Assembly: GCA_002841545.1 (NCBI GenBank)
Contig: PGZZ01000007.1
Location: 1-64,000 of the forward strand
From: Firmicutes bacterium HGW-Firmicutes-16
GTDB taxonomy: Bacteria; Bacillota; Clostridia; Oscillospirales; Oscillospiraceae
Direction: 5' to 3'
Length of the DNA: 64,000 bases
How positions within the stretch are numbered: the stretch's first letter is position 1; each line of letters opens with the position of its first letter. Shown here piece by piece: positions 1 to 64,000 of the stretch. The notes below the pieces were generated by a model. That model did no database searches, had not been told where the DNA came from, and saw only the letters and a list, made by a program, of their open reading frames with translations. The translations under genes and the position numbers were made by a program.

Positions 1-31
1 GCCTGACACCGCTCGAAAAACGGCGTCAGGC
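1..31 (-). terminator. Candidate terminator hairpin of the sugar operon
   Basis: Inverted repeat with 11-nt arms (GCCTGACGCCG and CGGTGTCAGGC on the minus strand, one G-T pair). It lies about 100 bases downstream of the aldose epimerase stop codon. Any U-tract would fall outside the window, so termination is inferred from position only. Confidence 0.4.
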
Positions 32-130
32 TGCGTAATATTTCGATATTCTGCGATAGGGGTCTTTCTTTCCCTGTCCGTTGAACATGGTTCAGTGCAA
101 GTATCGTGGGGGTTAAATAACATCGATCTT

Positions 131-1171
131 CTAATCCGTTCCTATCGATGTATCAAATCTGTAAACGGTTACCGTATGGTAATGTCCGTCTTTTTTCAGA
201 ATCGGGCTTGGGAAGTGAGGAAGCGCGAGCGCGTTCGGAAAAACCTGAGTTTCAAGGCAAACCGCAAAACGCCGGTCTATCGAATTTCCGCCCTTCCCCG
301 CTCGTGGCGTGAGCCAGTTTCCACTATAGAGCTGCACTCCGGGAAGAGTCGTAAAGGTCGTCATTCGTATGCCGGTGTCGGGGCTCGAAAGCACCGCCGC
401 CTTTTTCAGCTCCGCCTTATCGGAGAGCACGAAGTTGTGGTCGTAGCCGCTGCCATTGCGAAGCTGTGTATCATCGAGGTCGATATCACTGCCGACAGTC
501 TTCGGCTTGGAAAAATCGAAGGGCGTACCGGCGGTTTTTAGCAGCTTTCCCGTCGGCAGGCAGGCCGAGTCATTTTCAGTGAATTCCTCCGCAAACACCT
601 GCAGCCTGTGATTAAGAGCCGTTCCCTTTCCACTGAGATTGAAGTAGCTGTGGTTCGTGAGATTAACAACGGTGTCCGCGTCTGTGTCCGCATCATAGGT
701 GATGATTAGCTCATTTTCCTCGGATAGCTCATATGTGATACATACTTCAAGATTTCCCGGGTAATTTTCTTCCCCGTTGGGCGAAAGCCGTGTGAAAGAG
801 AGCATTCTCCCTTCTTCATGCGCATTCCAGATATGCTTATCAAAGCCCTTGATTCCACCGTGTAGGTGGTTTTCTCCGTCATTTTGGGCTAGCGTATAGC
901 TCTTTCCGTTTAGTGTAAATTCGCTTTGGCCGATACGGTTCGCAACCCGTCCAATAGCCGCCCCGAGATATGCGTCATTTTTCTCATATTCCAAAACGGT
1001 ATCGTAGCCCAGAACGACGTCTGTAAAGCCTCCCTGCGCATTCGGTACGGAAAGTGCCTGCACTATACAACCGTAATCCAGTATGACAGCATTGGCGCCT
1101 TTGCTGTTTGTCAGGCGATATGCCGTAACGGCCTCGCCCGTTTTGGCATACCCAAAAATGTAGTGTATCAT
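131..1171 (-). CDS. galM: Aldose 1-epimerase (mutarotase)
   Basis: Interconverts alpha and beta anomers of aldoses in the cytoplasm so that the sugar entering the operon's isomerase or kinase is in the usable form. The 346-residue length is normal for GalM. Visible family motifs are GRVANRI (residues 74-80), NHLHGG (101-106), the catalytic-acid histidine in TNHSYFNL (His174) and the catalytic-base glutamate in CLETQVFPN (Glu307). The start is preceded by AGGAAAGGG. It is the last gene of a nine-gene minus-strand sugar operon reading down from about 10.0 kb, so the substrate is probably the imported sugar rather than galactose itself. The family assignment is secure; the sugar is inferred. Confidence 0.93.
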   Translation of the reverse strand: MIHYIFGYAKTGEAVTAYRLTNSKGANAVILDYGCIVQALSVPNAQGGFTDVVLGYDTVLEYEKNDAYLGAAIGRVANRIGQSEFTLNGKSYTLAQNDGENHLHGGIKGFDKHIWNAHEEGRMLSFTRLSPNGEENYPGNLEVCITYELSEENELIITYDADTDADTVVNLTNHSYFNLSGKGTALNHRLQVFAEEFTENDSACLPTGKLLKTAGTPFDFSKPKTVGSDIDLDDTQLRNGSGYDHNFVLSDKAELKKAAVLSSPDTGIRMTTFTTLPGVQLYSGNWLTPRAGKGGNSIDRRFAVCLETQVFPNALALPHFPSPILKKDGHYHTVTVYRFDTSIGTD

Positions 1172-1289
1172 AGAATTCTGCCCTTTCCTTGCCGTTTGAC
1201 ATACGCCGACGGCTGAGGCATTCTGAGGAGACTAACAGAGCGCCTTAGCCGTCACGCCGAAATATTCTTTTCGAGTTTCCCAGTGATAC

Positions 1290-1793
1290 TCAGCCTTTGT
1301 CGCCGTCACGCTTATTGAATAGGCTGAAAAAGCCCTTTCCCCTGTGCTCTTTGAGCCCCGCTTGCAAGAACAGTTGCGCAGCAATCTTCTTTTGCACCGG
1401 CAGCCAGCTGTATTTGGGATAAAGCTCCGAAAACAGCTCTGAGAGCTTAACTGCATCTTGCTTTGTGAGAAGCGGGATTAGCACGTCCGTCAGCCCTTGT
1501 ACTGCAAGCAGCATCCAGTAGGTCAACGAATCATCTTTATGCTTCTGCGGGATTTCAAAAACTACTCTCATCACGGCATAAACCGATTCCGATGAGGGCA
1601 AAGCTTGTGCAAAATCGTTTAGTTTCTGCTCGATTCTGTCTGCAAAGCGTTCATGACACACATCGTCGCCCGCCCGCTTGCCGAAACCCATTAATCCATC
1701 TGTCGGCTTACGGGTTGCTAAAAGATTCTTCACCTCTGCAATGTAATCGTCATATATCCCGCGTATTTCCCGAACGATACTTTCCTCTCCCAT
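1290..1793 (-). CDS. Hypothetical helical protein in the sugar operon
   Basis: A 167-residue soluble protein with no signal peptide or membrane segment and predicted mostly helical from composition. I do not recognise the family. It begins only 5 bases after the stop of the upstream isomerase gene, so it is almost certainly co-transcribed and perhaps translationally coupled; no strong ribosome binding site is visible of its own. The C-terminus is basic and ends KRDGDKG. Its place between the isomerase and the epimerase suggests an accessory role in sugar metabolism, but nothing in the sequence shows a catalytic motif. Confidence 0.7.
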   Translation of the reverse strand: MGEESIVREIRGIYDDYIAEVKNLLATRKPTDGLMGFGKRAGDDVCHERFADRIEQKLNDFAQALPSSESVYAVMRVVFEIPQKHKDDSLTYWMLLAVQGLTDVLIPLLTKQDAVKLSELFSELYPKYSWLPVQKKIAAQLFLQAGLKEHRGKGFFSLFNKRDGDKG

Positions 1794-1798
1794 AATGC

Positions 1799-3286
1799 TT
1801 ATGCGAAGGGGTTCTCGGTTGGATACGGCAGAGCCTTCGGCTGATTGAACCCTATGTCACCCACGCCGAGGAACTTGAACACCTCGAATATTTGCTTGCC
1901 GCAATGCGAAAACGCAACAGCGCCATGGTGCGGGAAACGCTTCTGAATCAGTACATGACGGTAGAATCTTCCCATTTCGGGAATTGCAAAAATTCCGATA
2001 CCGCCAAAACTGCGTGTTCCGACAGGCAGAACCTCGCCCTCCGCTATGTAGGCGCGCAGGATACCGTCGCTGTCGCATTGCAGGCGATAGAAGGTTATCG
2101 GACTGTCAGCGATATCGCCCTCAAGTGTTCCGCGCGTGAAATCGGGCTCCGAACCCTGCGGCTCAAGAAGACGATGCTGAATGAGCTGGTACTTGACCGC
2201 TCGCTCCGCACACATTTTGCAGGAGGGAGTGTTTCCACAGTGGAAACCCATGAAGGTGTCCGTGTGCTTATAGTCAAACTTTCCGGCAATCTCGGCATCG
2301 TATTGGGACTTCGGAACGCTGTTGTTAATATCAAGCAGAGTTACGGCGTCGCCCGTGATGCAGGCTCCGATGTATTCTGAAAGAGCACCGTAAACATCGA
2401 CCTCGCAGGCCACGGGGATTCCACGGGAAGCAAGACGGCTGTTGACGTAGCAGGGCACAAAACCGAACTCCTGCGGGAAGGCAGGCCAGCATTTATCGGC
2501 AAAGGCGATATATTTCCGACTGCCCTTGTGCTCTTCAGCCCAGTCGAGAAGAGTTAGCTCAAACTGCGCGAGACGTGTGTTGAGGTCGGAGTAATACTTG
2601 CCCTCTCCCATTTCCTTCGCCATGTCGGCGCAGACCTCGGGGATGCGCTTGTCGCCGGCGTGCGCCTTGAAACTCACGAGCAAATCGAGCTCGGAATTTT
2701 CCTCAATTTCTACACCCATTTCATACAGTCCTTTAATCGGTGCGTTGCAGGCAAAGAAGTCCTGCGGACGCGGTCCAAAGGTGATGATTTTAAGGTTTCT
2801 GACGCCAATGACCGCGCGCGCTATGGGGATGAAGTCCGCAACCATATCGGCGATGTCTGTTGACGTGCCTACTGGGTATTCGGGGATATAAGCGTTCAAA
2901 TGGCGCATTCCAAGATTGTACGAGCAGTTGAGCATGCCGCAGAATGCATCTCCGCGCCCATCGATAAGGTCGCCGTCACCCTCCGCCGCCGCCGCGTACA
3001 TACAGGGCCCATCGAAATATTTCGCAATTAGTGTTTCCGGTGTTTCCGGACCGAAGTTTCCCAGAAATACAACAAGCGCGTTGCAGCCGGCGTTCTTCAC
3101 TTCGTCCACGGCGCAAAGCATATCTTTTTCGTTCTCAACAGTCGTTTTGGCTTCATATATATCCAGTTTCTTCTGTCCGCAGACGGCAACAATGGCTGCC
3201 CTACGTTTCTGTGAGAGCGTTATGGGGAAACAGTCGCGGGAAACCGCGATGATGCCCAGCTTCACTTCGGGTATGTTCGTCATCAT
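1799..3286 (-). CDS. L-fucose/L-arabinose isomerase superfamily protein
   Basis: Resembles the FucI/AraA superfamily of metal-dependent aldose-ketose isomerases. The protein is about 495 residues, with an N-terminal Rossmann-like half (start near VKLGIIAVSRDCFP, then ALVVFLGNFGPETP) and a C-terminal half with conserved His and Cys (FMGFHCGNTPSCKMC, HHGAVAFSHCGKQ). No XylA-type isomerase is present in the operon, so this enzyme is the obvious candidate to make the ketose used by the xylulokinase-type kinase. An AAGGAGG site precedes a cluster of ATGs; 3286 gives the best spacing, with 3292 and 3283 as alternatives. The substrate (xylose, arabinose, lyxose, fucose or another) cannot be read from the sequence. 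Confidence 0.82.
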   Translation of the reverse strand: MMTNIPEVKLGIIAVSRDCFPITLSQKRRAAIVAVCGQKKLDIYEAKTTVENEKDMLCAVDEVKNAGCNALVVFLGNFGPETPETLIAKYFDGPCMYAAAAEGDGDLIDGRGDAFCGMLNCSYNLGMRHLNAYIPEYPVGTSTDIADMVADFIPIARAVIGVRNLKIITFGPRPQDFFACNAPIKGLYEMGVEIEENSELDLLVSFKAHAGDKRIPEVCADMAKEMGEGKYYSDLNTRLAQFELTLLDWAEEHKGSRKYIAFADKCWPAFPQEFGFVPCYVNSRLASRGIPVACEVDVYGALSEYIGACITGDAVTLLDINNSVPKSQYDAEIAGKFDYKHTDTFMGFHCGNTPSCKMCAERAVKYQLIQHRLLEPQGSEPDFTRGTLEGDIADSPITFYRLQCDSDGILRAYIAEGEVLPVGTRSFGGIGIFAIPEMGRFYRHVLIQKRFPHHGAVAFSHCGKQIFEVFKFLGVGDIGFNQPKALPYPTENPFA

Positions 3287-3307
3287 TATCATATCCTCCT
3301 TAAGGTA

Positions 3308-3943
3308 TCAGTTTTCTGATTTAATGTCTATATTTCTGCCGGTCAGACCAACGAAGGCTCCCGCCTTGGCTTCATCGGATTCGCTATGGGCAAGAAGCCA
3401 CTTGTTGCAGGCCCAGAGCAGTCTGTCTTCCAGTGTGACTGGCGTAATTTCCGGTTTTTCGGTATTAGTGCCTTTGGGCAGGGCAATCATCACACGAAAG
3501 CCCTTTGCCGCATCCATTTGACAGGGCGCATAGTGCAGAGTCGTCGCGTAAATCTCCAGCGCAACCCCAGCCGGCGCACGGAATGCCTTGACCTTTGCTG
3601 TGTCGAGCTTTCCACCTTCGATTTCGTCCTCTTTCGCAAGGAGCAGTATAAAATCCTCTGTTCCAAGCTGGAACTCGCTGTCGCGGTGGTATTCCAAGCA
3701 GTTCAGCTTCGTATTGTGCCCATTGCACCAGCCGAATTGGACGGGCATCCCGCCGTAAACGGAGTTTCCGAATGCTTGAGCCTCCGGCAAAGACGAAAGC
3801 GCGGAGTCTTCCGGCACATAAGCGGTGCCTTCCGGAAGAGGTGTTTTCTCTTTGAGCGCCGTGATAAGGGTACTAAGCTCGACACCTTCTACAATTTTTC
3901 CATAAAATTTAAATTCAGGGTCAGTGACCTCATAAATCTTCAT
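3308..3943 (-). CDS. DUF4867 family protein
   Basis: A 211-residue cytoplasmic protein that I recognise as DUF4867. The family recurs beside FucI-type isomerases and sugar kinases in clostridial sugar operons. Visible conserved parts are the histidine-containing strands NCLEYHRDSEFQLGTEDF and TTLHYAPC, compatible with a cupin-like fold that could bind a metal or sugar, although this is inference. It has a good GGAGGG ribosome binding site. It lies directly upstream of the isomerase gene with 15-20 bases between them. A role as an auxiliary isomerase, epimerase or lyase in the same pathway is plausible; no experimental function is known to me. Confidence 0.78.
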   Translation of the reverse strand: MKIYEVTDPEFKFYGKIVEGVELSTLITALKEKTPLPEGTAYVPEDSALSSLPEAQAFGNSVYGGMPVQFGWCNGHNTKLNCLEYHRDSEFQLGTEDFILLLAKEDEIEGGKLDTAKVKAFRAPAGVALEIYATTLHYAPCQMDAAKGFRVMIALPKGTNTEKPEITPVTLEDRLLWACNKWLLAHSESDEAKAGAFVGLTGRNIDIKSEN

Positions 3944-3967
3944 AGTTAGCCCTCCAAAATGCGCGGA

Positions 3968-4273
3968 TCAATCTTCCTCATCGGTTTCGTTCTTCTCTGT
4001 GATGTCGGTTTCTTTGGTTTCCGGCAGCTCCGCCATTTTTCTTAAGATAAGGAATTGCTTCACCGCAAATACGCAGAAAGAAATTCCTGCAGCGATAAAG
4101 CCCGCGAAAATCAGCCATGCTCCCCATACGGGTATGGGGCTGTCTCCATTCAGTGTACCTGTCAGTATCTGCCACGCCAGATATGTGATGTATCCCGCAA
4201 TAGCAATTCGAAGCACCAGACCTGTCAGTGCTTTGCTGGTTATCGACGCGTCATATTCTTTTTTCTGTCTCAT
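3968..4273 (-). CDS. Small two-helix membrane protein of the sugar operon
   Basis: A 101-residue protein with two hydrophobic segments (about residues 15-38 and 49-73) and a very acidic C-terminal tail rich in Glu, Thr and Asp. It starts 8 bases after the kinase stop codon and is followed within 25 bases by the DUF4867 gene, so it belongs to the operon. No family was recognised. It could be an accessory of the ABC permease or a membrane tether, but this is only positional inference. Confidence 0.7.
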   Translation of the reverse strand: MRQKKEYDASITSKALTGLVLRIAIAGYITYLAWQILTGTLNGDSPIPVWGAWLIFAGFIAAGISFCVFAVKQFLILRKMAELPETKETDITEKNETDEED

Positions 4274-4281
4274 ATTCCGTT

Positions 4282-5775
4282 TCAGCCCCTATCCAGCTCA
4301 TTTTTTATTATTCCGAAGAGCGGCTTCAACACGGGGTATATCTGTCGGAAAACCCTGTATCTCTCTTCATAGCGGGCAGCAATCTCCTCGTCCGGCTTGA
4401 CGGTGGAACTCACCTTGACTAGCTTTTCAGCCGCTTCGCGTACAGACCCAAACTCAGCGCAGGCAACAGATGCGAGGATTGCACCTCCGTATCCGGGGCC
4501 CTCCTCTGTTTCCACGCTGTCCAGCTCCAGATTGAGGACGTTTGCAATGATTTCCTTCCACAGCGGACTTTTCGCGCCGCCGCCGCAAATCTTACTGCGC
4601 TTAATATCGATACCCAACGACCGCGCGACCTCGAGCGAATCGCGAATGCCGAACGCAACGCCTTCGAGCACCGAGAGCGTCATGTCCTCGCGCGTTGTGT
4701 CCATTGAAAGCCCGATAAAGGTGCCGCGAGCCTCTGAATCGTTGTGGGGTGAACGCTCACCCATGAGATACGGCAGAAAGAACACTTGAGAGCGTCCCAT
4801 TGCCTCACGCGTTATCTTTGCCTGTTCCTCGGAATAACGCTCTGTCCTCAGAATGTCCTCCATCCACCATTTGTTGCAGGAGGCGGCGGAGAGCATGCAG
4901 CCCATAAGGTGATAGTTGCCGTCCGCGTGAGAGAATGAATGAAGCGCATTGTGATTGTCAACGCCGAAGGCATCGCTGGAAATGAAGATTGTACCGGAGG
5001 TACCGAGCGAAATATTGCACCGTCCGTCTCCAACCGTAGCGGTTCCGACAGCGGCGGCCGCATTGTCTCCCGCTCCTGCGGCAATCTTTACATTTTCCGA
5101 AAGACCAAGAGTCTTCGCCATTTCCGGTGTCAATGTCCCTACCGCCTCATAGCTCTCAAAAAGCCGCGGCATCTGTTCTTCCTTTATACCGCAGATATCG
5201 AGCATCTCCCTGCTCCAGCACTTATTCTTTACATCCAAAAGCAGCATACCGGATGCGTCCGAATAATCGGTGCAGCGGACGCCGGAGAGCTTGTAGTTAA
5301 TGTAATCCTTGGGCAGCATTATTTTATCGATCCGGGCAAAAAGCTCCGGCTCGTGTTTTTTCATCCAAAGCAGCTTTGGCGCTGTGAAGCCTGCGAAAGC
5401 AATATTCGCGGTATACCTAGAAAGCGACTCTTTGCCGATAACCTTGTTGAGCCAGTCTGTTTCCTCGAAAGTGCGCCCGTCGTTCCACAAAATTGCTGGA
5501 CGCAGGACTTTGTCGTCCTTGTCAAGTGCGACGAGCCCGTGCATCTGACCTCCGGTGCCGATGCCCGCAATTTGATGTTTGTCGCAGTCCAGAGTGAGTT
5601 CCTTGATGCCCGAAATAGTCTCACGGAGCCAGTCCTCGGGATTCTGCTCCGACCAGCCCGGATGCGGGAATGTTAGAGGATACGAGCGGGAGACGATCTT
5701 TTTGATTTCTCCCTCTCCGTCCATGAGCAGGAGCTTAACAGCCGAAGTGCCCAGATCAATTCCGATATATAACAT
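4282..5775 (-). CDS. xylB: Xylulokinase-type FGGY carbohydrate kinase
   Basis: ATP-dependent phosphorylation of a ketopentose such as D-xylulose, feeding the pentose phosphate pathway. The 497-residue FGGY-family protein begins MLYIGIDLGTSAVKLLLMDG (phosphate-1 loop). It carries GQMHGLV after residue 75, as in XylB, a central GDNAAAAVGTA segment and a C-terminal ATP-site region around ICGGGAKSPLWKEI. The open frame extends 14 codons upstream, but the start at 5775 has the only good ribosome binding site (GGAGG, 7 bases upstream) and matches the family N-terminus. It sits between the permease and the small membrane protein. Family certain; xylulose is the likeliest substrate. Confidence 0.88.
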   Translation of the reverse strand: MLYIGIDLGTSAVKLLLMDGEGEIKKIVSRSYPLTFPHPGWSEQNPEDWLRETISGIKELTLDCDKHQIAGIGTGGQMHGLVALDKDDKVLRPAILWNDGRTFEETDWLNKVIGKESLSRYTANIAFAGFTAPKLLWMKKHEPELFARIDKIMLPKDYINYKLSGVRCTDYSDASGMLLLDVKNKCWSREMLDICGIKEEQMPRLFESYEAVGTLTPEMAKTLGLSENVKIAAGAGDNAAAAVGTATVGDGRCNISLGTSGTIFISSDAFGVDNHNALHSFSHADGNYHLMGCMLSAASCNKWWMEDILRTERYSEEQAKITREAMGRSQVFFLPYLMGERSPHNDSEARGTFIGLSMDTTREDMTLSVLEGVAFGIRDSLEVARSLGIDIKRSKICGGGAKSPLWKEIIANVLNLELDSVETEEGPGYGGAILASVACAEFGSVREAAEKLVKVSSTVKPDEEIAARYEERYRVFRQIYPVLKPLFGIIKNELDRG

Positions 5776-5854
5776 ACGATTACCTCCTTGGGAATGGGTC
5801 GTCCTCATACAGGGCAACGCAGACGATCCGCATTGCCCTGTATGTATCTGATTT

Positions 5855-7012
5855 TTATGCCTTGCCGGTCTTGTGGTTTGAAACGACGTCGAAAATCACA
5901 GCTATAAGAAGAACGGTTCCTTTAACGACGTATTGCCAGTTGTTATCAAGGCCGAAGATACTCATGCCCTGGTTGATAACGCCGAGCAGTATTGCGCCGA
6001 CGATAATGCCGGAAACTGTACCTGACCCGCCGTACGCGGAGGCACCGCCAATGAAGCAGGCGCCGATGGTGTCCAGCTCGTATGTCAGACCGGTATCTCC
6101 GCTGACGGAGCCGATGCGGGATGCAACTAAAAGGCCGGAGAAACCAGCCAGTATACTCATCGAACAATAGGCCCAGAAATAAACCTTCTTCGTGTCAATG
6201 CCGGAGAGCTTCGTAGCCTTTTCGTTTCCGCCTACCGCGTAGAAATAACGTCCAAAAGCGGTCTTTGATGTTATAAACGCATACAGAAGAACAACGAGCA
6301 GTATCCAAAGCAGCATCACGGGGATGCCCTTATAATGTGCCAACTGCCAGGTGTAGGCGATTATAAGCAGGTCGATAACGGCAATCTGAGTATACTCCGC
6401 AATCGCCGACTTCATTTCATAGCCCTTTCTGGCCTTCTTCGAACGGCTCACGAAAGTGAGGAGAATCAAAGCCAAAGCAACGGCTATTCCGACAATCAGC
6501 GCCGACCAGTAGATTGTGTTGTCAACGCCCGGTACTGTAATGTAAGAGGAGAAAATGTCCAAAAAAGTCTTGTTAGCAATACTGACTGTTTTGGAGGCCA
6601 AAAGCACACGCCCCAGTCCACGGAACAGGAACATACCCGCAAGTGTCGCAATAAAGGGCGGAATGTGCATATGTCCTATCCAAAAACCCTGCCACGCACC
6701 AATTCCGAATGAAACGGCCATGCAGATTCCGATGGTTGCAAATGCACCTAATGCCGTCTTGGACAGAAGCTGAGCGGCAAGCGCGGCGACCAAACAAAGT
6801 GTTGCTCCGACCGAAAGGTCGACGTTGCCGCCGGTCAGTATGCACAGCAGCATACCGCAGGCCATAACCAGAACATAGGCGTTCTGCAGCAGCAGGTTCG
6901 AGATGTTCTGAGCGTACAGCAGCCTGCCGCCGGTCAGTATGGCGAAGAAGATGAAAACCACCACAAGGGCGATCATCATTGTATATTTTTTTACTATAGC
7001 AGATGCATTCAT
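5855..7012 (-). CDS. xylH: Sugar ABC transporter permease
   Basis: Integral membrane channel subunit of a CUT2-type (ribose/xylose/galactose) importer. The 385 residues contain about ten hydrophobic helices. The family signature is visible in GAQGFWIGHMHIPPFIATL-like and TAFGRYFYAVGGNEKATKLS-like stretches, the latter holding the coupling helix that contacts the ATPase. It begins 3 bases after the stop of the ATPase gene and has GGGAGCGTAAAT before its ATG, so the two are translationally coupled. It works with the binding protein and ATPase encoded just upstream. Confidence 0.9.
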   Translation of the reverse strand: MNASAIVKKYTMMIALVVVFIFFAILTGGRLLYAQNISNLLLQNAYVLVMACGMLLCILTGGNVDLSVGATLCLVAALAAQLLSKTALGAFATIGICMAVSFGIGAWQGFWIGHMHIPPFIATLAGMFLFRGLGRVLLASKTVSIANKTFLDIFSSYITVPGVDNTIYWSALIVGIAVALALILLTFVSRSKKARKGYEMKSAIAEYTQIAVIDLLIIAYTWQLAHYKGIPVMLLWILLVVLLYAFITSKTAFGRYFYAVGGNEKATKLSGIDTKKVYFWAYCSMSILAGFSGLLVASRIGSVSGDTGLTYELDTIGACFIGGASAYGGSGTVSGIIVGAILLGVINQGMSIFGLDNNWQYVVKGTVLLIAVIFDVVSNHKTGKA

Positions 7013-7015
7013 TAT

Positions 7016-8575
7016 TTACGCTCCCTTGCTCTCTTCTTTGGCGCCCTTTTTGGATTTTAGGATTGCGCCCATGATCTTTTCCTGCGTAGCGTCATTGGCG
7101 CCCATTTCTGCCACCATCTCGCCCTCGTTCATAACATAGATTCGGTCACACATACCTAGCAGCTCCGTCAGCTCAGAGGAAATCATTACAACGGATTTTC
7201 CCTGCGCTACAAGGTCGTTCATGATGCAGTATATCTCGTATTTCGCGCCGACGTCAATGCCGCGCGTAGGTTCATCTAGAATCAGCACATCAGGATCGGC
7301 AAACATCCACTTGGAAAGAAGAACCTTCTGCTGGTTGCCACCGGAAAGATTGTTCACAAACTGCTGTATCGTTGGCGTCTTGATGCGCAGCTTCTCCTTA
7401 TATTCCTCAGCGACTTTGTTTTCCATGTTTACGTCGATAATACCTCTTTGGCAAACCTTTTCCAGCCGCGCAAGAGTATTGTTTCTCGCCACAGAATCCC
7501 CAAGCACTAGACCGTTTACCTTCCGATCCTCTGTAACGTAAGCGATTCCAGCCTCGATCGCGTCACGTTCGTTTTTGAGCTTAACCTCACGTCCGGCGAC
7601 CTTAAGCGTACCGGTGATAGCCGTACCGTAGCTCTTTCCGAAGATTGAGCGCGCAAGCTCTGTGCGCCCTGCGCCTTGTAATCCGGAGAAGCCGACAATC
7701 TCGCCCTTGCGAACGTTGAATGCCACATGGTTCACTACGCGCTTTTCGGTATAGACCGGATGATTTACGCACCAGTCTGAAACCTCCATGCCCACATCGC
7801 TGCCTATTTTACGTTCACGCTTCGGAAAGCGGTCAGTCATTTCTCGTCCGACCATTCCGCGGATAATCCGGTCCTCGTCAATGCTTCGGTCGGCGTTTTC
7901 GATAGTTTCAATCGTCGCACCGTCGCGCATTACAGTTATTTTGTCCGCCACGTAAGCCACTTCTGAAAGCTTGTGCGAGATAATAATCGACGTCATCCCC
8001 TGCTTTTTAAACTCGATGAGCATATCGAGAAGCATTTTGGAATCCTCCGAGTTCAGCGATGAAGTCGGTTCATCGAGGATAAGGAGCTTAACATTCTTAG
8101 AGAGAGCTTTCGCAATCTCGACGAGCTGCTGCTTACCTGTACCGATGTCCTTTATAAGCGTCGTGGGAGAATCTTTAAGCCCTACCTGCTTCAAGTGCTT
8201 TGCCGCTTGGCAGAAAGTCTCGTCCCAGTCGATGCCGAACTTACCCATTCGTTCGTTTCGAAGGAACATATTTTCGCCGATGGAAAGCTCCGGAATCAGC
8301 GCAAGCTCCTGATGAATAATGACTATACCCAGCTTTTCGCTGTCGCGCACGGTCTTAAAATGGCACTTATGCCCCTCATAGAGTATCGTACCGTCATATT
8401 CTCCTATCGGAATCGTACCGCTCAGGACGTTCATCAGCGTCGATTTACCGGCGCCATTTTCTCCCACGATTGCGTGGATTTCTCCGCGCTCAACCGCGAG
8501 ATTTACGTTGTCCAGCGCGCGTACGCCCGGATAGAGCTTTGTTATTTCTTTCATTTCAAGAATGTTATCTGCCAA
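7016..8575 (-). CDS. xylG: Sugar ABC transporter ATPase, tandem domains
   Basis: Energy-coupling subunit of the CUT2 sugar importer, 519 residues with two ABC domains. Domain 1 has Walker [10 protein letters not shown] and Walker [12 protein letters not shown], with its signature replaced by [14 protein letters not shown]. Domain 2 has a degenerate Walker A ([11 protein letters not shown]), a canonical LSGGNQQK signature and Walker [13 protein letters not shown]. This asymmetry is normal in MglA/RbsA/XylG proteins. The start is a TTG preceded by AAGGGGGC. A GC-rich hairpin (8644-8669) separates it from the binding-protein gene upstream. Confidence 0.9.
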
Positions 8576-8643
8576 AATGATGCCCCCTTATTATGCTTTG
8601 TCGGGCACTTGCCTCGTATTCGAATTGTGCTTCTAACTGGAAA

Positions 8644-8669
8644 ATGGGCGGGGCTGAAGCCCCGCCCAT
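8644..8669 (-). terminator. Intra-operon hairpin after the binding-protein gene
   Basis: A GC-rich inverted repeat (ATGGGCGGGGC with GCCCCGCCCAT) followed on the minus strand by TTTT lies between the binding-protein stop and the ATPase start. It probably acts as a leaky terminator or mRNA stabiliser that keeps the binding protein in excess over the membrane complex, a common arrangement in ABC importer operons. Confidence 0.65.
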
Positions 8670-8713
8670 CTAGTGCTGAAAACTATGTCCGGGTTGTTTC
8701 GACTATTCGAAGC

Positions 8714-9880
8714 TTAGCCGACTGCCTTGGGATAGCCATCGGTGCCCATCGTGTAGTAACCGCTGTCTACGAGTTCTTTCTGGAGATTGTCTTTTGTTAC
8801 AATAATCGGAACAAGTAAATATGAGGGAACTTTGCCGTTATTGTTGTCATAGGTATCGGTGTCGTAGGTGCAGTCAAAGGTCCAGCCGGAGGATTTGATC
8901 AGGTCGCCGTTAGGAGTCTCGCCTTTAAGGATAGCATCTGCAAGATTAACGGTAACTACAGCTTCGTTTGCAACAGCCTTGTAAACTGTCATGGACTGCT
9001 TGCCGTCAACGAGATTGGCGAGGTTTGCTTCGTCGCCGTCCTGTCCGGTGATAAGAACGGAGTTTGTGCCCTTATAGTCAGATCCGATAGCCTGTGTTAC
9101 GCCGAGTGCAGTGGAGTCGTTTGAGCACAGAGCGACATCAAGCTGAGTGCCGCCTGCATAGAAGGAAGCAAGGATGTTCTGCATACGATCCAGAGCTTTC
9201 TCGGTTTTCCACTGTGCGGTAGCAACTTCTTCGAATTTGGTCTGTCCTGAAGGAACCTTCAGTATGCCGGCATCAATATACGGGCTAAGTACGTCGAATG
9301 CTCCGTTAAAGAAGAAGCCTGCGTTGTTGTCGGCGGGATCGCCGGCGGTGAATTCAATGTTGTAGCTCTTGGATGTGTCAGCAAGGTCAAGTCCCAATGT
9401 TTCGACGACATATTCACCCTGCAGTTTTCCGACCGTATAGTTGTCGAAAGATACATAATAAGAAATAGCGTCGGTGTTCATGATCAGACGGTCATAGGAG
9501 ATGACGGGAATCTTAGAATCTGCAGCGGTCTGAAGAACAGTGGAGAGAGACTCACCGTCGACTGCGACGATAACCAGTAGGTTGACTTTGCCAGCGATCA
9601 GATTCTCGATGTCGCTGACCTGCTTTGTGGCGTCGTTGTCGGAATAAACGAGGTCAACAGTGTAGCCCTTTGCTTCGAACTGATTCTTTAGGAACGAACC
9701 GTCGCGGTTCCAGCGCTCCAGAGACTTTGTCGGCATTGCAATACCGATTTTTCCGCCTTCTGCAACTGTTGCCGATGGTTCAGCCGATGCTTTCGGGGAT
9801 TCTTTGCTCGCCGATGTGCCGCAAGCGACAAGAACCAGTGCCAGTGAAAGTGCGAGAACGAGTGCGATAACCTTTTTCAT
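8714..9880 (-). CDS. xylF: Sugar ABC transporter substrate-binding lipoprotein
   Basis: Captures the sugar outside the membrane and delivers it to the permease. It is a periplasmic-binding-protein fold of the ribose/xylose class, 388 residues from the chosen start. The start MKKVIALVLALSLALVLVAC gives a lipoprotein signal with lipobox LVAC and has a strong GAGGAGG site; the longer open frame to 10003 lacks these features. The sequence KIGIAMPTKSLERWNRDGSF near residue 45 resembles XylF/ChvE proteins and their Trp-Arg sugar contacts, and LITGQDGDEANLANLVDG later is also XylF-like. It is the first gene of the operon. D-xylose or a related aldose is the best guess. Confidence 0.88.
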   Translation of the reverse strand: MKKVIALVLALSLALVLVACGTSASKESPKASAEPSATVAEGGKIGIAMPTKSLERWNRDGSFLKNQFEAKGYTVDLVYSDNDATKQVSDIENLIAGKVNLLVIVAVDGESLSTVLQTAADSKIPVISYDRLIMNTDAISYYVSFDNYTVGKLQGEYVVETLGLDLADTSKSYNIEFTAGDPADNNAGFFFNGAFDVLSPYIDAGILKVPSGQTKFEEVATAQWKTEKALDRMQNILASFYAGGTQLDVALCSNDSTALGVTQAIGSDYKGTNSVLITGQDGDEANLANLVDGKQSMTVYKAVANEAVVTVNLADAILKGETPNGDLIKSSGWTFDCTYDTDTYDNNNGKVPSYLLVPIIVTKDNLQKELVDSGYYTMGTDGYPKAVG

Positions 9881-9938
9881 TTTTTTCCTCCTCAAAAATG
9901 ATTGGACACCTAATCTTTGCGCATCCTTAGATAAAATT

Positions 9939-9963
9939 CTTTTGTAAAATTCGTTTACAAAAG
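9939..9963. promoter_or_regulatory. Palindromic operator in the sugar operon leader
   Basis: A perfect inverted repeat with 10-nt arms (CTTTTGTAAA, 5-nt spacer, TTTACAAAAG). It begins about 5 bases downstream of the predicted minus-strand transcription start, an ideal position for a roadblock repressor. The divergent ROK regulator gene 340 bases away is the natural candidate to bind it. Confidence 0.72.
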
Positions 9964-9974
9964 TCCTTGTATTT

Positions 9975-10003
9975 ATAATACAATTCTCTTCGCGAGAAGT
10001 CAA
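9975..10003 (-). promoter_or_regulatory. Sigma-A promoter of the sugar operon
   Basis: On the minus strand, TTGACT (9998-10003), a 17-base spacer and TATTAT (9975-9980), nearly consensus. It drives the minus-strand operon running from the binding protein to galM. The palindrome at 9939-9963 lies immediately downstream. Confidence 0.78.
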
Positions 10004-10299
10004 CGGATTTTTGGCGAAATTACTATTTTAGGAACAATACACAAATTCGATATGCCATTTTGTTGCTAAAGGTTCGAAGCGGTTTGGCATTACACACAGA
10101 GCTCGTCAGTCCGTTCTGTGCATTTGGTGAGGGTACATTTTTGTCCGCTCTCTCAGTTCCGCCTTCAGTAGCCAAATGGTATTTTAACCCATCATTGCGA
10201 CTTAAATTAACTTTCTTTATTTCTTATTCAGGAATTGACATTTTCCGACACTATGCTTATCATATATAAAGAATGTTTATAAAAGTTGGGAGAACACCA
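10004..10299. other. Divergent intergenic region between sugar operon and ROK gene
   Basis: No gene is seen here. The region carries the two divergent promoters at its edges. The middle is AT-rich with no convincing open reading frame or RNA structure. Confidence 0.5.
10235..10263 (+). promoter_or_regulatory. Sigma-A promoter of the ROK regulator
   Basis: TTGACA (10235-10240), a 17-base spacer and TATCAT (10258-10263). It ends about 37 bases before the ROK start codon. Confidence 0.75.
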
Positions 10300-11433
10300 A
10301 TGACGAATCTTGAAGCGACAATTACTGAGCGGCGCAGGCAGACGAGGAACAGTATATATCAATATCTGTTTTACTCGGACACGTCGCACTCAAAGCTGGA
10401 GATTGCTTCCGACTTATCCCTCAGTCTGCCGACCGTACACCAGAACCTGACGGAGCTTATTGAAGCGGGGCTGATTCGGCGTGACGGCACATATCAGTCC
10501 ACGGGAGGCAGACGCGCCATGCGCCTGACTATTGCGGAGTATGCCCGCTTTGCTGTCGGAGTTTCCGTAACGGACAACGGGCTTCGATTCGTAGCCGCAA
10601 ATCTGCGCATGCAGGAAATCGCCTGTAAGAAGACGGAACGTCTTGCAATCAGCGAAATTGACGATGTCGGAAGGCTTCTGGCAAATGAGCTCGAAAGCTT
10701 TCTCGATGAATTTGGGCTGAACAGAAGCAGTCTTCTGGGCGTTGGAATCACTCTACCCGCGGTCATTGACCCCGATAATGAAAATATACGGCTTGCTCCG
10801 ACCCTCCATTTGAAGGACATAAGTCTCAAGAAGATTATTCAATATATTAATTATCCCGTCTACGTTTCAAACGATGCGACCAGCGCAGGCTATGCCGAGT
10901 GGTTTTCCTCTCCGGAGCAGAGCAGTATGGCCTATCTCTTCCTTGAGAGCGGCGTCGGCGGGGCGGTACTACTCAAAGGCGCACCTTATTTCGGCGTTAA
11001 CCAGCGCAGCGGCGAGTTTGGACATATGTGCGTCGAGCCAAACGGACGTCCGTGCAAATGCGGCAAATACGGCTGTCTGGAGGCTTATATCTCATCAGCG
11101 CGTATCAGCGACGATCTAGGTATCTCGATCGAGGAGTTCTTCAAAGGCCTCCAAAATAAAAAGCCCGAATACGAGGCTCTCTGGCAGGACGTCCTTAAGC
11201 ACCTCGCAATCGGTGTCAATAACATTCGTATGGCGCTCGACTGCGACGTCGTAATTGGCGGTTTAATAGCTATGTACATGGAACCGTATATGCCGGAGCT
11301 AAGGCGGCTCGCAGCGCAGCTGAACACTTTTGAGACCAACGGTGACTACTTAAAGCTATGCCACTACTCCAGGAGCGCTGCAACTCTCGGTGTCGCCCTG
11401 CACTTTATAAGAGAGTTCATCGAGAGTATATGA
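10300..11433 (+). CDS. ROK-family transcriptional repressor (XylR-like)
   Basis: A sugar-responsive DNA-binding repressor of about 377 residues. It has an N-terminal winged helix-turn-helix (SKLEIASDLSLSLPTVHQNL) followed by a sugar-kinase-like ROK domain. The ROK zinc motif appears as PCKCGKYGCLE, and the sugar-site histidine lies in RSGEFGHMCVE. The ATG at 10300 is chosen because GGGAGA lies 7 bases upstream; the in-frame ATG at 10273 has no ribosome binding site. It is divergent from the sugar operon and very probably binds the palindrome at 9939-9963, releasing it when the sugar is present. The effector identity is not visible. Confidence 0.88.
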   Translation: MTNLEATITERRRQTRNSIYQYLFYSDTSHSKLEIASDLSLSLPTVHQNLTELIEAGLIRRDGTYQSTGGRRAMRLTIAEYARFAVGVSVTDNGLRFVAANLRMQEIACKKTERLAISEIDDVGRLLANELESFLDEFGLNRSSLLGVGITLPAVIDPDNENIRLAPTLHLKDISLKKIIQYINYPVYVSNDATSAGYAEWFSSPEQSSMAYLFLESGVGGAVLLKGAPYFGVNQRSGEFGHMCVEPNGRPCKCGKYGCLEAYISSARISDDLGISIEEFFKGLQNKKPEYEALWQDVLKHLAIGVNNIRMALDCDVVIGGLIAMYMEPYMPELRRLAAQLNTFETNGDYLKLCHYSRSAATLGVALHFIREFIESI

Positions 11434-11764
11434 TTGTTACCCTGCCGTTCTGTGAAAGAGCGAATCCGGAGGAGCAACCGAACTTAACTTTTAAGTCCCT
11501 CAAAGCAAAGCTTTGCGGGACTTTAAATAATATTCTGATTAAAAAACCACTGTCTGACCGTCGAAGATTCTTGTTATTATTTATTCCCTGAAATCACCAA
11601 ATTTTAAGTTAAAATACTCTTAAATAGGCATAATTAGGTATATTATCAATTATCTCCTGAAAGCATTTTTGCCCGCTCCGCAGTTGAAGCTTGCTTATTC
11701 TTGCGCTCTCCGCCGCCGTATGGTACAATTCTCCTAAATAATTCAACAAAGCGAGGGACGTGTT
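11434..11764. other. Intergenic region with terminator hairpin and promoter
   Basis: A hairpin (11493-11523, AAGTCCC with GGGACTT plus CAAAGC with GCTTTG) probably ends the ROK transcript, although its U-tract is weak. A promoter-like pair, TTGCGC (11701-11706) and TACAAT (11724-11729) with a 17-base spacer, precedes the flavoprotein gene. Nothing else is recognised. Confidence 0.5.
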
Positions 11765-12280
11765 ATGTTTCGAAAAATGCGGAGATTCAAGCAGGAGTTG
11801 CCGAAAGAGGATACAGCAATAATTTTTGAAAAAGGCTCTCACGGCGTGCTTGCCGTTTCGGGCGACGAGTGCTACCCCTATGCCGTGCCGATGAGCTACG
11901 TTTACACGGACGGAAAGCTGTATTTCCACGGCGCGAAGCAGGGGCACAAGCTGGACGCGATTGCGAACAGCGCGAAAGCTTCCTTCTGCGTCGTCGCACA
12001 GGACAGGGTCGTTCCCGAAACCTTCACGACCATTTTCTCGAGCGCAATCGCTTTCGGACAGTTGCATATTATTGAGGACGACGATGAAAAGCGCGAGGCG
12101 CTTCGACTGTTTTCTCAAAAATATTTTTCTGTCAACGGTAAAGCCAAAAACGAAGAGGAAATCGAAATGGATTGGAGCCGAGTGTACGTTATTGCTCTCG
12201 AAATCGAGCATATGTCAGGCAAGGCATCCATGGACATTATCAAAGATCGCGAAAACCTCGCACCGCAAAAAGCAGAATAA
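11765..12280 (+). CDS. Pyridoxamine 5'-phosphate oxidase family flavoprotein (Nim-like)
   Basis: A 171-residue split-barrel FMN-binding protein of the NimA/PPOX-like family. The N-terminal block has the family pattern KGSHGVLAVSGDECYPYAVP followed by YTDGKLYFHGAKQGHKLDAI, where the KLYFHGA...G.K strand and loop normally hold FMN phosphate contacts. Related proteins reduce nitroimidazoles or act as general flavin reductases; the true substrate here is unknown. It is preceded by GCGAGGGA and stands alone, with a terminator directly after it. Confidence 0.85.
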   Translation: MFRKMRRFKQELPKEDTAIIFEKGSHGVLAVSGDECYPYAVPMSYVYTDGKLYFHGAKQGHKLDAIANSAKASFCVVAQDRVVPETFTTIFSSAIAFGQLHIIEDDDEKREALRLFSQKYFSVNGKAKNEEEIEMDWSRVYVIALEIEHMSGKASMDIIKDRENLAPQKAE

Positions 12281-12289
12281 ATATATCCA

Positions 12290-12325
12290 TAAGAGGTTCA
12301 AGCAGCCAGCCGCTTGAACCTCTTA
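12290..12325 (+). terminator. Terminator of the Nim-like gene
   Basis: A long perfect stem (AAGAGGTTCAAGC with GCTTGAACCTCTT) 10 bases after the stop codon. The following U-tract is short. Confidence 0.65.
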
Positions 12326-12451
12326 TCATGTAACGGTTAACGCCGTTAATATTAAATACTTTTTGCTTACTTCGTCAGCGCCGCCTTACCGTATCTATAT
12401 ACGCCTAAAGGCGGCGCTTCCACGTCTGCAGGACTTTCTCGACCTCTGACA

Positions 12452-13357
12452 TTATCCTTCAAGACTCGCATAAATCTTGTTCAAATTGTTTTCCATGCGT
12501 TCGAGGTAGCTCATGTCGTCCTCTGCGCTTTCAATGGTATATATAGTCTCGACCCTCGCGCCGACCTCGCTTGCCAAAGTTTCGGAAACCTCGGGGCTTG
12601 CCATTTCCTCGGCGAAAATTGTCGTGACGCCTGCCTGCTTGCAGTATTTCACAAGCTCGGTGAGCTGCTGTGCGCTCGGTTCGCCCTCAGCGAAAACATC
12701 CTCGACACTCTTCTGAGTCAGGCCGAAATCACGGCACAGGTAGCCGAATGCTGCGTGCCCCGTGACAAACATCTTATCAGATACCGTCCCGAACTTCTCG
12801 GCATATTCGTTATAGAGACTCTCAAGCTTCGAGATATAGTCCGCGCAGTTAGCTTCATAATAATCCTTATTTGAAGGGTCAGCCTTGACGAGCGCATCCT
12901 TAATGCTCAAGACCTCGGTTTCGGCACACTTTAGAGAAAGCCAAATGTGTGGGTCATACTGCCCATGCTCCGAGATTTCGTCCTCATTGGCATTAGTGAT
13001 TGGCGTTACGTCCTTTGATGCATCGACCACTATAAGATTCTTGTTGCCCGCCGCCGCAATCGTATCTTCCACCCAAGCTTCCATACCAAGTCCATTATAT
13101 ACAAAAACCTGCGCACTGCTCAGACCAACGAGATCTTGCGCCTTTGGCTCGAAATCGTGCGGCTCCGTTCCGGCGGGAATTATAGTGGATACCTCCACCT
13201 TATCTCCTCCAACAGCCTCGGCAAATTCGCAAAGTGCGTTGAACGTGACAGAAACCTTCACTTTCTCCGATACTTCACCGGATTTTTGGCTCCCGCAGGC
13301 GGCAAAACTAAGCAGCGCAGCAAGGCTCAGTACAAATATTGTAATTTTTTTTAACAT
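12452..13357 (-). CDS. znuA: Zinc ABC transporter substrate-binding lipoprotein
   Basis: High-affinity metal capture for the ZnuABC-type importer, 301 residues of the cluster A-I binding-protein family. It starts with a lipoprotein signal (MLKKITIFVLSLAALLSFAAC, lipobox FAAC at about residue 21). Metal-ligand histidines are visible in EPHDF, DPHIWLSL and GHAAFGYLC. The His-rich loop typical of many ZnuA proteins is reduced to a short acidic segment, NEDEISEHGQYD. It is transcribed divergently from znuC-znuB-zur, with a Zur-like box between them. Zinc rather than manganese is inferred from the zur neighbour. Confidence 0.88.
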   Translation of the reverse strand: MLKKITIFVLSLAALLSFAACGSQKSGEVSEKVKVSVTFNALCEFAEAVGGDKVEVSTIIPAGTEPHDFEPKAQDLVGLSSAQVFVYNGLGMEAWVEDTIAAAGNKNLIVVDASKDVTPITNANEDEISEHGQYDPHIWLSLKCAETEVLSIKDALVKADPSNKDYYEANCADYISKLESLYNEYAEKFGTVSDKMFVTGHAAFGYLCRDFGLTQKSVEDVFAEGEPSAQQLTELVKYCKQAGVTTIFAEEMASPEVSETLASEVGARVETIYTIESAEDDMSYLERMENNLNKIYASLEG

Positions 13358-13384
13358 TTTTACAGTCCCCCCGAATTTCTACTT

Positions 13385-13410
13385 GCAAATGATTCGCATT
13401 CGCGTATAAT
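13385..13410 (+). promoter_or_regulatory. Zur-like box overlapping the znuCB promoter
   Basis: A 19-nt imperfect palindrome (GCAAATG, 5 nt, CATTCGC; 13385-13403) overlaps TTGCAA (13383-13388) and sits directly upstream of TATAAT (13405-13410). Repressor binding here would block RNA polymerase. The arms resemble Fur/Zur-type operators, and the zur-like gene ends this operon, so zinc-dependent autoregulation is inferred. Confidence 0.68.
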
Positions 13411-13486
13411 AGATGATAGTCCCATAGATGCGGACTTGTCAAGCAAAAAAAGGTGAAATCTTGAAAATGAAAACGGTGAAATACTT

Positions 13487-14155
13487 ATGATAAAGGCCGA
13501 AAACCTTAGTTTTTCCTATAGCGGCTCAAGCCCATTCATACTCAACGGACTCGAGCTGGAAATAAAAGACGGCGAATATGTTTCGATTGTCGGCGATAAT
13601 GGCTGCGGAAAATCAACGCTTCTAAAGCTGATTCTGAAGTTTATCAGACCGACGCGCGGCAGTATCGTATCCGACGCAAAAAAAATTGGCTATGTGCCCC
13701 AGAAAAGCGATGGGGCGAATTCGGGCTTTCCGATAACGGTCTGGGAAATGCTGAATTCCTACAGTAAACTTCTGAAAATCAAGGACAAGTCAGTTGTCTC
13801 AGAGAGTCTTCGGCAGGTCGGTCTTTCGGAGCATTCACGGTCGCTCATGGGTAACCTTTCGGGTGGACAGGCGCAGAAGGCGCTCATCGCGCGGGCGCTG
13901 ATGGGAAGCCCCGACCTTCTCATACTCGACGAACCCTCTGCCGGAGTCGATATTGACAGCCAAAGGGAAATCTACGCTTTCCTGAAAAAGCTGAACCAGG
14001 AGTGCGGCATGACGATTGTTTCGGTCGAGCACAATCTTGACGCGGCAATCTCAAACTCGACAGCAATCTTCCACCTTCACGGCGGACATGGGCATTTCTG
14101 CACGCCGGAGAAATACTCCGCTGAGTACTTGGGAAAGGACGACCGCCATGCTTAG
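13487..14155 (+). CDS. znuC: Zinc ABC transporter ATPase
   Basis: ATPase subunit of the zinc importer, 222 residues. Walker A is GDNGCGKST, the signature LSGGQAQK and Walker B LLILDEPSAGVD, with the switch histidine in SVEHNLD. It overlaps the permease gene by 8 bases, indicating translational coupling. Together with ZnuA and ZnuB it forms the complete importer. Confidence 0.9.
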   Translation: MIKAENLSFSYSGSSPFILNGLELEIKDGEYVSIVGDNGCGKSTLLKLILKFIRPTRGSIVSDAKKIGYVPQKSDGANSGFPITVWEMLNSYSKLLKIKDKSVVSESLRQVGLSEHSRSLMGNLSGGQAQKALIARALMGSPDLLILDEPSAGVDIDSQREIYAFLKKLNQECGMTIVSVEHNLDAAISNSTAIFHLHGGHGHFCTPEKYSAEYLGKDDRHA

Positions 14156-14963
14156 TTACGGTTTCATGCAAAACGCGTTTTTCGTTTCGCTTTTCATATC
14201 AATTTTGTGTCCGTGCATAGGCGTTTTTCTCGTCCTGCGGCGCTACTCCATGATTGGCGACACACTTGCGCACTCCTCCCTCGCGGGTATCACAATTGGT
14301 CTACTCTTCAACCAAAGCCCCGTACTCGGCGCGTTTATCTTCACGTCCATATGCGGTGCTCTCATTGAATTTCTGCGCAAGTACTTCAAAAAATATACCG
14401 ACCTGATACTCACGATTGTTCTCGCGCTGAGCGTGGGAACAGCGATAACCATTATCAGCTCCGGCAAGCTCCATACGAGCGCCGATTCCTTCATGTTCGG
14501 AAGCATCCTCACGGTTACGAAAACGGACATGATAATGGTCGCGGTTCTGAGCGTCATATCTGTTCTTACGCTTGTATTCCTGTATCATCAAATGGTCTAC
14601 ATCGCCTATGACGAGGAGGCGGCAAGGGTTGCAGGTGTAAAAGCTGGACTTATTAACTACGTTTTCTTCGTACTCGTCGCCTCCGCAATTTCAGTTTCGA
14701 TAAGAATTGTTGGCGTGTTGGTGCTCAGCTCGATGATCGCGCTGCCCGTTGCGACTGCTCTCCAGCTTGAAAAGGGCTTTAAAACGACGCTCTTATTCTC
14801 CATAGTTTTCAGCATGATTGACATTATGACGGGGCTTGTGATTTCGTACTATCTGAATGTCGCTCCCGGCGGCTTCACGGCTCTTGTGTCCGTTTTCGTG
14901 CTTATCGTCGTAATGGCGGGAAAAAAGATATATTACAGTACGAAAGCCACATCAAAAGCTTAA
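14148..14963 (+). CDS. znuB: Zinc ABC transporter permease
   Basis: Membrane subunit of the zinc importer (ABC-3 family), about 271 residues with eight or so hydrophobic helices. The start at 14148 (MLSYGFMQNAFFVS) overlaps the end of znuC. The open frame runs further upstream inside znuC, but those residues have no membrane character. The family sequence GDTLAHSSLAGITIG near residue 40 and DEEAARVAGVK in the cytoplasmic loop are visible. Confidence 0.9.
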   Translation: MLSYGFMQNAFFVSLFISILCPCIGVFLVLRRYSMIGDTLAHSSLAGITIGLLFNQSPVLGAFIFTSICGALIEFLRKYFKKYTDLILTIVLALSVGTAITIISSGKLHTSADSFMFGSILTVTKTDMIMVAVLSVISVLTLVFLYHQMVYIAYDEEAARVAGVKAGLINYVFFVLVASAISVSIRIVGVLVLSSMIALPVATALQLEKGFKTTLLFSIVFSMIDIMTGLVISYYLNVAPGGFTALVSVFVLIVVMAGKKIYYSTKATSKA

Positions 14964-14999
14964 TCGTTATCACTTATAGAAGTAGAGAGGTGAATTGAG

Positions 15000-15428
15000 T
15001 TGAAAGAGAACGAGTCTGCATGGCCCATGGGGATTAAAAAAACCAAACAAAGAAAATTTGTACTCGATGTCCTTGAGCACGCGGAATCTCCGTTGAGCGC
15101 GTCCGATATTTTCGATAAGGCGCGGAGCGAGGACTCGTCCTGCTGGCTTTCGACCGTCTACAGGATACTCGATTATTTCGTAAGCGAGGGTCTTGCCGTT
15201 AAAACCGCTGTCATGGACAGCAGTATGGCTCTATACGAACTCAACCGCAACCAGCACAGGCACTACGCGGTCTGCGTTAACTGCCACAAGGTCGTTGAGC
15301 TTATGAACTGCCCGATGGAGAAGTTTGAGCCCGAAATTGCGGAAAACGATTTCCGCATAGTGGGTCACAGGGTCGAAATGTACGGCTATTGCAAGGACTG
15401 CGACAGAAAAATGTCCGGAATACACTGA
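15000..15428 (+). CDS. zur: Fur-family metalloregulator, probably Zur
   Basis: A 142-residue dimeric repressor of the Fur family. The N-terminal winged helix (RKFVLDVLEHAESPLSASDIFD, then CWLSTVYRILDYF) is followed by a metal-binding domain with HRHYAVCVNCHKVVEL and a second CKDC pair, giving the CxxC...CxxC structural zinc site. The start is a TTG preceded by AGAGAGGTG; there is no ATG before residue 10. It is the third gene of the znuC-znuB operon and probably represses at the box at 13385-13403. Specificity for zinc is inferred from the neighbours. Confidence 0.87.
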   Translation: MKENESAWPMGIKKTKQRKFVLDVLEHAESPLSASDIFDKARSEDSSCWLSTVYRILDYFVSEGLAVKTAVMDSSMALYELNRNQHRHYAVCVNCHKVVELMNCPMEKFEPEIAENDFRIVGHRVEMYGYCKDCDRKMSGIH

Positions 15429-15503
15429 TAATCTAATGTCCACAATTAATAAAGCTCTTGCTCCAAGGCATACTAGATAAAAGTTTGCTTTGGAGGTTGG
15501 ATC

Positions 15504-15944
15504 ATGAAAAAACTAGTTGTTGTGGTCATTGTCTTATCGATGCTGACGGGTTTTATACCCGTTCAGGCAAGCTCAGCCGACTCTCCGACTGATAATCAGA
15601 GTGACGACACATATCGGAGGCTCTCCTTAACGCTCCTATCTCCGTATGTTGATAAGGCTATCGATGACTTTTACGACGAGTATATGACGTATCTGCCCGG
15701 TGAGGATACGTGGGATTATAAAGTTCTGAGCATAAGAGCTCCGCAGCCGGGTGATTATTTCTACACGGTTATACTTGAAGTGCTGCCTTATGTCGGTCCA
15801 CATCTGACAGTTGGACGAGATCGAATCACGCTGAAAATCGATAACAGAGGAAACGTCGTGCTCGAAAAATTAGAGCACCTCGAGAGCCATGAGTTGCCTC
15901 CCCACTATCAAAACATGATAAAAAATAAGCTTCCGAGCACCTGA
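15504..15944 (+). CDS. Exported DUF3888-like protein
   Basis: A 146-residue protein with a clear signal peptide (MKKLVVVVIVLSMLTGFIPVQASS, cleavage near residue 23). The mature part (LSPYVDKAIDDFYDEYM, then LEVLPYVGPHLTVGRDRITL) resembles DUF3888 proteins of Gram-positive bacteria. No function is established for these. It has a GGAGG site, stands alone and ends with a terminator. It lies outside the zur operon, 75 bases downstream. Confidence 0.72.
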   Translation: MKKLVVVVIVLSMLTGFIPVQASSADSPTDNQSDDTYRRLSLTLLSPYVDKAIDDFYDEYMTYLPGEDTWDYKVLSIRAPQPGDYFYTVILEVLPYVGPHLTVGRDRITLKIDNRGNVVLEKLEHLESHELPPHYQNMIKNKLPST

Positions 15945-15973
15945 TTGATAAGGCTTTAAAAATAATGAACACA

Positions 15974-16008
15974 AAAGCTCCGGACGTTTACTGTCCGAAG
16001 CTTTTTAT
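15974..16008. terminator. Terminator between DUF3888 and AraC-type genes
   Basis: A stem of AAGCTCCGGAC with GTCCGAAGCTT followed by TTTTTATT on the plus strand; AAAAG on the other side would also let it serve the convergent AraC-type gene. Confidence 0.8.
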
Positions 16009-16023
16009 TAATACTTGTAAAGA

Positions 16024-16932
16024 CTATTGCAGAGGCAGTGGGGCAATCCAAACCTCCATACCGGTCGTTTCCGGAGTGTGGCTTGCGTAGCGCTCTGCAG
16101 CAAAAGGCTGACAGGTCAGCTTGTGGTTGGGAAGCCATGTTTCAAACAGGTATTTATCAGCCTTATAGACCGCGTCCATAATGAGATGTTCAAAATCCTC
16201 GGCTTCAAAGGAGCAGACGATATACTCTCCCTCCGGCAGCTCCCATGTGGAATAGCCATTGGTCGCTTTGCCTGAGTCAGTTTCCGTGCCCGCGAAATAG
16301 CGGTAATATCCTTCCTTTGTGCCCGGATAAGCGACGCCGAGCTCGTCGCCTCCATCTTTAAGCCCCTGAATACTTGGTTTTTTCTCATGGAATGAATCCC
16401 ACAGCATTCCAAGTTCATCCACACCGGTCGCGCCGCTGCCGGGCATCTGAGCAGACGGTTCCTCCACGGTCAGTCCAATAAAATATTGCGGGGATGTGAG
16501 TTTTCTCCTCGAGATTTCGATAACGATTCCATCGGCAATCAGCGGCACGTTTTCGTCAATCAACGTGTAGTTCAACAGCAGCTGCGGCTTTATAAAGTTG
16601 TTCAGCCTGACAGGGTTTGACCGGTATTCCTCTGGAGTCATTCCGAATGCTTCCTTGAACGACCGCGTAAAGGTCTCGTGCGAGGAAAAGCCGGAATCCA
16701 GCGCGACGTCGAGTATCCTCACGCTTTTATCCTTCAGCGCTTCTGACGCTCTAGCAAGCCGGCGCAGCTTTATATAGTCGTTCACCGATCTTTTCACCAG
16801 ACGGCTGAATAGTCTCTGGTAATAAAACTGCGACAGAGCGGCAAGTCTAGATAGCTCCTCGATTTTGATTTCCTCTGCAAGTTGATCTTCAATGTAGTCT
16901 AGTGTCACCTGAATTTGTTCCCATGCGTGCAT
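16024..16932 (-). CDS. AraC-family regulator with GyrI-like effector domain
   Basis: A transcriptional regulator of about 302 residues from the chosen start. Two N-terminal AraC helix-turn-helices are visible (LSRLAALSQFYYQRLFSRLV and LDVALDSGFSSHETFTRSF, ending FGMTPEEYR). They are followed by a GyrI-like/small-molecule-binding C-terminal domain (about residues 125-302). The start at 16932 has GGAGGTGC just upstream; the longer frame to 17037 does not. Proteins of this shape often respond to toxic amphiphiles or drugs and activate efflux genes, but the target is not adjacent here. Confidence 0.88.
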   Translation of the reverse strand: MHAWEQIQVTLDYIEDQLAEEIKIEELSRLAALSQFYYQRLFSRLVKRSVNDYIKLRRLARASEALKDKSVRILDVALDSGFSSHETFTRSFKEAFGMTPEEYRSNPVRLNNFIKPQLLLNYTLIDENVPLIADGIVIEISRRKLTSPQYFIGLTVEEPSAQMPGSGATGVDELGMLWDSFHEKKPSIQGLKDGGDELGVAYPGTKEGYYRYFAGTETDSGKATNGYSTWELPEGEYIVCSFEAEDFEHLIMDAVYKADKYLFETWLPNHKLTCQPFAAERYASHTPETTGMEVWIAPLPLQ

Positions 16933-17141
16933 ATATAAGCACCTCCTTATTAAAAAGGATAACATGCTTCGGCCTTCCGGTCTTGACACCCAATGCTCTC
17001 TTTTGCACTGGTTTAATAGTTGTCGCTTACGGCTCATCGTCCTTTGAAATCAAATTTAATGTAAGTATATTAACATTATGCTGTTGATAAAGCAACGAGA
17101 TTAGCTATATCTCAACGCGCATGATGCGACAGAAAAAGTTG

Positions 17142-17180
17142 CGCCGGGCAGATATACTTTTTAGTATACTCGGCCCGGCG
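17142..17180 (-). terminator. Terminator downstream of the spoIIE operon
   Basis: A long stem (CGCCGGGC...GCCCGGCG with AGTATACT in the inner part), followed on the minus strand by CAACTTTTTC. It lies 60 bases beyond the stop of the small spoIIE-linked gene. Confidence 0.7.
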
Positions 17181-17240
17181 AACACTGTTAAAACAATTTA
17201 CTTCCTCACCATTTGATCAAATTCTTTTCTTATTGTCTTT

Positions 17241-17663
17241 TTACACCCCGCACAGGTGCAGAGCCAGCCAGGCCACACCGGCTGCCGCCGCACCCGCCGC
17301 GACGAAAAACGGCGGGGGGAGTTTTGACATGAAACTGCTATTTGACTTGTTTCTTTTCACTGGTTTGTTTCTTCCCGAAACATATGAATTCGCTATTCGC
17401 CGGGCCTCTTTCAGAACAGCCTCACTGCTTGCGCCTCTGCTCCTCAAAACGTCCTCTCGTATCACGAATATTGCCTCCTCAAAATACTTATCCGGCGATT
17501 TTACTACGATAACTCTGTGCGAAACACCTTTTACCACGTCAAATCCCCCTTGCGGCTCCATTTGTTCCCAGTTTAACCGCAGAAGGGAGCGATTATTCAG
17601 CATCGGCATCCCCGAGCTGTCGAAAAACCTTCTTTTCTTTTTTTGGCGTCTTTCTGCGTTCAT
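17241..17663 (-). CDS. Hypothetical tail-anchored protein next to spoIIE
   Basis: A 140-residue basic protein with a single hydrophobic C-terminal segment (about residues 117-138, alanine-rich), suggesting a tail anchor. The middle contains VSHRVIVVKSPDKYFEEAIFVIRED, which looks like a folded beta-strand/helix unit, but the family is not recognised. It starts 3 bases after the spoIIE stop, so it is probably expressed with spoIIE early in sporulation. A link to asymmetric division or SpoIIE function is positional inference. Confidence 0.7.
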   Translation of the reverse strand: MNAERRQKKKRRFFDSSGMPMLNNRSLLRLNWEQMEPQGGFDVVKGVSHRVIVVKSPDKYFEEAIFVIREDVLRSRGASSEAVLKEARRIANSYVSGRNKPVKRNKSNSSFMSKLPPPFFVAAGAAAAGVAWLALHLCGV

Positions 17664-17666
17664 CGT

Positions 17667-20003
17667 TTAAGTCCTTTCGTCGACGCGCACCGCCAAAACC
17701 GTCATGTCATCCTCGCATCCGAACTGCCTTACAGCCGCGCGCAGAGTTTCCTTCGCAAGAGTCTTCGTGTCAACGCCGTCAGAGGCTATTAGCATCTCAC
17801 GGAGCCACGCGTCGCTTTGTTCGACCAGCACGCCGTCTGATGCGATAAGCGCGACATTTCCAGGCTTGAGTCTCATGCGGATAATATCTGGTGCGCTCCC
17901 CTCTCCGGCGCAGATACCCGCGGCCAAGCTCTCGCAGCGGACGCGCCTTATAGCCTTTCCATTCTTGACGAAGGACGGCGCCGCGCCATATTTGTAGAAG
18001 CAGGTTTCGCCTGTGAAGAGGTCGACGCACATGAGATCAATAGTTGAATAGCCCCACTCTTCGCCGTTTTTGAGAAGCAGTACGGAGTTTAATATCTTCA
18101 TTGCGACCGTTGGGTCGACTCCCGCCCGCAGGAAGGCTTCAAGAGTTCGCACAGCGCTGATGCTCTCTTTTGCCGCGTCCTCTCCGCTTCCCATTCCGTC
18201 CGCGAGAATTACGCAGAGTATGCCCTGATCGGTTTTAAAATATGTTCCCCTGTCACCGCTGACCGGCTCGCCCTTTTTCTTCATTCCCGCGATACCAACG
18301 CTCACGACGAGCGGCTCTGCCTCAAAAACCACGAGCCTTCTGTCGGTTATATCATCTTCCGAGGGCGGCTTGCAAAGTCTGACTCCAAGTACCCCCGAGA
18401 GTATTTCAAGATAGTTGCCCTGGCGGAGCAGCGGTCCAAGATGCCCGCTTTCGATTATCGCGCGTAAGCGCCCCCTGTTGTCGCGGAAGACTGAGACATC
18501 CGCCTCGATATCCATCGCTCGCAGGAATCTCTTGACCCTTCGTTCAGCCAGCGGGTCTGCTCCTTTTGCATAGTTGAGCTCTTTTGCCACGCCCTCCATT
18601 ATATCCGCAAGCTCCCTGTACTGCCCGTACGCAGCTATGCGGTTTTCGTTGAGCCGGCTTCTAAACTGCCTTCTGTACATTAGACCGCGAAGCTCCGAGT
18701 TTACAGACGATATGAAGGTATAGTGTGATGGGCACTTGTCCGTAAAACGCTCCGCCAGATCCTCCTTAACGAGCTTGCCCCTTCTCATCATCGGCCCTGT
18801 TGCGTCGTTCATAATTGATAGCGTGTCCATAAAGTTTTTCTGCCAGCAGTCATCCTTGTTTTTACAGTTGACGCAGACGGCTCCGGCAGCCCTATCGAAA
18901 ACGGTTGCGATGTCATTGTCGTTCTCGGTACTCGTGAGGTTTTTGAATACAGTTCCGTAAAGCTCTCTGAAGGCTGTACTGATTCGCTCAGCCCTGCCTG
19001 CGGCGTAGCGGCGTAGACCCGATTCGCCTGTTCCAGGTACGGGGAGCTGGGCGATACCGCCAACGTATTCAAGCAGAGAGTCGGGCAGAAGTGCAAAGAT
19101 GACCGTCGCCGCGAACACCTCGTACATCAGCTCGACCCTGAGCGACGCTCCCCAAGTCCAGAGTACTGCGACCGTATTCGCAATTATATAGCTTACGAGG
19201 AACATTAGCCTCCCGTGCTTTGAAAAAGTGCCTCCGATTAACCCTGCAAAGGCATAGGCCATTGAGAAGAACACCGCCCCGCCGGACGCCATGTCCATTG
19301 CGAGTCCGAGCGCTGTTCCTGCTGCGCAGCCGGAGAGCATCCCGCCTTTAAAGGCCGCCGTCAGGACTATGATAAGCGCCAAAAATCTGCCGACAGAAAT
19401 AACATTTAAAACTGTGACCTGCGTCAGTGACATAAGAAGACAGGAAAGCAGAATGAGAAGGCTCACAGCCTGTCTGCGTTCGGTAGCTTCGCTGCCCGTC
19501 TTCTGCGGTGTCAGAGCGATTGAGAAGAAATACGTACTTGCTCCGGCCAGAACAACTTCTGAGAATATGCTGACCGCACTCGGGAAGCTGTCGAGGAATT
19601 CGTAGGTATTCAAAAACGAAGTCGCGGCCGTTATAACCGAGACTGCGGCCGGCATAAACCACGCCTTTTTTATCACCCTCGTGTCTCTGAATATGAACGC
19701 CACCGTGAATACGAGCGTGACTGTTGCGACATATTTGATTCCCCAATCAACCCCGCCCAGCAGAATATAGCTTATGCAGGACCCGAGAAGGCAGGAAACC
19801 CCGCCCCAATCCGCCCCCGCCCTTCCGACTATGCCGATGCCGAAAGGCGCGAGATTCGTCATTACTATCGAGCCGGACATCGCGAAACCCAGTATGAAAT
19901 TAAGTACATACCCACCTACGCTTTTGATCCGCGGCTCATCACGAAGCCGCAGAAGACTGACTATCGCAGACCTCCTTTTTACTACTTTTTCTTTGACTGC
20001 CAT
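17667..20003 (-). CDS. spoIIE: Stage II sporulation protein E, membrane serine phosphatase
   Basis: Dephosphorylates the anti-anti-sigma factor SpoIIAA, releasing sigma-F in the forespore, and takes part in polar septum formation. The 778-residue length is normal. The N-terminal half has about ten hydrophobic segments. A central region contains a cysteine cluster (CVNCKNKDDCWQ). The C-terminal PP2C domain shows LADGMGSGEDAAKES and CEDDMTVLAVRV, which hold metal-binding aspartates. The ATG at 20003 has GGAGGGG upstream; the longer frame to 20159 lacks a ribosome binding site and is not hydrophobic. Strong evidence that the organism sporulates. Confidence 0.94.
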   Translation of the reverse strand: MAVKEKVVKRRSAIVSLLRLRDEPRIKSVGGYVLNFILGFAMSGSIVMTNLAPFGIGIVGRAGADWGGVSCLLGSCISYILLGGVDWGIKYVATVTLVFTVAFIFRDTRVIKKAWFMPAAVSVITAATSFLNTYEFLDSFPSAVSIFSEVVLAGASTYFFSIALTPQKTGSEATERRQAVSLLILLSCLLMSLTQVTVLNVISVGRFLALIIVLTAAFKGGMLSGCAAGTALGLAMDMASGGAVFFSMAYAFAGLIGGTFSKHGRLMFLVSYIIANTVAVLWTWGASLRVELMYEVFAATVIFALLPDSLLEYVGGIAQLPVPGTGESGLRRYAAGRAERISTAFRELYGTVFKNLTSTENDNDIATVFDRAAGAVCVNCKNKDDCWQKNFMDTLSIMNDATGPMMRRGKLVKEDLAERFTDKCPSHYTFISSVNSELRGLMYRRQFRSRLNENRIAAYGQYRELADIMEGVAKELNYAKGADPLAERRVKRFLRAMDIEADVSVFRDNRGRLRAIIESGHLGPLLRQGNYLEILSGVLGVRLCKPPSEDDITDRRLVVFEAEPLVVSVGIAGMKKKGEPVSGDRGTYFKTDQGILCVILADGMGSGEDAAKESISAVRTLEAFLRAGVDPTVAMKILNSVLLLKNGEEWGYSTIDLMCVDLFTGETCFYKYGAAPSFVKNGKAIRRVRCESLAAGICAGEGSAPDIIRMRLKPGNVALIASDGVLVEQSDAWLREMLIASDGVDTKTLAKETLRAAVRQFGCEDDMTVLAVRVDERT

Positions 20004-20124
20004 TAATACCCCTCCGTTCTTAGTTGTTGACATAATTATATTTATGTCAACCCAAAAACGGAGTCGTTCCGCGCTGCTGAAATCTACTTTATTTGCGGAG
20101 GAAATAGCCGGAAATGGCAAATAA

Positions 20125-20161
20125 TTTTGACGGCCGGGAGTTTTACTTCCGGCCGTCAAAA
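20125..20161. terminator. Strong terminator downstream of murC
   Basis: A perfect GC-rich stem (TTTTGACGGCCGG with CCGGCCGTCAAAA), U-rich on both strands. It lies 25 bases past the murC stop. Confidence 0.85.
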
Positions 20162-20184
20162 TATTAATTACATTTTAAGTCTAT

Positions 20185-21573
20185 TCAGCCGTGGACTCTC
20201 ACGTCGCTTGCAACCAGACTCTCGCCCAACTTGTAGACGTCTCCCGCTCCGACTGTGAGTATAATATCGCCGGGCTCGGCGGTCTCCTCTAGGCTCTTTT
20301 CGATCTCGATAAAGGACTTGAAATGTTTCGCTCCCGGGATGTTCTCCGCAAGATCAGCGGAAGATATACCTAGCGTGTTCTTCTCGCGTGCCGCGTATAT
20401 TTCCGCGATATACGCAATATCGGGGCGACGGAGCTGCTCAACAAAATCTCCGAAGAGAGCCTTTGTCCTCGAATAGGTATGCGGTTGAAAAACAAGGATT
20501 GTGCGCTTGTAGCCGAGGGGTTCTACAGCGTCAATCAGAGCCTTGAGCTCGCCCGGATGGTGAGCGTAATCGTCATAGACGTCAGCGCCATTATACTTTC
20601 CCTTGAACTCAAAGCGGCGGCCCGCTCCGGTAAAGCCCGCGAGTCCATATGTCACGGCTGTCGGGTCGATGCCAAGGCAGATTGCGGCGGCAGCTGCTGC
20701 CAGCGCGTTTTTGACGTTGTGCAGACCGGGCACGCGGAGACTTGCATGGGTAAAAAACTTCCCCTTGTGAATTATATCAAATTCCGTCTCGGCACCCTTT
20801 CTCTCAATGTTTTCTGCGTAAACATCTGCCTTATCCGTAAGTCCGAAGGTAACGAGCTCACGGTTTAGCGGCTTCAACGTATCCATCGTATTTTTATCGT
20901 CCAGATTTGCGACAATGTACCCATTTCCCGGCACCAAAGACGCAAACTTTTGGAAAGAGGCCTTGACATCTTCAAGGTCCTTGAAAAAGTCCAGATGATC
21001 GGCTTCAATATTGAGTATCACGGCGATTGTCGGGAAAAATGCGTGGAAAGAATTATAATACTCGCAGGATTCCAAGACTATTGTGTCGCCCTTGCCGACT
21101 CTGTGACCCGCTTGCAAAAGTGGCAGCGTGCCGCCGATCATAACAGTCGGGTCTTTTTGCGCCGCCATAAGAATGTGCGTCGACATTGAGGTCGTCGTGG
21201 TCTTGCCGTGAGTACCCGAAATGCAAAGAGCGTTCTTGTAGTCACGCATGATAGCTCCCCATGCCTGCGTACGCTCAAAAATGGGGATACCTTTTTCGTG
21301 AGCCGCAACTATCTCGGGGTTATCGTTATGCACAGCCGCTGTGCGTACGACGAAATCCGCTCCACCTTCAAGGTTTTCGGCTGCGTGCCCGATATGGACC
21401 GTTATTCCCAGCGAGCGCAGATGTTCGGTTTTTTCGCTCTCATTCATGTCGGAACCGCTTATTATAAGTCCCACTCCGCTGAGTACCTCGGCGAGAGGCG
21501 ACATTGACACTCCGCCGATTCCTATTAAATATCCCTTTTTTCCGGGAACCAAATATTCTTCAAAACCTGTCAT
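20185..21573 (-). CDS. murC: UDP-N-acetylmuramate--L-alanine ligase
   Basis: First amino-acid addition in peptidoglycan precursor synthesis: joins L-Ala to UDP-MurNAc with ATP in the cytoplasm. The 462-residue length is typical. The N-terminal Rossmann loop is GIGGVSMSPLAEVLSG, the ATP P-loop is SGTHGKTTTTSM (about residues 118-129), and DDYAHHPGE marks the C-terminal domain. The gene stands alone, not in a dcw cluster; ddl and murF lie 35 kb away in this window. Confidence 0.95.
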   Translation of the reverse strand: MTGFEEYLVPGKKGYLIGIGGVSMSPLAEVLSGVGLIISGSDMNESEKTEHLRSLGITVHIGHAAENLEGGADFVVRTAAVHNDNPEIVAAHEKGIPIFERTQAWGAIMRDYKNALCISGTHGKTTTTSMSTHILMAAQKDPTVMIGGTLPLLQAGHRVGKGDTIVLESCEYYNSFHAFFPTIAVILNIEADHLDFFKDLEDVKASFQKFASLVPGNGYIVANLDDKNTMDTLKPLNRELVTFGLTDKADVYAENIERKGAETEFDIIHKGKFFTHASLRVPGLHNVKNALAAAAAAICLGIDPTAVTYGLAGFTGAGRRFEFKGKYNGADVYDDYAHHPGELKALIDAVEPLGYKRTILVFQPHTYSRTKALFGDFVEQLRRPDIAYIAEIYAAREKNTLGISSADLAENIPGAKHFKSFIEIEKSLEETAEPGDIILTVGAGDVYKLGESLVASDVRVHG

Positions 21574-21675
21574 AAATCGGTAATCCTTTCAATAAGGACG
21601 ATAATTTTCAACGTCAAATCATGCGGAATAAAAGCATTTTTTAAGCTATTCGCTCTATCCATTCGCTTTTTGATA

Positions 21676-21704
21676 TTGTTTGGTAACTAAATCGGTATTA
21701 TAAT
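21676..21704 (+). promoter_or_regulatory. Promoter of the cca gene
   Basis: TTGTTT (21676-21681), a 17-base spacer and TATAAT (21699-21704). The -10 region is close to palindromic, and a minus-strand promoter for murC (TTGTAT, 17 bases, TATAAT) overlaps the same site. Confidence 0.6.
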
Positions 21705-21780
21705 ACAATTGCAGAGTCAATACAAGTAAAAACTATATCCGTTTTCGGGCGAAATAAACAACAATTTTAAAGGAGCCAGT

Positions 21781-22971
21781 GTGGATTTGAACAGTGTGAG
21801 GCCTCCAAAATATGTAATAAGCGTTATGGAACGGCTTACATGCCATGGCTTTGAAGCCTATATGGTCGGCGGCTGTGTGAGGGATCTCATCATTGGGCGC
21901 CGACCCTTTGACTGGGACGTCTGCACCTCCGCCTTGCCCGAAGAGGTAATGACGCTTTTCACCCGCTCACGCCCGACAGGGCTGAAACACGGAACGGTCA
22001 CTGTTATTTCGCAAGGCTCTACTGTCGAGGTTACGACCTTTCGCTCGGACGGGGAATATAAAGATCACCGCCGCCCCGAGTCCGTCCTCTTCATCGGCGA
22101 TTTGAAAGGCGATCTCGAACGGCGCGACTTCACAATTAACGCCCTCGCGATGCCGCTTTCGGGAGAAATTCTGGACCACTTCGGCGGAAGACAAGACATT
22201 GAGAAAAAGCTGATACGCTGCGTGGGCGAGCCTGAAAAACGCTTTGAGGAGGATGCCCTGCGTATGCTCCGCGCCTTCCGCTTTTCGGCGGTGCTGGGCT
22301 TTGAAATCGAGCATCAAACTCTGACCGCAATCAAAATAAAGGCTCATTTATCGGGAGGACTCGCCAAGGAAAGAGTTCGCATTGAGCTTGAAAAGACCCT
22401 GCTTTCGGATTCCCCGCAGGTCATTTCGGACGTAATCGGATATGGTCTGCTCCGCGGAATCGTTGCAAATGATATGCCGGAAGCCGATTTAATCTTGCTG
22501 AAAAGACTGCCGAAAAACCGCATGCTGCGCTGGGCAGGCTTATGCGCCCTGCTCCTACGACGCGGTATAATCGATGATACAGAGAAATTTTTGACGATAC
22601 TGCGACTGGATTCCGCAACTATACAAGGTTGCACTAGAGGCTGCGCTTTAGTTTCGGCGGTTTCGCCGCAGGACGCAATTTCCTGGAAAAGGCTTCTCGC
22701 GGCAAATGGAATTGAAACGGCAAAATGCGCGGCATGCGCCGCCGACGTGCTTTACGGCAGGGGGCACATGGAGCTGCTGCGCTCGGTTCTCCTCAGTGGT
22801 GATTGCTGTTCGCTCAAAGCGCTTGCCGTTTCGGGAGACGAGCTATTGAAACTCGGATTTAGTGGGACTGAGCTTGGAAAAACTCTATCCTTACTCCTAG
22901 ACTACGTTATCGAGCATCCGTCCAACAACAAAAAAGAGCTTCTTCTGGCGATGGTAACAGAAATTAAATAA
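21781..22971 (+). CDS. cca: CCA tRNA nucleotidyltransferase / polyA polymerase family protein
   Basis: Class II nucleotidyltransferase that adds or repairs the 3' CCA end of tRNAs. The 396 residues begin with the family motif VGGCVRDLIIGRRPFDWDV (about residues 26-44), which carries the two metal-binding aspartates, followed by GTVTVISQGSTVEVTTF and DLERRDFTINALA. The flexible head/neck region is visible as EEDALRMLRAFRFSAVLGF. The start is GTG with AGGAG upstream. The C-terminal half is divergent and lacks an obvious HD domain. Whether it is a full CCA-adding or an A-adding enzyme cannot be told here. Confidence 0.9.
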   Translation: MDLNSVRPPKYVISVMERLTCHGFEAYMVGGCVRDLIIGRRPFDWDVCTSALPEEVMTLFTRSRPTGLKHGTVTVISQGSTVEVTTFRSDGEYKDHRRPESVLFIGDLKGDLERRDFTINALAMPLSGEILDHFGGRQDIEKKLIRCVGEPEKRFEEDALRMLRAFRFSAVLGFEIEHQTLTAIKIKAHLSGGLAKERVRIELEKTLLSDSPQVISDVIGYGLLRGIVANDMPEADLILLKRLPKNRMLRWAGLCALLLRRGIIDDTEKFLTILRLDSATIQGCTRGCALVSAVSPQDAISWKRLLAANGIETAKCAACAADVLYGRGHMELLRSVLLSGDCCSLKALAVSGDELLKLGFSGTELGKTLSLLLDYVIEHPSNNKKELLLAMVTEIK

Positions 22972-23037
22972 ACCCGAAATACCGACCCTATATTATATGA
23001 ATTTCTTTTGTGAAATGTGAATATACTTGATGCACAA

Positions 23038-23077
23038 AACGCGCTGCGACCCGGGTAACCCCTGCCGCAGCGCGTTT
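23038..23077. terminator. Bidirectional terminator between cca and MBL genes
   Basis: A stem of AACGCGCTGCG with CGCAGCGCGTT followed by TTATTATAT. It serves the convergent genes on both sides. Confidence 0.8.
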
Positions 23078-23078
23078 A

Positions 23079-24059
23079 TTATATAGATCTGTAACGAGTC
23101 AGCTCTTCATCCTCGTATGCTTCGACCTTCCCTCGCCTTTCGAGATGGCGGAGATGGCTGTGGCATTCGCCGACAGCAAACCACTTCTGGTTCGGGGGGA
23201 AGTCCTCCCATGAATTGCAGCGAATTCTCCAAGTCATTTTTCCCGCAATGTCATAGACAGTCTTGTTGGGATTAGCCAGAACCACGTCAAGACACTCTTC
23301 AAGGCGCTTTTCGTGGTGTTCGAGAAGGTCCGCGATCCTTGCGTGAAAATCTCCCGTCCCCCTATGTCCCGGCAGGGCAAGTTCAACGTCGTTTTTATCA
23401 ATTTTTTTCAAACTCTCAAGGTAATCTCCCAGTGAGTCGTCAACGTTCTGCCAAAGAGTTATGTTCGGCGATATATCAAAAAGGACATGGTCGCCGGTGA
23501 ACATTGTTTTTTGCTCTTCCATCCAGAAGCACATATGCGCGGGAGTATGTCCCGGAGTCATAACAGCCTTCAGCGTATAGCCACCGCAGGAAAATATATC
23601 GCCCTCATCAATGGGAAGATATTTGTCAAAGTTCGGATCTGGCGCCATTCCACGGGAGGTTGAAAAGGTTTTTCCGCTCCCTATCGTATCGGGCGTAAAA
23701 CCCGAATGCAGCATTCTCTGGTTATCTCTTGCCCACAGCTCGCGGCGCGTATCCCCAATCATCCACGGAATTTCCTGACGGGAGAGGAAAACTCTTGTAC
23801 CTGGAACGTAAATCTCTGGCGCAAGACCCGTATGGTCGGCGTGAAGATGCGTAAGGATGATGTCAGTATCCGCCATGTCGACGCCGAGCTCACTGAGCCC
23901 TGACATCAGCGATTGCCTGCACTCGGTTCGATTGAAACCGGTATCAATGAGGATGTTTCGTCCTTCGCCCTTTATCAGATAACTGTTCAGTATCCTCAAG
24001 GGACTATTCGGAAGTTGAATCTGTATACGGTAGAGATTGGTCATTATTTCTTCAGGCAT
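23079..24059 (-). CDS. MBL-fold metallo-hydrolase
   Basis: A 326-residue metallo-beta-lactamase-fold protein with the dinuclear-metal motif THLHADHTG (HxHxDH). It also has a later His (TPGHTPAHMCFW), an Asp in FTGDHVLFD and a C-terminal GHRGTG. The C-terminal about 100 residues form a helical extension containing CHSHLRHLERRGKVEAYED, like the winged-helix tail of the LACTB2/glyoxalase-II-like group. The substrate is unknown. It lies 50 bases downstream of the subtilase gene on the same strand. Confidence 0.87.
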   Translation of the reverse strand: MPEEIMTNLYRIQIQLPNSPLRILNSYLIKGEGRNILIDTGFNRTECRQSLMSGLSELGVDMADTDIILTHLHADHTGLAPEIYVPGTRVFLSRQEIPWMIGDTRRELWARDNQRMLHSGFTPDTIGSGKTFSTSRGMAPDPNFDKYLPIDEGDIFSCGGYTLKAVMTPGHTPAHMCFWMEEQKTMFTGDHVLFDISPNITLWQNVDDSLGDYLESLKKIDKNDVELALPGHRGTGDFHARIADLLEHHEKRLEECLDVVLANPNKTVYDIAGKMTWRIRCNSWEDFPPNQKWFAVGECHSHLRHLERRGKVEAYEDEELTRYRSI

Positions 24060-24110
24060 TTATATCTTTCTCCCAGCTGAGCAATGTGCTCGGGTTCTAT
24101 TTGTAGAAAT

Positions 24111-25841
24111 TTATTTACTGAAAGCAATAGCGAAGCGTGAAATTATCGTTGCTACTTCGCATCTTTTTGCGCTCTCCTTAGGGCAAAGACTGGTTTTACT
24201 GCGACCGGATATCAGATTGTTTTCAACAGCCCACGCCATCGCAGCCGCCGCCCAGTCGGAGACCTCAGCCTTGTCGGAAAAGGTGGAAAGCGTGGCTGTA
24301 CCGCTACTGTTGCCGTCTGTCAGCCCGTAGAGTATCGCGTAGCGATAGAGAAATACCGCCATTTGTTCTCGCGTAACCGATCCCGAAGGATTAAAGGTTC
24401 CATCACCCATACCACCTGCTATACCGTTTGCGGCACCCCACGCACAGGGCGCAGAAAACCACGTATTTTCGGGTACATCGGCAAAGCTGTTTGGAACACC
24501 TGTAATGGTTTCTCCGCTCATACGGCTCAGCACAGTCACGAACATCGCGCGGTTCATGACTGTTTCCGGCTCGAAGGAGCTGGTCGTAACGCCCGTGAAC
24601 AGTTCGTTCTTGTAGCAGTAATCAATACTTGTCGAAGCCCAGTGTCCTCCTACATCGGGGAAGATTTCGCTAATGCTCCGAAGCTCATAACTCTTCATCA
24701 CTTCTATAAAATTTGCTATGTTCAGTGAACCGTAACCGTAAGATGTATCATAGCCCTCTAAGCCCCCGTCAACTGATGAGGCCTTGAGTATTTCCTTGAA
24801 ATGATTAATTGTTGCGCTCGGCTCATACTGCTTGAGTATGGTAGCGGCAACAGCGACGAAGGGCGCCGAAAAGGAGGTACCGTCACCTGTGAGCGTATCG
24901 TTGCTTTTATAGCTCAAACTAACAATCCTCGCACCGGGGGCAACAACAAATACGGACCTGTTCTTCTGCGAGAAACTTGCGACAAGGCCGTTCTGGTCCA
25001 CAGCGCCGACACCAACAACGCAGTCATAAGCTGCGGGGTAATTGAGCGTTGAATTCCCCTCATTCCCTGCCGAGGCAACAACTATAACGTCCTTGCTTGC
25101 CGCATAAGCGACTGCCTCTTCCAAACTCCTCACATCTTCTTCCATACCGGAGCTTAGATTAATAACATCGCAGCCGTAACCGTCCACTGCCTTATAAATC
25201 GATTTGATTATATATGAAGCGCTTGTTTCCTTGCTAGCTCCAAAGCATTTTATGGGAATTATTGTAGCGTCCGTACAGAAGCCGGCGATTGCCTTGCCGT
25301 TGTTCCTCGCTGCAGCAAAAAGCCCGCAGACAAAAGTACCGTGACCCATTTCATCTTTAACGTCTGAGGAGTTATTAATAACGTTATATCCGGGCAGGAC
25401 GTTTGCTCCCGCAAAATCCTCGTGCGTGAGGTTTACGCCGCTGTCAATAACCGCAATTTTTACACCCTGTCCGTTATAGCCAGCGTCCCACGCGGAGGAG
25501 ATTCCCAGATAGCCAATACTCCACTGCTTCGAGGCATAAGAGTCATTGGGAAGCTCCGCGAGCTTCATCTTGTAGTCGGGTTCGTAATATAAAACGTCGT
25601 CGCCCAGCTCTTTGATTTCCGAAATCGTATCGGCATGATAAAGACAGGCATCAGAGCTGATTTCTGTAAGCTCGGTGTTTTCCATCAGGGAAACGGTATT
25701 CGCCGGAGTATCCTTTAGCTTGACTATGTAACCGTCCGCCGAGTCTGTTGTGGAAGTATATGTATCGCTTGCAAGAGCCCTGCTCGGCTGAAATACCGAA
25801 AGCAGAAAAACCGCCGCGAGTATTACACACAGTTTTTTCAT
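24111..25841 (-). CDS. Exported subtilisin-like protease with S-layer-homology repeats
   Basis: A cell-wall-anchored serine protease of 576 residues. It has a signal peptide (residues 1-25, ending RALAS) and an inhibitor-I9-like propeptide (about 36-95). The S8 catalytic domain has Asp133 in IDSG, His167 in GHGTFVCG, oxyanion Asn260 in SAGNEGN and Ser323 in GTSFSAP. It is followed by three SLH repeats (about 395-576) that would bind pyruvylated wall polymers. All catalytic residues are present. It begins 20 bases after the argH stop. Its role (nutrient proteolysis or processing of surface proteins) is not visible. Confidence 0.92.
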   Translation of the reverse strand: MKKLCVILAAVFLLSVFQPSRALASDTYTSTTDSADGYIVKLKDTPANTVSLMENTELTEISSDACLYHADTISEIKELGDDVLYYEPDYKMKLAELPNDSYASKQWSIGYLGISSAWDAGYNGQGVKIAVIDSGVNLTHEDFAGANVLPGYNVINNSSDVKDEMGHGTFVCGLFAAARNNGKAIAGFCTDATIIPIKCFGASKETSASYIIKSIYKAVDGYGCDVINLSSGMEEDVRSLEEAVAYAASKDVIVVASAGNEGNSTLNYPAAYDCVVGVGAVDQNGLVASFSQKNRSVFVVAPGARIVSLSYKSNDTLTGDGTSFSAPFVAVAATILKQYEPSATINHFKEILKASSVDGGLEGYDTSYGYGSLNIANFIEVMKSYELRSISEIFPDVGGHWASTSIDYCYKNELFTGVTTSSFEPETVMNRAMFVTVLSRMSGETITGVPNSFADVPENTWFSAPCAWGAANGIAGGMGDGTFNPSGSVTREQMAVFLYRYAILYGLTDGNSSGTATLSTFSDKAEVSDWAAAAMAWAVENNLISGRSKTSLCPKESAKRCEVATIISRFAIAFSK

Positions 25842-25861
25842 GTTGTTGCCACACGCCGGTG

Positions 25862-27253
25862 TTAGTGATTCTGGCTGTGCCTTTCCTCCAAAAATTTTCC
25901 GATACTGTCCATCTGTTTTTGCACGCTCTCCTTCGCCGGACCACCTGCCACTTTCCTTGATGCAACGCAGGTTTCAAGCGCAATCGCCTCATATACGTCG
26001 GCGTCAAAGCTTGGCGACAGCTTGCGGTATTCCTCAAGCTCCAGTGTTTCGAGTGTTTTTCCCGTCTCTATACATTGGCTGACAAGCTTTCCGACGACTG
26101 TATACGCATCGCGGAACGGCAAACCTTTTTTAACAAGATAATCCGCGCAGTCGGTTGCGTTTATAAAGCCGCGAAGAGCCGCATTGCGCATATTTTCAGG
26201 GTAAAGCCGCATAGTATTCAACATGGCAGAGAATACCGGCAGGCATTTCTTGATGGTATCCACAGCGTCGAATACAGGCTCCTTATCCTCCTGCATGTCC
26301 TTGTTATAGGCAAGCGGGAGTGCCTTCATGACCGTGAAAAGGGTCATGAGGTCGCCGTATACACGGCCGGTCTTACCGCGGACTAGCTCCGCAATATCGG
26401 GATTTTTTTTCTGCGGCATGATAGACGAGCCTGTGGAATAGGCATCGTCCAGCTCAATGAATTTGAATTCCCAAGAACACCACAGGATGATCTCTTCCGA
26501 AAAGCGGGATAGGTGCATCATAAGAATGGACAAATCGTTCATCAGTTCAAGCGCGAAGTCGCGATCCGAAACTCCGTCCAAGCTGTTCTGCGTTATTCCC
26601 GCAAAACCAAGCTCGCGCGCGACAAACTCCCTGTCGATGGGATAGGTCGTTGCGGTGAGCGCTCCGCTTCCAAGAGGGCATTCGTCCATTCTCTCAAGGC
26701 AATCCTCAAGTCTTGTAACGTCGCGTCTAAACATATTCGCATAGGCCATCATGTAGTGAGCGAAGGTCGTGGGCTGTGCTCTTTGCAAATGCGTATAGGC
26801 CGGCATGATAACGTCCGTATTTCGTTCGGCGAGATTTAAAACCGTTTCGAGAAGTTCGAGCACGAGGATTTTAATCTCTGAAATCTCTTCTTTCAGGTAC
26901 AGCCTGAAATCGAGCGCGACCTGATCGTTGCGGCTTCTTGCCGTATGAAGTCGCTTTCCGGCGCCGCCGATTCTCATCGTTAGCTCGCCCTCAATTGCCA
27001 TGTGTATATCTTCGGAATCATTTCCGAAGCTCAATGAGCCCGCCTCAATATCCGTGAGGATGGCGCGGAGTCCGTCCGCAATGAGATTAGCGTCCTCTTC
27101 TGAGATTATCCCCTGCTTTGCAAGCATGGCGGAATGGGCAAGGCTGCCCCTTATATCCTGCCTGTACAACCTGAAATCGAACCCGATACTGGCATTTAGC
27201 TCATCAACCAGCGCATCGGTGTTTTTGTCAAATCTTCCCGACCAAAGTTTCAT
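25862..27253 (-). CDS. argH: Argininosuccinate lyase
   Basis: Last step of arginine biosynthesis: cleaves argininosuccinate to arginine and fumarate. The 463-residue length matches the family. It starts [21 protein letters not shown], contains [16 protein letters not shown] and [13 protein letters not shown] with the catalytic His, and the superfamily signature [12 protein letters not shown] (around residue 280). argG is not next to it; the upstream gene is a cardiolipin synthase 30 bases away. Confidence 0.95.
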
Positions 27254-27285
27254 CGTATATTACCTTTCCGGATGAAAATTATTTT

Positions 27286-28902
27286 TTAAAACAGCGGCGC
27301 GAACACTCGCAGAACCGAGTCAATCAGTCCGCCCCAGAGCTGACGGATTTTCCCGCGTTTGCGTTCACTGATACTGACCTCATGGGACACCTCGAAGGTT
27401 TTCAGAGCGTCCCTTTTAAGCTCCATAACCTCATTGGTTTCAAACATCAAAACGCCGCACTCAAAGTGCAGATACAAACTGCGATAGTCCATGTTGATTG
27501 TTCCGACAACTGCAAGCTCATCATCGCAGACATAGCTTTTTCCATGCATAAAACCTGGGGTATATTCGTATATTCTCACTCCTGCCTCCATGAGAGGCAG
27601 ATAGTAGGAGCGCGATAGCCTAAAGGCAATCTTTTTATCGGGCGTTCCCGGAAGAACCATTCGCACGTCCACCCCGCGCTTGGCGGCGGCGCACAGCGCA
27701 ATGTTAAGCTCGTCGCTTATTGCAAGATAGGGCGTAAAAATATAAACATAATTCTTCGCCTGCGAAAGAATATCCAGATAAATGTTCACTGAAACTGTCT
27801 CTCCGTCCAGCGGAGAATCGCCAAAGGGCTGGACAAAGCCATCGCTCTCGAAACCGTTTTCCGGCGTGAGTTCGGGTCTAAAAACTGTAAAGTCCTCGTC
27901 GTCGGAGTTGTAGGAATTCCATATTTCAAGGAACATTACCGTAAAGTTCCAGACTGCGTCACCCTTGAGCATCACGCCTGTATCCTTCCAGTGACCGAAC
28001 CTGATTTTTCTGTTGATGTATTCGTCCGCAAGATTTATCCCGCCGGTGAAGCCCGTGACGCCGTCGATAATCATTATCTTTTTGTGGTCGCGGTTGTTCA
28101 TAACGAACGAGATTATCGGAATAAAGGGGTTGAAGTCCAGACATTTGATGCCCAGCTTCTCCAGCTTTCGATAGTAGTTTGCCGGAAGTTTGGGTAAACA
28201 GCCCATATCGTCATAAATAACCCTGACATCGACGCCCTGCTTCACCTTTTCTCGCAGAATATCGAGGATGGTGTTCCACATCTCGCCCTGTTCAATGATA
28301 AAATACTCAAGGAAAATGAACTTCTTTGCTTTTCTGAGTTCCGTCAACATATCCGCGTATTGATTCTCGCCCAGCGGATGATAGGTAACCTGTGTTTTGT
28401 TCCAGACCGGATAATGCGCGTAATTTGAAACATAAGAAAAAAGTCCGGCCGCGCGCGGAGAGCGCTTTTTCAGTTCCTCCATAACTTCGGGTTTCTGTAC
28501 CGTCATTATATCATGGCTCTTCATGCCTTTTTTGAGCCTTATACGCATATATTTCGCTGGGCGTTTTTCACCCAGCAGAAGATACAGCAGTCCGCCGAAG
28601 AGCGGGAACATCATGATAAGCAGTATCCAGCCCATCCTGTAAGCAGGTACGTCAGCCTTGCTGATAACGTAGAACGCCATAACAACACTTAGTAACGTAA
28701 ATGCGCCAGAAAAGATTTCGGAATAGCTGACAAGCCTCTGGAACATTAGGGCAATCCATGCTACCTGCACAACTATCAGGATGAGCGTTACGGAAAACCT
28801 GCTCGTCAGAAATTTAATGAGCTTGAATTTCTCCGTTGCAATCACCCCTTCAGACTTTTTCTTAGAAAGTATTTTGGTTGCTGATAGGTACTCCAGCAGC
28901 AA
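27286..28902 (-). CDS. cls: Cardiolipin synthase
   Basis: Phospholipase-D-family enzyme that joins two phosphatidylglycerols into cardiolipin at the membrane. The 538-residue frame has N-terminal hydrophobic segments (about 30-85) and two HKD motifs, DHKKIMIIDGVTGFTGG and MHGKSYVCDDELAVVGTIN. The start is uncertain: the frame opens with TTG at 28902 without a clear ribosome binding site, and an in-frame GTG at 28845 follows AAGGG too closely. Length and motifs support a functional enzyme. Confidence 0.9.
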   Translation of the reverse strand: MLLEYLSATKILSKKKSEGVIATEKFKLIKFLTSRFSVTLILIVVQVAWIALMFQRLVSYSEIFSGAFTLLSVVMAFYVISKADVPAYRMGWILLIMMFPLFGGLLYLLLGEKRPAKYMRIRLKKGMKSHDIMTVQKPEVMEELKKRSPRAAGLFSYVSNYAHYPVWNKTQVTYHPLGENQYADMLTELRKAKKFIFLEYFIIEQGEMWNTILDILREKVKQGVDVRVIYDDMGCLPKLPANYYRKLEKLGIKCLDFNPFIPIISFVMNNRDHKKIMIIDGVTGFTGGINLADEYINRKIRFGHWKDTGVMLKGDAVWNFTVMFLEIWNSYNSDDEDFTVFRPELTPENGFESDGFVQPFGDSPLDGETVSVNIYLDILSQAKNYVYIFTPYLAISDELNIALCAAAKRGVDVRMVLPGTPDKKIAFRLSRSYYLPLMEAGVRIYEYTPGFMHGKSYVCDDELAVVGTINMDYRSLYLHFECGVLMFETNEVMELKRDALKTFEVSHEVSISERKRGKIRQLWGGLIDSVLRVFAPLF

Positions 28903-29030
28903 CCAGCAAAATTTGGGACTTCAAGTATTTTTTTTGCTATTCTGATTCTATTATTTTTTACGATTATATCATCCTTCAATTTAAAAAAACAGTCCAAATA
29001 TTTCAGCGCAATACCGGAAAGGAGTTGACC

Positions 29031-30005
29031 ATGAGAAGCAGAATTGTAATATCGACTTTAATTTTTGTTGTCCTGTGCTCGGCAAAGGTATTCTTCCCCG
29101 CAAACGCCGCAAAAGTCAGAAGCTTTATCCAGCCCGCGATAACGCGTGAGGCAAGCCTTCGGGAAGATTGCATTGCAATCGGACGTGCTATATCCGGCGA
29201 GGAAAACAGCATTGGTGTCTGGGAGCGCCTTACCGGTCGGGAAAAGGCACCCGAGGCAACGCCATCGCCTTCCTCTCCGGAGGAAAGCCCTGCCGCGAAA
29301 GCGAACGCCACAGGAGAGTTTGCGCTCTCCGAGATGGTGAATAAGAACCTAAGAGGTTATGAAGCTCTTGCGGGGCTGGCTGCGGAAGAGACCCCGTCGC
29401 CAGAAAGCTCCACGGTGCCTCCCGAGGAGCCCGCTGCCGAAAGTCCCCCAGCTCCTAGTACTCCCGTGTCTGTGGTTTCAATCGCGCCGGATACGCTCCC
29501 TGTCGAGAGCACCGCGCCTATTTCTGAAACGAGTACAAAGATTGATGAGTTCTTGCAGGAGCAGGCAGCTTTCTCCGATTATGCTGTTCCCGCAAACGTG
29601 AGCTATGAGGCTCCAAACATACCCTTTCAATATTCAGACCCTTGTTCTTGCGCAGTTACGAGCAACTTTGGCTACCGCGAACACCCGCTCGACGGCGGCG
29701 TGAAGTTTCATTACGGCACAGACCTCGGAGCAATTGACGGCACCAACGTAACCGCCTTTGCGGATGGTAAAGTGCTCTCTGTTCAGGAACTTGATGGCTA
29801 CGGCCTTGCTATACTAATTCAACATACTGATGGCTTTTCGACACTTTACGCTCACCTCGGGCAGGCACTTGTCGAGCAAGGTGCAACAGTCAAGCGCGGG
29901 GATAAGATCGCGCTTTCCGGTCATTCCGGAGATGTCACAGGGCCGCATCTGCATTTTGAGATCATCTATAACGGAAAATACTTAAATCCGGAGTTTTATT
30001 TATAA
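29031..30005 (+). CDS. spoIVFA: SpoIVFA-like M23 (LytM) peptidase
   Basis: A 324-residue protein with an N-terminal signal-anchor (residues 3-26) and a long Pro/Ser/Glu-rich linker (about 80-190). Its C-terminal M23 domain (about 205-324) contains FGYREHPLDGGVKFHYGTDLG and GPHLHFEI. The zinc-binding and catalytic histidines appear intact. The ATG at 29031 has GGAAAGGAG upstream; the longer frame is discounted. It is followed directly (1-base overlap of the stop and start codons) by a SpoIVFB-like protease gene, so it is assigned as the SpoIVFA partner that holds SpoIVFB inactive in the outer forespore membrane. It could instead be a wall endopeptidase. Confidence 0.8.
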   Translation: MRSRIVISTLIFVVLCSAKVFFPANAAKVRSFIQPAITREASLREDCIAIGRAISGEENSIGVWERLTGREKAPEATPSPSSPEESPAAKANATGEFALSEMVNKNLRGYEALAGLAAEETPSPESSTVPPEEPAAESPPAPSTPVSVVSIAPDTLPVESTAPISETSTKIDEFLQEQAAFSDYAVPANVSYEAPNIPFQYSDPCSCAVTSNFGYREHPLDGGVKFHYGTDLGAIDGTNVTAFADGKVLSVQELDGYGLAILIQHTDGFSTLYAHLGQALVEQGATVKRGDKIALSGHSGDVTGPHLHFEIIYNGKYLNPEFYL

Positions 30006-30619
30006 TGCGGCGGGCAAAATTGAATACTATTGCGACACCCGTTTTTCGTATCAAGTTCGACAGTGGATTCATCCTGCTATTTGCGCTGATTTGGTTCTTT
30101 GACGAGAGCGGCTTTCTCGCGGCGCTTATCCCTTCCATGCTTATGCACGAGCTGGGACACATTATCTTTCTGCATTTCTTCGGAGCCAGACCGACGAAGC
30201 TTGGAGCTGCGCTTTCGGGCTTGAAAATCGACTATTCCGGTGTTATGTCCGATGCTCAGGAAATGCTAGTGGCTCTCGCCGGACCCGCGTTCGGGCTTTT
30301 GTTCTCGTTTCTTTGCGCATGGTTCGGCAGGCTTTGGGACAGCGAATATCTATTGATGTGCGCGGGACTCGGCTTCATCATAAACATCTTCAACTTCCTG
30401 CCGTCAGAACCGCTCGATGGAGGCCGCGTGCTGGGCTTTTTTCTCCGCGCTCTTCTCGACGAAGAGCGAGCTTGGGCTATTCTGCGTGGAGCAGGACTTA
30501 TCACGGCAACACTGCTCGTCGCTTCGGGTTTATATCTATTGTCAAGAGGTCTTGGTCCCGCCCTTTTCCTTGCGGGGCTCTGGCTTTTCATATTGCAGCA
30601 GAAGAAGTCTTGTAAATAG
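30005..30619 (+). CDS. spoIVFB: SpoIVFB-like M50 intramembrane metalloprotease
   Basis: A site-2-type protease that in sporulation cleaves pro-sigma-K in the mother cell. The 204 residues have about six hydrophobic segments, the zinc motif HELGH (residues 48-52) and the second-metal motif FLPSEPLDGGRVLG with Asp138. It lacks the C-terminal CBS domain that the Bacillus enzyme carries (288 residues there), so regulation may differ. It is translationally coupled to the SpoIVFA-like gene. The following radical-SAM gene is a common neighbour in Clostridia. Confidence 0.85.
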   Translation: MRRAKLNTIATPVFRIKFDSGFILLFALIWFFDESGFLAALIPSMLMHELGHIIFLHFFGARPTKLGAALSGLKIDYSGVMSDAQEMLVALAGPAFGLLFSFLCAWFGRLWDSEYLLMCAGLGFIINIFNFLPSEPLDGGRVLGFFLRALLDEERAWAILRGAGLITATLLVASGLYLLSRGLGPALFLAGLWLFILQQKKSCK

Positions 30620-30687
30620 CCGCTTTTCGGTATACAATATGTTTATAATCTTTGTGCCGTCTTACCCACGGCACATTTTAAACGGAT

Positions 30688-32529
30688 GTGGATATGGACA
30701 AGAGACTTCGAAGAATACTGCCGAGGGTGCAGAAACCCGCGCGCTACACCGGCGGCGAATATAATCAGATAATCAAGGACAAGGCGCAGGTTGATCTTCG
30801 CATGGCGCTAGTATTTCCGGACACCTATGAGATCGGCATGTCAAACCTTGGCATCAGAATACTTTACGGAGCTATCAACGAGATGCCCGGCGTCTGGTGT
30901 GAGCGCTGCTTTGCACCCTGGGGCGACATGGAGGACGAGATGCGTCGTGCCTCGATTCCTCTTTGGGCACTCGAAAGCGGCGACCCGCTTACGGCTTTCG
31001 ACGCAATCGGGTTTTCCCTAGGCTATGAGATGGCTTATACAAATGTCCTCAACATGCTCGACCTTGCAGGCATTCCACTCAGGAGTGCGGAGCGATCTTC
31101 GCTCACTCCCCTCGTTTTTGCGGGCGGTACAAGCTGTGTAAATCCCGAACCGATGGCGGATTTCCTTGACTTCTGCTTTATCGGTGAGGGCGAGGAAATG
31201 GACAAAGAGCTACTCACGCTTCTGCGTCAGGCAAAGAATCAGAATTGGTCAAAACAAGATTTTCTATCCGAAGCCGCTAAAATTGAGGGCATTTATGTCC
31301 CCTCTCTCTATGAACCTATATATAACGATGACGGTACTCTGAAGGAGCTGAAGGCTCTTGAGGGCGCGCCCGAGTTTGTCAAACGGCGCATTGTCACCGA
31401 TTTTGATACCGCCTATTTCCCGACAAAGCCCATCGTCCCTTCTACGGAAATCGTCCACGACCGCGTGACTCTGGAGCTTTTCCGTGGCTGTATCCGCGGT
31501 TGCCGCTTCTGTCAGGCCGGCTTTGTCTACCGTCCTGTACGTTCCCGCGACAAGGACAGGCTTGTTGAACAGGGCATCGAATCGCTCGAATCAACAGGCT
31601 ATCAGGAGATAACACTCTCATCCCTGTCGACGAGCGATTACCGGCCCTTGAGCGGACTTTGCGACGGACTTCTCGACTTCTGCGTGCCCCATAGCATTGG
31701 GCTTTCCCTGCCCTCCCTACGCGCGGACAACTTTTCCCTCGACCTGATGAGCAAGGTTCAGCAGGTGCGCAAAAGCGGACTGACCTTTGCCCCGGAAGCC
31801 GGAACGCAGAGGCTTCGCGACGCTATCAATAAAAACGTCCTCGAGGAAGACCTCCTCAACACCTGTAAAATCGCCTTTGAGGGCGGCTGGAACAACATTA
31901 AGCTCTATTTCATGCTTGGTCTGCCGACGGAGACGGACGAGGATGTGCTCGCAATCAGCGAGCTTGCAATGAAGGTGCTCTGGCTCTGGAAGTCGCACGC
32001 CTCAAACAAAGCGCGGGGTGTGAACATCACGGTTTCGACCTCTTGCTTCGTGCCCAAGCCCCATACGCCCTTCCAGTGGGAAGCTCAGGTAGACATGGAG
32101 GAATATCGCCGCCGTGTCAAACTTCTGCGCGAGAATATGCGCGCAAAAGCCATCAGCTATAACTGGCACGACGCGGACACGAGTCTCATCGAGGCTGTTT
32201 TATCCCGCGGTGATAGGCGAGTCGGCGCAGTCATCGAGGAAGTTTGGAAAACCGGCGGCAAGCTCGATTCCTGGACGGAGTATTTTTCTTTTGAGCGCTG
32301 GATAAAGGCTTTCGAAAATTGCGGAATCGACCCGAAATTCTACGCCTGCCGTGAACGTACCTCCGACGAGGTTTTGCCGTGGAGCCGCGTGGATATCGGC
32401 GTGAAGCCCGAATTCCTCTGGAGCGAGCGCGAAAAGTGCTATAGGGCGGAGCTTTCGCCTGACTGCCGCAATAAGTGCACGAACTGCGGCGCACTCTCTA
32501 TGATGAACGGAGGGCGCTGCGATGGATAA
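30688..32529 (+). CDS. Radical SAM protein, TIGR03960 family
   Basis: A 613-residue iron-sulfur enzyme. The N-terminal region (about 40-210) resembles a B12-binding-like domain. The radical-SAM cluster motif is CIRGCRFCQAGFVYR (Cys268, Cys272, Cys275), and a second Cys group lies at the C-terminus (DCRNKCTNCGAL). Members are conserved in Firmicutes upstream of the DUF2344 gene, ribonuclease G and ribosomal protein L21/L27 genes, suggesting an RNA or ribosome modification, but the reaction is not known to me. It overlaps the next gene by 8 bases. Confidence 0.9.
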   Translation: MDMDKRLRRILPRVQKPARYTGGEYNQIIKDKAQVDLRMALVFPDTYEIGMSNLGIRILYGAINEMPGVWCERCFAPWGDMEDEMRRASIPLWALESGDPLTAFDAIGFSLGYEMAYTNVLNMLDLAGIPLRSAERSSLTPLVFAGGTSCVNPEPMADFLDFCFIGEGEEMDKELLTLLRQAKNQNWSKQDFLSEAAKIEGIYVPSLYEPIYNDDGTLKELKALEGAPEFVKRRIVTDFDTAYFPTKPIVPSTEIVHDRVTLELFRGCIRGCRFCQAGFVYRPVRSRDKDRLVEQGIESLESTGYQEITLSSLSTSDYRPLSGLCDGLLDFCVPHSIGLSLPSLRADNFSLDLMSKVQQVRKSGLTFAPEAGTQRLRDAINKNVLEEDLLNTCKIAFEGGWNNIKLYFMLGLPTETDEDVLAISELAMKVLWLWKSHASNKARGVNITVSTSCFVPKPHTPFQWEAQVDMEEYRRRVKLLRENMRAKAISYNWHDADTSLIEAVLSRGDRRVGAVIEEVWKTGGKLDSWTEYFSFERWIKAFENCGIDPKFYACRERTSDEVLPWSRVDIGVKPEFLWSEREKCYRAELSPDCRNKCTNCGALSMMNGGRCDG

Positions 32530-33181
32530 CCTGAGACTGAAATTCTCAAAAACAGGCCGCGCAATTTATATTTCACACCTCGACCTTTTGCGCACGATGC
32601 AGAGAGCTTTCCTGCGTGCTGATATGCCGCTTAAATACAGCGAGGGCTTCAATCCGCACGCACAGCTTGCCTTCGCTCTGCCGCTTTCCGTGGGCGCCTC
32701 AAGCCTTTGCGAGCTACTGGATTTCAAGCTAAACGGCTTTATGGAGCTTTCGGAAATTGCCTACAGGCTAAACAAGGCTCTGCCCGAGGGTATTGAAGCT
32801 CTTGAGGTTTACGAGTCGGAAAACAAGTTTAAAAACATCAAGTGGCTGGACGTCGAGGGTATTTTCGAATATGACGATCGCACCTCGCTTGATATGCTCC
32901 CCGGGTTAATGGATTTCTTTGCGCGGGACAGCATAATTATTAAAAAGAAAACGAAGAGCGGAATAAATGATTCCGACATCGCGCCCGGTATCCGCAGTAT
33001 CGCCTTTGATACTTCAGCCGGTCGCGTGAAGCTCAAGGCGGTAATTTCCGCTCAGGAGCCGACGCTCAATCCCGAGCTTCTTTCCTCCGCGCTAGAACAG
33101 CTCGCACCGGAATTAAAGCCCGATTTCGCGTCTTTCACGCGCACGCAAATCTATGACAGTGAAATGAACATTTTCAGATAG
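32522..33181 (+). CDS. TIGR03936/DUF2344 family protein
   Basis: A 219-residue cytoplasmic protein that normally accompanies the TIGR03960 radical-SAM enzyme, sometimes fused to it. It starts NLRLKFSKTGRAIYISHLDLLR and contains RADMPLKYSEGFNPHAQLAFA, a typical family block. It probably acts in the same unknown modification. Here the pair is followed not by rng-rplU but by tRNA-Pro and an accessory region. Confidence 0.88.
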   Translation: MDNLRLKFSKTGRAIYISHLDLLRTMQRAFLRADMPLKYSEGFNPHAQLAFALPLSVGASSLCELLDFKLNGFMELSEIAYRLNKALPEGIEALEVYESENKFKNIKWLDVEGIFEYDDRTSLDMLPGLMDFFARDSIIIKKKTKSGINDSDIAPGIRSIAFDTSAGRVKLKAVISAQEPTLNPELLSSALEQLAPELKPDFASFTRTQIYDSEMNIFR

Positions 33182-33194
33182 TTTTATAGAAACA

Positions 33195-33228
33195 CAAGAC
33201 TGCGGATACCGTAACCTCCGCAGTCTTG
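33195..33228. terminator. Hairpin after the DUF2344 gene
   Basis: A perfect 12-bp stem (CAAGACTGCGGA with TCCGCAGTCTTG) 14 bases past the stop codon. There is no U-tract on the plus strand, so termination may be Rho-dependent or the hairpin may stabilise the mRNA end. Confidence 0.55.
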
Positions 33229-33324
33229 CGGAAAAAATGGTCTTGAAGCGTCTTTTTGCGCTTGAGGAAACCTTTTTCTCTTGACAATTGACGATAAATT
33301 ATCTATACTTTCAATTGCTCGCTT

Positions 33325-33401
33325 CGGGGTGTGGCGAAGTTTGGTATCGCGCTTGGTTCGGGACCAAGAGGCCTCGAGTTCGAATCTCGACACTCCGACC
33401 A
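33325..33401 (+). tRNA. tRNA-Pro (anticodon CGG)
   Basis: A 77-nt cloverleaf with acceptor CGGGGTG pairing with CACTCCG, anticodon stem CTTGG/CCAAG around loop TTCGGGA (anticodon CGG at 33359-33361), T-loop GTTCGAATC and an encoded CCA end. It marks the start of the accessory region, as tRNA genes commonly do for integrating elements. Confidence 0.95.
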
Positions 33402-33430
33402 AAATAAGCCTTAACTTTTTAAGGCAAAAT

Positions 33431-33474
33431 GCCCGCTTTCCATTGATGATTCAGTGAAAAGCGGGTATTTTTTA
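33431..33474 (+). terminator. Terminator after tRNA-Pro
   Basis: A stem of CCCGCTTT(T/C)CA with TGAAAAGCGGG and a following TATTTTTTATT tract. A small AT-rich hairpin (33408-33425) precedes it. Confidence 0.8.
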
Positions 33475-33505
33475 TTCATTTTGCTATTTGTATCTACGCT
33501 GTAAA

Positions 33506-33640
33506 TTACGATGTTTTTAGATGTTTTACGATATATTTGATGTCAAAATTGATGTCATAATTCTGGCATGTCACAGGCGCAATATTCTGGTTCCGCTTGT
33601 CAAAAAGAAAAGCGGCAACACTTTAGGCCGTTTCCAACCA
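33506..33640 (-). pseudogene. Possible integrase C-terminal tail remnant
   Basis: About 43 open codons on the minus strand between two stops. The peptide contains CQNYDINFDIKY, a style of tail I associate with tyrosine integrases of clostridial elements. There is no start codon and no catalytic domain. Its place just downstream of tRNA-Pro fits a scar left by an integrated element. Assignment rests on tail resemblance only. Confidence 0.3.
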
Positions 33641-33696
33641 GAGAAAAGAAAATTAATTTCAATTAAAACCAGATGCTGTTCTCAATCGTCTAATAG

Positions 33697-33708
33697 TTGA
33701 CCGGTCAA
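33697..33708. promoter_or_regulatory. 12-bp palindrome ahead of the ECF sigma gene
   Basis: Perfect TTGACC-GGTCAA, ending about 10 bases before the GGGGG ribosome binding site. It could be an operator or part of an autoregulated promoter; no consensus was assigned. Confidence 0.4.
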
Positions 33709-33731
33709 AAACAAACAAGGGGGATATACGA

Positions 33732-34214
33732 GTGACAAGTGACGAGTTTTCAAACCGAATCGTCTCAATGATGCAAACGCTGTATCGCATTAGCTATACG
33801 CAGTTATCACAAAGTTGTGACCGAGATGAAGCGGTTCAGGAATGCTTGTGCAAGGCTTGGCAGAAGCGAAACCAGCTCAAAGATGAGCGCTTTATGCAAA
33901 CTTGGATAATTCGGATACTTATCAACGAATGCCATAATATCCAGAGAAAACGAATTAACGAAACGCTGCTGGAGGAGCTGCCCGAACGAATTGCGCCTAA
34001 GGATGCCGATTTTGAACTACACGATGCGCTGTTGAATTTGGAGGAAACACTTCGGCTGCCGATTCAGCTGCACTACATTGAAGGCTTCTCAATAAGCGAG
34101 ATTGCAAAAATTTTACGCTGTCCTGAAGGCACTGTAAAGACGCGTATGATGCGCGGACGCCAAGACTTGAAAAAATTATTATATGGGGAGGTTCATCTGC
34201 CATGCAAAATATGA
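33732..34214 (+). CDS. ECF-type sigma-70 family factor
   Basis: A 160-residue RNA polymerase sigma factor with region 2 (SCDRDEAVQECLCKAWQKRN, then WIIRILINECHN) and region 4 (FSISEIAKILRCPEGTVKTR). The start is GTG with AAGGGGGA upstream. The downstream gene overlaps it by 13 bases and encodes a membrane protein that probably acts as its partner or anti-sigma factor. Base composition is more AT-rich than the core genes before tRNA-Pro, in line with acquisition. Target genes are unknown; autoregulation is likely. Confidence 0.87.
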   Translation: MTSDEFSNRIVSMMQTLYRISYTQLSQSCDRDEAVQECLCKAWQKRNQLKDERFMQTWIIRILINECHNIQRKRINETLLEELPERIAPKDADFELHDALLNLEETLRLPIQLHYIEGFSISEIAKILRCPEGTVKTRMMRGRQDLKKLLYGEVHLPCKI

Positions 34215-35305
34215 TTGACCTGAGCAATGCACTCGGTAAGGCCGATGACGACTTTGTCAACAATGTAAAGTATACCCTTGCCAATATCAAAATTAATAGT
34301 GATAGAAAGGATAAAAAAATTGTGAAAAGAACAAACTTTCGCCTTGTGGCCCTTATTGCGGTAATTTGCGTGTTATGCGCCGGCACGGCTTTGGCTTTAA
34401 CTAATACTTGGGGGATACTTGATTTTCTGAGTGGGAGAATGAATGATGTGGAGGTTTTACCTGAAGCTGCTGAGATTGTACAAAATGAAGTAGCTCAAAG
34501 CGGCGGGCAGACAGACTTTGCGACTTTCTCGGTGCGTGAAGCGGTATTCGATGGGCAGAACGTATACATAGTAGTGGAGGTTAAGCCCTCAAAGGATGAG
34601 TATCTACTCCTGGGGTCGGACACGAATCCGTCAGATTCCGTCGGGAATATGGGCCCACTATTTGCTGACAGAACAGGAACAATCGCTAATTATGCACGCG
34701 AGAACAACAAAAAATTGATTAGAACCTCTTTAGGCATTGAAGGCGTAAACCAATCTTTAGATTTTCTCCTTGAGGATGACAACACGCTTGTCTTTATGAT
34801 TAACTCAAGTATTACTGATGGTTCTTCCGAGCTCAATTTGAATATAAACTGTGTTGCTGCACCATTTGTCAGCAAGGAGGGCGATATCATTGACGAAACC
34901 AATATGAAGCGTACCTCGTTGTCCGTAGTCCTTGAAAATACGGGGACGAAAGATGTGGTAATCAGCTCAGAGCCTGTTATCTACAGCGATTGCGGCGTTC
35001 AGGTCGATAAAGTCACTCTTACTGGTTCGGCTATGGCAATTTATGCAGAAATCGAATTCACAGTAATCGACAAAGAAAAATTCGCCGAAACCGAAGAAGG
35101 GCTATGGTTTGAATTTTTAGACAGCAACGGGGAGCGCCTACCGAACGGTGCAGGCTCGGGGAGTATCGAGAAAATTGACGACAACCATTATGTTCAGAAA
35201 TCCCAATTGCAAGCTGCGGAATCATTACCGGGTGAGATAATTCTTCGTGCCTTCAATTGCTGGGAGAAAAACAGATATGAAACGCATACGTTTGAGATGA
35301 AGTAA
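34202..35305 (+). CDS. DUF4179-like membrane protein, probable anti-sigma partner
   Basis: A 367-residue single-pass protein. The N-terminal about 40 residues are cytoplasmic and could hold the sigma factor. A membrane helix follows (about 45-66, LVALIAVICVLCAGTALAL), then a large extracytoplasmic beta-rich domain of the DUF4179 type. No zinc-binding anti-sigma motif (HxxxCxxC) is seen. The overlap with the sigma gene argues for stoichiometric expression. The signal sensed is unknown. Confidence 0.75.
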   Translation: MQNMIDLSNALGKADDDFVNNVKYTLANIKINSDRKDKKIVKRTNFRLVALIAVICVLCAGTALALTNTWGILDFLSGRMNDVEVLPEAAEIVQNEVAQSGGQTDFATFSVREAVFDGQNVYIVVEVKPSKDEYLLLGSDTNPSDSVGNMGPLFADRTGTIANYARENNKKLIRTSLGIEGVNQSLDFLLEDDNTLVFMINSSITDGSSELNLNINCVAAPFVSKEGDIIDETNMKRTSLSVVLENTGTKDVVISSEPVIYSDCGVQVDKVTLTGSAMAIYAEIEFTVIDKEKFAETEEGLWFEFLDSNGERLPNGAGSGSIEKIDDNHYVQKSQLQAAESLPGEIILRAFNCWEKNRYETHTFEMK

Positions 35306-35477
35306 AGACATTAGGAAAAGACCACTATTTTGAGTGTGAATTCATTTTAGGCGTGGATATGTCGTTTGGACATCAAAATGGATATAACGCGTGCAAATTT
35401 CAAAAATGCACCCGTTTGCACCCGTTTCAAAGGCTATCGTTCGCTTGTATCAACAGTCTTACCATTAGACAGAAATA

Positions 35478-35516
35478 GCACTGAAAACACTACGTTTTCA
35501 GTGCTTTTTTGTTTTT
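35478..35516 (+). terminator. Terminator downstream of the sigma/anti-sigma pair
   Basis: A perfect stem of GCACTGAAAAC with GTTTTCAGTGC followed by TTTTTTG. It lies about 170 bases past the DUF4179 stop. Confidence 0.85.
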
Positions 35517-35628
35517 CAAGAATTGTCCCAAATTGGAGAAAAAATTGGCCTATTACTAACCAATTACTAACAGCTTAAAACGCAAAAGCGCATCACGCTG
35601 AACGGTGATTCCGTGGGGGGAGCTTCTA
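35517..35628. other. AT-rich spacer with element-scar character
   Basis: Part of the 574-base gap between the DUF4179 and IPT/TIG genes. It contains a repeated CTATTACTAACC/ATTACTAACAG motif but no gene. The rest of the gap holds the terminator at 35478 and the integrase-tail remnant at 35629. Confidence 0.35.
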
Positions 35629-35815
35629 TTATATTACCAGATGCAAGATTTCTCCATACCAAGAAGCTTGGCATACAGTACTTTGAGTGACACTACCATT
35701 GCGTACATATGGAACAAGTTGCATTTTTGTTGTCAAAATTGTTGTCAGCTTTATGGCGCCCCGCAAGCGGTCAGTATTTACTCTAATCACTTTCGTACCA
35801 TTGGTTTAAGCCGTT
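35629..35815 (-). pseudogene. Integrase C-terminal tail remnant
   Basis: An open stretch of about 60 codons on the minus strand containing NTDRLRGAIKLTTILTTK. The block LTTILTT is a common end of tyrosine integrases from Firmicute elements. It lacks the catalytic R-H-R-Y core and a start codon. With the similar scar at 33506 it brackets the sigma/anti-sigma module. Confidence 0.4.
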
Positions 35816-35879
35816 CATATACTAGAATAGCATCAATCTCTGCTTTGATTTGATGCAAATTCATGGCAGGTGACATGAC

Positions 35880-36701
35880 ATGAATAGACAAGTTTTGATA
35901 GGCATATTTTCTATTATTATATTTCTATTTTTGATTATATTCGCCGCAAACCGGCCGTTTCCAGTTCTGGACACAATATCACCGGCAAGCGGTCCTACAG
36001 CCGGAGGAACAACCGTTGTCATTACGGGAAAGAACTTTACCGGAATTACGGATCTACACTTCGGACCGGCGTCCGCTTCCAGTTTCACCGTGGTAACCGA
36101 TACGAAAATAACGGCCGTCGTCCCGGCGGGTACTGCAGGGCCGGCAAATGTGACAGTGACGCGCTTGAGGCATGTCAGCAACAAGCTGCAATATGTGTAT
36201 ATCGGCGTTCCGGAATTGACCGCTATCGACCCATCTGTTGGTCCCGCGGACACCGAAATCACGGTGACCATTAAGGGCAAATATCTGACCGGCACAACAG
36301 CTGTCAGCTTTGGCGGTGTATCTGCCGTTTTCAAGGTGGAGACGGATACGGAAATATGCGCAACGACGCCGATGGGAATCTATACGCCGGTGGATGTGAC
36401 CGTGACGACGATGCTGGGTACGAGCAATTCCCTGACCTATATGATTGGCGCAGCACCCGTTATAGAAAGATTTACACCCGATTCGGGGTACAGAGGATCT
36501 GTCTTTATTTTGAGCGGCTCCGGACTGGAGGAGACTACGGCCGTCAAGTTCGCAGGTTACTATCAAGCAGCTTTTACGGTCATCGACGATACAACCGTTG
36601 AGGTGACTGTTCCGACTATCCCGGAATTATCGTATGTGGATGTAAATGTGAGAACTCCTTATGGAATCAGCAACTCGAAAATCTTCTATATTTTCGGCTG
36701 A
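35880..36701 (+). CDS. Membrane-anchored IPT/TIG-repeat protein
   Basis: A 273-residue surface protein with an N-terminal signal-anchor helix (residues 5-23) and three IPT/TIG immunoglobulin-like repeats (about 30-110, 112-192, 195-273). Each repeat opens with a ISPxSGPTxGGT-type turn (TISPASGPTAGGTTVVITG, AIDPSVGPADTEITVTIKG, RFTPDSGYRGSVFILSGSG). No enzyme domain is present, so it looks like a stalk or binding module. The GC content is higher than its surroundings. It stands alone inside the accessory region. Confidence 0.85.
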   Translation: MNRQVLIGIFSIIIFLFLIIFAANRPFPVLDTISPASGPTAGGTTVVITGKNFTGITDLHFGPASASSFTVVTDTKITAVVPAGTAGPANVTVTRLRHVSNKLQYVYIGVPELTAIDPSVGPADTEITVTIKGKYLTGTTAVSFGGVSAVFKVETDTEICATTPMGIYTPVDVTVTTMLGTSNSLTYMIGAAPVIERFTPDSGYRGSVFILSGSGLEETTAVKFAGYYQAAFTVIDDTTVEVTVPTIPELSYVDVNVRTPYGISNSKIFYIFG

Positions 36702-37090
36702 TGACCCGATACCGTTTAACACGATATTGAACGACCTTGATTCAGGTCTTCAAAAGTTCTTGCCAATCCAACATTACAATGTTGTCACCGAGAAAGCAAT
36801 CTCAGCGGCTCAAGCGTATTTAAGGGGAGAAGGATTTCTTAGTTAATACGTGCTTGTATAAAAAATTGATTTAGACAGATAATATATTAGCGTCATAGAT
36901 GATAATATATGAAGAGCCAACACGAAGTTTATTAGGCTGCGATACGAAAAGGGAGAGGGCGGTACGCTCTCTCCCTGATTTTATAATTGATTCACTTCTG
37001 TTTTAATATGCCTTTAAAGGGATTAAATTCTCTGTTTTTAGTTCATTTTCATGTTGAATATATACAAAATCAAACCAAATAATATACTAT
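36702..37090. other. Intergenic region with one terminator
   Basis: A hairpin of AGGGAGAG with CTCTCCCT (36949-36983) followed by GATTTTATA probably terminates the IPT/TIG transcript. A 60-codon open frame overlapping the IPT/TIG end (to 36846) has no ribosome binding site and no recognised family. Nothing else is seen. Confidence 0.45.
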
Positions 37091-37210
37091 ATGCTTTTTA
37101 AGGAGGGCAGTATATTAGTTATGGCGGGTAAAGATGACCATCGAGATCGAAAAGATAAAGTAGTAGAAAATGAGAAATTGGATCTGAGAAAAGGAGAATT
37201 ATCTATAATC

Positions 37211-37254
37211 TGCTATGGAAAAACGCCCACTCAAGGAACAGACAATTCCTTAAG
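37211..37254. repeat. Inverted repeat GCCCACTCAAGGAA/TTCCTTAAGTGGGC
   Basis: 14-nt arms with one G-U pair and a 7-nt loop. It lies at the 3' end of the methyltransferase fragment (minus strand) and may be a terminator left at that end or the edge of a rearranged segment. Confidence 0.5.
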
Positions 37255-37748
37255 TGGGCTGTTGATACATATATACTATGAAGAAAGCGTTCTTCAACCA
37301 AATCTGACACTCGGCAATTTTGAAGCAAGCCGCTTTCATGGCCGTTCTGAAATTGACGGTCTCCGTGTCTGCGTGAAAAATATATATTGCCGCCTCGGCC
37401 ATATTGATGTAGGCGGCGCGAAGGAAATCAAAAAAAGCGCCATCCTCCATCTTGTCATTTTCTATATGGCTGTTTTCGCGTTCGGTATTGAATCACGGCT
37501 ATGTAGACCTAAGCAAAACCGACGAGAAGGCGCTGAATATTGCGCTTAATAAAATCTCAGGCGAATGGGACGAGGCAGAACTGCTCAATGCTGCGGGCAA
37601 TCTTCTCATATTCCGGGTCGCCCTTCTGAAGGGCCTTGCGCGGATTGCAGGCTGCCGACTGTAGGTCCGCTATTTTCCTTTGTTCTACTATAAATTTCGC
37701 TGTCTCCTTTGGGACACTCCACCGTTTTTCTGCCTGCTTTTCGGCCAA
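37250..37748 (-). pseudogene. Phage-type ParB/DNA methyltransferase pseudogene with internal inversion
   Basis: Three fragments of one phage gene type are present. On the minus strand, 37748-37580 encodes a ParB-like N-terminus (RKIADLQSAACNPRK, DPEYEKIARSIEQF). On the plus strand, about 37490-37580 encodes the next ParB part (VDLSKTDEKALN, IALNKISGEWDEAELL). On the minus strand, about 37487-37250 encodes the start of the adenine/cytosine methyltransferase (IENDKMEDGAFFDFLRAAY, IYIFHADTETVNFR, CQIWLKNAF). The order fits an intact gene whose middle block has been flipped in place. At the 37580 junction both strands read through the same GAACTGCTCAA sequence. The catalytic remainder is missing. 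Confidence 0.68.
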
Positions 37749-37938
37749 TGCGTAACGAAACGCAGAAATTATTTTTTATTTTTTGTAGCAAAGAAACGCG
37801 CTTTCTCTGCCCCGCATCACTTTTCGGTCTGGGTAGTACCTAAAAGTGGCGCAAGGAGTCACCTTTATCCCTTTCCTGATATTTACATTTATTGCATATA
37901 GTGATAAAGTTATAGGTAAATTTGAAGGAGAATTGAAT

Positions 37939-38115
37939 ATGCCTTGGCTTAGCTTTGCTCCCATGATACTTATGTGGATAATGGAACTGACTCTTTTTGT
38001 TTTAGTCGTTATAGTTCTTGTTGAACTGAAAAAACTTGAAGTTCAAAAATTCTGCTCCAAAGTGAAAGCTACTAAAACGAATGAACAAACAAGTCCGAAG
38101 AATGACTCTCTGTAA
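37939..38115 (+). CDS. Small single-pass membrane protein
   Basis: 58 residues with one hydrophobic helix (about 5-32) and a Lys/Thr-rich C-terminal tail. The ATG at 37939 has GAAGGAG 9 bases upstream; an upstream extension to 37846 has no ribosome binding site. A TTTACA-17-TAAAGT promoter-like pair precedes it. No family is recognised; such short proteins in decayed prophages can be holin- or toxin-like. Confidence 0.55.
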   Translation: MPWLSFAPMILMWIMELTLFVLVVIVLVELKKLEVQKFCSKVKATKTNEQTSPKNDSL

Positions 38116-38131
38116 AATTGCATACCCAAAA

Positions 38132-38164
38132 CGTGAGAGACAGCTTTGCCAGCCGTCTCTCACG
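38132..38164 (-). terminator. Terminator between the small membrane gene and the Cys-rich gene
   Basis: A stem of CGTGAGAGAC with GTCTCTCACG, followed on the minus strand by TTTTGGG. It lies about 27 bases past the Cys-rich gene's stop and could also serve the convergent gene. Confidence 0.72.
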
Positions 38165-38190
38165 CTATCTCAATAAAATCAAATCATATT

Positions 38191-38316
38191 TTATCTGTAG
38201 CAGCCATTACGTCTGCAGCAGTTGCGGTTACGGTTACAGCTGCAGCATCTGTTACAGCAACAACAACTGTTACAACAACATCCGCAAAACAATGCTCTAA
38301 ATAGGCAGCATAACAT
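38191..38316 (-). CDS. 41-residue cysteine-rich peptide, possible spore protein
   Basis: A very short gene encoding 41 residues, of which 16 are Cys, with Asn and Arg filling most of the rest (blocks GCCCNSCCCCNRCCSCNRNR, then NCCRRNGCY). It has a near-perfect ribosome binding site (GAGGAGGTG, 5 bases before the ATG) and a terminator. Only one Ser and no Thr are present, which argues against a lanthipeptide. The sequence upstream matches the sigma-K promoter pattern, so a mother-cell-expressed, cross-linked or metal-binding spore coat role is inferred. No known family is recognised. The plus-strand frame over the same bases has no ribosome binding site. Confidence 0.68.
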   Translation of the reverse strand: MLCCLFRALFCGCCCNSCCCCNRCCSCNRNRNCCRRNGCYR

Positions 38317-38355
38317 ATACGCACCTCCTCTAATTCGGTATGCATACAGCTTCTT

Positions 38356-38383
38356 TATTCTATGCGGATGATAGCAGTGCGGT
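38356..38383 (-). promoter_or_regulatory. Sigma-K-like promoter of the Cys-rich gene
   Basis: On the minus strand, AC (38382-38383), a 17-base spacer and CATAGAATA (38356-38364). This fits the Bacillus sigma-K pattern of AC, 16-17 bases, CATANNNTA. The predicted start point lies about 33 bases before the ATG. No convincing sigma-A promoter is seen in the same interval. Confidence 0.5.
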
Positions 38384-38423
38384 GCTAGGCTTACTGTCCT
38401 GTTGTCCACAGAAAAAGGAACAG

Positions 38424-38452
38424 CCGTCAGCCTGTCCCTTTCGCTATATCCA
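38424..38452 (-). terminator. Weak terminator after the DUF1492 gene
   Basis: A hairpin of AAAGG.ACAG with CTGT.CCTTT (one mismatch), followed on the minus strand by TTTTTCTG. It lies about 20 bases past the DUF1492 stop. Confidence 0.5.
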
Positions 38453-38470
38453 GTTTCCATGATAACAGCT

Positions 38471-38899
38471 TTACTCGCTGACATTCAAGGACATTTCAGG
38501 ACAACATTCTGTAAGTAGGCTTAGTGCATCACTACGAAGCCGGGCTGTGCTTCTAACTTCATACCCAATATCCTTTGCAACATCATTCCACTCCTTGATG
38601 TTTATGTATCGAGAAATAAGAAGAGTTCGGAGTGTTCCATCAGAAATCTTGTATATTGTCGAAAGAATTTCCCGCTTTATTTCGATAAGCTGATCGACGA
38701 GATTATCTATATCTTTCGAGAGTGCCGCATAGGCAGCTAGCTTGCTGTCTCTGTCGGTTCCTCCTCCCGAAACCACAACATCCCGTAACGCTGACGTCGT
38801 CGAGGTACATCGAATGAAGGCCTTATACTGCGCTTCTAGTAATGCATCAATTTCTTTATTTATTGTCCCGGCTCTTTTGAGCCATTCTTTCGTTGTCAT
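38471..38899 (-). CDS. Phage DUF1492 (ArpU/RinA-like) late regulator
   Basis: A 142-residue helical protein of the phage transcription-regulator type. The N-terminal part (EWLKRAGTINKEIDALL) and the C-terminal helix-turn-helix (RYINIKEWNDVAKDIGYEV, then RLRSDALSLL) follow the DUF1492 pattern of sigma-region-4-like phage proteins. In intact prophages it lies just before the terminase genes. It is a clear sign that the region derives from a phage. No terminase follows here. Confidence 0.78.
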   Translation of the reverse strand: MTTKEWLKRAGTINKEIDALLEAQYKAFIRCTSTTSALRDVVVSGGGTDRDSKLAAYAALSKDIDNLVDQLIEIKREILSTIYKISDGTLRTLLISRYINIKEWNDVAKDIGYEVRSTARLRSDALSLLTECCPEMSLNVSE

Positions 38900-38963
38900 T
38901 TATTCACCTTGCTTTCTCTGTCTGCAAACTTTCAGAACGCTCTCCTTCATCTGTACATTTTTC

Positions 38964-39140
38964 TCATAAAAGTTTCGGGTTTCCGCACTCTTTGCTTTGA
39001 CTTAGAACTTTCAAAATATAATCTTTGCCACTAACAAGAATTTCTAAGTCCGTGTAGCCTATTAGCTTCAACTCAACCATTTTGGGAATAGCTGCACTAC
39101 ATGTCCATTCCAGAAAAACTTTCGCATCAATTTCGCTCAT
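38964..39140 (-). CDS. Hypothetical phage-region protein
   Basis: 58 residues from the ATG at 39140 (frame open to a TTG at 39167). No family is recognised; the end reads YTDLEILVSGKDYILKVLSQ. The ribosome binding site is weak. It lies 64 bases upstream of the DUF1492 gene on the same strand. Confidence 0.4.
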   Translation of the reverse strand: MSEIDAKVFLEWTCSAAIPKMVELKLIGYTDLEILVSGKDYILKVLSQSKECGNPKLL

Positions 39141-39300
39141 ACTGTTATTTCCATTCCCTTCCTGCAACGTGTTCTCATAATATTAACTTTGTGTAGTATG
39201 TGAAAGCGAGAAAGTTTTATTAATGGGTTCATGCTTATTAGGTCTATAATCAATTTTTTAATCGCTACAGCACAACAGCTTAATCCGACTTTGTCATCCT

Positions 39301-39426
39301 TTAAGTCAGTTCCAAATTGCTTGAATAACAGAAGTATGTCCAGCCAAGCTGTTTATCAAATAGCGCCGTGTGCGTTCCGCTTCCCTGCATGAAGTTTGCC
39401 TGGAAGACTACACTCGAATCGTTCAT
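39301..39426 (-). CDS. Possible 41-residue phage-region peptide
   Basis: A short frame with AAGGAG just before the ATG (spacing only 2-3 bases). It encodes a peptide with VVFQANFMQGSGTHTALFDK and QLGWTYFCYSSN. It lies between the Cro-like gene and DUF1492, where phages carry small accessory genes. No family assignment; it may be a remnant of a longer gene. Confidence 0.33.
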   Translation of the reverse strand: MNDSSVVFQANFMQGSGTHTALFDKQLGWTYFCYSSNLELT

Positions 39427-39509
39427 CACTCCTTCGCCCCAAGCAGACGCTTTGCCAGTCCGACAGACGAAGATCTTTAAAATCCTTCCTGTCCGTTTTA
39501 TCGGGCGGC

Positions 39510-39703
39510 TTATGCTGTAGCATCGGATATAAGCTCGGTCAGCGCCCTTTCAAATCTCTCTTTTGCTTCCGCAGGGTTTCTCGCGCCATTCAGGACCATG
39601 GACACATATGCTTTTGTAACCCCAAGTCGTATTGCAAGTTCTTCATATGTAACTTTGTTGTTGTGCATCCTACATATGAGTTCACCGGTCCATTTTCTGG
39701 CAT
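39510..39703 (-). pseudogene. Cro-like XRE regulator with a one-base frameshift
   Basis: The reading frame RKWTGELICRMHNNKVTYEE continuing through LAIRLGVTKAYVSMVLNGAR is a typical small phage helix-turn-helix protein of about 64 residues. The only good start (ATG at 39703, preceded by AGGTG) is out of frame with it: the interval is 194 bases, one short of a whole number of codons. The ATG reads ATGCCAGAAA, where the frame needs one more base between ATG and AGA. This is either a frameshift mutation or an assembly error. Confidence 0.7.
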
Positions 39704-39724
39704 AGTTTCACCTACTTAGAAAAA

Positions 39725-39852
39725 ATAAGAGTTGCAATAGTTAACAAGCCGTGATATCATCATGTTGTCACACATACAGTAACCACAGCTAACAAATTCC
39801 GATGATGTTTTGTCTTTACCAAGCCTTTTTGTTATCCATAGCAACTCTTATT
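39725..39852. promoter_or_regulatory. Divergent control region of the prophage repressor
   Basis: A pair of inverted 12-nt sites (AATAAGAGTTGC at 39725-39736 and GCAACTCTTATT at 39841-39852) lies about 100 bases apart, between the divergent Cro-like and XRE genes. GTTAAC-centred sites occur three times between 39740 and 39920 (GTTAACAAG, CGTTAACTG, TTGTTAACTA). These look like operators of a lysogeny-type switch. Confidence 0.5.
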
Positions 39853-39942
39853 GTCATTATAGTGTTGGCTTCGTTAACTGTCAGCGGGTCAATTCGTTAG
39901 TTTTGTTAACTATGTCGAATCGACTAAAATTCGGGGGTAACA

Positions 39943-40359
39943 ATGGTGTTTTATGACGACTATGTTAGATTGTGCAATAATGTTAATAAGGCTCCGTCTG
40001 CCATTGCTGAGGAGTTAGGCTTAAGCAGAGCAAGCGTAAACGGATGGAAACACGGGAAAATTCCCTACGACTCAACGCTAAGTAAGATTGCAGATTATTT
40101 TGGCGTTTCCATTGATTATTTAAAGGGTAATGAGCAAGAAAAAACGCCCACCCTTTCAAATAAGGATGAGCGTGATATTGCCCGCGATCTTGAAGCCATC
40201 ATGGCCGACTTGGACAAGGGCGGAGCTTTGATGTTTGATGGTGATCCCATGACTGACGAAGCGAAAGAAAGCATAAAGGCTGCCATGAAGCTAGGATTGC
40301 AGGCAGCTAAACAGAAAAGCAAAGATAGATTTACCCCTAACAAGTTCCGAAAGGATTAA
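39943..40359 (+). CDS. XRE-family phage/ICE repressor (ImmR-like)
   Basis: 138 residues with an N-terminal helix-turn-helix (IAEELGLSRASVNGWKHGKI, residues about 18-37), then YFGVSIDYLKGNE, a typical cI/ImmR-type junction, and a helical C-terminal half. It has a GGGGG ribosome binding site. It lies divergent from the Cro-like pseudogene and immediately upstream of an ImmA remnant, which fits the ImmR-ImmA arrangement of integrative elements. It appears intact and may still repress. Confidence 0.85.
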   Translation: MVFYDDYVRLCNNVNKAPSAIAEELGLSRASVNGWKHGKIPYDSTLSKIADYFGVSIDYLKGNEQEKTPTLSNKDERDIARDLEAIMADLDKGGALMFDGDPMTDEAKESIKAAMKLGLQAAKQKSKDRFTPNKFRKD

Positions 40360-40361
40360 GC

Positions 40362-40508
40362 GCCATTTATATTGAGACCAAAAAGCTTGCCGATAAACTG
40401 GCAAGAAATCACGGTACATGTGATCCTATACGTATCTCTGTGATCTGGCATCCGTCTCCTTTATCTGGGATACGGGGGTACTATCAGTATGTTCATTTCC
40501 TTGTCTAA
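40362..40508 (+). pseudogene. ImmA/IrrE-type metallopeptidase remnant
   Basis: 48 open codons beginning 2 bases after the repressor stop. The peptide YIETKKLADKLARNHGTCDP followed later by GIRGYYQYVHF matches the N-terminal pattern of ImmA/IrrE peptidases (helix, then HGTxDP and a GxxGYY strand). There is no start codon, and the HExxH zinc site is lost. ImmA normally cleaves the adjacent repressor, so without it the element is probably locked off. Confidence 0.6.
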
Positions 40509-40549
40509 GCAAGTAAGCATTATGAAATAGAATGGGATGGGTAAAAGCA

Positions 40550-40966
40550 ATGGTTTGTGAGTATTGTGGAAAGCAGAACCCAGAAAATATAGACGTCTGT
40601 TCTGGATGCGGAGCACCGCTTCCACAGCCAATTCAGCAGCCAGTTCAGCAGCAAAAGCAAGATTTTAAAGTGGGTTGTTTGAGCTTAATTTTAATTCTTA
40701 TTATTGTCATTGTGACCGTGATACTAATTGTTAATCACTCAAAAAAGGATTCGCTTTCTGTAGCAAATTATAACACACCCGTAATGCAAGTTACACAAAC
40801 AAAGGAAGATTTTATAGCAGAATGCCAAACCTATACATGTGAGCAAATTTCAGTTGATCCAGACACCTATAGGGGATTGCCTGCGCATTTTAATGGGGAA
40901 ATTTCGCAGGTATTGGAAGATAAAATTAAAAACCGCCCCCGGAACGACGAACACCGGAGGCGGTAG
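40550..40966 (+). CDS. Zinc-ribbon membrane protein, C-terminus truncated
   Basis: 138 residues. An N-terminal zinc ribbon (CEYCGKQNPENIDVCSGCGA) and a Gln/Pro-rich linker are followed by a membrane helix (about 44-64). The extracytoplasmic segment FIAECQTYTCEQISVDPDTY then FNGEISQVLED begins an OB-like domain found in related proteins. The frame then runs into a GC-rich hairpin (40931-40964) and ends KNRPRNDEHRRR, so the domain is cut off. The ATG at 40550 begins the zinc ribbon; 40532 is an alternative. Confidence 0.65.
   Translation: MVCEYCGKQNPENIDVCSGCGAPLPQPIQQPVQQQKQDFKVGCLSLILILIIVIVTVILIVNHSKKDSLSVANYNTPVMQVTQTKEDFIAECQTYTCEQISVDPDTYRGLPAHFNGEISQVLEDKIKNRPRNDEHRRR
40931..40964 (+). 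terminator. Hairpin inside the end of the zinc-ribbon gene
   Basis: A stem of CCGCCCCCGG with CCGGAGGCGG (one unpaired base) lies within the last codons of the frame. Its position suggests that a terminator has been joined to a truncated gene. Confidence 0.5.
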
Positions 40967-40991
40967 AAATATAATGAAGTGAGAGAGCTTG

Positions 40992-41501
40992 ATGAAAAAA
41001 ATCTGGAAGGGGTGGCTTCTCAAAATAAAGAGAGGTTCTACCCCAGAAGCAAGTACAACGGTTGAACCCGTGGTGTCCACCACCGTGGAAACGTTGTGTA
41101 CTACGCCAGCAGGCAATGCGGACGAGGGTTTTTTATCAAAACAGCAAGTCAGCACAATTGAACCAGAATTAGCTTCCAACATAGATATTGCATCAGTAAT
41201 AGCCAACAGAAAGTGCATTACAGCGAAGCTAATTAACACAAACAAAAGAGATCTTATGGGAAACCCCAGATATGAGAACTTGGACTTTGTTAATAAGGGC
41301 GATATTGTAACTCTTGGGTATATGGACGAGCCTAAAACGTATTTGGTTCTTGATACTATGAGTAACGAACTTGGTGAAATAAGTAGCCCTGTTTCTTCAA
41401 CAATACTTAAATGTAACGAAAGTAGCATTATTGCAATAGTTGACAACATAGCTGAAAGCGATCAGGGGAAACGTATTGTGTCAATTAACGTGTACGCTTA
41501 A
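40992..41501 (+). CDS. Hypothetical protein, HIRAN-like C-terminus possible
   Basis: About 169 residues. An N-terminal basic segment and a Thr/Val-rich linker (about 15-60) are followed by a compact domain (about 75-169) with KGDIVTLGYMDEPKTYLVL. The end pattern KRIVSINVYA recalls HIRAN domains, but the match is weak. A modest GAGAG ribosome binding site precedes the start. It is probably cargo of the decayed element. Function unknown. Confidence 0.55.
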   Translation: MKKIWKGWLLKIKRGSTPEASTTVEPVVSTTVETLCTTPAGNADEGFLSKQQVSTIEPELASNIDIASVIANRKCITAKLINTNKRDLMGNPRYENLDFVNKGDIVTLGYMDEPKTYLVLDTMSNELGEISSPVSSTILKCNESSIIAIVDNIAESDQGKRIVSINVYA

Positions 41502-41546
41502 CTTTTATTATGTTTACTCAACCTATTTTGTACCGTACAGTAATCA

Positions 41547-41887
41547 TCAAAAACAGTCAACATACTTACGTGACAAATTGGCGTTCTCAGGTGCTTGCCT
41601 TGTAGTACGTTTCATGCCCTGCGGAACTTTAACCGTCAATACAGGATTATAAGTAATATGGCGCTGTATGATTGCATAATCAAAAACTTGCTTATACATT
41701 GACCTTAAAGAGGCTGCGTGCTTACAGGACATTCCTTGCGCTTTTCACTCAACAGCATAGCGTTGAGCGCCTCCGGATCTCGGTCGTAAGCCGAATGGCG
41801 TACTCTGTTATTATCGTGCCAATGGCCCATGTATCTACCGTCAGAGCGGAACGTGTACATCGATTTGTAATCAATTTTTTTAGCCAT
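41547..41887 (-). pseudogene. Broken tyrosine integrase
   Basis: Two overlapping frames on the minus strand. The first, from ATG 41887 with a strong AGGAGGT site, encodes an integrase N-terminus (MYTFRSDGRYMGHWHDNNRV, then YDRDPEALNAML). The second encodes a core-binding-domain segment (MYKQVFDYAIIQRHITYNPV, then PQGMKRTTRQAPE). Much of the gene between them and the whole catalytic C-terminus are missing. The element can therefore no longer excise by itself. Confidence 0.75.
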
Positions 41888-41929
41888 TGCTTTTTTAATT
41901 ACCTCCTGTTATATTGGAGGTGGATGTGT

Positions 41930-41998
41930 TGGTCAGATATATCCACACTAATCGCTCTCAGTGTTTCGACGCTGGGGGCGATTGTTATTTTGTAGATT
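41930..41998 (+). CDS. Possible 23-residue membrane peptide
   Basis: GGAGGTGG lies just ahead of an ATG encoding MCWSDISTLIALSVSTLGAI plus three hydrophobic residues. The length and hydrophobicity recall short type I toxin or holin-like peptides. In another frame a GTG five bases after the same site opens a 44-codon frame. Both are unproven, and the site forms a hairpin with the integrase ribosome binding site (ACCTCC with GGAGGT). Confidence 0.25.
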
Positions 41999-42100
41999 AT
42001 CCCATTTATTTTAATATTAATATCATCAAAGTCTGTGAATTCATCTATTGCCTCGAGTAATTGTTAATTTGCTTTTTCAACCCCTGAATATGGCCAGCAA

Positions 42101-42136
42101 ATAACCCGCAATCGTTATGATTGCGGGTTATTTTTC
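42101..42136. terminator. Bidirectional terminator at the accessory-region edge
   Basis: A perfect stem of ATAACCCGCAATC with GATTGCGGGTTAT, U-rich on both sides. It lies at the end of the M23 peptidase gene (minus). Confidence 0.82.
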
Positions 42137-43163
42137 ATTCCCCGTACCCTGATAAATCGCGGAAATCGTAGACTCTACTATACTCCTTTGTCTCGGGGTC
42201 CTTGACCACCGCGGACCTTTTGTTTTCGAGCAGTTTCACAATTTCATATACATTTATCCAAATCTCGCTCAAGCATTCCTTCTGCGACTCATCAAAAACA
42301 AGCTGCATCCCGAAATGCAAATGGGGTGTGTTGATGTTATTCACGTTCTCTTTTGTTGAATAACCGCTATGCCCCAGATACCCGATGACATCGCCCGCCT
42401 TCACGGAGGAGCCGACCGTCAGATCCTTTCGGTAGGGGAAGTTCTTCCGCAAATGCGCATAGTAATAATATCTTTTCGAATCAAACGATCTTATACCGAT
42501 GCGCCAGCCGCCGTACTGGTTCCAGCCCAACGCCTCTACGCGCCCGCTCTCAACGGCAATGACGGGCGATCCAGTATTGCCTATCAGGTCGTTTCCGAGG
42601 TGCGGCCTAGAAAAGCCATAGGAGCGCTTTTTCCCGAAATCATCATAATGATTGTAATAATAGCCCTTCGCAATCGGTGAAAACGCCTTGATGCCATAGC
42701 GCTTTTCCCAATGCTTGCCGCTAGTATCATCAGGCACTTCGATCTCATAATCGCCCACGAAGCCGGACAAAACGGCGCTGAGGGACTCGTAATAATAATT
42801 ATAGTACTTCGTGGCTCCTGCCACCTTTTCGATTGGTTCCCCCGACCTTAATTTTTCCGCAATTGTGTCCAACTGGCTGTCTTTATAGTGGCTAAAGTTG
42901 TTGCCGTTTTTTGTGGCGAGACAAGCCAAAAGCACAATATAATTGAATTTGACCTCTTTATCGTGCGACTCCACATCGAGCGCAATTGCCTTTTTCATCG
43001 CCGCACATGTGACGTTGAAATCCACCCATTTTATAAAATCCGCTTTTTTCTCTTCCTCTTCTTCCGCAAAGCAGGATGGCGCGCAAATTGACGTGCCCAC
43101 GAGCGTTAACACTCCCGCCACCGCAACGATACAAATCAGTATTTTTCTCAGTTTTTCTCGCAA
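42135..43163 (-). CDS. Exported M23-family peptidase
   Basis: 342 residues with a signal peptide (about 1-33) followed by a Glu-rich stretch. The N-terminal helical domain (about 40-160) is unrecognised. The C-terminal M23/LytM domain (about 190-320) contains GFSRPHLGNDLIGNTGSPV, YYYYAHLRK and TPHLHFGMQ, so the zinc ligands His, Asp and His are present. It probably cleaves peptidoglycan cross-bridges or acts in the spore envelope. It is transcribed alone. Confidence 0.88.
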   Translation of the reverse strand: MREKLRKILICIVAVAGVLTLVGTSICAPSCFAEEEEEKKADFIKWVDFNVTCAAMKKAIALDVESHDKEVKFNYIVLLACLATKNGNNFSHYKDSQLDTIAEKLRSGEPIEKVAGATKYYNYYYESLSAVLSGFVGDYEIEVPDDTSGKHWEKRYGIKAFSPIAKGYYYNHYDDFGKKRSYGFSRPHLGNDLIGNTGSPVIAVESGRVEALGWNQYGGWRIGIRSFDSKRYYYYAHLRKNFPYRKDLTVGSSVKAGDVIGYLGHSGYSTKENVNNINTPHLHFGMQLVFDESQKECLSEIWINVYEIVKLLENKRSAVVKDPETKEYSRVYDFRDLSGYGE

Positions 43164-43284
43164 GAATCCACACCCTATCCCAAACTGCCATTATTGACAG
43201 CGAAATTTTAAATCGTTCTGATTTATTATTTCTGTTTAATTATTCGGTATGCCTTGTATTTTTTGTATTAAAATTCGAAATAAA

Positions 43285-43314
43285 AAAACCGCCGGAGTTT
43301 CCTCCGACGGTTTT
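43285..43314 (-). terminator. Terminator of the Tim44-like gene
   Basis: A stem of AAAACCGTCGGAG with CTCCGGCGGTTTT followed on the minus strand by TTTATTTCG, 18 bases after the stop. Confidence 0.85.
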
Positions 43315-43331
43315 GCTGTTATTATGATAAT

Positions 43332-44240
43332 TCAGCGTCCTGTTCTCTGTGAAATGCCTTTTATCTGCGATATGACCCAGTCGTAACTTACAGCATTTAT
43401 AACACTATCGCAATAAGGGCACTTCGCGGACTGGTTAATCTCAACGGGAGCACCGCACGACGGGCAGTGGATTGAAATCGTATCTCCCTTACCCTCACCT
43501 GAGGGTTCCGGCGTTTTCATGCCCTTTGAGCGGACAAGCGTCCATTCATAGGTCATGAACTTTTCCGCTGTCTTGGAGCCGCTTATCACCTTGCCTGTTT
43601 TGTCGTTCGATATGTAGTCAATGATGCGTGTCTGGAGCTGCGCGACTACGGCATCGTTGGCCTCGTCGCTTCTCCAGCCGAGCAGGTTAACCTCCAGAAC
43701 CGCGATACGTTCAATATGATTCGTGCATTCGGAACGGATGAGCTCATCGAGCTGGAGCTTGAACTGGCTGTATAAAGAATCCGTCATAAATGGACGCATA
43801 CTGTCAAATTCATTCGTCTGCCAGGCAGTCTGCATACGCACATAGAGATTTCCGATTTTTTCTTTCATCACCGCTTCGGAGAAATTCGGATCCGTGTCTC
43901 TCAGTGTTTGGATGGGCTTGAGTTCTGAAAAACCGTTCGTGCGCGCAGCTGTGAAAGTAGCCGTACCGCCTCTGCGTCCTGCATTTTTCAGGATCTTTAT
44001 AACAATAAACGCAATTATAATTATTGCGATTACGCCGCCTGAGTGTCCGGAGCTTCCCAGCGCGAAGAGTGTCCACAGTCCGGAGCCTCCAAAGCTGCCG
44101 CCGGAGCTTCCGCCATAACTTCCCCCGAAATCGGAGCTGCCGGAGAAATTGCCGGCGTCTGCCATAGCGGGAATTGCGAGAATACTGGCGAGTAGTATGA
44201 CTATCATCAACGTTATGTACAGCGATCCTCTTTTTCTCAT
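43332..44240 (-). CDS. Tim44-like domain membrane protein with zinc ribbon
   Basis: 302 residues. A signal peptide or first helix (about 1-27) is followed by a Gly/Ser-rich segment (about 29-52), a second hydrophobic helix (about 60-82), and a Tim44/calponin-like domain (about 110-240; FSEAVMKEKIGNLYVRMQTA, RPFMTDSLYSQFKLQLDEL). A C-terminal zinc ribbon follows (CPSCGAPVEINQSAKCPYCD). The ATG at 44240 has AGGAGG upstream; 44267 does not. Such proteins are common in Clostridia but have no assigned function. It is divergent from a LexA-like repressor gene. Confidence 0.85.
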   Translation of the reverse strand: MRKRGSLYITLMIVILLASILAIPAMADAGNFSGSSDFGGSYGGSSGGSFGGSGLWTLFALGSSGHSGGVIAIIIIAFIVIKILKNAGRRGGTATFTAARTNGFSELKPIQTLRDTDPNFSEAVMKEKIGNLYVRMQTAWQTNEFDSMRPFMTDSLYSQFKLQLDELIRSECTNHIERIAVLEVNLLGWRSDEANDAVVAQLQTRIIDYISNDKTGKVISGSKTAEKFMTYEWTLVRSKGMKTPEPSGEGKGDTISIHCPSCGAPVEINQSAKCPYCDSVINAVSYDWVISQIKGISQRTGR

Positions 44241-44396
44241 GCTCTTCCTCCTGTTGCCGTGAAACAAATCTAATTGTTATTATACTAGAAAATAATCTGT
44301 GCGCAACTATATTTACGCTCTCATGTGCCAAAATATGCGTAAATAACACATTATTCACCGTAATTCTCTTATGAGGATATATTTATAAAAATATAC

Positions 44397-44425
44397 TTGC
44401 AATATGGATAATCATATACTATACT
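44397..44425 (+). promoter_or_regulatory. Promoter of the S24/LexA-like gene
   Basis: TTGCAA (44397-44402), a 17-base spacer and TATACT (44420-44425), 19 bases before the GTG start. Confidence 0.65.
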
Positions 44426-44444
44426 CATTTTGAGGTGATTAGTT

Positions 44445-45149
44445 GTGCAAAGCAATTTAGGCGATATTATCTGCTCCTTTCGAAAAAAGAAAGGGCTCTC
44501 TCAGCGCGACTTTGCTGCGCTTCTTTCAAAGCGCGGAGTTAGGGTCACAAATCAGGCCGTTTCCAAGTGGGAAAGCGGCGCTTCTTTGCCGAACGCGGTG
44601 CAATTTCTGATAATCTGCGACATTCTTGATATTGTCGATATCAGCGGCGCTTTCAGCAACAGGAGCTATGATTTCCTTAAAGGTCTCAGCGGCGACGGAA
44701 AAAGGCTTGTGGTCGAATATGCGGCTATGCTGCTCGACAGCGGACTGTATGACGACCCTGCTTTGGGGACTCCTCGCGGCACAAAAATCCGCACACTCCC
44801 CGTCTATGACCTTGAAACAGCCGCAGGAAAGGACAGGCTCCTCGACCTCACGGATTATGTTTTAATGAGGGTCGGCAACGAAGTTCCGCTTTCCGCAAAC
44901 TTCGGCGTTATTGTCCACGGCGACAGCATGGGCCCAGATTTTCACGATGGTGAGACTGTTTGGATACATCAGCAGCAAAAGCTCGAACACGCCGAGGTCG
45001 GCGTTTTCACCTATGAAGGCACCACATATTTCAAGCGTCTGCGTGACCGCGTCGGTGGAACAAGGCTCCAGTCAATCGACTCCACATATCCGGATATAAT
45101 TGTATCAAGCCCTGAAGCTATGATCACTCTGGGCAAGGTTGCAGAGTAG
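44445..45149 (+). CDS. XRE-S24 (LexA-like) self-cleaving repressor
   Basis: 234 residues. The N-terminal helix-turn-helix (FRKKKGLSQRDFAALLSKRG, then NQAVSKWESG) is joined to a C-terminal S24 peptidase domain with the catalytic serine in VIVHGDSMGPDF and lysine in TTYFKRL. A candidate cleavage site reads LETAAGKD (Ala-Gly at about residues 126-127). The start is GTG with GAGGTG upstream. By family it would be inactivated by RecA-stimulated self-cleavage or another stress signal. The closest target candidates are its own promoter and the divergent Tim44-like gene. Confidence 0.87.
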   Translation: MQSNLGDIICSFRKKKGLSQRDFAALLSKRGVRVTNQAVSKWESGASLPNAVQFLIICDILDIVDISGAFSNRSYDFLKGLSGDGKRLVVEYAAMLLDSGLYDDPALGTPRGTKIRTLPVYDLETAAGKDRLLDLTDYVLMRVGNEVPLSANFGVIVHGDSMGPDFHDGETVWIHQQQKLEHAEVGVFTYEGTTYFKRLRDRVGGTRLQSIDSTYPDIIVSSPEAMITLGKVAE

Positions 45150-45214
45150 TTCGTATCCTATCAGGACATCTATTATATAATTAGTATCTTTATGTTTTCT
45201 TAGTTCAAAAATAT

Positions 45215-45263
45215 AGCCACCTGACAGATCCTCAAACGAGTGCTGTCAGATGGCTGTTTTTTT
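45215..45263. terminator. Terminator between S24 repressor and ybaB
   Basis: A stem of AGCCACCTGACAG with CTGTCAGATGGCT followed by GTTTTTTT on the plus strand and TATATTTTTG on the minus strand, so it can serve both convergent genes. Confidence 0.85.
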
Positions 45264-45287
45264 AATTCGTGCTATTTTTCGTGCTAT

Positions 45288-45647
45288 TTAAAGTCCGAGA
45301 CCACCGAGATTTAGCCCACCTGTGAGCTTTGCCATATTCTCGCCCGCAGTCGTCTCCGCCTTGCGCAGAGCCTCGTTGACAGCCGCGATGATCATGTCCT
45401 GAAGCATTTCGACATCTTCGGGATCTACTGCGTCTGGCTTGATTGCGAGAGATATAAGCTCCCTTTTTCCGCTGACCACAGCAGTCACAACTCCGCCGCC
45501 TGCCGCTGCAGAATACTCGGCCTTATCAAGCTCCTCCTGCATTTTCAGCATGTCGCTCTGCATTTTCTGAGCCTGCTTTATCATGTTCATGTTGAAGCCG
45601 CCGCCACCGCCGCCCATTGGGCTGCCGTGAAATCCGCCTTTTGCCAT
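45288..45647 (-). CDS. ybaB: YbaB/EbfC nucleoid-associated protein
   Basis: A small dimeric DNA-binding protein, 119 residues. The Gly-rich N-terminus (GGGGGGFNMNMIKQAQKMQSD) leads into the amphipathic helix, followed by VVTAVVSGKRELISLAIKPD and the helix with MLQDMIIAAVNEAL. All are typical of the family. It lies 50 bases downstream of dnaX, the usual location in bacteria. recR, which often follows, is not present. Confidence 0.93.
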   Translation of the reverse strand: MAKGGFHGSPMGGGGGGFNMNMIKQAQKMQSDMLKMQEELDKAEYSAAAGGGVVTAVVSGKRELISLAIKPDAVDPEDVEMLQDMIIAAVNEALRKAETTAGENMAKLTGGLNLGGLGL

Positions 45648-45696
45648 AATCCAGTCCTCCTATATGTTTGTTGTTCGTTTATTATAGTTTTATTAG

Positions 45697-47352
45697 CTAT
45701 TCAAATTTGACGTTTCCGAACTTGGAGAGCCCGTCCAGCTTTTCCGCGCCCGCCGCCTGTGCCGTCTTGTTCTCGACAATTTTCACCAGGATCGTTTCGC
45801 CCGTAACCTGCTCTGCAGCGCTTTTAATGAAGCTTTGCGCTTGCTCAATCTGCCCCTTCACAAAATTGTCAGGCGCACCGACCGTAAGAGTGTTCCCATC
45901 CAGCGAGCTTCTCGACAAGAAATGGCTGCTGATTGCGTTGTACTTTCCGGGCAGCATCGAGGTCTTTAAAACCTCTAATATTCCTTTTAGAACATCGTCC
46001 GAAGAACGGTGCACGCAGGAGTTTTCTTCCGTTTTTATTGCAGGTTCCGCTTCGGGCTCCTCCTCGAAAGCCGGTTTTTCGGTTTCCGTTTTTTCCGGCT
46101 CCGGAGACGGAGCTGTCTCTAGAGCAGGTATTTCACGAACAGGTTCTTTCGCCGGTTCGGATATTTTATTGCTAATATCTTTTCGAACAGTATCCTTTGG
46201 GGATATATCTTGATTTTCCAAAAGCTGTTCCAGCTTTGCAATACGTTTTTTAAGCGTGCCGATATTGTCCCCAAGCTGTGGCTCACAGAGCCCAACGATG
46301 CACAGTTCCGCAGTCGTTTTCGGGTCGCGCCCATCGCGCAGTGAACCGATATGCGCCTGAACGGAGTCGATGCCACAGATGAGCTCCTCCGCCGTCATGC
46401 TGTTTGCAAAGCGGTCAAGCGTTCCTCTATCAAACCCACCGGACAGAAGCTCGCTTCCGCCCTTCGGCGCTACCTTTGTCATCAGTATGTCGCGCATGAG
46501 GTTACCCAGTTCAGAAAGCAGTGTCGCGGGAGCCTTCCCGTCGCTCCACATTGTTCCGAAGCTGGAAACTGCCTTTCCGGTATCTCCTTTGGATATAGCC
46601 TCAAGCAGTTCCGCTATGCGGAGGTTTCCCACAAGACCCATAGCAGAAAGAACATTTTCGGATGTTATCGTATCGTAGCCCAAACACTGGTCAAGAAGCG
46701 AAAGTCCGTCGCGCAGCGAACCGTCCGCAAGCCTTGCAAGCAAGTCCGCCGCATTTGGTTCAAGACGCATGTTCTCCTTGTCGGCAACATAGCTTATTCG
46801 CTTTGCGAGAGATGTGGGCTCAATTCGTTTGAAGCTGTGGCGCTGACAGCGTGAAAGAATTGTCGCGGGAACCTTGTGGAGCTCTGTCGTTGCGAGGATG
46901 AACAACAGATGCTCGGGCGGCTCCTCAAGTATTTTAAGCAGGGCGTTGAACGCCGAGGATGAGAGCATATGCACCTCATCAATGATGTACACGCGTTTTT
47001 TGACAATTGCGGGAGAAAATATTGCTTCGTCGCGCAGGGCGCGAACGTTGTCAACGCCGTTATTTGAAGCCGCATCAAGCTCGACCACGTCCATTATTGA
47101 TCCGTCGTCAATACCCAGACAGCTACTGCATTTGTTACATGGATTGCCGTTTCCCGGATGCTTGCAGTTCACGGCCTTGGCGAGTATCTTTGCGCAGGAG
47201 GTCTTGCCCGTTCCTCTGGTTCCGATAAACAGATAGGCATGGCTAAGCCTGCCTGATATAATCTGATTTTTAAGCGTATCTGTAACGTGTTCCTGACCCA
47301 CTACATCATCAAAGGTGCGGGGACGCCACTTCCTGTATAAAGCCTGATACAT
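45697..47352 (-). CDS. dnaX: DNA polymerase III subunit gamma/tau
   Basis: Clamp-loader ATPase of the replisome, 551 residues. Walker A is GTRGTGKTSCAK (about residues 45-56), the zinc module CKHPGNGNPCNKCSSC, and Walker B/sensor YIIDEVHMLSSSAFNALLKI. The C-terminal domains (about 390-551) are rich in Glu/Pro and end in a tau-like fold. No obvious slippery sequence for a shorter gamma form was noted. It is followed by ybaB. The SRP RNA gene lies 140 bases upstream on the same strand, a common clostridial arrangement. Confidence 0.95.
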   Translation of the reverse strand: MYQALYRKWRPRTFDDVVGQEHVTDTLKNQIISGRLSHAYLFIGTRGTGKTSCAKILAKAVNCKHPGNGNPCNKCSSCLGIDDGSIMDVVELDAASNNGVDNVRALRDEAIFSPAIVKKRVYIIDEVHMLSSSAFNALLKILEEPPEHLLFILATTELHKVPATILSRCQRHSFKRIEPTSLAKRISYVADKENMRLEPNAADLLARLADGSLRDGLSLLDQCLGYDTITSENVLSAMGLVGNLRIAELLEAISKGDTGKAVSSFGTMWSDGKAPATLLSELGNLMRDILMTKVAPKGGSELLSGGFDRGTLDRFANSMTAEELICGIDSVQAHIGSLRDGRDPKTTAELCIVGLCEPQLGDNIGTLKKRIAKLEQLLENQDISPKDTVRKDISNKISEPAKEPVREIPALETAPSPEPEKTETEKPAFEEEPEAEPAIKTEENSCVHRSSDDVLKGILEVLKTSMLPGKYNAISSHFLSRSSLDGNTLTVGAPDNFVKGQIEQAQSFIKSAAEQVTGETILVKIVENKTAQAAGAEKLDGLSKFGNVKFE

Positions 47353-47493
47353 TCGATTGTGCCCCTCCTTTTTTCGAACTTTCCGGTCATATATGTTAAA
47401 CGCCGATAGTCATTCTGCGTTACAGTGCCGAAACCATCAAATTGAAATAATCTTAAATAATTCTGATGAATCATTTAAGATTATAAACTAAAA

Positions 47494-47793
47494 CACGGCC
47501 CGTGACAAGACTGCACACCCACCTTTGAATAAATTGATATACCCGTTACCTGAGTAGTTAGCTCGAACCCGGCTACCTCACGGCACACAGAGCTACCCGC
47601 TTAATGCTGCTCGGTTCCCCGCCTGACATGGTTCACAGGCTTCCGTTGCGCAAGACCAGGTCTTCAACACCACTTGCCGAGGTCAGACGACACATCAATT
47701 ATCCTGGGGTGGGAATTCATCCCTGCTGTAGCGGATTGCAGGTACAGGGCACCGCTAGCTCCCCGACTAGTGCAGCCTTGTCACGGGCCGCGT
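47494..47793 (-). ncRNA. ffs: Large signal recognition particle RNA
   Basis: A 300-nt Gram-positive-type SRP RNA with Alu and S domains. The ends pair through a long stem (GGCCCGTGACAAG at the 5' side with CTTGTCACGGGCC at the 3' side). The S-domain apical hairpin (about 47628-47600) reads GTCAGG-CGG-GGAA-CCG-AGCAGC. It keeps the GGAA tetraloop and the symmetric and asymmetric loops that bind Ffh, while the closing stem is CGG/CCG instead of the usual TCC/GGA. It functions in co-translational membrane targeting. Confidence 0.93.
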
Positions 47794-47908
47794 TTAGTTA
47801 TTTTACTACAACGGCGATTAAATATCAATACAGTACCAAATTATATTTTGACAATCAAAGAAATTGTGCTATAATATGCGAGTGATTGAATCGATCACAA
47901 GCTTATTC

Positions 47909-47984
47909 GGGCTCGTAGCTTAGCTGGTAAAGCGCCGCGTTCGCAACGCGGAGACCGAGAGTTCGAATCTCTTCGGGTCCACCA
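47909..47984 (+). tRNA. tRNA-Ala (anticodon CGC)
   Basis: A 76-nt cloverleaf with acceptor GGGCTCG pairing with CGGGTCC. The third pair is the G-U wobble that marks alanine tRNAs. Anticodon stem CCGCG/CGCGG surrounds loop TTCGCAA (CGC at 47942-47944). The T-loop GTTCGAATC and an encoded CCA are present. Confidence 0.95.
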
Positions 47985-48040
47985 ATTGATGCAAATCCAA
48001 ACACCTTCTTTGTCATGAAAAATGTCTTTGGATTTGTAAT

Positions 48041-48082
48041 AGAAATACCGAACATGGGTTAATTCCCATGTTCGGTATTTCT
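48041..48082. terminator. Perfect 18-bp hairpin terminator, repeat copy 1
   Basis: AGAAATACCGAACATGGG, loop TTAATT, then the exact reverse complement, followed by ATTATTCTTT. It probably ends the tRNA-Ala transcript. A near-identical copy lies at 49283-49324, and a related one lies at 51240. Confidence 0.82.
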
Positions 48083-48176
48083 ATTATTCTTTATAGCTCA
48101 TTATATTAAAAAATCAGAAAAGTTTTTCGGGTTTTTCGACAAGCAATCTTAACAATTTGATTTTTAGACATGCTGT

Positions 48177-48205
48177 TTGACTTTTTGGTCAAATTGTGAT
48201 ATCAT
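48177..48205 (+). promoter_or_regulatory. Promoter of the riboswitch/dapB-like transcript
   Basis: TTGACT (48177-48182), a 17-base spacer and TATCAT (48200-48205). Predicted start about 48212, giving a leader of nearly 300 bases. Confidence 0.75.
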
Positions 48206-48214
48206 TTTTTATAT

Positions 48215-48323
48215 AGAGAAATACTACGTAACGGTTGGACAGCTTTGGCTGTTTTCAAGATACGTCTTCTTGGGTGGGAAGTCCTAGTTTGGGCTGCCCA
48301 TCTTTTTATATACATACAATAAT
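48215..48323 (+). other. Unassigned structured leader segment
   Basis: Between the promoter and the c-di-AMP aptamer lies about 110 bases with several short hairpins (ACAGC-TTTG-GCTGT, AAGA-TACG-TCTT, CTT-GGGTGG-GAAG) and a GCCCATCTTTTTATAT end that could be a weak terminator. I do not recognise a known RNA family in it. Confidence 0.4.
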
Positions 48324-48441
48324 CGCTTAATCCGTAATTGGAACGGGAGAACCATTTTTGGGGGTGAATCACGCAGTGCGTGTAGGGTGAACTTTCCATC
48401 CGAATCCGTCAGCTAATCTCGTAAGCGTTGGAAGTGAGGGT
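48324..48441 (+). ncRNA. Cyclic di-AMP riboswitch (ydaO/yuaA type)
   Basis: The sequence follows the ydaO aptamer block by block: CGCTTAATCCG, AACGGGAGAACC, TTTTTGGGGGTGAATC, a variable hairpin (ACGCAGTGCGT), GTAGGGTGAAC, CCGAATCCGTCAGCTAATCTC, then GTAAGCG closing against the 5' CGCTTA, and GGAAGTGAGGG. These RNAs sense c-di-AMP and usually turn genes off. The aptamer ends 66 bases before a dapB-like start codon. No strong intrinsic terminator is visible between them, so control may be translational or use a weak AT-rich hairpin. Confidence 0.9.
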
Positions 48442-48506
48442 GATTGATTTTTTATTGCTAATCGTTTGATAATGTAATTGATTATACAAGTTTGAAAGGA
48501 GTATTA

Positions 48507-49283
48507 ATGAAGTTATCCATTGGACTATTCGGTTTTGGTAAAACAGGTTCTATTGTGGCAAATGAGATTATTAAGGAGAATGACTGCGAACTGAAATGGG
48601 TCGTTCGAAAGTCATCAGTTCATGAAGGAACATATGCCAGTCGACATCTAGGATATGATCACGATGAAGGAATAATTCATTCTATAAATAATATCGATTT
48701 TACTCAATTTTATAAGGAGAATAAAGTTGATGTTATCATTGATTTTTCCAGCTCAAGCGCCGTTGATGAATATAAGAACGCAGCACAGTATGGTACGCGG
48801 ATTGTATCGGCAATATCAAAGTATAATGGGAAGGAATTTGAACTGCTGAAAGAATTGAGCGATCATACCGCAGTTCTATACTCTCCTAACATAACATTAG
48901 GTGTTAATTTTCTGATAGAAGCTTCAAAGGTGCTTCAAAGTATAGCTCCGCACGCTGATATTGAAATCATCGAGGAGCATTTCAAGGGGAAAAAAGGTGT
49001 TTCCGGTACGGCTATAAGAATTGCTGATGATTTGGGTCTGGACAGAGAAAAAAACATTCATTCTATTCGAGTGGGAGGTACCATAGGAAGGCACGAGGTT
49101 GTTTTCGGTCTCCCGAATCAAACAATACGCATCATCCACGAATCGATTAATCGCGCTGCATTTGGACAAGGAGCAATATATGCGGCAAAATGGATTATGA
49201 CTCATGCAAAAGGAATGTACAGCATGGAGCAGGCACTTTCCTTGTCAATGGCTATACAGAGTAGGAATCCAAATATAAAATGA
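48507..49283 (+). CDS. DapB-like dihydrodipicolinate reductase paralogue
   Basis: 258 residues of the DapB family, which reduces 4-hydroxy-tetrahydrodipicolinate with NAD(P)H in lysine/diaminopimelate synthesis. The N-terminal nucleotide loop is GLFGFGKTGSIVANEI. The substrate motif, normally HHxxKxDxPSGTA, reads EEHFKGKKGVSGTA: one catalytic His and the Lys are kept, the second His is Phe, and the loop is one residue shorter. The ATG at 48507 has GAAAGGAG upstream. It is directly controlled by a c-di-AMP riboswitch, and it is not near other dap genes. It may be a true DapB or a reductase with a changed substrate. Confidence 0.85.
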   Translation: MKLSIGLFGFGKTGSIVANEIIKENDCELKWVVRKSSVHEGTYASRHLGYDHDEGIIHSINNIDFTQFYKENKVDVIIDFSSSSAVDEYKNAAQYGTRIVSAISKYNGKEFELLKELSDHTAVLYSPNITLGVNFLIEASKVLQSIAPHADIEIIEEHFKGKKGVSGTAIRIADDLGLDREKNIHSIRVGGTIGRHEVVFGLPNQTIRIIHESINRAAFGQGAIYAAKWIMTHAKGMYSMEQALSLSMAIQSRNPNIK

Positions 49284-49324
49284 GAAATGCCGAGCGTGGG
49301 TTGATTCCCATGTTCGGCATTTCT
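49283..49324. terminator. Hairpin terminator, repeat copy 2
   Basis: AGAAATGCCGAGCGTGGG, loop TTGATT, then CCCATGTTCGGCATTTCT, differing from copy 1 at five positions that mostly preserve pairing. It overlaps the last base of the dapB-like gene. Confidence 0.8.
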
Positions 49325-49642
49325 ATATCGTTTAACAACTAGTCAGAAAAGTCTATTTTTTAGCTAATCAGCTATGATTATTTATCGCTATTGGGCCGAT
49401 ATATAGAGATTGAATTTTCGGGATAACGGATTCGCCGCATAGCCCCTTCCGGTTTTTTTATAACATTTTGCAGCCACAGCATGCTTCATAGTGCATAAAA
49501 TGCGTTGCTTCGACAAATTACAAATTTTTTCTTTCTTTTTTTAAAAAAGTGTAGTATGATATAACATATTTTGGTCATAGCGCAAATATGCGTATTAATC
49601 ACTTATTTCGCAGTCCATTTTTTCATGTTTGAGGTGAACTGA
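49325..49642. other. AT-rich intergenic region
   Basis: No gene is seen. A weak promoter (TATGAT near 49556, without a clear -35 element) precedes the coiled-coil gene. A short CCGGTTTTTTT hairpin lies near 49450. Confidence 0.35.
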
Positions 49643-50152
49643 ATGTATTTTGGCAGCGTCAAGTTTTTTAAACATCTCATTGTAACTGTTCTTATTGTTG
49701 TTTTCTTGGCTCCGACTGTTTCTGCAATTATCTCCGGCATAAAATGCACTGAGAACAGCAAAAAGATAGAAAAAATGGAAGAAACAATAAACACATTCGA
49801 CGAGACCTTTCCTGACAAACTATCTTCGGAAGTTCATAAAGAGATAGTAGATTCCGTTAACACCGAGAAAACCGCATTTCAGAATGAAATCGAAAATTAT
49901 GTTTTAGTTCAGGTAACTGATCTTAATCAGCAGATTGATTTATCCATGACTCAAAAAATAAACGGCTTGGATAATTCCACGAGTTCCCGGTTGAGCAAGC
50001 TTCAGACGGACTTGAATTCAAATATTGCCAATAAGACATCTGACCTCAACTCGCAGATTAAGAATCTAGACAGTTCAATCAGCGCTCGACTTGAAGCGCT
50101 GCAAAAGCGGCTTGATGAGTATGAGAACTCGCAGGAGACTAGCGGCACGTAG
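49643..50152 (+). CDS. Membrane-anchored coiled-coil protein
   Basis: 169 residues with an N-terminal membrane helix (about 8-32) and a long, almost continuous coiled coil (about 38-165) rich in Lys, Glu, Asn and Ser. It contains repeating units such as LDNSTSSRLSKLQTDLNS and LDSSISARLEALQKRLDE. No enzyme motif is present. The bactofilin gene follows 100 bases downstream, suggesting a shared role in cell-envelope organisation. The start is preceded by GAGGTG. Confidence 0.75.
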   Translation: MYFGSVKFFKHLIVTVLIVVFLAPTVSAIISGIKCTENSKKIEKMEETINTFDETFPDKLSSEVHKEIVDSVNTEKTAFQNEIENYVLVQVTDLNQQIDLSMTQKINGLDNSTSSRLSKLQTDLNSNIANKTSDLNSQIKNLDSSISARLEALQKRLDEYENSQETSGT

Positions 50153-50255
50153 ATTTCTGTGTGATTCATTTAGAATAATTGATTTGAATTACCCTAGAAT
50201 ATATATCATGGTTTTAATTTAACCTACACTAATCAAAAGAACTGGAGAAATTCAC

Positions 50256-51179
50256 ATGGGTCTGAAGGAAAACTTTTATCAGGCACTCAGAGAATTGCTC
50301 AATGGAGGCGGACAGGTCCGCTCCGAATCGGAGGAAAAGGCCGATTGCAATTCCGATTTGGATTCCTATTCGGAGAATCAAGCTTCGTCCAATCAGGATG
50401 ATTCCAAATCCTATAGAAATGACTTTGCGGCTTCAAATGTCCAAACCATTGAAGAGCCAGACAGTGAAGACATGACTGTTAGTCCGAATTCCAATTCCGG
50501 CAGCGAAATCACTTCCAACTCACAGGTTGTTTCTGAGCCAAATGGTCAATATAATCAGGTCGGTCCTTTCGGCAAGTCCGTTCGAATCAGCCGCCCAACA
50601 AATATTGGTCAGGCCGATCCATCCGTATTGCCTGTATATTTCAGCCAAGCAAATATGCACAATCAGTCCGCCTCTGGCAATGCAGAGGAAGAGATGTCAA
50701 TCATTTCAAAAAACACAGTAGTCTATGGCGATATTCGTTCTCTTGCAGACATCACGATAAATGGCAAGGTGCGCGGTAATGTCGATGTGCTTAAGGACGC
50801 CTCCATGCACGGAATGCTGGTCGGCAATCTAATGTGCAACAACACTAGGATGGAGGGCTCTTCGGTACAGGGTAATGTTTTGTCGAAAGGCAGCACGCAC
50901 ATATACAGTGACTCTATACTTCTTGGCAATTTAAGAGCTCAGTATTCCAGTATTGACGGCAAGATCAAGGGCAACATTGAAGTCGGCAGCAAAACCCATC
51001 TGCGCCAAAATGCAATCGTCGTGGGAGATATTAGTACGAACTCAATCGCTGTTGAAGAAGGCGCAAACATCAAGGGATATGTAGATACGGCTTTCCATTT
51101 TGAACATAGCGATACTCCTTTCCCCGATGAGATTATAATTGAAAATGATGATTTGAATCCCGGCAATCAGGAAATATGA
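50256..51179 (+). CDS. Bactofilin (polymer-forming cytoskeletal protein)
   Basis: 307 residues. The first about 145 are acidic and low in complexity (Ser, Asn, Asp, Glu) and probably disordered. The bactofilin beta-helix (DUF583) follows, about 148-280: ISKNTVVYGDIRSLADITIN, then repeats of G-N-V/I-D-V-x-x-x-A such as GKVRGNVDVLKDASMHG and GKIKGNIEVGSKTHLRQNAI. Bactofilins polymerise under the membrane without nucleotide and position wall-modifying enzymes. The disordered N-terminus is unusually long. Its upstream neighbour is a membrane coiled-coil protein. Confidence 0.9.
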   Translation: MGLKENFYQALRELLNGGGQVRSESEEKADCNSDLDSYSENQASSNQDDSKSYRNDFAASNVQTIEEPDSEDMTVSPNSNSGSEITSNSQVVSEPNGQYNQVGPFGKSVRISRPTNIGQADPSVLPVYFSQANMHNQSASGNAEEEMSIISKNTVVYGDIRSLADITINGKVRGNVDVLKDASMHGMLVGNLMCNNTRMEGSSVQGNVLSKGSTHIYSDSILLGNLRAQYSSIDGKIKGNIEVGSKTHLRQNAIVVGDISTNSIAVEEGANIKGYVDTAFHFEHSDTPFPDEIIIENDDLNPGNQEI

Positions 51180-51239
51180 CGACCCGCTTCACATATAAAT
51201 AGGCTTTCGGCAGCGAAGATGTCTTCGTAGCAGTAAAAT

Positions 51240-51287
51240 AAATTCCGAGCGTGGCTAATTCCACGCTCGGAATTTTATCTTTTTTTA
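51240..51287 (+). terminator. Terminator after the bactofilin gene, repeat copy 3
   Basis: AAATTCCGAGCGTGG, loop CTAATT, then CCACGCTCGGAATTT and TATCTTTTTTT. It shares the CCGAGCGTGG...ATTCC core with the hairpins at 48041 and 49283 and has the best U-tract of the three. Confidence 0.85.
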
Positions 51288-51328
51288 CCTATATATTCGA
51301 ACGGGTCATTTCTATAATACACACCGAA

Positions 51329-51358
51329 TTGAAATATTCGATCAACCTGTGTTATAGT
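51329..51358 (+). promoter_or_regulatory. Promoter of greA
   Basis: TTGAAA (51329-51334), an 18-base spacer and TATAGT (51353-51358), about 55 bases before the start codon. Confidence 0.6.
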
Positions 51359-51412
51359 ATTGGTGAGAATAATTCAAATACCGGAAAATACGACGAAACT
51401 GAGGTACAGAAT

Positions 51413-51916
51413 ATGTACGACGAATTGACCCAAGTCGATATTAAAAAAATGCAGGAAGAAATCGATCACCGAACTCTTGTGCTGCGGCCTGAGATTATCG
51501 AGGACGTAAAAACAGCAAGAGCGTTCGGCGATTTGAGCGAAAATTTTGAATATAAGGCGGCAAAGCGCGAGAAAATCAGGAACGACAGCCGCATCAAGTA
51601 TCTGGAAAACATGATAAAAACGGCTAAGATCATTTCTGGAGAATCGAAAACCGATGCCGTGGGTCTGTTCGACAAGGTCGAGGTATACTTTGAGGAAGAC
51701 GACGAAATGCAGTTATTTCAGATTGTGACCACACTTCGCCAGAACGCTCTCAAGGGGTTTTTAAGCAAGGAATCGCCTGTTGGCAAGGCACTGCTGGGTC
51801 ACAAGGTAGGTGAGCGAATTAATGTCAAGGTGAACGATGAATATAGCTATTATATAGTAATTCGTTCGATTAAAAAGGGTCTGGATGACGATTCTCTCCC
51901 GATAAGCGCGTTCTGA
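51413..51916 (+). CDS. greA: Transcription elongation factor GreA
   Basis: Rescues backtracked RNA polymerase by stimulating transcript cleavage. It is 167 residues from the ATG at 51413, which has GAGGT upstream; the open frame to 51251 crosses the preceding terminator and promoter and is rejected. The N-terminal coiled coil carries the tip acidic motif GDLSENFEYKAAKREK. The C-terminal FKBP-like domain ends VGERINVKVNDEYSYYIVI. It lacks the usual first family residues (MxKxxx LTxEGxxKL is reduced to LTQVDIKKMQEEI), so it is a divergent member. Confidence 0.87.
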   Translation: MYDELTQVDIKKMQEEIDHRTLVLRPEIIEDVKTARAFGDLSENFEYKAAKREKIRNDSRIKYLENMIKTAKIISGESKTDAVGLFDKVEVYFEEDDEMQLFQIVTTLRQNALKGFLSKESPVGKALLGHKVGERINVKVNDEYSYYIVIRSIKKGLDDDSLPISAF

Positions 51917-51944
51917 ACGTACGCTAGGCTTGAGAAAGGGCCAT

Positions 51945-52724
51945 ATGTTAGGATCGAAAATTGATAAAAACGGATTTACGCTGATTGAGCTGATAGTGAC
52001 GCTCCTCATTATCGGAGTGCTGTCCGCCGTCCTTGTGCCATCGTATATCGGTTATATTGATAAGGGAAAAGCCGCCTCGGATGGACATTCGCTTGGTGTT
52101 CTTAATGAGACAACCCGCATTTATTATGCCGCAGACCCGTCTCCGAATCTCTTCGAAGCGGGGAGCTTAACCGATGCCGCTCTGATGCAGGTTCTTGTCG
52201 ACGAGGGTATTCTTCCAAGCAAGCCCACACCCAAGCTGGACAACAATGTGTTCGTATGGTATGCATCCAATAAATGCTGGCTGCTGATACATGAAATTTC
52301 AGGTGCGGAAATAACATTAGGTACCGGAGGATTTTCTGGCTATATAACAGGAACCTATACGGGTGCCGCAACCGAGTTGACTATTCCGAAAACGCTTGAT
52401 GGCGAAGAAGTCCTCGCAGTATATCAGGACGTTTTCATCGGCAAAGGACTGACATCGGTGACTTTCCCCGCAGACAGCGGTATAACGAGGATACACGCCA
52501 GAGCCTTCAAAGACAATAAGCTTACGGAAATTGTATTTCCCTCCAGCCTTACGCGAATCGACTACGGAGCGTTTATGGACAACAACATTACTAAAGTGAC
52601 AATAGGCTCGGGCGTCTACCTTGAAGGCAGTGTTTTTCAAAATAGCGACACCTTTAAAACATCCTATGCTGCCGAGGGCGCAGGTACCTACATATACTCT
52701 GGAGGCGTCTGGGTCAAGCAGTGA
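51945..52724 (+). CDS. Prepilin-like protein fused to leucine-rich repeats
   Basis: 259 residues. The N-terminus is a type IV prepilin leader (GSKIDKNGFTLIELIVTLLI): cleavage before Phe, with the conserved Glu at position +5, then a pilin helix. After a pilin-like region (to about 115) comes a BspA-type LRR_5 segment (about 130-235) with TELTIPKTLDGEEVLAVYQD, LTSVTFPADSGITRIHARAF and LTEIVFPSSLTRIDYGAF units. No pilus assembly genes are nearby. It is probably a surface-displayed pseudopilin with a binding head. The ATG at 51945 follows GAAAGGG closely; a TTG at 51930 is an alternative. Confidence 0.83.
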   Translation: MLGSKIDKNGFTLIELIVTLLIIGVLSAVLVPSYIGYIDKGKAASDGHSLGVLNETTRIYYAADPSPNLFEAGSLTDAALMQVLVDEGILPSKPTPKLDNNVFVWYASNKCWLLIHEISGAEITLGTGGFSGYITGTYTGAATELTIPKTLDGEEVLAVYQDVFIGKGLTSVTFPADSGITRIHARAFKDNKLTEIVFPSSLTRIDYGAFMDNNITKVTIGSGVYLEGSVFQNSDTFKTSYAAEGAGTYIYSGGVWVKQ

Positions 52725-52769
52725 CCGCGAGTTGTTTCAGCGGACTTGAAATAACGAGGAGTACAAAAC

Positions 52770-53414
52770 ATGAACGTCATCGACCTTACTCATACAATTT
52801 CGGTAAATATGCCGGTTTATCCGGGCACAGAGGCACCAAGCCTTTCCGTTGCATGCACCGTGGAGAAGAACGGCTTTAAGGAAACACTACTGCATATGTT
52901 TTCGCACACCGGTACGCATATGGACGCGCCGGCTCATATGTTCAAAAACGGAACGCCTCTCGACGTGTTCGAGGCCTCGCAATTTGTAGGAAGCGCCGTT
53001 GTTATCGACTGTACGGAGCTTAATGAGGGTGAACGCATCGGCATGACTTTTATCGAGCGATGCCGTGAACTCACCGAAAAAGCGGATTTCCTGCTGTTCA
53101 GGACAGGCTGGGACAAAAAATGGGGAACAGCCGCCTATTTCGGGGACTTTCCCTGCATAAGCCCCGAGGTTGCTGACTTCATCGTCGACACCGGTAAAAA
53201 AGGCGTGGGGCTCGACGTAATCAGTATCGACCCCATAACAGGTTCAGGCTTTGATAATCATAGAAAGCTGCTTTCGCAGAATACTATTGTCATAATCGAA
53301 AACCTCTGCAATCTAGATACGCTCGGAAGCGGACTGTTTACGTTTATCGCGGCGCCGCTCAAGTTCGAAAATGCCGACGGTGCTCCGGTTCGCGCGTTCG
53401 CGGTTAAGGAATAA
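52770..53414 (+). CDS. Cyclase-family (kynurenine formamidase-like) metal hydrolase
   Basis: 214 residues of the cyclase/formamidase superfamily. The metal-binding signature HTGTHMDAPAHM (HxGTHxDxPxH, about residues 50-61) is intact. The start VIDLTHTISVNMPVYPGTEA and the later GVGLDVISIDPITGSG are also typical. It hydrolyses an amide or ester bond; without kynurenine-pathway neighbours, the substrate is open. It has a good CGAGGAG site and its own terminator. Confidence 0.9.
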   Translation: MNVIDLTHTISVNMPVYPGTEAPSLSVACTVEKNGFKETLLHMFSHTGTHMDAPAHMFKNGTPLDVFEASQFVGSAVVIDCTELNEGERIGMTFIERCRELTEKADFLLFRTGWDKKWGTAAYFGDFPCISPEVADFIVDTGKKGVGLDVISIDPITGSGFDNHRKLLSQNTIVIIENLCNLDTLGSGLFTFIAAPLKFENADGAPVRAFAVKE

Positions 53415-53426
53415 ATTCTATTAATA

Positions 53427-53465
53427 AAACAGCAATCGGATGAAATTCCGATTGCTGTTTTATTA
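53427..53465. terminator. Terminator after the cyclase-family gene
   Basis: A perfect 14-bp stem (AAACAGCAATCGGA with TCCGATTGCTGTTT), followed by TATTATATTT, and usable by the convergent GNAT gene. Confidence 0.85.
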
Positions 53466-53492
53466 TATTTGCTGTTCAGCTTTAATATGTTG

Positions 53493-54245
53493 TTAGGACT
53501 TTTCGGCTATGATTTTTGCAAATTTAGCCTCCGAAAGTATTTCGTTTGTTACAAATTCTCCGTTCCAAAACAGGCTGTATGTTGTGAATGGAGCAGGTGC
53601 GTTCTGTGCCTGTTGCGTGGTTTCGAAGCGTATCGCTTTAAAAGGTACGTCATGCGCTTTTGCTGTTTCAGCTATGAGCGGGACATATTTCACATTGAAA
53701 GGGCACTGATTGGAGTAATAAAGAACAAAGCCCTGCTCGGTAATTTTCGGTGACTTAACCGCCTGTCTAAACTTGGGCATGGGCGCGTCCTTTTCAAAAG
53801 GTAAATAAAGAAGCTCGTAGTAAGGTTCGGCAGTATCGGCTAGTTCAAAGCCTTTGTACCGCAGATGGCTCGGGTCCGAAAGAAAAGGTATTTTCTTTTT
53901 AGAAGATAAAACCGCGAGTCCCAGTTTACCTTTTGCTTTGCTGTCTTTAATGCATTCATCTAAAAGTAGGTTCGCGTTGCCCTGTCCCTTATACTGCCCT
54001 GATACCCAAAAGCAGTCTATATACATGTATCCGTCTGCTTCAACAGGGGCCCAAGCTTTCTCGGCAGGCACGTATTCAATGAAGCATTTTCCGCGTACAT
54101 CGCACTTTTTAAATACGAGCCCGTCATCAAATCTCTCCGCAAGCCAAGCTTTTTTTGAGGCGACTTGACAGTCATTATTGTTCGAGATTGCGCAACAAAT
54201 GTGTTCCTTTTCAAGGTTTTCTTTTGTAACTGTAATGATCTCCAC
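53493..54245 (-). CDS. GNAT acetyltransferase with YoaP-like C-terminal domain
   Basis: About 250 residues. The N-terminal GNAT domain (about 1-140) shows the acetyl-CoA-binding pattern CFWVSGQYKGQGNANLLLDE. The C-terminal YoaP-like part (about 150-250) contains FVLYYSNQCPFNVKYVPLI, a thioredoxin-like Cys segment, and TTYSLFWNGEFVTNEIL. YoaP-type proteins occur widely in Firmicutes; the acetylated substrate is unknown. The start GTG at 54245 has AAAGAGGG upstream; the frame extends to a TTG at 54263. Confidence 0.85.
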   Translation of the reverse strand: MEIITVTKENLEKEHICCAISNNNDCQVASKKAWLAERFDDGLVFKKCDVRGKCFIEYVPAEKAWAPVEADGYMYIDCFWVSGQYKGQGNANLLLDECIKDSKAKGKLGLAVLSSKKKIPFLSDPSHLRYKGFELADTAEPYYELLYLPFEKDAPMPKFRQAVKSPKITEQGFVLYYSNQCPFNVKYVPLIAETAKAHDVPFKAIRFETTQQAQNAPAPFTTYSLFWNGEFVTNEILSEAKFAKIIAEKS

Positions 54246-54467
54246 GACGTCCCTCTTTCTCAACAGGATATTTATATTAGCGATACTCGCGCTTTAAGAT
54301 AAACAACTAATCTAATTGTATAATATTCCTTTATAGATGTCAACAAACATCAAGTATGACCACACACTTATTAAGAAAAACAACTAAGGCTTTTATGAGT
54401 AAACTGTTTTGTTTTTTGCATACACTAATTAAATGGCAGGTTAGAATAGAGAGGAAAGATTTTACTC

Positions 54468-55763
54468 ATGAGCGGTAAAAAGTATTTTTGGACACTGGCC
54501 GCCGTCTACATGTGCTATCTGACTCTGGGCATTCAGGCGATTGTTATTTCGCAGAACCTCGATAAGTTTGCAGCACAGTGGTCAACTGACACGGCCGGTG
54601 TTTATAACGTAATCGCATATACGGGACTTGCACGGTTCCTGAGCGTATGGATTTGCGGGGAGCTGTCCAATAAAATCGGACGAAAGCTCATGATAGTAAT
54701 CGGCGCTATTCTGTATCTAGCATTCTTTGATGGTCTGCTGAAAACAACAAGTCTTGAGATTGCAATCATCTGCGCATTCATGGGCGGACTAGCGACATCG
54801 TTTGTTGACGGCGCCTGTTACCCTGCAGTGCAGGAGAGCTGGACAAAGGCTCCGAACTCCGCAGTTATCCTTATCAAGGTCGTTATTTCAGTTTCCAGTC
54901 TTATCTACCCCCTGCTTGTCGTTTCCTTCAGAACCGCAGGCACATGGCAGGTCGGCCTCATCATCCCCATCGTTATGTCTTTTATCATTTTTGTGCTCGC
55001 TCTTATAGCTCCCTATTCCTACGATGATGAGCTTCGCAAAAAACGTGCGAAAAGAAAAGAACTCAAGGCCGCGGGCAAGGAAATTGCTAAGCTCAACGAA
55101 CTGGACGAGGGCGCTCAAAGAGCGGCTGCTCGCATTGTTAAAAAGCCTCCTTTCGCTGTCAATATCGGCTGCATACTCTTCGGCTTTTTCGCTATGGCTA
55201 TAATGTACTCCGCTCAGCAGTTTCTCAACCGCTATGGTCTTACCGTTGCCGGTATGAGCGATCTTAAATCCGCATCACTCACAAGTCTCTTTACCTTCGG
55301 CTCCGTTTTCGCTGTTATTGTCTCTATGTTAATGATGGCAAAGTTTCGCTGGAGAACTATTAAGATCCTTGTCATTGACTTATCAGGTTCGGTTCTTGCT
55401 TATGTTCTTTTATGCACTGTTCCCTCCGATGCGATTGTTCAGATCGCGGCTTTGGCAATCGGTATCTTTGCATCAGGCGGCGCTCTCCAGTGCGGCGTTT
55501 CCCTTATGCTGGAATTCCATCCCGGCAACAAGGCAAGAAACCTTGGACTTTACTACACCTTCATGGGACTTGCGTCCTATACGATGCCAAAAATACAGTC
55601 CATTTTCACAAAGAACTTCGGCGAAGGACAGGCTATTTTATACAGCCTGCTTGTCAATTTCGGTCTCGCCGTTGTCGGCGTAGTTTTTATAATTTATCTC
55701 GCAACCAATTATAAAAGATGGTTCGGTGTCAGCGTTTTCAGCAAAAAAGCTGACATTAAATAA
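54468..55763 (+). CDS. MFS transporter
   Basis: A 431-residue major-facilitator carrier with about twelve hydrophobic helices. Motif A appears in the loop after helix 2 as GELSNKIGRKLMIVIG, and a long charged central loop (about 185-225, LRKKRAKRKELKAAGKEIAK) separates the two halves. The substrate is not predictable from sequence; small organic acids or sugars are typical. AGAGAGGAAAG lies before the ATG. The gene stands alone ahead of the ddl-murF pair. Confidence 0.87.
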   Translation: MSGKKYFWTLAAVYMCYLTLGIQAIVISQNLDKFAAQWSTDTAGVYNVIAYTGLARFLSVWICGELSNKIGRKLMIVIGAILYLAFFDGLLKTTSLEIAIICAFMGGLATSFVDGACYPAVQESWTKAPNSAVILIKVVISVSSLIYPLLVVSFRTAGTWQVGLIIPIVMSFIIFVLALIAPYSYDDELRKKRAKRKELKAAGKEIAKLNELDEGAQRAAARIVKKPPFAVNIGCILFGFFAMAIMYSAQQFLNRYGLTVAGMSDLKSASLTSLFTFGSVFAVIVSMLMMAKFRWRTIKILVIDLSGSVLAYVLLCTVPSDAIVQIAALAIGIFASGGALQCGVSLMLEFHPGNKARNLGLYYTFMGLASYTMPKIQSIFTKNFGEGQAILYSLLVNFGLAVVGVVFIIYLATNYKRWFGVSVFSKKADIK

Positions 55764-55897
55764 GAATCGCACTTCCGACAGGCGGCGTGCCAGCAAGCGC
55801 TAGAAACGTCTGCACGCCTAACAATGTCATAAAGAGCTATGTCCGCTGTGCAAGTGTACGGCAGACTCTATTTTATTTATCAGGCGCACAATTCTGT

Positions 55898-55926
55898 TTG
55901 ATATGAGTGCCGCCTTGTGCTATACT
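55898..55926 (+). promoter_or_regulatory. Promoter of the ddl-murF operon
   Basis: TTGATA (55898-55903), a 17-base spacer and TATACT (55921-55926), 65 bases before the ddl start. Confidence 0.68.
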
Positions 55927-55991
55927 GGCTCATGTATGGATTGTATATATTGGGTTGCCTTTTGTGCAACTGACCTATTAGGAGGCACAAT

Positions 55992-57026
55992 ATGAATATT
56001 GTTGTTTTGTGCGGCGGCATCAGCACAGAAAGAGACGTTTCCATCACAAGCGGAACCATGGTCGCAAAAGCTCTTCGCGAGCGCGGTCATAAGGTCGTAC
56101 TGCTGGATTCGTTTTTCGGCTGCACCGAAGCTTACGAAAAGCCCGAGGACCTGTTCGCTCGCGAAATTCGTCAGGAAACAATCCCCGTCGGAGAAAAGGA
56201 GCCGGACATTGAAAAAATCAAGGCTCTGAGAAATCAGGACAACGAAAGCAGCCTCGGAAACAACGTACTCGAGATTTGCCGAGCGGCAGACATCACTTTT
56301 TTCGCTCTCCACGGTGATGAGGGCGAAAACGGCAAGCTTCAGGCAGCGTTCGACGTTGCAGGAATCAAATATACCGGCAGCGGCTATCTCGGCAGCGCGC
56401 TCGCCATGAATAAATCGCTTTCCAAAAAGCTCTTTGAATGCTCCGGCATTCTCACTCCCGCTGGCATAACGGTTTACGCGGGCGAGGCGCCCTATGCGGA
56501 CGTCGGGTTCCCCTGCGTCGTCAAGCCCTGCTCCGGCGGCTCAAGTGTCGGCACCTCAATTGTAAAAAGCCGCGAAGAATACGACTCCGCTCTGGAGCTT
56601 TCGTTCAAGTATGAGCGTGCCGTCATCGTCGAGCAGTACATCAAGGGCCGCGAGCTGACCGTCGGCGTGATGGATGGAAAAGCGATGCCCGTCATCGAGA
56701 TTATTCCCAAGGAAGGCTTCTACAACTACAAAAACAAATATCAGGCGGGACTGACCACCGAGCTCTGCCCCGCTCCCATCAGCGACGAAATTACCGATAG
56801 AGTTCAGCGTCTGAGCGAGAAGGTAAACTCTGTCCTTATGATAGATGCTTACTGCCGAGTGGATTACCTTATGAATGACAAGGGCGAAATTTTTTGCCTT
56901 GAAGCGAACACGCTCCCCGGTATGACGCCGACGAGCCTTATCCCGCAAATGGCGCAGGCACAGGGCAAGAGCTTCGGCGAGCTTTGCGATGAAATAATTA
57001 TTGTTTCAATGAAAAAATACCGTTAG
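55992..57026 (+). CDS. ddl: D-alanine--D-alanine ligase
   Basis: Makes the D-Ala-D-Ala end of the peptidoglycan stem peptide. The 344-residue ATP-grasp enzyme begins NIVVLCGGISTERDVSITSG. It contains LHGDEGENGKLQAAFDVAGI, the ATP-binding VVKPCSGGSSVGTSIVKS and the C-terminal FCLEANTLPGMTPTSLIPQ. Its length and motif order fit Ddl. It is translated just before murF, which uses its product. No van genes are near, so it is taken as the housekeeping ligase. Confidence 0.92.
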   Translation: MNIVVLCGGISTERDVSITSGTMVAKALRERGHKVVLLDSFFGCTEAYEKPEDLFAREIRQETIPVGEKEPDIEKIKALRNQDNESSLGNNVLEICRAADITFFALHGDEGENGKLQAAFDVAGIKYTGSGYLGSALAMNKSLSKKLFECSGILTPAGITVYAGEAPYADVGFPCVVKPCSGGSSVGTSIVKSREEYDSALELSFKYERAVIVEQYIKGRELTVGVMDGKAMPVIEIIPKEGFYNYKNKYQAGLTTELCPAPISDEITDRVQRLSEKVNSVLMIDAYCRVDYLMNDKGEIFCLEANTLPGMTPTSLIPQMAQAQGKSFGELCDEIIIVSMKKYR

Positions 57027-57040
57027 AGGTTTTACGTCTG

Positions 57041-58402
57041 ATGAAAAATCTGACCATAGAAAACATCATATCTGCGGTGAACGGCGAGTATTTCGGCGAC
57101 GCTTCCCTCCTCAAAGAGGAAATATCGTCCGTCACAACGGATAGCCGCGCCGTTACTCGAGACTGTCTTTTTGCCGCAATAAAGGGCGAGAACAGCGACG
57201 GGCACGACTATATCGGCACTGCGCTCGATACGGGCGCTCTGTGTGCTATCGGAGAACGTTGTCCCGAAAACGATAAGTTTCCGATGATTATCGTTAAAAA
57301 TACCATAACGGCGCTCGGCGAGCTTGCCGCTTTCTACCGCCGCCAATTTGACATTCCAGTTCTTGGTATTACCGGTAGTGTCGGCAAAACAACGGCAAAG
57401 GAAATGATTTCGGCGGTACTTTCTCGAAGGTTTCGGGTACATAAAACCGCCAAAAACCTAAACAACGACCTAGGCGTGCCGCTCACGCTTTTCGGGCTTA
57501 ACGAAAGCCACGAGTTCGCTGTCATCGAAATGGGAATATCGCACTTCGGCGAAATGAAAAGGCTCGCAGAAATCGTCCATCCCAATATGGCGCTCTATAC
57601 CACGATAGGTTTTGCGCATCTCGAATTTCTCGGCGATTTTGACGGCGTTCTAAAAGCCAAAACCGAAATGCTCGAATATCTCCCCGAAAACGGTATTGTT
57701 TTCATAAACGGAGACGACGAGACTCTTAGAAAACTTACCTGTAAGCAAAAAATCTGCCTCTACGGGATGTCGCACGACTGCGAGGTCACTGCTGAAAACG
57801 TGAGGCTGCTCGGAACGGACGGTATGGAGCTTGAGATTGTTTCCGGCGCGCGCCGTATTCCCTGCAAGATAAATTCCTTTGGCGTGCATATGGTGACAGC
57901 CGCGCTCGGCGCCGCCGCTGTCGGTCTACAAATGGGTCTGACAGACGATGAAATATCCGCCGGCATCGCTTCCTACGTCCCCGTCGGCAGTCGTTCGGGG
58001 ATAATTGATACGGGAAAGATAACAATAATTGACGACTGCTATAACGCAAATCCCACCTCTGTCGCGGCAGCTGTCGACTCGCTCTCGCTGCTCGAAGGCA
58101 GACGGGTCTGCATCCTCGGCGACATGGGTGAGCTTGGCGAAACGGCTTCAAAGCTCCACTTTGAGACGGGCGCTCATGCCGCTGAAAAGGGCATCGACCT
58201 CGTTATCGCCTGCGGTGAGCTTTCTTCGAGCACAGCGGAGGGAGCAAGTTCTGAGGGCGATTCCTCAGTCGTGTACTTTAACAGCAAGGAAAAATTTTTT
58301 GCGGAGCTTCCAAGACTAATTGAAAAGGGTGACTCGGTGCTTGTCAAGGCCTCTCACAGTCAACGGTTCGAGGAGATAGTCGAGGCACTCAAAACACTTT
58401 AG
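57041..58402 (+). CDS. murF: UDP-N-acetylmuramoyl-tripeptide--D-alanyl-D-alanine ligase
   Basis: Adds the D-Ala-D-Ala dipeptide to the UDP-MurNAc tripeptide, completing the precursor. 453 residues; the P-loop is GITGSVGKTTAKEM (about residues 107-120), the N-terminal domain begins ENIISAVNGEYFGDASLLKE, and the C-terminal part has IIDDCYNANPTSVAAAVDSL and GDMGELGE. It begins 14 bases after ddl, forming an operon whose order matches pathway order. Confidence 0.95.
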   Translation: MKNLTIENIISAVNGEYFGDASLLKEEISSVTTDSRAVTRDCLFAAIKGENSDGHDYIGTALDTGALCAIGERCPENDKFPMIIVKNTITALGELAAFYRRQFDIPVLGITGSVGKTTAKEMISAVLSRRFRVHKTAKNLNNDLGVPLTLFGLNESHEFAVIEMGISHFGEMKRLAEIVHPNMALYTTIGFAHLEFLGDFDGVLKAKTEMLEYLPENGIVFINGDDETLRKLTCKQKICLYGMSHDCEVTAENVRLLGTDGMELEIVSGARRIPCKINSFGVHMVTAALGAAAVGLQMGLTDDEISAGIASYVPVGSRSGIIDTGKITIIDDCYNANPTSVAAAVDSLSLLEGRRVCILGDMGELGETASKLHFETGAHAAEKGIDLVIACGELSSSTAEGASSEGDSSVVYFNSKEKFFAELPRLIEKGDSVLVKASHSQRFEEIVEALKTL

Positions 58403-58412
58403 AATTATAAAA

Positions 58413-58445
58413 AAGCGGACTTCGGAAATGTTGCGAAGTCCGCTT
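58413..58445. terminator. Terminator between murF and the CPBP gene
   Basis: A 12-bp stem (AAGCGGACTTCG with CGAAGTCCGCTT) preceded by A-rich and followed by CTATG sequence. It serves the convergent genes. Confidence 0.75.
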
Positions 58446-58472
58446 CTATGTATTCATTAGCCGATAGTTTTA

Positions 58473-59474
58473 TCAAGCAAGCGCCGTGTATACCATGAGC
58501 CCGACGGAAAGCAGGACGAAAAGTCCCATTCCCCAACTCACAAAAACCGTCTTAAAGCGCCCCTGCTTGGGGAGCTCCTTTGGCGTAATATATAAAACCG
58601 CCTTTTTGCGATTTGCAATCAACAGAACTACACCTGAGATGAATAGTGCCAGAACAGCAAGTCCGCTTAGTCCGGTAACAATGTACTGCGGCAGATTGCT
58701 CTGGACGGCGTTTATCAGCTCCTCCGTATTCTCTTCGTTCATGTTAAGTGCGCCGGTATTAGCGCTTTTAGCAACAAGCTGTGCCATCAAAACTCCGAAG
58801 CCGTTGATGATCGCGTGCAGAATTATGGTGTAGCGCACTTTTCCGGTTCTCAGGTAGATATACGCAAACAGGCAGCCCAGCCCAAAAGCATAGAAAAACT
58901 GAGACAGATTGCCGTGGAAAAGTCCGAACATAAGACCTGAAACAAGAATTGCTGTGCCCTCGCCGTATACGCGTATCCTGTCAATCAGCATTTTACGAAA
59001 AATATATTCCTCCAAAATCGGAGCAATCGTCACAACGACAAGCAGTTCAATATATATGCTGGAGCCTGTCAAAAACTCTTCTAGCGGATTTGTAGGCGTT
59101 GAGCCTTTCAGCGCTCCTATTCCCGCGTTCACCAAGATTCCGATAATATTTCCGATGTACATAACGGCAAAACTCATGGCGAGAAATGCTATGAGCTTCC
59201 CGAAACTCATTTTGTGCTTAGGCACAAGCAGCTTAGGTACCGGTTTGATTATTATGTACCCTATAGGAACGGCGACAAAATAAAGCGGGGCGAAGGACAA
59301 AGCCCAGATAAACCAAGAGGTTCCTAACAACTGCGGCGCAAGCAAATACACCACTGCCGCGCCTGCAAACTGCAAAAACGTGGTAATCCCCAAAACGGCG
59401 AAGAGCGTCCATCCGATCCTCGGAAAAGGCGGCTTATCGCGTCTCACCGTGTAAACATCAGTCATCTCGTCCAT
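58473..59474 (-). CDS. CPBP-family intramembrane metalloprotease
   Basis: A 333-residue membrane protein with about eight hydrophobic helices. The CPBP/CAAX-like protease motifs are EEYIFRKMLIDRIR (EExxxR), FGLFHGNLSQFFYAFG (FxxxH) and a later HAIINGFG (HxxxN), so the catalytic Glu and His residues are kept. Some relatives act in bacteriocin self-immunity or in signalling by intramembrane cleavage; no bacteriocin gene is seen nearby. A G/C-balanced N-terminal cytoplasmic segment precedes helix 1. Confidence 0.88.
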   Translation of the reverse strand: MDEMTDVYTVRRDKPPFPRIGWTLFAVLGITTFLQFAGAAVVYLLAPQLLGTSWFIWALSFAPLYFVAVPIGYIIIKPVPKLLVPKHKMSFGKLIAFLAMSFAVMYIGNIIGILVNAGIGALKGSTPTNPLEEFLTGSSIYIELLVVVTIAPILEEYIFRKMLIDRIRVYGEGTAILVSGLMFGLFHGNLSQFFYAFGLGCLFAYIYLRTGKVRYTIILHAIINGFGVLMAQLVAKSANTGALNMNEENTEELINAVQSNLPQYIVTGLSGLAVLALFISGVVLLIANRKKAVLYITPKELPKQGRFKTVFVSWGMGLFVLLSVGLMVYTALA

Positions 59475-59666
59475 ATTGCCTCCTAAGTCTGCGACTTCAG
59501 TACCACCTAATTTAAATATACTAAATTACAGCCAAAAAGTCAAAGGAGTTCCGAGCGCGCCCGAAGCACCTTAAGCTTTTAGTTTCATTTCAAACTGTAT
59601 TTCCAAAAACTCATTGATAGATAAGCGGAATTTACAGTATATTCATCTTTACGCCACCAAATTGTG

Positions 59667-59694
59667 TTGACTTTAATTTCCCATTGTATATACT
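59667..59694 (+). promoter_or_regulatory. Promoter of the ABC exporter operon
   Basis: TTGACT (59667-59672), a 16-base spacer and TATACT (59689-59694), 52 bases before the first exporter gene. The rest of the 270-base gap shows no gene. Confidence 0.65.
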
Positions 59695-59746
59695 TTAATA
59701 TTGTTTAACTCTCTGATTTCTAAACAGGTTTTGAAAGGATTATCCT

Positions 59747-61510
59747 ATGTTCAAACTTCTCAAGCGCTTTTCTTCGCGACAATGGCTCATGTCGGCCATA
59801 AGCACCATTCTGGTTGCTTTTCAGGTCTGGCTGGATTTGAAGCTCCCTGACTATATGAAGGAGATCACCCTTCTGGTTCAGACTTCGGGAAGTGAAATGT
59901 CCGACATCTGGCTCGCAGGAGGGAAAATGCTCCTTTGCGCTCTCGGGAGCCTTGCGTCATCAATTATCGTTGCCTTTCTCGCTGCGCGCATTGCGGCGAG
60001 TTTTTCGCAAAAACTCAGGCTTACAATCTTCAAAAAGGTGCAGTCCTTCTCGCTCGGCGAGATTAATAAGTTTTCGACGCCCAGCCTTATAACCCGCTCA
60101 ACAAACGACGTAACTCAAGTCCAAATGCTGATTGCAATGGGGCTTCAAATTATGATCAAGGCGCCGATTATGGCTGTTTGGGCAATCTTCAAAATTGCGG
60201 ACAAAGGCACCGAGTGGACCATGGCAACCGGCTTTTTGATACTCTTTATGCTAATTGTAGTCGTCACGATTTCCACACTTGCCCTGCCGCGTTTCAGACG
60301 TATCCAGACACTTACCGATAGCCTTAACCGCATTACAAGAGAAAATTTGACAGGGCTTCGCGTAGTCAGAGCTTATAACGCCGAGGAATTTCAGGGGAGG
60401 AAATTCGACGTTGCAAACAGCGACCTGACAAATACTTATTTGTTCACCTCCCGTCTCATGGCGGCTATTATGCCATGCATGACGATTGTTATGAACGGGC
60501 TTACGCTGTCCGTTTACTGGATTGGCGCTTCGCTTATCGACAATGCAGGTATGATGGAAAAAATGACGCTGTTTTCAAACATGGTCGTCTTCTCACAATA
60601 TGCTATGCAGGTTGTCATCGCGTTTATGATGCTGACTATGATTTTCATCATGCTGCCGCGTGTTACGGTCTCTGCAAAGAGAATAAACGAGGTGCTGGAA
60701 ACCCAGAGCGCAGTACAGGACGGTCCCGGAGCGGCAGCCTTGGCTGGCCTCCAGGGCGAGATTGAGTTTAAAAATGTCAGCTTCAAATACCCGGGAGCCG
60801 AGGATTACGTTATCCGTAACGTGAGCTTTACGGCGAGCAAGGGCGAAACAATTGCCTTCATCGGTTCGACCGGCAGCGGTAAATCGACAATCATAAATCT
60901 CCTGCCCCGTTTCTATGACGCAACGGAGGGCGAGGTCTTAATTGACGGCGTCGACGTGCGCGAATATACGCAGAAACAGCTTAGAAACAAGCTTGGATAT
61001 ATTCCTCAGCGCGCCCTACTCTTCACGGGTACTGTAACATCAAACGTGGCATACGGCGACAACGGTGAGGGCGAAAAAACCGAAGAAATGGTCAAAAAAG
61101 CCGTCGAAATCGCACAGAGTACTGATTTTGTCGACCAGATGCCAGAAGGTTATGACTCTTCAATTTCACAGGGAGGCACCAACGTGTCAGGCGGTCAGAA
61201 GCAAAGGCTGTGCATTGCCCGCGCAGTCTGCCGCGACCCAGAAATCTTTATTTTTGACGACTCGTTCTCTGCCTTGGACTTTAAAACCGATAAAAATCTG
61301 CGCTTGGCTCTTAAAAAAGAGCTTGCCGGCACGACCTCCGTTATCGTCGCACAGCGCATCGGCACGATACGCGATGCTGATAAGATTGTCGTCCTCGAAA
61401 ACGGCGAGGTCAACGGTATCGGCACGCACAGCGAGCTCATGAAGACCTGCGAGGTCTACAGAGAGATTGCGCTATCACAGCTTTCAGAGGAGGAATTGGC
61501 TAATGGATGA
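59747..61510 (+). CDS. ABC exporter subunit A (degenerate catalytic site)
   Basis: A 587-residue half-transporter with six membrane helices (about 15-310) and a C-terminal ATPase (about 345-587). Walker A is GSTGSGKST and the signature NVSGGQKQR. Walker B is IFIFDDSFSALD, where the catalytic Glu is replaced by Asp. This change is typical of one half of heterodimeric exporters of the TM287/288 or BmrCD kind, in which only one of the two sites hydrolyses ATP efficiently. It overlaps the next gene by 8 bases. The substrate (drug, lipid or peptide) is unknown. Confidence 0.9.
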   Translation: MFKLLKRFSSRQWLMSAISTILVAFQVWLDLKLPDYMKEITLLVQTSGSEMSDIWLAGGKMLLCALGSLASSIIVAFLAARIAASFSQKLRLTIFKKVQSFSLGEINKFSTPSLITRSTNDVTQVQMLIAMGLQIMIKAPIMAVWAIFKIADKGTEWTMATGFLILFMLIVVVTISTLALPRFRRIQTLTDSLNRITRENLTGLRVVRAYNAEEFQGRKFDVANSDLTNTYLFTSRLMAAIMPCMTIVMNGLTLSVYWIGASLIDNAGMMEKMTLFSNMVVFSQYAMQVVIAFMMLTMIFIMLPRVTVSAKRINEVLETQSAVQDGPGAAALAGLQGEIEFKNVSFKYPGAEDYVIRNVSFTASKGETIAFIGSTGSGKSTIINLLPRFYDATEGEVLIDGVDVREYTQKQLRNKLGYIPQRALLFTGTVTSNVAYGDNGEGEKTEEMVKKAVEIAQSTDFVDQMPEGYDSSISQGGTNVSGGQKQRLCIARAVCRDPEIFIFDDSFSALDFKTDKNLRLALKKELAGTTSVIVAQRIGTIRDADKIVVLENGEVNGIGTHSELMKTCEVYREIALSQLSEEELANG

Positions 61511-63326
61511 CGAAAGAAAGCCCAATCCGCCGCGCCGCGGCCCTATGGCTATTCAGGGTCAGTCCTTTGAAAAGCCGAGGGATTTCAAGACCGCGCTCTC
61601 CCGTTTTGTTCAATTCTGCAAGCCCTATGCCTTACCTATAATCGCGGCTTTTATATTGTCTGCGGCTGGCGCAATCTTCACTATTATAGGACCCGACAAG
61701 CTCAAGCAGATAACGAACCTAATCATCTCAGGTGCTATGACCGGCATTGACCTGGGGCAAGTCGAAAAAATCGGGCTAACGCTTGTAGTTCTTTACGGCA
61801 CAGGCGCGCTCTTCTCTTATTGTCAGGGTTTCATCATGGCTTCCGTTACACAGAAACTCTCAAAATCAATGCGAGCACAAATTGGCGAAAAGATTAACCG
61901 TCTGCCGCTGAAATACTTTGACAAGGTTAGCTTCGGTGACGTACTGAGCCGTGTTACAAACGACGTTGACACAATCGGGCAGACCCTAAATATGAGTGTC
62001 GGTCAGCTAACTAGCGCCGCTGCCCTCTTCCTTGGCTCGCTCGTCATGATGCTCTATACAAACCTTATTCTGACAGCCGTTGCAATCGTGTCCTCGCTTA
62101 TCGGCTTTACCGTCATGATGACCATCATGATGCGTTCCCAGAAGCATTTTAAGCGCCAGCAGCGCGAGCTCGGCAGAATAAACGGTCTCGTTGAGGAAGT
62201 GTATTCGGGGCTCAATATCGTTAGAGCCTATAACGGCGAGAAGCAGTCAGAAGAATCCTTCAGCGGGATGAACAACAACCTTTTCCAGAGCGCCTGGAAA
62301 TCGCAGTTCGTTTCCGGCATTATGATGCCGCTCATGAACTTTATTGGCAACTTTGGCTATGTTTCTGTCTGCGTTGTGGGCGGAGCGTTGGCGATGAGCG
62401 GAAAAATCGAGTTCGGCGTAATAGTTGCCTTCATGATTTATATCCGTCTTTTCACCCAGCCCCTAGCTCAGCTTGCCCAGTCGCTAACGACTTTGCAGTC
62501 CACCGCGGCGGCCTCCGAGCGCGTGTTCGACTTCCTTGATGAGGAAGAGCTTTCTCCAGAGAAGGAGGATGCAGTCGCCTTCCATTCTTCGAAGGGTGAG
62601 GTCGAATTCCGCGACGTCAAATTTAGCTACAACCCAGACCGCGAGATTATCAAGGACTTCACTGCGAAGGTTGAAAGCGGTCAAAAAATTGCTATCGTCG
62701 GGCCGACCGGCAGCGGAAAGACAACCATTGTCAATCTGCTCATGCGTTTCTATGAGCTAAACGGCGGTGAAATCCTTATCGATGGTATTCCGATTAGTAA
62801 GATGACGAGACAATGCGTCCACGAACAGTTCTGCATGGTTTTGCAGGACACATGGCTCTTCGAGGGCACGATACGCGAAAACATCGTCTACAGCAAAGAA
62901 AATGTCTCCGACGAGGAAGTCACTCGAGCCTGCAAGGCGGTTGGGCTTCACCACTACATCCGAACCCTTCCGGACGGCTACAACACTATCCTCGGTGACA
63001 ATGCCAGCCTTTCCGCAGGTCAGCGCCAGCTTCTCACTATTGCACGCGCGATTATCGAGAACGCTCCTCTGCTCATTCTGGACGAGGCGACAAGCTCGGT
63101 CGATACTCGTACGGAAATTCAGATACAGCGCGCCATGGAAAAGCTTACGGAAGGTCGCACCTCGTTTATTATCGCGCACAGACTGTCAACAATAAAGAGC
63201 GCAGACCTCATCCTCGTAATGCGCGACGGCTGCATAGTCGAGCGCGGAACTCACGAGGAGCTTCTTGGGCAAGGCGGCTTCTACGCGGAGCTCTACAACA
63301 GCCAGTTCGACGACGATATTGCTTAA
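61503..63326 (+). CDS. ABC exporter subunit B (canonical catalytic site)
   Basis: The partner half-transporter, about 607 residues. A basic, Pro-rich N-terminal extension (residues 1-35) is followed by six helices and an ATPase with Walker A GPTGSGKTT, signature SLSAGQRQL and Walker B LLILDEATSSVD. The catalytic Glu is intact, complementing the degenerate site of subunit A. The ATG at 61503 overlaps the stop of the preceding gene, so the two subunits are made together. Confidence 0.92.
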   Translation: MDDERKPNPPRRGPMAIQGQSFEKPRDFKTALSRFVQFCKPYALPIIAAFILSAAGAIFTIIGPDKLKQITNLIISGAMTGIDLGQVEKIGLTLVVLYGTGALFSYCQGFIMASVTQKLSKSMRAQIGEKINRLPLKYFDKVSFGDVLSRVTNDVDTIGQTLNMSVGQLTSAAALFLGSLVMMLYTNLILTAVAIVSSLIGFTVMMTIMMRSQKHFKRQQRELGRINGLVEEVYSGLNIVRAYNGEKQSEESFSGMNNNLFQSAWKSQFVSGIMMPLMNFIGNFGYVSVCVVGGALAMSGKIEFGVIVAFMIYIRLFTQPLAQLAQSLTTLQSTAAASERVFDFLDEEELSPEKEDAVAFHSSKGEVEFRDVKFSYNPDREIIKDFTAKVESGQKIAIVGPTGSGKTTIVNLLMRFYELNGGEILIDGIPISKMTRQCVHEQFCMVLQDTWLFEGTIRENIVYSKENVSDEEVTRACKAVGLHHYIRTLPDGYNTILGDNASLSAGQRQLLTIARAIIENAPLLILDEATSSVDTRTEIQIQRAMEKLTEGRTSFIIAHRLSTIKSADLILVMRDGCIVERGTHEELLGQGGFYAELYNSQFDDDIA

Positions 63327-63378
63327 GGTAAATGTTCCGCACATATGCGGACCCATCACAGATTGAAGGTTAAAGAGC

Positions 63379-63783
63379 ATGAGAAACAAATTCGCAAAAT
63401 TCATGTACGGACGCTACGGACTGGACGAACTTTCAAAGTTCCTGTCCACCGCATCGCTTGTCGTCATAATCGTGTCCATGTTTTTGGCTCAAACGTCAAA
63501 AACAGTCGTTTTCCTGATCGCGATTGCGTTGCTTGTCTATTCCTATTTTCGTATATTTTCTAAAAATTACGAAAAGCGCCGCGCGGAAAACGCAAAGTAC
63601 CTTAAATTTAGGCAACCTATAGTGGACAAAATTAAACTGCGCCGTGAAATGTGGGCGCAGCGCAAGGAATTTAAGTTTTTCAAGTGCCCCTCCTGCAAGG
63701 CCGTTCTGCGTGTTCCGAAGGGTAAGGGAAAAATCCGCGTAGTGTGCAAAAAGTGCGGCACTGCGTTCGAAAAAAAGACCTAA
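63379..63783 (+). CDS. Small membrane protein with C-terminal zinc ribbon
   Basis: 134 residues with two hydrophobic helices (about 24-42 and 44-60), a basic amphipathic region and a C-terminal zinc ribbon (FKCPSCKAVLRVPKGKGKIR, then VVCKKCGTAFEKK) facing the cytoplasm. No function is known for the family. It lies 50 bases after the exporter operon and just upstream of a DUF5685 gene, so it may be co-transcribed with either. Confidence 0.82.
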   Translation: MRNKFAKFMYGRYGLDELSKFLSTASLVVIIVSMFLAQTSKTVVFLIAIALLVYSYFRIFSKNYEKRRAENAKYLKFRQPIVDKIKLRREMWAQRKEFKFFKCPSCKAVLRVPKGKGKIRVVCKKCGTAFEKKT

Positions 63784-63799
63784 TGGGGGTGAGGACGGA

Positions 63800-64000
63800 G
63801 TGTTCGGTTATGTAATAGCAAACAGCGAGAGCCTTTCGGAAGAAGATAAAGTGCGTTACAAAGCGGTCTACTGTGGGCTGTGCCGTGCGCTCAAAACGCG
63901 GCACGGTAACTTTGGCCGCCTCGCGCTAAATTATGATATGACCTTTCTCATTCTCGTTTTGAACTCGCTTTATGAGCCTGAAATGTCGAAAGGTGAAGAA
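63800..64000 (+). CDS. DUF5685 family protein, partial
   Basis: The first 67 codons of a gene that runs off the window. The start is GTG with GAGGACG upstream. The N-terminus FGYVIANSESLSEEDKVRYK and AVYCGLCRALKTRHGNFGRL, with a CxxC pair, followed by LALNYDMTFLILVLNSL, is characteristic of DUF5685 proteins of Clostridia, whose function is unknown. Confidence 0.85.
   Translation, partial: MFGYVIANSESLSEEDKVRYKAVYCGLCRALKTRHGNFGRLALNYDMTFLILVLNSLYEPEMSKGEE

Follow-up and report, generated by a model that had tools for sequence, protein, structure and literature searches.

Within the window, the 64,000-nt stretch of contig PGZZ01000007.1 of Firmicutes bacterium HGW-Firmicutes-16 that was analysed here, a Na+ riboswitch aptamer and a c-di-AMP riboswitch aptamer stand in tandem in the leader of a gene encoding a DapB-like reductase. 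By sequence comparison this gene is distinct from the housekeeping dapB (beside asd and dapA on contig C15 of the same genome) and encodes a second, divergent DapB-like enzyme. We favor, with some reserve, the reading that a two-input leader of a known type drives here an accessory reductase engaged in a lysine-family compatible-solute response. The "A and not B" gate formed by tandem Na+ and c-di-AMP riboswitches has been published with dapB among its reported targets (White et al. 2022, PMC9337991) and the riboswitch-dapB pairing is thus not new. What is added concerns the nature of the dapB target, namely its place in a separate clade and the link of this clade to ablA-ablB.

According to the favored reading, at low Na+ the aptamer strand GGGUGGG...GAAGUC would pair into the terminator T1 and transcription would stop, while with rising internal Na+ the folded aptamer would hold that strand and allow read-through past T1. 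High c-di-AMP, signalling no osmotic distress, would repress through the second aptamer. The accessory reductase would then be made when Na+ is high and c-di-AMP low, serving the compatible-solute response and not routine wall or lysine synthesis; the gene is probably switched on under salt stress.

A tandem leader before a one-gene unit

Features of the leader, its gene and related riboswitch loci are collected in Table 1. An earlier note, made from the letters of this DNA, had placed a ydaO/yuaA aptamer at 48324-48441, and the Rfam covariance scan recovers it as RF00379 over the full model (positions 1-134 of 134), with 101.1 bits against a gathering score of 38. It is the sole c-di-AMP riboswitch found in the genome. 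The note had overlooked the Na+ riboswitch and T1, both inside the piece it described, so that c-di-AMP holds as an input but is one of two, and the Na+ aptamer comes first. The RF03071 match is also full length (positions 1-55 of 55), with 57.6 bits against a gathering score of 40.5, and its sister copy in genome G173 (L019:1231-1281) scores 54.2 bits. Both aptamers share one leader, 30 bases apart, and the same tandem is found in L019, L122, L125 and L126.

Table 1. Coordinates of the tandem leader, its gene and related riboswitch loci (positions are those of the window unless a contig or locus is given; G000 is the window's genome)
Feature	Position	Strand	Evidence or remark
Terminator-like hairpin closing upstream tRNA unit	48039..48084	+	Near-identical to the hairpin 3′ of the DapB-like gene
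Promoter-like TTGACT-17-TATCAT, TG before -10	48177..48205	+	10/12 consensus bases; consensus match only
Na+ riboswitch aptamer RF03071 (DUF1646 motif)	48233..48283	+	Rfam 57.6 bits, E 3e-9
Terminator T1 of Na+ switch	48272..48308 (stem 48272-48303 + U-tract)	+	-18.6 kcal/mol
c-di-AMP riboswitch aptamer RF00379 (ydaO/yuaA)	48314..48443	+	Rfam 101.1 bits, E 7e-23
Linker, c-di-AMP aptamer to gene	48444..48506	+	U6 48448-48453; AAAGGAG 48495-48501
DapB-like reductase gene, 258 aa	48507..49283	+	Pfam, NCBIfam, AlphaFold2, motif alignment
Terminator-like hairpin 3′ of DapB-like gene	49283..49324	+	18 pairs, 9 G-C
Na+ riboswitch L049, before V-type ATPase operon	G000 C20:106717-106767		
Na+ riboswitch L050, before Na+/Ca2+ exchanger	G000 C12:32284-32333		35.2 bits, below Rfam threshold; 15-pair terminator hairpin
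Tandem Na+/c-di-AMP leader locus of G468, with canonical-motif DapB	L126 5485-6690		
Tandem Na+/c-di-AMP leader locus of G468, with glutamate 2,3-aminomutase-like gene	L125 2306-3990		

The 12-pair T1 stem (GGGUGGG.AGUCC/GGGCU.CCCAUCU) overlaps the 3′ shoulder of the Na+ aptamer, reusing its strand GGGUGGG plus GAAGUC, as in the layout of an ON switch. In the L019 counterpart (-20.9 kcal/mol), CCCGCC stands in for CCCAUC across from an unchanged GGUGGG, and GGACU for GGGCU, with pairing preserved, i.e. the stem covaries. From this layout and the published examples (PMC9337991) we infer the direction of control and predict an ON switch; in the Dehalobacter tandem, Na+ acted as ON and c-di-AMP as OFF signal in vitro (White et al. 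2022, PMC9337991). Two further Na+ aptamers of the same layout are present in the window's genome (L049 and L050 in Table 1), and the genes that follow them, for a V-type ATPase and a Na+/Ca2+ exchanger, would be sensible targets of such a switch.

The second half of the leader is less complete. No convincing terminator (T2) was found 3′ of the c-di-AMP aptamer in the window (48444-48506) or in L019, in agreement with the earlier note, which had seen no strong one. An AAUCAC/GUGAUU helix beside U6 was considered as T2 and put down to chance, being not conserved in L019; ribosome-site control was also discarded, since accessibility gave no signal (0.39, 0.34 and 0.34 with the aptamer free, fixed and forbidden, respectively). 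The leader appears, then, as a tandem of both aptamers in which the full published two-terminator design is seen only in part. L009, L010, L122 and L126 do carry a hairpin and U-run 3′ of their c-di-AMP aptamers. Adjacent to that hairpin lies an AACGC or ACGC with which GCGUU of P1 can base-pair, consistent with a usual OFF design, and a T2 is present in L122. Binding of c-di-AMP and repression by it are predicted for the window leader.

The ATG lies 63 bases downstream of the c-di-AMP aptamer. The own promoter proposed in the note corresponds to a consensus match and, together with the terminator-like hairpin 3′ of the gene, it makes a one-gene transcription unit comprising riboswitches and DapB-like gene probable.

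A divergent clade of DapB-like proteins

That the gene encodes a DapB-like protein, as first noted, is borne out by Pfam (DapB_N 48.6 bits, DapB_C 87.8 bits). An AlphaFold2 model (pLDDT 92.5, pTM 0.87) was obtained and every one of its top 44 PDB matches is a DapB (lowest E 1e-21), indicating a DapB fold. Under the NCBIfam model TIGR00036, however, the protein reaches 122 bits, exactly the cut-off, and its clade 105-135 bits, versus 205.5 bits for the canonical DapB copy of the same genome.

In the tree, the clade is split off by a branch supported at 100/100 and has a long stem. Its 14 members there come from Clostridia relatives, Peptoclostridium, Sporomusa, Bacteroidota and Kapabacteria, and clade members remain grouped after the addition of further DapB copies. 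The L019 sister protein is 77-78% identical to that of the window. A canonical-type DapB is also present in all clade-carrying genomes tested (14/14). Carriers are rare and patchy: three others among 199 genomes of the same family, one among 390 of the class and two among 397 of the phylum; G003, of the same genus, has canonical DapB only.

The active site reads EEHFKGKKGVSGTA where canonical DapB has ExHHxxKxDAPSGTA. In 17 out of 17 clade members (the 14 aligned plus three further ones showing the same changes), the second His of HHxxK is Phe (HH to HF), the Pro before SGTA is absent and TTG is lost, its position reading [IV][SA]x, while all three features are kept in the 24 canonical DapB sequences (24/24). 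The combination HHxxK...DAPSGTA plus TTG that marks TIGR00036-type DapB is therefore missing from the clade, where D34 is also replaced by Arg or Lys. Compared with 4-hydroxy-tetrahydrodipicolinate reductase DapB (TIGR00036; PF01113/PF05173), the window protein shares the fold, the domain plan, GxGxxG, a His and the Lys of HHxxK (H158 and K162) and SGTA (S166-G167-T168-A169), all kept in the clade, but differs in the four changes above and in being an accessory copy from a separate clade.

In PaDHDPR, the two carboxylates of the bound substrate analogue are contacted by His155 and Thr165, one each, and activity requires Lys158 (PMC5962572). Mapped onto this enzyme by sequence alignment and a reading of one homologous structure, the clade would retain the catalytic set but only one of the two carboxylate contacts, given that Phe replaces the equivalent of His155 and the Thr is retained. 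The retention of H158, K162 and SGT points to an enzyme that still reduces a cyclic imine. The change at D34, near the ribose site that governs NADH/NADPH use in DapB, could favor NADPH, a point that we regard as suggestive only.

In Sporomusa (L061 and L065) we observed a third DapB-family copy with an intermediate motif, DENHRNKKDSPSGTA, related to the L113 protein described below.

Riboswitch pairing and ablA-ablB operons

A search among relatives for the pairing that the note proposed found a c-di-AMP aptamer directly upstream of the clade gene or its operon in 9 of 12 Bacillota loci (the window, L019, L009, L010, L011, L012, L013, L122 and L123; L020 and L021 duplicate the contigs of L009 and L010 and were not counted again), against none at 46 control dapB loci (about 1.5 kb flank; a few controls repeat one locus). 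No riboswitch over threshold was found at L008, L081 and L114, nor at five clade loci of Bacteroidota and Kapabacteria. A Na+ aptamer scoring above threshold stands before the clade gene only in the window and L019, and before the operon in L122. Among cultured carriers of the clade, a Sporomusa strain has the c-di-AMP aptamer and Clostridium aminobutyricum has none. Genome G468 has tandem leaders before a DapB with full canonical motifs (L113) and before a glutamate 2,3-aminomutase-like gene (L111). Since the L113 protein belongs to a lineage other than the divergent clade, tandem leaders have come to stand before DapB genes of two lineages or more, and the link between c-di-AMP and DapB-family genes is, judging from these loci, real and recurrent. 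Of the tie between c-di-AMP and diaminopimelate or lysine that had been suggested, the DapB-family part stands; the enzyme of diaminopimelate, lysine and wall synthesis, however, is the dapB on C15.

In two distant genomes the clade gene (here dapB*) is the last gene of an ablA-ablB-dapB* operon. The G1114 order (L122) is Na+ aptamer (44.5 bits), c-di-AMP aptamer (105.8 bits), ablA, ablB and dapB*, which starts 117 bases after ablB, with AblA at 612.9 bits (cut-off 525.4) and AblB at 293 (cut-off 205.1). Similarly, G1237 (L123) presents a c-di-AMP aptamer (90.7 bits) followed by ablA, ablB and dapB* with gaps of 4 and 28 bases, AblA (624.3 bits) and AblB (280.3) both scoring over the cut-offs. 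The aptamer scores in these two loci come from models built for this analysis, not from Rfam models. Within the open-licence papers searched, we found no literature on this operon or on the divergent clade.

The N-epsilon-acetyl-beta-lysine genes ablA-ablB (TIGR03820, TIGR03827) thus have a same-clade gene 3′ in two genomes under a leader of the same type as in the window, with the difference that AblA is not found in the window's genome (no match at E 0.001; genome 96.7% complete). For that reason beta-lysine production is unlikely here, a beta-lysine role was set aside for this genome and the operon argument bears on it indirectly. Either the enzyme would be used independently of beta-lysine, as a lysine-supply isozyme or a different reductase, or the unit would be a remnant.

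Further features were observed in the same two genomes. The clade gene of the G1114 operon (L122 7340-7963) is broken by an in-frame TGA at codon 208. In G1237, weak Na+ aptamer-like matches (17 bits, E 0.02) occur at L124 9156-9210 (minus strand), just upstream of a solo clade gene, and at L123 7557-7600 (minus strand), just upstream of a membrane protein gene whose product resembles an NhaD/ArsB-type antiporter.

Possible roles of the enzyme

Two published tandems come closest to the window. The one before ablA in Dehalobacter sp. CF shares with it both aptamer classes and their order, a terminator that overlaps the 3′ shoulder of the Na+ aptamer, and an osmolyte-related target; the window differs in having the DapB-like gene alone as target and no clear second terminator. 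Acetivibrio cellulolyticus has a tandem before dapB (PMC9337991, Extended Data Fig. 6), sharing leader plan and gene name, and three Na+ switches in its genome, as in ours. In White et al., ablA and dapB appear as separate Na+ switch targets, and wall strengthening or lysine supply under salt is suggested for the Acetivibrio gene (PMC9337991), whose reaction is taken as that of an ordinary DapB. The window gene belongs to the divergent clade.

The published suggestion, transferred to the window, would make the gene a plain second DapB (HTPA reductase) that sends more flux into diaminopimelate and lysine under salt, either to strengthen the wall or to supply lysine. The DapB fold, the catalytic H158, K162 and SGTA kept in all clade members, a TIGR00036 score sitting at its cut-off and the canonical-motif DapB under a tandem leader in G468 all speak for it, and lysine supply would also account for the operons with ablA and ablB. 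We nevertheless find it somewhat unlikely, as a canonical dapB is already there beside asd and dapA, neither the invariant TTG nor the Pro before SGTA survives in the clade, and the His lost in 17/17 members is the one whose PaDHDPR equivalent touches a substrate-analogue carboxylate. That same loss, with the Thr for the other carboxylate kept, leads us to entertain tentatively an enzyme that reduces a different cyclic imine, e.g. one without the second carboxylate, making or protecting an osmolyte. The Arg/Lys at D34, which could favor NADPH, the long stem branch with its conserved new motifs and the retention of the gene next to canonical DapB are in line with it, but the residue mapping depends on an alignment and one homologous structure. 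Possible to a like degree is the wider proposition that the clade is a new osmolyte enzyme mis-annotated as DapB, which reduces a non-DHDP substrate in a lysine-family route and is regularly governed in these Bacillota by c-di-AMP riboswitches, sometimes together with Na+ ones.

A relic left by the loss of ablA and ablB from the genome, with dapB* persisting under a switch already decayed in part, would agree with the missing AblA, with the absence of T2 in the window and L019 and with a same-genus genome (G003) devoid of the gene. It is improbable considering that the ORF is intact with all clade motifs, that 77-78% identity to the sister goes along with a compensated T1 stem, and that stand-alone copies are the commonest arrangement seen. 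We give hardly any weight to direct control of a housekeeping diaminopimelate, spore or dipicolinate pathway, a reading drawn from the enzyme name: the housekeeping dapB is elsewhere and no c-di-AMP aptamer was found at it. The relevance to wall and spore once proposed gives way to osmolyte chemistry, which fits better because the clade gene is an operon partner of ablA and ablB elsewhere; nothing was found connecting the gene to sporulation or dipicolinate, the neighboring ORFs not being recognizable as such genes.

For the favored accessory reductase, these observations suggest that at least one lineage of dapB targets is a distinct enzyme tied to a lysine-derived osmolyte pathway, where the published account has an ordinary lysine or wall enzyme. 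If true, this would put right an automatic annotation in which salt response and wall synthesis are confounded, and the question of the substrate becomes testable.

The unit is bracketed exactly by two terminator-like hairpins (48039-48084 and 49283-49326), which form a 44-nt repeat, 89% identical. Recent transposition, an idea raised by these twins, was dismissed, as the repeat has just two copies genome-wide and no mobile gene was recognized adjoining the unit. Further upstream, a bacterial large SRP RNA (198 bits) lies at 47511-47775 on the minus strand, beside dnaX and ybaB, and in L009 an SRP-dnaX-ybaB block also adjoins the riboswitch-DapB-like unit, in an orientation different from that of the window.
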